Positions 1-7,598 of a DNA stretch of 7,598 nt are shown here, piece by piece. Made by a program: the position numbers and the translations under genes. How positions within the stretch are numbered: position 1 is the first letter of the stretch; every line of letters begins with the position of its first letter. The notes beneath the pieces were generated by a model. It was given only the letters and a program-made list of their open reading frames with translations. It made no database searches and was not told where the DNA came from. Location: the NCBI GenBank assembly GCA_902773395.1, contig CACYEJ010000190.1, positions 1 through 7,598 of the forward strand, given 5' to 3'. This DNA comes from an uncultured Ruminococcus sp. GTDB taxonomy: Bacteria > Bacillota_A > Clostridia > Oscillospirales > Acutalibacteraceae.

Positions 1-399
1 AAACCGATATTTGTTCTTTCGGGCAGACCTTACCATGTAGATCCGGAAATTAACCACGGCATTGACAGAATGATAGCAAGCTTTGGCGTTGCGATTGTGA
101 CTGAGGACAGCGTTAGCTATAAGGTGGAGAAGTTCCCGACAACAGTGCTTAATCAGTGGACTTACCATTCGAGATTATATGCAGCGGCTAAGTATATCGG
201 AGATAAGCCAAATATGAATCTCGTGCAGTTGGTATCGTTTGGCTGCGGAGTAGATGCTATTACCACAGATGAAGTAAGAGATATACTCGAAAAAGAGGGG
301 AAAATCTACACGCAGATTAAGATTGACGAGATTACAAATCTTGGCGCGGTGAAAATCAGAATAAGATCACTGCTTGCTGCTATTGGTGAAGAAAAGTAA
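1..399 (+). CDS. Acyl-CoA dehydratase activase / DUF2229-type protein, C-terminal fragment
   Basis: The frame is open from base 1, so this is the last 132 residues of a gene that begins upstream of the window. The motif [15 protein letters not shown] (fragment residues 8-22) and the later [14 protein letters not shown] with its single Cys (residue 82) are typical of the DUF2229/COG3580 part of 2-hydroxyglutaryl-CoA dehydratase activator-related proteins. The ending [20 protein letters not shown] is also typical. Relatives combine ASKHA-type ATPase activase domains with this region and are thought to drive ATP-dependent electron transfer through iron-sulfur clusters. The ATPase part cannot be seen here, and the substrate is unknown. 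The gene ends 34 bp before the next one, which carries the companion domain, so the two are almost certainly cotranscribed. The family call is firm; the metabolic role is inference. Confidence 0.85.
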
Positions 400-433
400 T
401 ATATTAAGTTAAGAATAGAAAGGACAGACATTT

Positions 434-1750
434 ATGGCTAAACTTGAATATGACAAGACGGGTCGTCTGTTGTTTACAAAGGAGATGAAAGAGGAGTATA
501 CAATTCTCTTGCCAATGATGGCTCCCATTCATTTCAATATAATCAGAAATGTTTTTACCCACTACGGTTATAAAACGATTTTGCTCGATACAGAGGGACC
601 TGAAATTGCACAGGTTGGTCTAAAGTATGTTCATAACGATACCTGCTATCCGGCTCTTCTTGTAATCGGTCAGTTTATACACGCGCTTCAAAGCGGAAAG
701 TACGATGTTCACAGAACCGCTTTGATGATTACACAGACGGGCGGCGGCTGTCGTGCTTCTAATTATATTCATCTGCTAAGAAAGGCGCTTGCAAAAGCCG
801 GATTTGAATATGTGCCGGTTATCTCGCTTAATCTTTCCGGTCTGGAGAAGAACAGCGGCTTTACTCTTACAGTGCCTATGATAAGACGTATGGCGGCAGG
901 TCTTGTGTACGGCGATTCCCTAATGCTTCTTAGAAATCAGACTCAGCCGTATGAGTACAACGTTGGCGAGGCTCAGCGGCTAGTGGATAAATGGGTAGAA
1001 ACCCTTTCGGAGCAGTTCGCAAAGGGTAAGGGTTTCACCGCAAAAGAGATAGATAAAAACCTTGACGATATCGCAAAGTCCTTTACAGAGATAAAAATTA
1101 ATAAGATTCCTAAAATTAGAGTGGGAGTAGTAGGTGAGATATACGTTAAGTACGCTGCACTCGGCAATAATAATCTTGAAAGATTCTTGGCGGAGCAGGG
1201 CTGCGAGGTCAATCTGCCCGGAATAATGGGATTCATGCTGTTTAAGGTGGATAACCGATTGGAGGATATTAAGCTTTACGGCGGCAATAGGGTAAAGTAT
1301 AACATTGTTAATATGCTCATGAATTACTTTACAAAGCTTGAAGCAAGCTTGATTGAGAGTGTGAAAAGATACGGATTTGTTCCGCCGTCTGCATATGTTC
1401 ACACAAAATCATTGGTTGACGGCGTAATCGGTTTTGGCAGCAAAATGGGCGAAGGCTGGCTGCTTACTGCGGAAATGCTTGAGCTAACAGAAGCCGGTTA
1501 TGGTAATATTGTTTGCGCGCAGCCGTTTGGTTGTTTGCCTAATCATATCAACGGAAAGGGTATGATTAGAAAGATTAAGAGTATTGACGATAGAGCAAAT
1601 ATTGTTGCTATTGACTATGACCCCGGCGCGCCGAGAGTTAATCAGGAGAACAGAATTAAACTTATGCTTGCGGTTGCAAGGGAGAACCTGAACAAAGAGT
1701 TGGAATCAGCACAGAACTCTGAGAAATCTAAAGAGGCGGTAACTGCTTAA
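434..1750 (+). CDS. 2-hydroxyacyl-CoA dehydratase-related protein (COG3581 type)
   Basis: A 438-residue cytosolic protein with no signal peptide or membrane segment. The start is set by AGAAAGGA at 417-424 before the ATG. Family hallmarks run in order: HNDTCYPA (Cys71), TQTGGGCRASNY (Cys106), GEIYVKYAALGNNNLERFL (235-253), QPFGCLPNHI (Cys367, with Cys361 just before) and AIDYDPGAPRVNQENRIKLM (392-411). The conserved cysteines are candidate [4Fe-4S] ligands, as in the HgdB/BcrC-like fold of 2-hydroxyacyl-CoA dehydratases and double-cubane cluster proteins. In many Clostridia this region is the C-terminal third of one giant protein fused to the activase and DUF2229 regions. Here it is a separate gene directly after the DUF2229 gene. 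The physiological substrate is not known for this branch, and dehydratase activity should not be assumed. The tail after about residue 420 is polar and probably disordered. Confidence 0.87.
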   Translation: MAKLEYDKTGRLLFTKEMKEEYTILLPMMAPIHFNIIRNVFTHYGYKTILLDTEGPEIAQVGLKYVHNDTCYPALLVIGQFIHALQSGKYDVHRTALMITQTGGGCRASNYIHLLRKALAKAGFEYVPVISLNLSGLEKNSGFTLTVPMIRRMAAGLVYGDSLMLLRNQTQPYEYNVGEAQRLVDKWVETLSEQFAKGKGFTAKEIDKNLDDIAKSFTEIKINKIPKIRVGVVGEIYVKYAALGNNNLERFLAEQGCEVNLPGIMGFMLFKVDNRLEDIKLYGGNRVKYNIVNMLMNYFTKLEASLIESVKRYGFVPPSAYVHTKSLVDGVIGFGSKMGEGWLLTAEMLELTEAGYGNIVCAQPFGCLPNHINGKGMIRKIKSIDDRANIVAIDYDPGAPRVNQENRIKLMLAVARENLNKELESAQNSEKSKEAVTA

Positions 1751-1754
1751 AAAT

Positions 1755-1786
1755 AAACCATCTGATATTCTTATCAGATGGTTTTT
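1755..1786 (+). terminator. Intrinsic terminator of the dehydratase-related genes
   Basis: A perfect 13-bp stem, AAACCATCTGATA at 1755-1767 paired with TATCAGATGGTTT at 1772-1784, has a 4-nt loop (TTCT) and runs into a T tract (1782-1786). It lies 5 bp after the stop codon. The reverse strand is also followed by a T-rich stretch, so it may back up termination of the convergent abi/RNA transcript. Confidence 0.92.
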
Positions 1787-1791
1787 AAAAT

Positions 1792-1859
1792 AAAAAAGGA
1801 GGAGCCAGATTACTCCGACTCCTCCAAGTGTGAGTCCGCAAACGCACACCCCAATTACT
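1792..1859 (-). ncRNA. Small structured RNA next to the Abi gene, candidate RNA antitoxin
   Basis: Read on the minus strand, a strong promoter (1866-1894) predicts a transcript beginning near 1859 and ending at the T run 1797-1792, about 68 nt. It has no credible ORF. It folds into two hairpins. The first pairs GTGTG (1849-1845) with CACAC (1832-1828) around a GC-rich internal loop. The second pairs GGAGGAG (1825-1819) with CTCCTCC (1804-1798) around a 14-nt loop, and serves as the terminator. GACTC in the loop side of hairpin 1 (1836-1832) is complementary to GAGTC (1821-1817) at the base of hairpin 2, so an alternative pairing or pseudoknot is possible. It starts 38 bp after the stop codon of the abi gene on the same strand. 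AbiF proteins are reported to be stably associated with a conserved ncRNA acting as antitoxin, and this is the natural candidate. The existence of a small RNA is well supported by promoter and terminator; its antitoxin role is inference. Confidence 0.72.
1798..1825 (-). terminator. Intrinsic terminator of the small RNA and probably of the abi gene
   Basis: On the minus strand a 7-bp G/C-rich stem, GGAGGAG with CTCCTCC, is followed immediately by six T (1797-1792). On the plus strand the hairpin is followed by AAGTG, not a T run, so it works only for minus-strand transcripts. No other terminator lies between the abi stop codon and this hairpin, so it should also end abi read-through. Confidence 0.85.
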
Positions 1860-1865
1860 AATTAT

Positions 1866-1894
1866 ATTATACCATAAAACAGTCAAAAATGCAA
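1866..1894 (-). promoter_or_regulatory. Sigma-A-type promoter for the small RNA
   Basis: On the minus strand TTGCAT (1894-1889) is the -35, followed by a 17-bp spacer and a perfect TATAAT (1871-1866). The -35 begins 4 bp after the abi stop codon, so the small RNA has its own promoter in addition to any read-through from abi. This would let RNA be made in excess over abi mRNA, as expected for an RNA antitoxin. Confidence 0.8.
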
Positions 1895-1897
1895 TAT

Positions 1898-2878
1898 TTA
1901 AATAAAATTTTTTAATAAATTCATTCGTGAGCTTAAATCGGAATGTATGACAATTCTAGAAACGTTGGGGTTGACATTCTTCTTGTATTCCTCAACGATA
2001 TTTTCAAACTCTCTTATAAAAGCCTTAATCTCTGTTTTGGTTAATTTTAGCAGTTTTAAATAGAAACACATCAGTATCATATAATCTCCAATGGTGTTGA
2101 AATTAATATATGGCAAACCAATTTCGGATTGCAGACACATTTTCATGGATTTTGTGGGCTCAATATTTCTAAATCTAGTATCAAATACAACTGAATTATG
2201 TGCGATTGCATTTCTTAGATCTTTTAAGGTATATATATATTTATAAACCAATTCCCTGTTTGTATCACTTGAAACATTAAGTCCAAGTTTTTTTGATATA
2301 TCATCTCGCACGTCATATGTTAAACAAGAAAGTAAATAACCAAAATCTCCCATGGTTAGTATTTCGAACAATGCCCATATTGGTACATCGGAATAATTAT
2401 TGTTGTCATAAAAATGAGTTATTTTTGGATTATTTGCCTTATATGCCTTTGCAAGATTATTCTGAATTGAATTTTGTAGATTTAGTTTGTTTTGTTGAAA
2501 TTTTTTTCTCTCGTTTAATCGAGTACCAGGTGGTGCGTTGTTATAGCTGCTGACTACTGTACGGTAGATATCTTGTAAACATTCAGAGTTAGCCTTTTCT
2601 AAAATACTTTCCAGTGCAATGTTTTTCAGTGCAGTTTCAATGAACATTATTTTTCCGTAAAAAAGTGACTTTAGTTTTGTGTCATATTCAATGGTAGCAT
2701 ATATTTCTTTATATGATGAAAAGGGAATTTTGTTTTGCGAATTTTGAAAAAACCTATACCCTTTATATCCGTGATAATAACCGGTATTTCTCAATTTGTT
2801 TTTTTGTGCGGAGCCTGAAATACTAATTCCATTCTCACGCAAATGTCTCATCAAACCATCAGTTGTTTTATAGCTCAA
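1898..2878 (-). CDS. Abi_2-family (AbiD/AbiF-like) abortive-infection protein with HEPN RNase motif
   Basis: The chosen start is TTG at 2878-2876, giving 326 residues. A GTG three codons upstream lies inside the ribosome binding site AGAGGTG (2891-2885) and is unlikely to be used. Numbering here is from that GTG. The family shows in NTGYYHGYKGYRFF (34-47, the usual GYYRLSGY-like block), IEYDTKLKSLFYGKIMFIE (66-84) and the hallmark PIWALFEILTMGDFGYLL (169-186). The RX4H motif RNAIAH (Arg225-His230) in LKDLRNAIAHNSVVFD is the canonical HEPN ribonuclease signature. No equally clear second RX4-6H is visible in the N-terminal half. It is a soluble protein of normal family length. Abi_2 proteins stop phage spread, and AbiF is described as a HEPN toxin held in check by an adjacent RNA and as the likely ancestor of Cas13. 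The gene is visibly AT-richer than its neighbours and convergent to the upstream operon, suggesting acquired defence DNA. Family is firm; the AbiF rather than AbiD subgroup is a guess supported by the RNA next door. Confidence 0.87.
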   Translation of the reverse strand: MSYKTTDGLMRHLRENGISISGSAQKNKLRNTGYYHGYKGYRFFQNSQNKIPFSSYKEIYATIEYDTKLKSLFYGKIMFIETALKNIALESILEKANSECLQDIYRTVVSSYNNAPPGTRLNERKKFQQNKLNLQNSIQNNLAKAYKANNPKITHFYDNNNYSDVPIWALFEILTMGDFGYLLSCLTYDVRDDISKKLGLNVSSDTNRELVYKYIYTLKDLRNAIAHNSVVFDTRFRNIEPTKSMKMCLQSEIGLPYINFNTIGDYMILMCFYLKLLKLTKTEIKAFIREFENIVEEYKKNVNPNVSRIVIHSDLSSRMNLLKNFI

Positions 2879-2884
2879 TTGTCT

Positions 2885-2891
2885 CACCTCT
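2885..2891 (-). promoter_or_regulatory. Ribosome binding site that selects the TTG start of the abi gene
   Basis: On the minus strand AGAGGTG ends 6 nt before TTG at 2878. The only other in-frame candidate, GTG at 2887, overlaps this site and has no separate Shine-Dalgarno. The ATG at 2897 is in another frame and stops after nine codons. A weak TTG start could keep toxin synthesis low. Confidence 0.7.
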
Positions 2892-2914
2892 TTTCATGGC
2901 TATGATATATAAAT

Positions 2915-2943
2915 ATTATATTACTTTTATTATTCGAAATCAA
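2915..2943 (-). promoter_or_regulatory. Sigma-A-type promoter of the abi gene
   Basis: On the minus strand TTGATT (2943-2938), a 17-bp spacer and TATAAT (2920-2915) precede the abi start, giving a predicted transcription start near 2908 and a leader of about 30 nt. A further TTGACA lies upstream (2965-2960), but the sequence 17 bp beyond it, TGATTT, is a poor -10. Confidence 0.72.
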
Positions 2944-2950
2944 GCAAGTG

Positions 2951-3090
2951 TAAATTTTTTGTCAAAAAATATACATATAATTTTACATGAATAATAAAGA
3001 AAACTAAAAAATCCTTGCTATCATTCCTAACATAAAAATGCCACGAATTTAATCATATAAATTTTTTGTTAATGAGAATAAAGAAAAACT
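2951..3090. repeat. Degenerate direct repeat in the AT-rich spacer between abi and minD
   Basis: The stretch from the abi start (2878) to the minD start (3281) holds no credible gene; it contains the divergent promoters and this repeat. TAAATTTTTTGTCAA (2951-2965) recurs as TAAATTTTTTGTTAA (3058-3072, 14 of 15 identical). ATGAATAATAAAGAAAACT (2987-3005) recurs as ATGAGAATAAAGAAAAACT (3072-3090). The two parts keep their order in both copies, though the first copy has about 21 extra bases between them. It may be an old duplication at the edge of the abi insertion, a regulatory duplication, or chance in AT-rich DNA. Confidence 0.4.
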
Positions 3091-3178
3091 TGCATAATTT
3101 ATGTGAAACGTGCGTGTTTATTATTCAAATTGCCTATTAATTGGGGTAGAAGTTTGTATATAAATTTTTCTAATTCCT

Positions 3179-3207
3179 TTGACGGATTGATGAAAATATG
3201 TTAAAAT
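3179..3207 (+). promoter_or_regulatory. Promoter of the minD-mgsA-hisS operon
   Basis: TTGACG (3179-3184), a 17-bp spacer and TAAAAT (3202-3207) form a good sigma-A-type promoter, with a predicted start near 3214. This leaves a leader of about 67 nt before the minD ATG. No terminator or other strong promoter is visible between the three downstream genes. Confidence 0.72.
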
Positions 3208-3280
3208 AGAATATGGGAATTTGGATAGTTTGATATTATCGGAACTATGCGTTTTTTGTACAGTGAAAAGAAGGGTTGCA

Positions 3281-4018
3281 ATGAAAGATATAATTGTGAT
3301 CGCCTCAGGTAAAGGAGGCACGGGTAAATCTACTGTTACAGTCGGCTTGGGTACAGTGCTTGCGAACGAGGGCTATAAGGTCCTGCTGATTGATTGCGAC
3401 AGCGGTATGCGTGGTCTGGATATTATGCTCGGAATTACTCAGAATCTTGTGTTCGATATTGCTGATGCAGTGAGCGGAAGCTGTACGGTGGAGAATACCG
3501 TATATCCATGCCCAGGGAAAAAAGGTCTGTTCTTAATGCCGGCTCCGCTCAATGCATATGATGAGATTGCTCCTCAGGTGCTTGGGCAGCTTGTGGAGGG
3601 CGTTGCCGATATTTTTGATTATGTGATTATCGACTCTCCGGCAGGCGTGGGCAGCGGATTTGAGGCGGCTGCTTTTCCGGCTAATAGGGCTTTGGTTGTG
3701 GTGAATACGGAGCCTACAAGTATTCGTGGCGGACAGTATGTTTCAAATAAGCTTCGTGCCTGCGGAATTGACAATATTCGTCTTGTGGTAAATCGCTTTA
3801 ATAAAAGTACATTTTGGAAAATGGGTCTTTATGAGGACCTTGACGAGATTATTGATATTACATCTTTGCAGCTTATAGGTATTATTCCTGAGGATTATTC
3901 ACTGGCAGCGTCTATTCAGTCAGGTAAAAGCGGAGATCTTTCTTGCCCGGCTATGAAAACATTGGCGAGAATTTCCGCAAGATTACAGGGGAGATTGGAA
4001 CCTCTTCTCATCAAATAA
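3281..4018 (+). CDS. minD: MinD-like septum-site-determining ATPase
   Basis: A 245-residue ParA/MinD-family ATPase. The start is the ATG preceded by AGAAGGG (3269-3275); an upstream in-frame ATG at 3221 has no binding site and would add residues unlike the family. The deviant Walker A motif is GKGGTGKST (10-18, with signature Lys11 and Lys16). It is followed by LLIDCDSGMRGLDIMLG (35-51), equivalent to MinD LLIDADIGLRNLD, and by IIDSPAGVGSGF (116-127, switch II). IIPEDYSLAASIQSG (201-215) matches the MinD IPED region. The C-terminal ARISARLQGRLEPLLIK (229-245) is basic and amphipathic, consistent with a membrane-targeting helix. MinD binds membrane as an ATP dimer and recruits MinC to block FtsZ rings near the poles. 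The next gene, mgsA, also follows min genes in many Clostridia, supporting MinD over other ParA relatives. No minC or minE is visible beside it. Confidence 0.78.
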   Translation: MKDIIVIASGKGGTGKSTVTVGLGTVLANEGYKVLLIDCDSGMRGLDIMLGITQNLVFDIADAVSGSCTVENTVYPCPGKKGLFLMPAPLNAYDEIAPQVLGQLVEGVADIFDYVIIDSPAGVGSGFEAAAFPANRALVVVNTEPTSIRGGQYVSNKLRACGIDNIRLVVNRFNKSTFWKMGLYEDLDEIIDITSLQLIGIIPEDYSLAASIQSGKSGDLSCPAMKTLARISARLQGRLEPLLIK

Positions 4019-4068
4019 ATTATTACAATTTGTCTAACATCAAAAATTATATTAGGGAGGAAATAATT

Positions 4069-4470
4069 ATGAATATTGCGTTGATAGCTCATGATGCAAA
4101 GAAAGAACTTATGGTGCAGTTTTGTATTGCATATTGCGGAATATTAAGCAGGCATAACCTCTGTGCAACAGGTACAACAGGAAAAATCGTATCGGAAACA
4201 ACAGGCTTGAAGATTGTAAAATATCTTTCGGGCTCTCAGGGCGGCGGTCAGCAGATTAAAGCGAAAATCGGCTGCGAAGAGGTGGATATGCTTTTGTTCT
4301 TCAGAGATCCGCTCAATCCTAAGCCGCATGAGCCTAACGATATGGATTTGCTCAGAATATGCGATATGCACAATATCCCCGTTGCTACCAATATTGCAAC
4401 GGCTGAGGTGCTTATTCATGGCTTGGAGCGTGGAGACCTCGATTGGCGTGACGTTATGCGTCGTCATTGA
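4069..4470 (+). CDS. mgsA: Methylglyoxal synthase homologue with altered catalytic residues
   Basis: A 133-residue protein, slightly shorter than E. coli MgsA (about 152). It starts at the ATG after a strong GGGAGG (4055-4060), 50 bp after minD. Family motifs are present: LIAHDAKK (5-12, His8 equivalent to E. coli His19), ATGTTGK (33-39, phosphate-binding loop), SGSQGGGQQ (54-62), FFRDPLNPKPHEP (77-89, with Asp80 and His87) and NIPVATNIATAEVLI (102-116). The enzyme converts dihydroxyacetone phosphate to methylglyoxal plus phosphate, a bypass of lower glycolysis that relieves sugar-phosphate stress. Oddly, the residue aligned with the catalytic Asp71 of E. coli is Gly60 (GGGQQ instead of GGDQQ), and Asp101 aligns with Asn90 (PHEPN instead of PHDPD). 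Family membership is clear; normal catalytic activity is uncertain. It is cotranscribed with minD and hisS. Confidence 0.85.
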   Translation: MNIALIAHDAKKELMVQFCIAYCGILSRHNLCATGTTGKIVSETTGLKIVKYLSGSQGGGQQIKAKIGCEEVDMLLFFRDPLNPKPHEPNDMDLLRICDMHNIPVATNIATAEVLIHGLERGDLDWRDVMRRH

Positions 4471-4523
4471 TTCGCCGCATTTGGTTTTTAGGAAAAGCAA
4501 AGTATTTCGGAGGAAAGAATGAT

Positions 4524-5840
4524 ATGGGAGTTTTAACAAAGAAGGTCAAGGGCGCGGAGGATATCTTGCCTGTTGACAGCTATAAGTGGCAGTTTGTTGA
4601 GAATGTGATGAAAAAAGAAGCTGAGTGCTTCGGCTTTAAGGAAATCCGCACACCTGTGTTTGAACATACTATGCTGTTTAACAGAAGTGTCGGAGAAACA
4701 ACAGACGTTGTTCAGAAAGAAATGTATACTTTTGATACCAAAGGCGGAGAAAGCATTACTCTTCGTCCTGAGGGTACGGCAGGCGCTGCGAGAGCGTATC
4801 TCGAACACGCTCTTTATAATGACGGCTTGCCTGTTAAAGCGTACTATCTGCTTAGCTGCTATCGTTATGAGAAAGCTCAGGCAGGCAGACAAAGAGAGTT
4901 TCACCAGTTTGGTATGGAAACCTACGGCGCAGCGGACGCTAAGGCTGATGCTGAGATGATATGCGCTGCTTCCAGTATTTTTGACAGACTGGGTGTTGAA
5001 AACATTAATCTTGAAATTAATTCTATCGGCTGTAAAAACTGCCGAAAGGATTACACTGCGGCATTGAAGAATTACTTTGAGAGTCATAAATCGGAGCTTT
5101 GTCCTACTTGCCTTTCAAGGCTTGACAGAAACCCGATGAGAATTCTCGATTGTAAAAATGAAAGCTGCAAGGTTATTGCTAAGGACGCTCCAACAGTTTT
5201 ACAGTATATCTGCGGCGATTGTTCTGAACACTTTGATAAAGTAAAAACATTCCTTAACGCTGCGGACGTTGAGTATACCGTGAACCCCACAATCGTTAGA
5301 GGACTTGATTATTACACACGCACTGTGTTTGAATTTGTAACGGACTGCATAGGCGCGCAGAGTACTGTTTGCGGCGGCGGACGTTATGACGGTCTGATTG
5401 AGGAGTTGGGTGGACAGCCTACGCCGTCGCTTGGTTTTGCAATGGGCATTGAGAGATTGCTTATGGTGCTTGATGCGCAGAATATCGAGATACCTAAGCC
5501 GTCAACCTGTGACCTGTACATTGCCGCTTTGGGCGATGACGCTGAGGTTAGGGCGTTCAGTTTGATTAAGGAACTGAGAGAAGCGTCACTTATTGCGGAA
5601 GGCGATATAGTGGGCAGAGGATTGCGGGCTCAGATGAAGTATGCCAATAAGATTGGCGCGAAATTTAGCATGGTTATCGGTGATGATGATATCTCGAAGA
5701 ATTCCGCTAAGGTCAAGAATATGTCTGTTAAGGGCGAAGAATTCGAAGTGCCGCTTGACGAGAATTTTTTGAATAGCTTTCTTGAAAAGTATTTGGAGTA
5801 TTATCATAAAACTATTTCAATGTCGTTTGATAACAATTAA
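4524..5840 (+). CDS. hisS: Histidine-tRNA ligase (HisRS)
   Basis: A 438-residue class II aminoacyl-tRNA synthetase that charges tRNA-His with histidine in the cytosol. The start is the ATG 10 nt after GGAGG (4509-4513); the upstream in-frame ATG at 4467 overlaps the mgsA end and adds non-family residues. Visible motifs are TLRPEGTAG (79-87, motif 2), YRYEKAQAGRQREFHQFG (113-130), the histidine-specific RGLDYYTRTVFE (259-270), GGGRYDGL (284-291) and GFAMGIERL (304-312, motif 3). The C-terminal anticodon-binding domain covers about 327-420. A clostridial-type insertion between the catalytic blocks carries four cysteine pairs: Cys170/173, 193/196, 210/215 and 230/233, plausibly binding zinc. Length is normal. 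It lies 53 bp after mgsA with no terminator between, so it belongs to the minD operon. The usual downstream partner aspS is absent; a hairpin follows instead. Confidence 0.96.
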   Translation: MGVLTKKVKGAEDILPVDSYKWQFVENVMKKEAECFGFKEIRTPVFEHTMLFNRSVGETTDVVQKEMYTFDTKGGESITLRPEGTAGAARAYLEHALYNDGLPVKAYYLLSCYRYEKAQAGRQREFHQFGMETYGAADAKADAEMICAASSIFDRLGVENINLEINSIGCKNCRKDYTAALKNYFESHKSELCPTCLSRLDRNPMRILDCKNESCKVIAKDAPTVLQYICGDCSEHFDKVKTFLNAADVEYTVNPTIVRGLDYYTRTVFEFVTDCIGAQSTVCGGGRYDGLIEELGGQPTPSLGFAMGIERLLMVLDAQNIEIPKPSTCDLYIAALGDDAEVRAFSLIKELREASLIAEGDIVGRGLRAQMKYANKIGAKFSMVIGDDDISKNSAKVKNMSVKGEEFEVPLDENFLNSFLEKYLEYYHKTISMSFDNN

Positions 5841-5863
5841 AAAATGTGAATCTTAATAAGCGA

Positions 5864-5905
5864 TTGTACAGTGAGTTTTGTTATTCACTGTACAATATTA
5901 TTTAT
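5864..5905 (+). terminator. Hairpin after hisS, probable intrinsic terminator
   Basis: TTGTACAGTGA (5864-5874) pairs perfectly with TCACTGTACAA (5885-5895), an 11-bp stem around a 10-nt T-rich loop, 23 bp after the hisS stop. The tail (TATTATTTAT) is T-rich but broken by A, so termination may be moderate. The downstream small membrane protein gene could receive some read-through. Confidence 0.65.
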
Positions 5906-5939
5906 AGGTTGCTGTGAGAGATAATAGAGGAGTGCAATT

Positions 5940-6329
5940 ATGGATACTAGATTAATAAATATTCTTTTGATTATGGGCGGTGCTACAGTTGGACTTTTGA
6001 TAATGCTGGCTTTTCTGTTGAAGAGAACGCTGAGTTATCCTAAAAAGGTGACTGCTAAAATTGTTTCTATTAAGAAAAAGAGGCATAGGTATTCAAATAA
6101 GGATTCGGAATATTTTCCTGTTTATGGATATGAATTTGAGGGCGTTAGGTACCACTTTACCTCTAGGAAGGGCAGTACTGAGAAACCGCAAATGGGTGCT
6201 GTGGTGCAAATCAGAATAAAGCCAAAGCAACCCGATGAATGTGTGGAGCTGTTTCCAATAAAGTTTTTTCTTATTGGATATGCGGCTATTATAGTTGTCA
6301 TGCTGATTTTATTCTTTATCATGCGATGA
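5940..6329 (+). CDS. Small membrane protein, DUF3592-like
   Basis: A 129-residue protein with a clear ribosome binding site, AGAGGAG (5926-5932), 7 nt before ATG. It has an N-terminal membrane helix (about 6-28) and a C-terminal one (about 107-128). Between them is a roughly 75-residue soluble part rich in Lys/Arg. The core has the look of DUF3592: KKVTAKIVSIKKKRHRY (35-51), FPVYGYEFEGVRYHFTSRKG (59-78) and then GAVVQIRIKPKQPDECVEL (86-104). This is a short beta-rich domain of unknown function found in small membrane proteins of many bacteria. No catalytic residues are recognisable. It is a single-gene unit between two hairpins; its own promoter is not clear (a weak TTGTTA/TTTATA pair with 17-bp spacing lies at 5878-5906). 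The family assignment is from sequence pattern and fairly likely; function unknown. Confidence 0.8.
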   Translation: MDTRLINILLIMGGATVGLLIMLAFLLKRTLSYPKKVTAKIVSIKKKRHRYSNKDSEYFPVYGYEFEGVRYHFTSRKGSTEKPQMGAVVQIRIKPKQPDECVELFPIKFFLIGYAAIIVVMLILFFIMR

Positions 6330-6368
6330 ATTAACAAATGTAAAATTTTTATGAACAAATTTTTAAAA

Positions 6369-6408
6369 TCCCGAAAAGCCTGAATCTATCGGACTTTTCG
6401 GGAATTTT
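6369..6408 (+). terminator. Intrinsic terminator after the DUF3592-like gene
   Basis: TCCCGAAAAG (6369-6378) pairs with CTTTTCGGGA (6394-6403), a 10-bp stem that can extend by two further pairs past a bulged A, followed by TTTT (6405-6408). An AAAA run precedes the stem, so it may work in both directions. It is 39 bp after the gene's stop codon. Confidence 0.82.
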
Positions 6409-6512
6409 GCGGCAAATCGTGTAATAAATACGATGGCTTATGTGACCAACATTTTGATGAGCTTAACGCAACCTATAATTATGTGGAAAGCCGTTTGAAT
6501 AATCTGGAATAA
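6384..6512 (+). other. Gene-poor stretch with a possible Cys-rich coding remnant
   Basis: Between the DUF3592-like gene (ends 6329) and the HAD gene (starts 6680) there is no credible complete gene. One frame is open from 6384 to the TAA at 6510-6512. It reads FCGKSCNKYDGLCDQHFDEL followed by a polar helix-like tail (NATYNYVESRLNNLE), a Cys/Cys/Cys/His pattern reminiscent of a small zinc ribbon. It has no start codon with a binding site and overlaps the preceding terminator. It may be the 3' remnant of a lost gene, whose terminator would then be the hairpin at 6539-6581. Chance is quite possible in a frame this short. Confidence 0.2.
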
Positions 6513-6538
6513 TTTATAGTTGCTCATAGTTTAGAATA

Positions 6539-6581
6539 AAAACGTATTGGCTTATTTATATAAAGTCAATACGTTTTCTTT
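6539..6581 (+). terminator. Strong intrinsic terminator with no evident gene in front of it
   Basis: AAAACGTATTG (6539-6549) pairs with CAATACGTTTT (6567-6577), extendable by GCTT/AAGT pairs to about 15 bp, with a T-rich tail (TTTTCTTT). It lies 157 bp after the previous terminator and 20 bp before the next promoter. An A run in front makes it potentially bidirectional. What transcript it ends is unclear. Confidence 0.78.
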
Positions 6582-6600
6582 ATTTCCGTGAATCAACCAA

Positions 6601-6629
6601 TTGACTTTATTCCCCGCACATTATATAAT
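6601..6629 (+). promoter_or_regulatory. Near-consensus sigma-A promoter of the HAD/HAAS genes
   Basis: TTGACT (6601-6606), exactly 17 bp of spacer and TATAAT (6624-6629) give an 11-of-12 match to consensus. Transcription is predicted to start near 6636, leaving a leader of about 44 nt before the ATG at 6680. It is the strongest-looking promoter in the window, suggesting good constitutive expression. Confidence 0.85.
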
Positions 6630-6679
6630 AAAGATAGCGTTATTTTACATTCTGCTGAATTATTACAAGAGGTGAAATT

Positions 6680-7405
6680 ATGTTCAAAAATTATATGTTC
6701 GATTTGTACGGCACGCTTGCCGATATCCATACCGATGAGGGAGATATCTCCCTTTGGGAGAAAACCGCCGAATACTACACTTCTCTCGGTGCAGCCTATA
6801 CTGCCGAGGAACTTCAAAAGACTTACTGCGATTTCGTGGACGATGAGAAAAATGTCATACACAACGCTCACCCCGAATATAAATACATTGATATTAAGAT
6901 TGAAAAGGTGTTTAAAAGACTTTATACCGTTAAGGGCATAACCCCAACCGATGAGGAAGTTTTGAATACGGCTCTGTTCTTCCGCCGCACTTCTCGTGAG
7001 TATATCAGGCTCTACAGCGGCATTGCTGATTTGCTCGATGACCTTAGAGCTAACGGCGGCAAGGTTTATCTGCTTACTAATGCTCAGCGTTCCTTTACTT
7101 GGGACGAGCTGGAAATTCTTGGAATTGTCAATAAGTTTGACGGTATTGTTATCTCTTCTGACGAGGAGTGCTGCAAGCCTGACCCTTGTTTCTATCGTGC
7201 TTTGCTTGACCGATATAAGCTTGACCCTAAGGATACTATTATGGTTGGCAATGACCCCACTGCCGATATCAAGGGCGCAAAGGGCGCAGGTCTTTCTACA
7301 CTTTATATTCACACGAATATTTCCCCTGAGATTGACATGAATGCAAACGCAACTTACTTTATCCCTGACGGCGATACCTTGAAGATGAGGGAATATCTGC
7401 TATGA
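6680..7405 (+). CDS. HAD-superfamily hydrolase (YjjG/haloacid dehalogenase-like)
   Basis: A 241-residue cytosolic protein; AGAGGTG (6668-6674) sits 5 nt before the ATG. All four HAD motifs are visible: FDLYGTLAD (7-15, nucleophile Asp8), LLTNAQ (131-136, motif II Thr133), CCKPDP (165-169 region, motif III Lys166) and VGNDPTADIKGAKGAG (189-204, motif IV Asp192 and Asp196). Residues about 16-110 form an alpha-helical C1-type cap. Most HAD phosphatases have a second Asp two positions after the nucleophile as general acid/base, but here it is Tyr10, as in haloacid dehalogenases and many YjjG/HAD-IA proteins. The substrate cannot be predicted; small phosphorylated metabolites or nucleotides are usual for this group. 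The stop codon overlaps the next start by 4 bp (ATGA), so the two genes are translationally coupled. Confidence 0.88.
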   Translation: MFKNYMFDLYGTLADIHTDEGDISLWEKTAEYYTSLGAAYTAEELQKTYCDFVDDEKNVIHNAHPEYKYIDIKIEKVFKRLYTVKGITPTDEEVLNTALFFRRTSREYIRLYSGIADLLDDLRANGGKVYLLTNAQRSFTWDELEILGIVNKFDGIVISSDEECCKPDPCFYRALLDRYKLDPKDTIMVGNDPTADIKGAKGAGLSTLYIHTNISPEIDMNANATYFIPDGDTLKMREYLL

Positions 7406-7598
7406 CTCAGTCGCAGTTTATGTATGACCTGATGCGTGAGCTGGACGGAGTGCCTGATGAAGAAAAGTTTGTGTTGATGAACGACTACACACAGTATTTC
7501 GAAAACCATATCGAGAGCGGCATGACAGAGGAGAGTATTATTGAAAACCTTAAAACTCCTCATGAAATCGCATGCTGCTATAAAAAAGGCAAGCCTAT
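7402..7598 (+). CDS. HAAS/DUF1700-family protein, N-terminal part
   Basis: A frame open to the window end, giving the first 65 residues. It starts at ATG in the ATGA overlap with the HAD gene; a GAGG at 7387-7390 may assist, but coupling is the likely means of initiation. The residues MTQSQFMYDLMRELDGVPDE, then LMNDYTQYFENHIESGMTEE and SIIENLKTPHEIACCY, match the HAAS/DUF1700 N-terminal helical domain (typically a short helix, P-E-E, D-Y-x-x-x-F, G-x-S/T-E-E-x-I, L-G-x-P). Such proteins usually continue into several membrane helices and often partner a PadR-family regulator. No PadR gene is visible upstream; the partner here is the HAD hydrolase. The domain call is good, function unknown. Confidence 0.8.
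   Translation, partial: MTQSQFMYDLMRELDGVPDEEKFVLMNDYTQYFENHIESGMTEESIIENLKTPHEIACCYKKGKP

Follow-up and report, generated by a model that had tools for sequence, protein, structure and literature searches.

Gene and RNA at the Locus

The window, by which the whole analysed stretch of 7,598 nucleotides from an uncultured Ruminococcus sp. is meant, carries on its minus strand an Abi_2/HEPN gene of the AbiF/AbiD-like kind (1898..2878), a probable toxin gene, and a small structured RNA lies directly downstream (1792..1859). The gene encodes 326 amino acids from a TTG start. As the preliminary description had proposed, the product is an Abi_2 protein with a HEPN motif: it matches Pfam Abi_2 with 109.5 bits against a cut-off of 25.6, is called AbiD by PADLOC and contains the sequence RNAIAH (R-x4-H), whose R222 and H227 do not vary among 30 aligned proteins, that of the window included, at identities down to 37%. 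The residues named earlier are the same two, and only their numbers change, since Arg225 and His230 had been counted from an upstream GTG. The position of the TTG start was placed by homology with relatives; the residue it encodes is the first residue in 6 of the relatives listed, and a few others listed have a longer N-terminus. The TTG is also favoured because the ribosome-binding site, AGAGGTG (2885..2891, minus strand, scored as a purine-rich match), overlaps the alternative GTG. At the homologous position, 51 genes including that of the window start with ATG (44), GTG (4), TTG (2) or CTG (1), so that the weak TTG start noticed earlier is real but unusual. A probable promoter of the toxin gene, TTGATT-17-TATAAT (2915..2943, minus strand), is a consensus match that by itself does not rise above chance.

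When the model of the whole protein was compared with solved structures, the best match was AbiF bound to its RNA (PbAbiF, PDB 8vz6, 15% identity), an entry that we take to be the PbAbiF–ncRNA complex of Zilberzwige-Tal et al. 2025. The predicted structure has the AbiF fold, supporting a link of the window protein to AbiF, and its resemblance to Cas13d is weak.

The RNA is about 68 nt long, with a predicted start near 1859, 38 bp past the stop codon of the toxin gene and on the same strand; its extent was drawn from the covariance model R1, folding and alignment. It opens with a conserved 5' leader, AGTAATTGGG in the window (1850..1859), in which alignment shows AAT to be invariant in 59 of 59 copies and the following T and G to be present in at least 90% each. 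The leader runs into hairpin 1 (1828..1849), the conserved core, which by alignment, covariation and folding has a stem of eight pairs and the loop TTGCGG; one pair of the window copy, C1844-T1833, is mismatched. Hairpin 2 (1798..1825), identified by covariation and a terminator scan, is the stem of an intrinsic terminator whose run of six T residues (1792..1797) is evident in the sequence and in the same scan. The minimum free energy of the RNA is -31.9 kcal/mol, against a mean of -17.06 for shuffled sequences (z -6.3, with none of 200 as good). Folding and scan therefore uphold the earlier picture of a two-hairpin RNA of about 68 nt, 38 bp 3' of the gene and closed by a T6 terminator.

The promoter assigned to the RNA, TTGCAT-17-TATAAT (1866..1894, minus strand), is best judged by comparison. 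Its form, TTG-16/17-TANNNT, recurs at this position in 60 of the 64 copies linked to a toxin, the window included, and in 1.3% of single-base shuffles of these stretches, the form having been defined after the sequences had been seen; TTGCAT itself occurs in 39 of the 60. A single-sequence promoter scan of the window does not list TTGCAT-17-TATAAT and gives 8 promoter-like sites, where 10.5 are expected by chance. The claim that the RNA has a promoter of its own is thus borne by conservation and not by the scan.

The G+C content is 30.5% for the toxin gene and 24.7% for the intergenic region upstream of it, compared with 43–44% for neighbouring genes and 38.8% for the genes at 5940–7405, in agreement with the AT-rich composition reported before. 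To call the setting a defence island was too strong: the window contains one gene and one RNA between ordinary chromosomal genes, and a wider island was not seen. The MinD-like and MGS-domain genes to the right of the toxin (3281–5837) lie together in 10 of 10 other loci, with MinD-like identities of 43–54% and hisS reached in 6 of them, and no abi gene occurs in the 3.3–3.7 kb of these loci. The left neighbour of the toxin in the window was not seen there, so that no exact empty site was found. The toxin gene and the RNA look like a single acquired unit rather than an island.

Conservation of the RNA beside the Gene

Relatives of the gene were collected from a GTDB genome scan (66 loci) and from viral contigs (2 loci), and 64 of them were examined; three in which the contig ends inside the gene (L054, L057, L063) were left out, as was L066, whose gene is lost after about residue 76 and which has no RNA match. 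The RNA lies downstream on the same strand in 63 of the 64 (61 by pattern, two more by eye). Its start is 42–44 nt from the end of the protein match in 48 of 64, a count that includes the window and not L068, and the full range of this distance is 40–88 nt, one broken gene apart. Across the alignment, 15 of 17 base pairs have changed on both sides and 97.4% of the cells pair, a value that falls to 25–60% when the partner is slid by one to three columns. The leader and the loop are almost fixed and the stem varies by compensation; at L055 the terminator hairpin has been replaced.

The only examined relative without the RNA is L068, a viral homolog of 36% identity; the RNA is present at L132, whose protein is 78% identical to that of L068. 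Downstream of the AbiF-like gene of L068 lie three direct repeats with a 23-nt spacing (L068:3977-4049). Broken toxin frames stand beside a matching RNA at about 10 of the 64 loci, some of which may be assembly errors, and among the same 64 L068 is the single toxin lacking the RNA. This is the direction of loss expected of a toxin and its antidote.

The covariance model R1 was built from 59 sequences, so that its matches in 64 of 69 source loci are positive by construction, as is the search of the 20 genomes behind these loci. That search gave 21 strong matches, 20 adjoining the gene and one adjoining a C-terminal remnant, and no R1 match was found at nine other Abi_2 genes in the same genomes, which indicates that the RNA belongs to this Abi_2 subfamily. 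A role common to all Abi_2 genes is ruled out by these nine genes and by five relatives of another Abi_2 protein, that of L127, which have no RNA in the stretches examined. At L127 a consensus-like RNA (1501-1570) lies beside a quite different Abi_2 gene (1736-2686, about 24% identity); its absence from those relatives makes the adjacency probably a matter of chance or replacement. Strong solo RNAs on chromosomes, with no toxin in 1.5-kb flanks, were seen at L128 (1501-1570) and L130 (1501-1569), where neighbours match the PADLOC candidate defence families PDC-M55C/HEC-05 and PDC-M57A/B.

Sequences beyond the training set were reached in two ways. A tblastn search gave homologs in 9 phage and 13 plasmid records. 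Seven were retrieved, covering plasmids of Streptococcus and Enterococcus as well as a satellite phage and a phage of Streptococcus, with proteins 30–39% identical; R1 was found at the same place in all seven (E 4e-9 to 0.0012 in 38 kb), and two of the seven have the same RNA. In a sample of 291 genomes of the class to which one training genome belongs, four encode a protein of the window type and R1 adjoins the gene in all four, two of which are training sequences (the centre, G001, and G266, which is L038) and two are new, about 37% identical to window-type proteins. R1 matches at E up to 0.001 occur in nine of the 291 genomes; of these, two weaker ones are L133, a fragment, and L134, which has a tRNA-like stretch before a terminator and looks false. 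The covariance search downstream of other Abi_2 genes that the preliminary description had suggested is accordingly strongly positive.

The Streptococcus satellite phage Javan277 has a minimal RNA (L185:3013-3074), with a reduced hairpin 2 and a T run directly behind the first stem, implying that hairpin 1 and the leader form the core.

Relation to RF03085 and Other Known Systems

RF03085 resembles the window RNA in being a short hairpin RNA that is tied to Abi_2 genes and also occurs alone in phage sequences. The window RNA is not a member of that family: consensus and structure differ, a search for RF03085 found nothing in the window up to an E of 1 or in 12 relatives up to an E of 10, and none of 17 genomes has a match over its cut-off, sub-threshold matches being found in four. 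In the two virus records with both RF03085 and Abi_2, the core of RF03085 precedes the toxin gene or sits at its start, and the Abi_2 proteins are 20–23% identical to that of the window, where, as in the linked relatives, the RNA lies downstream. A match of the window to CsrC (14.5 bits against a cut-off of 61) is attributed to chance.

The AbiF of Clostridioides difficile is a toxic protein that becomes harmless on mutation of the R and H of its HEPN motif; its RNA, RCd22, neutralises it by attaching directly to the protein, and the stems of this RNA matter by structure (PMC12373285). RCd22 is described there as upstream of the toxin, co-transcribed with it from one promoter and carrying two RF03085 motifs in a length of 98 nt (the major form) to 132 nt. 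Both systems pair an Abi_2 HEPN protein with a structured RNA, but the window RNA differs in lying downstream with its own promoter and in having one core hairpin, a length of about 68 nt and no RF03085 match. The assignment to an AbiF-type RNA-antitoxin system made in the preliminary description is therefore backed by the fold and by the conserved, gene-linked RNA, with the qualification that the RNA is not Rfam RF03085 and the arrangement is unlike that of C. difficile.

In type III systems (ToxIN), as described in PMC5449768, an RNA antitoxin binds the toxin, and a phage copy of the antitoxin, pseudo-ToxI, allows escape. Antitoxins of this type are there tandem repeats placed before the toxin in one operon, whereas the window has a single unit after the toxin with its own promoter form. 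Further covariance models of AbiF RNAs by Zilberzwige-Tal et al. are mentioned in PMC12804078 and may include the window RNA; otherwise a description of this RNA was not found in the papers searched.

Solo Copies in Virus Sequences

IMG/VR was searched with a pattern of hairpin 1 in which most of the 3' side of the stem was left open, and 35 stretches matched. No Abi_2 gene is present in 30 of the 35 records, which were searched whole and many of which are fragments. The 30 solo records (from L164-L183 and L216-L230) were merged to 22 distinct loci, and R1 matches 20 of these with E below 1e-5, the weak L219 and L222 being left out of the 20. In the 20 solo RNAs, 14 of 17 pairs have changed on both sides and 96.3% of the cells pair against 29–56% on sliding, in an alignment fitted to the model. 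The promoter form is kept in only one of the 22. A terminase, portal or tail protein was found near five of ten solo loci checked (L165, L170, L180, L181 and L221) when 20 neighbouring proteins were searched; near the other five, the neighbours belong mostly to DNA-metabolism families or to none.

The solo RNAs are often close to tRNAs. A tRNA is no more than 350 nt away in nine of 22, compared with one of 96 control places (Fisher p 5e-7), a limit chosen after the distances had been seen, and five of 22 lie within 100 nt, again against one of 96 (p 0.0008). Predictions of tRNA-Pyl and tRNA-Sec were ignored; L165 was counted at 325 nt, and L170 and its nearby tRNA are on opposite strands. The controls were places of two arbitrary words (16 loci and 80 of 117 hits). 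Because tRNAs and small RNAs both occupy intergenic positions and the controls were not restricted to these, the enrichment figure is somewhat too high. In one solo locus, a hairpin is duplicated in tandem over 43 nt in a stretch with seven predicted tRNAs (L226:1055-1140), reminiscent of type III antitoxin repeats.

RF03085 behaves in a comparable way. Its core occurs without Abi_2 in 27 of 29 virus records (L135-L163), and of the 23 loci left after two with Abi_2 and four duplicates had been dropped by eye, 10 lie within 350 nt of a tRNA and 8 within 100 nt, against one of 96 controls at 100 nt. By blastn, RF03085-like hairpins were found in 66 named phage records, and the family cut-off of 37 bits is passed in all three complete phages that were tested further, Acinetobacter phage Acj61 (L231, 58 bits), Aeromonas phage T7-Ah (L232, 50.7) and Mycobacterium phage LittleE (L233, 49.9), none of which has an Abi_2 match in its whole genome. 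About 1 kb from the RF03085 of LittleE and adjoining a tRNA is a stretch resembling Rfam DUF3800-IV (L233:2530-2611; 42.9 bits, below the cut-off of 60.7). When named phages were searched at the nucleotide level with the window RNA, either two partial matches (E 0.04 and 0.5) or nothing came up, so that the solo RNAs of the window type rest on IMG/VR contigs. RF03085 has itself been noted in a cyanophage and three other phages, according to PMC9964418.

An antitoxin-like RNA without its toxin is thus found in phage genomes, with the reservation that the records may be fragments. The simplest reading suggested by these copies is that they are RNA antidotes borne by phages, for which the pseudo-ToxI of phage PhiTE, as presented in PMC5449768, is the closest precedent. 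Solo AbiF RNAs as counter-defence were not found described in the papers searched. The position of the solo RNAs beside phage tRNAs hints that AbiF toxins may act on tRNA.

Proposed Mechanism and Alternatives

The window probably holds an AbiF-type toxin-antitoxin module, which may well act by abortive infection, with a separately promoted antitoxin RNA downstream of the toxin gene. The RNA is paired with the gene in a conserved manner, it is structured and preceded by a conserved promoter form, and the protein combines an AbiF-like fold in its model with invariant HEPN residues. By analogy with AbiF relatives and type III systems, the protein may be toxic, dimeric and active as an RNase, and may be bound directly by the RNA and released on infection. 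The HEPN protein would then be a dimeric ribonuclease that stops growth when free. The small RNA would be made from its own promoter just downstream of the toxin gene, its conserved leader and hairpin 1 adopting a fold that attaches directly to the protein and inhibits it, and hairpin 2 mainly ending transcription. If an infecting phage were to silence host transcription or eliminate the RNA, the antitoxin would be the first to disappear, leaving the protein free and the infection aborted. With the RNA behind the toxin and under a promoter form of its own, antitoxin could be supplied without attenuation of a common transcript. An antiphage effect, and the completeness of the module, would be expected on the same grounds.

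The RNA starts shortly after the stop codon, shares the strand of the gene and finishes in a good terminator, so that it could be nothing more than the terminator and 3' end of the toxin mRNA, functionless in itself. We consider this very unlikely, given that a promoter form between the stop codon and the RNA is kept in 60 of 64 copies, that the invariant columns sit in the leader and hairpin 1, parts not needed for termination, and that covariation is also seen among the gene-less solo copies of virus records. Even less probable is that the RNA serves as a co-factor or guide that activates the protein in the manner of Cas13. The weak resemblance to the Cas13d fold and the stable RNA partner would agree with such a role; the protein has one Abi_2 domain, where Cas13 has two HEPN domains in a single chain and a guide RNA, the RNA alignment contains no variable, guide-like segment, the RNA is kept beside broken toxins, and PMC12737573 and PMC12948488 describe AbiF as non-guided and its RNA as inhibitory.

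Type I systems typically have a small RNA next to the toxin gene, and in this light the RNA might base-pair with the toxin mRNA like an antisense regulator instead of binding the protein. Of these readings it is given the lowest probability. The RNA is not antisense to the toxin gene, and its first 36 nt pair with cognate leaders (mean -14.40 kcal/mol) as well as with non-cognate ones (-14.46; p 0.46, 60 loci), in a comparison that covered positions -50 to +30 of the mRNA. An antisense interaction with the leader was rejected on this basis, which argues for the protein, not the message, as the target of the RNA. A leader or riboswitch of a downstream gene was likewise discarded, the next long frame being found on either strand (plus in 24 and minus in 32 of 57, with one lacking such a frame).

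Implications

Taken together, the module and the solo copies would describe a second, unrelated class of AbiF antitoxin RNA, placed downstream with its own promoter and spread from Lachnospiraceae to Streptococcus, Enterococcus and Gardnerella, whose core hairpin has been captured by phages (about 20 loci) as an antidote that soaks up AbiF, often beside tRNAs. We give this combined proposal an even chance of being correct. If it is true, the placement beside tRNAs would mean that AbiF attacks tRNAs and that phages pack replacement tRNAs and the antidote together; and since RF03085 has the same solo, tRNA-linked pattern, RNA antidotes would be a general means of counter-defence against AbiF.

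The RNA is a broadly conserved family without a match in Rfam 15, for which R1 is a ready annotation model. AbiF is the proposed ancestor of Cas13, so that a second RNA partner of another build is relevant to how HEPN toxins came to rely on RNAs. The solo phage copies make both the escape of phages from AbiF and tRNA as the target of AbiF testable.
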